A stretch of 5,851 bases of DNA, from assembly GCA_022822245.1 (NCBI GenBank), contig JAJECB010000480.1, positions 1-5,851 on the forward strand, read 5' to 3'. The notes beneath the pieces were generated by a model. The model was not told where the DNA came from. It did no database searches and worked only from the letters and a program-made list of their open reading frames with translations. This document shows positions 1 through 5,851 of this stretch, in pieces. A program made the translations under genes and the position numbers. The stretch's first letter is position 1; each line of letters opens with the position of its first letter. This DNA is from Gammaproteobacteria bacterium. Its GTDB lineage: Bacteria > Pseudomonadota > Gammaproteobacteria > HK1.

Positions 1-66
1 CGAATGCACTATGCTCCGCGCGACGTGATGGTGTTCAGCGAGTCGACCGAGGAGCTGATCGCCTGA
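1..66 (+). CDS. C-terminal end of a probable ABC transporter ATP-binding protein (partial)
   Basis: The first 21 codons of the window are open in frame 1 and end at TGA 64-66; the start lies outside the window. The visible tail contains APRDVMVF followed by an acidic stretch and ELIA. This resembles the last strand of the TOBE/MalK-type regulatory domain that ends many carbohydrate ABC ATPases, where a Pro-x-(D/R)-x-x-x-F pattern is common. That match is weak because so little is visible. The stronger argument is position: the gene lies 84 nt upstream, on the same strand, of an ABC solute-binding protein gene, the usual place for another component of the same importer. Membrane permeases normally end differently, with a basic or Lys-Gly tail. 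Coding is well supported; the ATPase identity is an inference. Confidence 0.5.
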   Translation, partial: RMHYAPRDVMVFSESTEELIA

Positions 67-73
67 CTGACGG

Positions 74-98
74 GCGCCGGGCCGTGACGGCCCGGCGC
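74..98 (+). promoter_or_regulatory. Intercistronic hairpin before the solute-binding protein gene
   Basis: Ten perfect base pairs link 74-83 (GCGCCGGGCC) with 89-98 (GGCCCGGCGC). An extra G84-C88 pair is possible around a TGA loop. The hairpin starts 8 nt after the upstream stop codon and is followed only by a short ATTT, so it is a poor intrinsic terminator. Between importer genes such hairpins often act as partial attenuators or as ends that protect mRNA, setting a different level for the binding protein. That role is inferred; the structure is read directly. Confidence 0.5.
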
Positions 99-135
99 GC
101 ATTTCCGGGTGCGGCGCGGCCGCGCCCCGAACGTT

Positions 136-143
136 TAAGGAGG
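136..143 (+). promoter_or_regulatory. Strong Shine-Dalgarno site for the solute-binding protein
   Basis: TAAGGAGG is a full match to the anti-Shine-Dalgarno sequence and lies 7 nt before ATG 151. It fixes the start codon and predicts strong translation, as expected for a binding protein needed in excess over its membrane complex. Confidence 0.85.
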
Positions 144-150
144 AAACCCC

Positions 151-1695
151 ATGAGCATCTTCAGCGCCTACCCGCGTCGCAAGTTCCTGAGGAACGCGGC
201 CGCCGGCGCCGGCGCGGCGGCCGCCGCCTCGGTGCTGCCGCGAAGCGCCTTCGGGGCCCAGGCGGTGCCGCCCGGCAAGAAGCTCTTCAACGACATCGAG
301 CTCACCTACTTCCAGGACTCGAACTGGCTCCATGCGCCGCTGTGGCTGTCGCCGCACCTGAAGAAGGAGGCGGGCGTCGGCATCAAGAGCCGCGAGAACT
401 ACGGCGGGGGCGACGCGGTGGCCAAGATCCTGCCCCAGCTTCTCTCCAAGCGTCCGCGCTTCGACTGGGTTCAGTACCCGAGCCTGTTCTTCGGCGCGTT
501 CGCCGAGACCGGTCAGCTCGAGCCGCTGGACGACTATCTCGCCAAGTACGAGGGCACCGGCGACTACCTGGACTGGGTGATGCCCGCCTACCGCGAGTTC
601 TATACCAAGTGGGACGGCAAGACCTACGGGATGATGCTCGACGGCGACATCCACATCCTTCACTACCGGAAGCAGTACTTCGACGATCCGGGCCTGCAGA
701 AGAAGTACTCCAAGCGCTTCCAGCGCGAGCTCGCGGTCCCGAAGACGTGGAACGAGTTCATCGACGCCACCCAGTTCTTCACCGAGGAGCTGAAGAGCCA
801 GAACGTCTACGGCACGTCGATGGTGGTGAACCCCCCGAACTTCGGGTGGGGCTTCTGGATGGACATCGCGGCGTCGGCCGGGGTGAACTATTTCGACGAG
901 AACATGAACCCCACCATCAACCAGGGCAAGGCCGCCGAGGCCCTCGACATGTACAAGGAGATCATCAAGTTCGGGCCGCCGGGGGCGGAGGCGATGGACA
1001 TCGGCACCACCATCCAGCGCTGGCAGTCCGGCTCCGACGTCATGTCCGTGTGGTGGATCGACCTCTCCGAGTTCACCGTGCAGCAACAGGGGGTGGAGCT
1101 CGCCGAGGACCAGCGCGGAGCCATCGTTCCCGGCTGGCAGAACGACGACGGATCGATCACCAACCGGGCGATCTCCCTCTGGTGCCGGACCGCGTCGGTG
1201 CCGAAGAACATTCCGGAGGACGTCAAGGAAGCGGCCTTCTACTTCATCTACCGCATGTCCCATCCGGACTACTCGAACGACATCGTCGCCGACGAGTACT
1301 GCGGGTCGGATCCGTTCGGGAAGACCCACTACGGCGACGAGGCGGCGAAGCTCTATCTCGGGGCCAATCCGCAGCGGGGGACGGACAACGAGCTCTGGCC
1401 GACCAATTCCGGCATCTTCAAGAATTTCGACACGGCCAAGAACCACCTGGACGCGGGGCTGGCCAACGTCGAGGTCGGCTATCCGCAGTTCTTCTGGGAA
1501 GGCGCGCCGGAGTACGCGGACGCCCTCGGGCGCAACATCTCCAAGGCGATCTCCGGCGAGCTGACCAGCCAGCAGGCGCTGGACGAAGCGGCCGAGGAGT
1601 GGGTGAAGATCTCCCAGAACCTCGGCCTCGACAGCCAGAAGCGCCAGTACGCGAACTTCGTCGAAGGGGCCCGCAAGCTCGGATACAAGATCTGA
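151..1695 (+). CDS. Tat-exported ABC transporter solute-binding protein, family 1 (carbohydrate type)
   Basis: A 514-residue protein that should capture a solute in the periplasm and deliver it to an ABC importer. Residues 1-38 form a twin-arginine signal: P-R9-R10-K-F-L-R, an Ala/Gly-rich hydrophobic stretch, and a plausible cleavage site after A36-Q-A38. Export as a folded protein is therefore expected. The mature part of about 476 residues is rich in Trp, Tyr and Phe, and its length and pattern fit the large family-1 extracellular solute-binding proteins. It opens with a beta-strand-like ELTYFQDSNW and includes a segment after residue 100 (RFDWVQYPSLFFGAFAETGQ, then LEPLDDYLAKY) typical of the first lobe, where the target position is followed by an L-x-x-L-D-D motif. 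The start is set by TAAGGAGG 7 nt upstream. The gene follows the tail of a probable ABC ATPase and is followed by a strong hairpin, so it seems to be the last gene of its operon; no permease is in the window. The ligand cannot be read from the sequence. The fold is fairly sure; a sugar or polyol ligand is only the family default. Confidence 0.88.
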   Translation: MSIFSAYPRRKFLRNAAAGAGAAAAASVLPRSAFGAQAVPPGKKLFNDIELTYFQDSNWLHAPLWLSPHLKKEAGVGIKSRENYGGGDAVAKILPQLLSKRPRFDWVQYPSLFFGAFAETGQLEPLDDYLAKYEGTGDYLDWVMPAYREFYTKWDGKTYGMMLDGDIHILHYRKQYFDDPGLQKKYSKRFQRELAVPKTWNEFIDATQFFTEELKSQNVYGTSMVVNPPNFGWGFWMDIAASAGVNYFDENMNPTINQGKAAEALDMYKEIIKFGPPGAEAMDIGTTIQRWQSGSDVMSVWWIDLSEFTVQQQGVELAEDQRGAIVPGWQNDDGSITNRAISLWCRTASVPKNIPEDVKEAAFYFIYRMSHPDYSNDIVADEYCGSDPFGKTHYGDEAAKLYLGANPQRGTDNELWPTNSGIFKNFDTAKNHLDAGLANVEVGYPQFFWEGAPEYADALGRNISKAISGELTSQQALDEAAEEWVKISQNLGLDSQKRQYANFVEGARKLGYKI

Positions 1696-1710
1696 GCGAG
1701 GGGACCGGAA

Positions 1711-1745
1711 CGGGCGGCTCCGGGCACGAGGCCCGGGGCCGCCCG
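1711..1745 (+). terminator. 15-bp stem-loop after the solute-binding protein gene
   Basis: Arms 1711-1725 and 1731-1745 pair over 15 bp with a single T1719-G1737 wobble, around the loop ACGAG. The stem is almost pure G+C and starts 15 nt after the stop codon. No T-run follows (the next bases are GCCGAGGAGG), so it is not a textbook intrinsic terminator. In very GC-rich genomes such stems often serve as T-less terminators or as 3' stabilisers of the mRNA. The structure is certain; the exact role is not. Confidence 0.6.
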
Positions 1746-2096
1746 GCCGAGGAGGACAGGCCGCGTCGAGCGGTGATGTCCCTCCCGGGAGCGCGGGCAT
1801 CCCTGACCGCGCGCGGTTCGGGCTGGCGAGGTACCCTCGGCCTGGCACGGCCGACCGAGGCGACGGGGTGGATTGGAGGCTGTGCTCCGCGTCGGCGCGC
1901 GCGGGCAGGGATGCTCGTGCTCCAAATGGGCGACAAGCCTGAGTGCAGGAGCGGGCCACAAGAGCGCGGGCTTCCCGCCCGCGCGGAGCGACCCCTCAAC
2001 CTCTGCACGGGCAATATGCCCACGTTCCCAAAAAGGCTGGCCCTCCCGGGGCGCGTGCGCTCCCGGCCTGAGCTTCGCAGGTAGTCAGGAACTGTC
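1746..2096. other. Intergenic region without a supportable gene
   Basis: Open frames in this stretch are Arg/Pro/Gly-rich readings of GC-rich DNA, with no ribosome-binding site or recognisable protein. Three small dyads are visible. TCGGCC 1837-1842 pairs with GGCCGA 1849-1854, or alternatively CCTCGG 1835-1840 pairs with CCGAGG 1855-1860. GCGCGGGC 1964-1971 pairs with GCCCGCGC 1977-1984 around TTCCC, an 8-bp stem. GGGCA 2009-2013 pairs with TGCCC 2017-2021 around ATA; it lies within the 100 bases before the transporter start and could be an operator half-site pair. The promoter of the transporter gene should lie in this region, but I could not identify convincing -35 and -10 boxes. Confidence 0.5.
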
Positions 2097-2831
2097 ATGG
2101 ACGCGTTCTCGATCACCATCGTCATGCTGGTGTTCCTGCTCGCGGGAGGCGTCAAGGGCGTCGTCGGCCTCGGACTTCCCACGGTCGCGGTCGCGCTTCT
2201 CTCGGCCACCTTCGGCATCGAGGCGGCGCTGCCCCTGCTGGTGATCCCGTCTTTCGTCACCAACGTGTGGCAGGGGGCGATCGGCGGTCAGGCGATGGCG
2301 TTGTTCCGGCGCTTCGGCATCGCGCTCGCGATCATTCCCGTCACGACCTGGGTGGGCTATCGCTACGTCTTCATCGCGGCGCCGGAGGCGATGGAACGGG
2401 TGCTCGGCGCGGTGCTGGTCGTCTACGCGGGGCTCGGGCTTCGAGCCGCCCGGTTCGCGGTGCCGGCGGGGGCGGAGCCGGTGCTCACTCCGGTCGTGGG
2501 TCTCGTGAACGGCATCGTCACCGGGGTGAGCGGGACCTTCGTGGTCCCGATCGTGATGTACCTGGAGGCCCTCGGCCTCGATCGCGACCAGCTCGTGCAG
2601 ATGATGGGGATCGCGTTCAGCGTCTCGACCGCCGCGCTCGCGGCCGTTCTCATCCTGCACGGGGCGTATCGGCTCGACGCGGGGTACGTTTCGGCGGTGG
2701 CGGTCGTGCCCGCGATCGCCGGCATGATGGCCGGCGCGCGCGTGCGCGCACGTCTTTCGCCGGCCGCGTTCCGGAAATGGCTGCTCGTCGCCCTCGCCGT
2801 CCTCGGTCTCAAGCTCCTCGTCGTCGGTTGA
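2097..2831 (+). CDS. TauE/SafE-family membrane transporter (sulfite/organosulfur exporter family)
   Basis: A 244-residue integral membrane protein with about seven to eight hydrophobic segments (roughly residues 5-37, 42-60, 74-95, 102-117, 127-158, 170-190, 197-217 and 228-243). Two Gly-rich signatures of the TauE/SafE (formerly DUF81) family are present and mark its two-repeat architecture: GGVKGVVGLGLPT near residues 17-29, and GLVNGIVTGVSGTFVVP near 135-151, followed by MYLEALGLDRDQLVQ. The length is usual for the family. Members export or import small anions, such as sulfite, sulfoacetate or other organosulfur compounds, across the inner membrane; the substrate of this protein cannot be read from sequence. 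The ATG at 2097 follows a modest AGGA (2087-2090) with 6-nt spacing. It lies between a solute-binding protein and a selenoprotein gene on the same strand but is separated from both by hairpins, so it is probably its own transcription unit. The family call is secure; the substrate is unknown. Confidence 0.9.
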   Translation: MDAFSITIVMLVFLLAGGVKGVVGLGLPTVAVALLSATFGIEAALPLLVIPSFVTNVWQGAIGGQAMALFRRFGIALAIIPVTTWVGYRYVFIAAPEAMERVLGAVLVVYAGLGLRAARFAVPAGAEPVLTPVVGLVNGIVTGVSGTFVVPIVMYLEALGLDRDQLVQMMGIAFSVSTAALAAVLILHGAYRLDAGYVSAVAVVPAIAGMMAGARVRARLSPAAFRKWLLVALAVLGLKLLVVG

Positions 2832-2931
2832 GAGAAACCGGGGTCGGAGTGGGCATTTCGGCCGTCTCGATCGCCAGGGCGCCGGTTCCGCCGGTGGCCG
2901 GAGCGAAAACCCCACTCCGACCCCATTCTCT
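2831..2931. repeat. 101-bp imperfect inverted repeat, REP-doublet (REPIN/MITE-like) element
   Basis: The outer arms pair as follows: AGAGAA 2831-2836 with TTCTCT 2926-2931; then, after a 3/1 internal loop, GGGGTCGGAGTGGG 2840-2853 with CCCACTCCGACCCC 2911-2924 (14 bp, perfect); then, after a 2/2 loop, TTTCG 2856-2860 with CGAAA 2904-2908. The centre (2861-2903) folds further through the CCGG repeats near 2882-2895. The left end overlaps the last base of the transporter stop codon. From memory, the arm core resembles the short GGGGTC(A/G)GAGT...CCCCATT repeats seen scattered between genes in many proteobacterial genomes, often near REP-associated tyrosine transposases. Two REPs in opposite orientation with a short spacer form a REPIN. 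No transposase is encoded inside. It could also serve as a bidirectional terminator. The inverted repeat is certain; the mobile origin is inferred. Confidence 0.6.
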
Positions 2932-2968
2932 CCGCGCCGGAGGACGGCGTGCGCCGCCGTCGCCCCGG

Positions 2969-2996
2969 TTTCGCGGACTCCCGCCCGGAGTAGAAT
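2969..2996 (+). promoter_or_regulatory. Candidate sigma70-type promoter for the selenoprotein gene
   Basis: TAGAAT (2991-2996) matches the -10 consensus in 5 of 6 positions and stands out in this GC-rich sequence. TTTCGC (2969-2974), 16 nt upstream, is a weak -35. Transcription would start near 3003, giving a leader of about 37 nt. A perfect 7-bp hairpin (GACGGCG 2943-2949 with CGCCGTC 2955-2961) lies just upstream and may insulate the unit from the transporter gene. Confidence 0.4.
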
Positions 2997-3039
2997 GCGC
3001 CGCTTCCGCCGGACCGGGCGAACCCGAAGGACCGAACCC

Positions 3040-4275
3040 ATGGCGCGACTCTCCGACCTCCCCGGGGGCATGACGGAACACCTTCTGAAGCTGCCGCTTC
3101 CCGAATTCGACGTCACCGCCCCCGTCGCCGGACCGCCGCTCGCCGAGCGCCGGGTGGCCATCGTGACGAGCGCCGGCCTCATGCGCCGCGGCGAGGACGC
3201 CTTCGCGCCCGGGGATGCGGACTACCGGGTGATCCCCGGGGACGTCCGGGGCGCGGACCTCCTCATGAGCCACATCTCGGTCAACTACGACCGCGCGGGA
3301 TTCGTCGAGGACACGAACGTGGTGTTCCCGATCGATCGGTTGCGCGAGCTCGCGGAGGGCGGGGCGATCGGCTCGGTCGCCGACCATCACTACAGCTTCA
3401 TGGGCGCGACGGACCCCGAGAAGATGGCCCTTCCGGCCGCCGAGGTGTCGGGCCACCTCCAGGCGGATCGGGTGGATGCGGTCCTCCTCACCCCGGTCTG
3501 ACCCAACTGCACGCGCGCCGTGAGCGCGCTCGCCCACTACTTCGAACGGGCCGGGATCCCCACTGTCGTCACCAGCCTCGTGCGCGAGCACAGCGAGCGG
3601 ATCCGTCCGCCCCGCACCCTGTGGACCTCCTTCGAGCTCGGCCGTCCCCTCGGGGCGCCGGGGGATGCGGCCTTCCAGCGCCGGGTACTTCTCGCCGCCC
3701 TCGGCCTCCTCGAGGAGGTTGCGGGTCCGGTGCTCGCGGACTTCTCCGAGGACGCACCGTCGGCGGGCGCGAACGGCGCGGCCGGGGAGGACGCCTGGGC
3801 CTGCCCGGTGCGCTTCCCGAAGCCGGCGGCGTCCGATCCCGCGGACCTCGGCGCGCAGGTTGCGCAGGAGGTTCGAAGCCTCGCCCCGTGGTACGAACGC
3901 TCGCGCGAGCGCCGCGGCGGCCGGACCACGGTCGGTCTTTCGGGCTTCGCACCCGAAGCGATCGTCGAGCTTCTTGCGGGCTACGCGGAGCGCGGCGAGG
4001 AGACGAGCCCGCGTGACGGCGTCGCCTTCTCCCGCATCCTCAAGCACGCCCTCGACGACCTTCTCGCGTGGTACCGGGAGGCGGCGACGGCGCAGCCCGG
4101 GGCGACCCCGTCCGGGCGCTCGCTCGCGGCGTGGTTCTGGGGCGAGACGCGGGCGAGCCGCCTGTTTCTCGCGGTGCGCGAGCGCGGGGCCGCGAGCGAG
4201 GACCCCGCGATACGCCTGGTGGCGAAGCTCCTCCTCGTTCCCCGCGGCGCGAGCGCCTGGATCGAGGCTGAGTGA
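3040..4275 (+). CDS. Selenoprotein of the GrdB/PrdB-like (selenoprotein B, glycine/sarcosine/betaine/proline reductase) superfamily; in-frame TGA = Sec154
   Basis: One 411-residue protein is read if TGA 3499-3501 is decoded as selenocysteine; both sides lie in the same frame with no shift. ATG 3040 follows GAAGGA (3026-3031) with 8-nt spacing; the ATG at 2995 lies inside the candidate -10 box. The N-terminal half has a strand-loop RRVAIVTSAGL (37-47), then SHISVNYDRAGF (77-88), FPIDRLRELAEGGAIG (96-111) and HHYSFMGA (116-123), motifs I recall from proteobacterial 'glycine/sarcosine/betaine reductase selenoprotein B family' proteins. The active site is LLTPV-U154-P-N-C157-TRAVS, a U-x-x-C pair. 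It leads into ALAHYFERAGIPTVV and ELGRPLGAP (199-207), so family-like sequence continues on both sides of the TGA. Residues from about 270 to the end form a helical, acidic/Arg-rich region of unknown role. Clostridial relatives are subunits that reductively cleave glycine, betaine or proline in Stickland metabolism. No GrdA, GrdC/D, PrdA or thioredoxin gene is nearby, so the reaction here is unknown; a thiol/selenol redox role is the safe inference. An ordinary annotation would split or truncate this gene. Confidence 0.88.
3499..3533 (+). promoter_or_regulatory. Sec UGA codon with bacterial SECIS-like stem-loop
   Basis: TGA 3499-3501 is followed by a 6-bp stem, GCGCGC 3513-3518 with GCGCGC 3524-3529, capped by the five-base loop CGUGA. 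Below a 2/2 internal loop, two more pairs form (G3509-C3533, C3510-G3532). Seventeen nucleotides separate the UGA from the apical loop, and the loop carries G at its second position followed by U. This fits the known geometry of bacterial SECIS elements: a hairpin within the coding region close after the UGA, with a G in the first loop positions and often a GU bound by SelB. The pairing is read directly; SelB binding is inferred. Confidence 0.65.
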
Positions 4276-4412
4276 GAGGAAGTTCGTGGCAACGGACCTG
4301 GAAGCCCCGCTTGCCTGCCTCCGCACTGTTCCGAGAATCGGTCATCCGGTACCGGGTCACATGGAGGTGTCTCCCGGATGGCCGCGACCGGTGCGGTAAC
4401 TGGAGACATGGG

Positions 4413-4478
4413 ATGAGAATCTCGACGATCCTGGACCACATCGATTCCGGGCACATGGCTTTGCCCGAGTTCCAACGG
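4413..4478 (+). pseudogene. Remnant 5' end of a DUF262 (GmrS-like) gene
   Basis: ATG 4413 has a good GGAG (4402-4405) with 7-nt spacing. The first 22 codons read MRISTILDHIDSG, then HMALPEFQR. This is the characteristic start of DUF262 proteins, the GmrS part of GmrSD-type modification-dependent restriction enzymes, where an I-x-x-I/L-L-x-x-I-x-S-G segment is followed by the catalytic-region L-P-x-F-Q-R. In intact members the next residues are usually G-(Y/F)-V-W and a domain of hundreds of residues. Here similarity stops right after FQR (about 4478), and the frame runs on into the antisense of the Uma2 gene with unrelated sequence, so the gene is truncated. It lies 138 nt after the selenoprotein stop; 4276-4412 holds no supportable gene, only a CCGGTACCGG palindrome (4346-4355) and a short dyad. 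The rest of the gene was probably lost when the neighbouring DNA was rearranged. A short match of 20-odd residues cannot be fully certain. Confidence 0.6.
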
Positions 4479-4552
4479 AAGCCGCGCATCAGGGCGGGGG
4501 TGCGCTGGCCGGCAATGACGAATGCGCTTGGTGCGGAGGTCGGCAGCCCTCG

Positions 4553-5602
4553 CTACATTTCCGGCTCGCCCCGCAACCGGCGAAGTTCCGCCCGTAGCTC
4601 GGCGGCTTCCTCCTCGGCGGCTCGAACACGGGACTCCGTCGCGCGGCGGGCGGCTTCCACCTCCCGGGCACGGGCCTCGGCTGCCTGGGCACGGGTCTCG
4701 GCTTCCCGAGCATGGGCTTGGGCTTCTTGGGCATGGGCCTCGGCGGCTTCGCGCGCGGCGTGGACTTCGTCGTAGTCCTCCAGGTCTTGCCCGGCCACCG
4801 GGTCGTGCCATCGAAGCGCCTGCTCCGGCCCCTCCAGATACACCCACAGGCCCAGGGTCTCGCTGCGCAGCCCCTGCTCGCCGTTCCCAAGACGCTCCGG
4901 CCGCAGCGGCCGATACCGCCCGTCGCGGAGCACGTGGCCCTGCAGCCGCGGCTCCAGCCGTCCGCCTACCGGGTCGTAGAGAAAGTACTCGCGCACACCA
5001 AGCTTCTCGTAGAGTGCCGGCTTCTCGTCCCGGTCGCGCTTCCACGTGGAGACCGACGCGACCTCCATCACGAACTCCGGCGCCTTGCCCTCGCGCCACA
5101 GCGCATAGGAGCGCCGGCGGTGATTCCCCACCCCGAAGGCGACGAGCACGTCGGGCTCGAGCCACGGCGGCCGGACCCGGCCGGGCACGTCCGGCGAGAT
5201 GGTGTCGTAGAGCAGGGTGTAGCAGGCCACGTACGTCCCCGGGTGACGCCCGAGCACCCGCCTCAGCGCGGACGCCGTGTACCGCAGGACCTCTTCCTGC
5301 TCCATCAGATCAGGCGGGGGCAGGTCGTCGATGGAAGGCAGGTCGTCGTCGGTGAGGGCGAGGAGCTCGGACCGGGTTACGCGGGGCAGGTCCTGCATCC
5401 GCAACGGAAGCAGATCGCTCAGGGTGGGCAGGTCGTCGTCGGTGAGAGCGAGGTACTCGTCCCGCGTCAATCCGGAATAGTCCTGCATCAGGATCGCCAT
5501 CAACTCCTCTCTGGTGCGCTCCACCGAAGGCTTGTCGGGGGTCGCCGGGTGCTGCCCCCGCCCGTCGGAGCGGGGCTGCGATGCGGGGGCAGGCTCGGCC
5601 AT
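4553..5602 (-). CDS. Uma2-family (DUF820) PD-(D/E)xK nuclease-like protein with N-terminal tandem repeat and C-terminal coiled coil
   Basis: A 349-residue protein whose start, ATG at 5602-5600, is chosen because GAGGAA (5615-5610) precedes it with 7-nt spacing; an ATG 28 codons upstream has no such site. Residues 1-35 are disordered (Ala/Pro/Asp). Residues 39-68 and 69-98 are a tandem duplication with shared MQD, TR-x-E-x-LALTDDDLP. The Uma2 domain spans about 100-265: EPD151-VLVAFGV, FVME180-VASVST, DEK194-PALYEKLGV, EYFLYDP, then LQGHVLRDGRYRPL. D151, E180 and K194 are the expected PD-(D/E)xK residues, all intact, so the fold is probably catalytic or DNA-binding. From about 280 to 340 an Ala/Glu/Arg heptad-rich coiled coil should mediate oligomerisation. 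Classic members are near 190 residues; this one is longer at both ends. Uma2 genes are widespread in cyanobacteria, Chloroflexota and some proteobacteria, often in many copies per genome; their biological role is not established. The gene is convergent with the truncated DUF262 gene. Confidence 0.88.
   Translation of the reverse strand: MAEPAPASQPRSDGRGQHPATPDKPSVERTREELMAILMQDYSGLTRDEYLALTDDDLPTLSDLLPLRMQDLPRVTRSELLALTDDDLPSIDDLPPPDLMEQEEVLRYTASALRRVLGRHPGTYVACYTLLYDTISPDVPGRVRPPWLEPDVLVAFGVGNHRRRSYALWREGKAPEFVMEVASVSTWKRDRDEKPALYEKLGVREYFLYDPVGGRLEPRLQGHVLRDGRYRPLRPERLGNGEQGLRSETLGLWVYLEGPEQALRWHDPVAGQDLEDYDEVHAAREAAEAHAQEAQAHAREAETRAQAAEARAREVEAARRATESRVRAAEEEAAELRAELRRLRGEPEM
5337..5489 (-). 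repeat. Tandem 90-bp-period duplication inside the Uma2 gene
   Basis: Copy A (5337-5399) and copy B (5427-5489) align without gaps over 63 nt, with 49 identical bases by my count. They begin with the same 20-mer (GGCAGGTCGTCGTCGGTGAG) and end with the same GTCCTGCATC. The period of 90 nt keeps the frame and encodes the 30-residue repeat at residues 39-98. A third short match to the start of the unit lies at 5319-5330. The two identical ends flank a more diverged middle. Confidence 0.85.
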
Positions 5603-5851
5603 GGGCAACTTCCTCGATATGTGGGAGGCGTGGCAACGGGCGCACCATCGCACCGCGGCGGAAACGGTGCAAGCCCTCGACACCAAACGTCCGGCGCGGC
5701 GCGGGGGCGTGCGCAGCCCGGACCTCTATCCGCTGGGACGGGTCCGGGGCGTGCAGGGAGCGGCGTGGCGGCGGCATGCGGGACGGCGGGTTCTCGGCGG
5801 GGGGGCCGGAGCGGGTCCCGCCCATCATCGGCGCCCGGCGTCGCCCTCGAA
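5603..5851. other. Region upstream of the Uma2 gene, no supportable gene
   Basis: This should contain the Uma2 promoter on the minus strand, but no convincing -35/-10 pair is visible. A 6-bp dyad, GCACCG 5650-5655 with CGGTGC 5665-5670, lies about 50-70 nt upstream of the Uma2 start and could be a leader hairpin or operator. A plus-strand frame opens at ATG 5601 and runs to the window edge. Its first 27 codons look plausible (MGNFLDMWEAWQRAHH...), but it has no clear ribosome-binding site and turns Arg/Gly-rich afterwards, so I do not call it a gene. Confidence 0.4.

Follow-up and report, generated by a model that had tools for sequence, protein, structure and literature searches.

Two adjacent reading frames very probably form a single selenoprotein gene from a widespread branch of the D-proline/glycine reductase selenoproteins

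The short gene and the orphan frame that follows it in the window (the whole 5,851-nucleotide stretch of gammaproteobacterial DNA analysed here) are very probably one selenoprotein gene, belonging to a widespread and often mis-annotated branch of the D-proline/glycine reductase selenoproteins. An earlier note on this DNA had proposed that the two open reading frames should be joined, and our analysis agrees: the frame that runs to TGA 3499-3501 and the frame at 3520-4275 are in a common register on the plus strand, and after TGA 3499-3501 no in-frame stop occurs before the TGA at 4273-4275. The whole gene, as defined by this frame and by its homologs, occupies 3040..4275 (plus strand) and comprises 411 codons and the stop TGA 4273-4275. 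When the internal TGA is read as selenocysteine (Sec), a protein of 411 residues results, in which U154 lies within LLTPV-U-PNC-TRAVSALAHY and forms the U-x-x-C motif that the earlier note had recognized. The start at 3040 is backed by homologs with the same N-terminus (for example, MVRLSELP in P0025), and AAGGA at 3027..3031 on the plus strand, 8 nt before ATG 3040, is judged from the sequence to be the likely ribosome-binding site of the joined gene. The second half has no good ribosome-binding site of its own, as had been claimed, with AGG, GGA and GAG all absent between the TGA and GTG 3520. The GTG that gene callers take as a start (3520..3522, plus strand) is Val161 in the joined gene and was correctly placed inside a hairpin (3513-3529), falling within its loop at 3519-3523. 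The open frame by itself is weak evidence, the DNA being GC-rich, and 51 of 2000 base-shuffled versions of 3502-4272 were also free of stops. The coding character described for both sides of the TGA was, in turn, recovered as third-position-biased change relative to L001, a 94% relative: mismatches at codon positions 1/2/3 number 7/7/20 in the 153 codons before the TGA and 8/2/31 in the 257 codons beyond it, a pattern that indicates coding constraint on both sides.

The codon at 3499..3501 (plus strand), assigned as the Sec codon of the UPNC motif by homolog alignment, can be followed across a large family through its TGA copies and Cys forms. A species-genome scan gave 499 relatives, and the comparison was restricted to the 80 best loci. 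Pseudomonadota, Chloroflexota and Thermodesulfobacteriota are among the phyla represented in these best 80 of 499. The copies compared are the 85 plus-strand gene copies on these loci that span the UGA site, and TGA is present at the Sec site in all 85. A protein database search returned 416 matches at E <= 0.001, 120 of which were listed; the matches listed include 22 long homologs, and 21 of these are continuous with Cys in a CxxC at the site, the exception being P0039, which is without the motif region. Homologs with Sec or Cys at position 154, which the earlier note had looked for, are thus found in both forms. Its expectation that such genes would be annotated in two parts is also borne out, since 98 of the 120 matches listed are C-terminal pieces of 235-273 amino acids, all aligning from residue 156-168 of the joined protein and 91 of them having the Val161 'start' as their first aligned residue. 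Sec and Cys forms alike conserve the C-T/S-R stretch that separates the UGA from the GTG. On a tree of 86 Sec and 21 Cys rows, four changes of label are required, only one of them forced by the starred branches, and this indicates that Sec is the prevailing state in a set selected for proximity to a Sec query. Two gene copies, both with TGA, are present in each of L021, L023, L025, L038 and L066, and the second L038 copy has one extra codon between U and C.

Downstream of the UGA, a bacterial SECIS-like stem-loop, GCGCGC-CGUGA-GCGCGC (3513..3529, plus strand, loop 3519-3523), is indicated by base pairing, covariation and a published model. It has a 6-bp stem, an 11-nt gap after the UGA and 17 nt from the UGA to the loop, and two further outer pairs are possible (3509-3510/3532-3533). 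The available portion of PMC13188914 gives a bacterial SECIS model with a stem of 4-16 bp, an apical loop of 3-9 nt, a G in the first two loop positions and 16-37 nt from the UGA to the loop; the hairpin that the earlier note had called SECIS-like agrees with this model in stem, loop, G and spacing, its 5-nt loop CGUGA having G in second and U in third place. The loop G-U is present in 85 of 85 copies. In the alignment of 85 rows, 83 of them distinct, pairing is seen in 90.0% of cells; it falls to 86.4% when the partners are shuffled and to 66.7% or less when they are slid. Both sides are changed in 20 cells, where 4.9 would be expected, and the covariation score reaches 0.167 versus 0.091, an equally high value being obtained in 0 of 500 shuffles; kinship among the rows inflates these controls. 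Three pairs show at least one double change versus 2.2, a number reached by 165 of 500 shuffles, and in 41 of the 83 distinct rows the middle pair (columns 17/29) does not form. Against synonymous recoding, in which protein and codon usage are fixed and the control is likewise inflated by kinship, 86 copies pair in 89.7% of cells and the recoded sequences in a mean of 54.7% and a maximum of 60.5% (1000 trials). In addition, Thr158 is encoded by ACG in 78 of 85 copies, whereas ACG accounts for about 30% of the other Thr codons of these genes. The energy of the single-sequence hairpin is ordinary, at least equal stability being obtained in 148 of 200 shuffles and in 30% of 2000 synonymous recodings. 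Two Cys-form genes are without the loop G-U doublet, yet retain 5 and 4 of the 6 pairs in the stem, which indicates that the stem is in part a consequence of the protein sequence. Together, the TGA in 85 of 85 copies, the covariation, the synonymous-recoding null and the third-position-biased change indicate that the open frame and the hairpin are more than chance.

On these sequence comparisons, Sec is almost certainly inserted at U154; UGA 3499-3501 would be decoded as selenocysteine by SelB and tRNA-Sec, with the hairpin directing the event. The opposite reading, in which the UGA is a true stop and a second protein is made from GTG 3520 by translational coupling or as the product of a split gene, agrees with the cut made by gene callers and with the many database pieces that begin at Val161, but is very improbable: no SD-like triplet precedes GTG 3520 after the TGA, only 52 of 85 copies have GTG as the Val161 codon, nearly all long homologs listed (21 of 22) are continuous with Cys, and the C-T/S-R residues, which would lie between the two proteins, are conserved in Sec and Cys forms. 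One base change would be enough to produce the TGA from TGC, TGT or TGG in a pseudogene or by sequencing error; nevertheless, TGA in every one of the 85 copies, from several phyla, and constraint on both sides of the codon leave this explanation a negligible probability, and the independent assemblies in effect refute it.

Sec machinery for the window gene is documented by proxy, through G001, the genome that holds L001. This locus is the nearest relative, with 94% protein identity to the joined protein and 94-96% DNA identity to the window over two blocks, 5-1772 and 2092-5242, and G001 carries selA, selB, selD and a tRNA-Sec with anticodon UCA (ARAGORN). We surveyed the machinery in 25 draft genomes, the sources of 25 of the 80 loci, and in 14 control genomes. 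Among the 25 related drafts, tRNA-Sec was over the cut-off in 22, selB in 22, selA in 24 and selD in 22, the misses falling on different genomes; the same cut-offs were passed by 5, 2, 1 and 2 of the 14 controls, respectively. The tRNA-Sec cut-off of 47 bits is loose, as the five passing controls indicate, and the best scores of the 22 passing related genomes are 58.8-77.1 bits. A wider survey covered 289 genomes of the class of G003, searched with a Cys-form query, and found the gene in 23, with TGA in 21 and Cys codons in 2; the UGA-form match in G059 also contains a TAG. A selA gene was present in 41 of the 289 genomes. It was found in 20 of the 21 UGA-form genomes (all but G289), in neither of the 2 Cys-form genomes and in 21 of the remaining 266, giving a Fisher p of about 2e-18. 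In several genomes selD lies within open frames of 729-819 amino acids (for example, G001:C137:9344-10249), consistent with the Ndh-SelD fusions that the available part of PMC2398784 describes, and in other genomes selD itself has an in-frame TGA.

The gene is also physically linked to sel genes in a number of genomes. In 9 of the 21 UGA-form genomes of this class (G059, G078, G092, G127, G219, G221, G233, G286 and G312), selA is at most about 10 kb away on the same contig, the two genes being divergently oriented and about 130 bp apart in G312 and G219. Among the best 80 of 499 loci, ARAGORN located a tRNA-Sec inside 8, and ARAGORN combined with SelA/SelB/SelD similarity searches, whose seeds were named by eye, located part of the Sec machinery in 10; no sel link was seen in the remaining 70, many of which are short. 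In 6 of these 80 loci (L017, L042, L047, L048, L063 and L078), the selenoprotein gene is immediately preceded, on its own strand, by a SelD-like gene. The order SelD-like gene, selenoprotein gene, 2OG/Fe(II) oxygenase gene is found in L042 (7301 onward), L078 (4075 onward) and L063 (4842 onward). A TauD-family (PF02668) domain is in the same chain as the Cys homologs P0032 and P0036, and on the minus strand of L098 a Cys form is followed, past a single stop codon and in an unchanged frame, by a TauD-like frame (1465-2742 and 2746-3603). The next gene in L042 represents a different 2OG/Fe(II) oxygenase family, PF13640, relatives of which stand in tandem in L042 and L078, with a piece in L063. 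A 2OG/Fe(II) oxygenase anywhere in the locus was found with two queries in 7 of 104 loci, L042 and L107 being apparently the same sequence, and the tie of the selenoprotein or its Cys form to these oxygenases is suggestive only.

Within the window, the selenoprotein gene is preceded by genes for an extracellular solute-binding protein (SBP_bac_1; 151-1695, plus strand), whose Tat-like N-terminus scores below the cut-off and which is kept in L001 and L002, and for a TauE/SafE-type permease (2097-2831, plus strand), which is in the block common to L001. A Uma2-family putative endonuclease, assigned by Pfam and sequence, is encoded at 4553-5686 on the minus strand and has a C-terminal coiled-coil-like tail of near-repeats. 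Elsewhere, one neighbour is common to L036 (3847-5439), L062 (815-1861) and L065 (3018-4358); the L036 and L065 copies have no Pfam family over the cut-off, and the L062 copy has a GMPVVPPT motif, a protein of which kind we take to be the partner of UGSC selenoproteins.

The assignment as 'GrdB/PrdB-like' in the earlier note stands at the superfamily level but does not extend to PrdB or GrdB proper. Pfam GRDB (PF07355) matches residues 17-151 with 46.5 bits (cut-off 22) at model positions 205-345 of 347, and TIGR01918 (glycine/betaine/sarcosine/D-proline family reductase selenoprotein B) is marginally exceeded (65.9 bits versus 65.45) by the joined halves only. The best NCBIfam match, TIGR04483 (PrdB), covers residues 25-227 (2e-29) with 102.7 bits, below its cut-off of 300, and TIGR01917 (GrdB) reaches 58.5 bits, below its cut-off of 602.2, and only at model positions 201-401 of 431. 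Like PrdB, the window protein has a UxxC active site and a homologous N-terminal domain; unlike PrdB, it has an extra helical C-terminal domain, and the partner family is found in few related genomes. This partner, the pyruvoyl subunit family PF09338, which we take to cover PrdA, is over the cut-off in 3 of 25 related drafts, with one further weak match; GrdA (PF04723) is over the cut-off in the same three, and neither has a match in G001 or G002. The comparison with GrdB is aided by a frame in L093 (UxxCxxC), called GrdB-like from its place in a PF09338 locus and not by a model, which has an aligned TGA and has H78, D84 and D91 in common with the window protein, whereas N93 is not shared. In contrast to GrdB, the window protein is without the first ~200 GrdB positions, and GrdA accompanies it in only those three drafts.

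An AlphaFold model of the joined protein (pLDDT 91.8, pTM 0.92) has an alpha/beta domain and, C-terminal to it, a helical domain. The PrdB/GrdB-like catalytic domain, as delimited by TIGR04483 (25-227) and Pfam GRDB (17-151), comprises residues 25-227 (3112..3720, plus strand), and the all-helical C-terminal domain of ~180 residues, without a Pfam match, comprises residues 231-411 (3730..4272, plus strand), with low to middling model confidence for residues 241-270. Over 107 rows, H78, S80, D84, D91, N93, U/C154, C157 and E169 are invariant or nearly so, as are P191-R192, E277, D340, Y345 and T370. We propose that the N-terminal ~230 residues would form a GrdB/PrdB-type active site from U154-x-x-C157 and H78-S80-D84-D91-N93. 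By analogy with the family, the selenolate may attack a substrate or reduce a bond, and it could then be regenerated through a selenenylsulfide with Cys157. A redox enzyme using U/C-x-x-C is highly likely, and Sec insertion and this redox role, taken together, are held with equally high confidence. The protein is most likely a putative stand-alone selenol reductase related to PrdB/GrdB, and not a D-proline or glycine reductase. That it works alone, without a pyruvoyl partner, is probable, because it has its own helical C-terminal domain and because 22 of 25 drafts have neither PF09338 nor GrdA over the cut-off. The C-terminal domain might help to bind the substrate or an electron donor, which we regard as a possibility somewhat short of even. 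A stand-alone, pyruvoyl-independent class in which the helical domain replaces the partner subunit, and which is coupled in some lineages to 2-oxoglutarate/Fe(II) oxygenases, by fusion (P0032, P0036) or as the adjacent downstream gene (L098, L042, L078), is a more doubtful extension of the proposal.

Two other functions have to be weighed against a stand-alone reductase. The protein could be a true PrdB subunit of D-proline reductase (or a GrdB subunit) that acts together with a partner bearing the pyruvoyl group, as the best NCBIfam match, the GRDB score over its cut-off and the name 'D-proline reductase (dithiol) PrdB', given to P0033, P0073 and P0118 by a source, would suggest; with scores far below the PrdB and GrdB cut-offs, partner families over the cut-off in three of 25 genomes and without a match in G001 or G002, and an additional domain of ~180 residues, such a subunit is quite improbable. 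A protein that serves selenium metabolism itself, for example in selenide delivery or recycling, would account for the adjacency of sel genes in several lineages, including the 9 of 21 UGA-form genomes with selA no more than ~10 kb away (~130 bp in two of them), tRNA-Sec in 8 of 80 loci and the SelD-like gene upstream in 6 of 80. This role is unlikely, although less so than the preceding one: the sel link is absent from most loci, linkage may only reflect the co-transfer of machinery and client, and Cys forms persist in 2 genomes without selA, which indicates that the activity is useful without selenium. A stand-alone reductase related to PrdB/GrdB is the reading that we prefer.

PrdB and GrdB are listed as Sec families in the available portions of PMC13188914 and PMC9312934, and marine 'PrdB' selenoproteins with UxxC have been reported in numbers, 42 Sec sequences in the Sargasso Sea survey (available text of PMC1088965) and 235 in the GOS survey, where pfam07355 is in the GOS table (available text of PMC2398784). 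With these marine sequences the present group has the UxxC motif in common, and several of its loci bear marine titles (SAR116, SAR202); as far as the available texts describe them, the marine 'PrdB' sequences probably overlap the present group. On those texts, publications on marine 'PrdB' UxxC selenoproteins go back to 2005, so that the kind itself is already known. The available parts of PMC12013277 and PMC8124441 do not mention the present group, and a literature search, in part of top matches only, found no account of the C-terminal domain, of the absence of partners or of the linkage to sel genes.

The family is common, with 499 relatives in one species-genome scan. Joining the two halves turns a short gene and an orphan into a testable putative selenoenzyme, with a helical domain that has no Pfam family and with genetic links to the Sec machinery. 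Its natural Sec/Cys pairs offer a way to ask why selenium has been kept. The oxygenase coupling, if true, would suggest a pathway that depends on oxygen, in contrast to the Stickland reductases, which are anaerobic.
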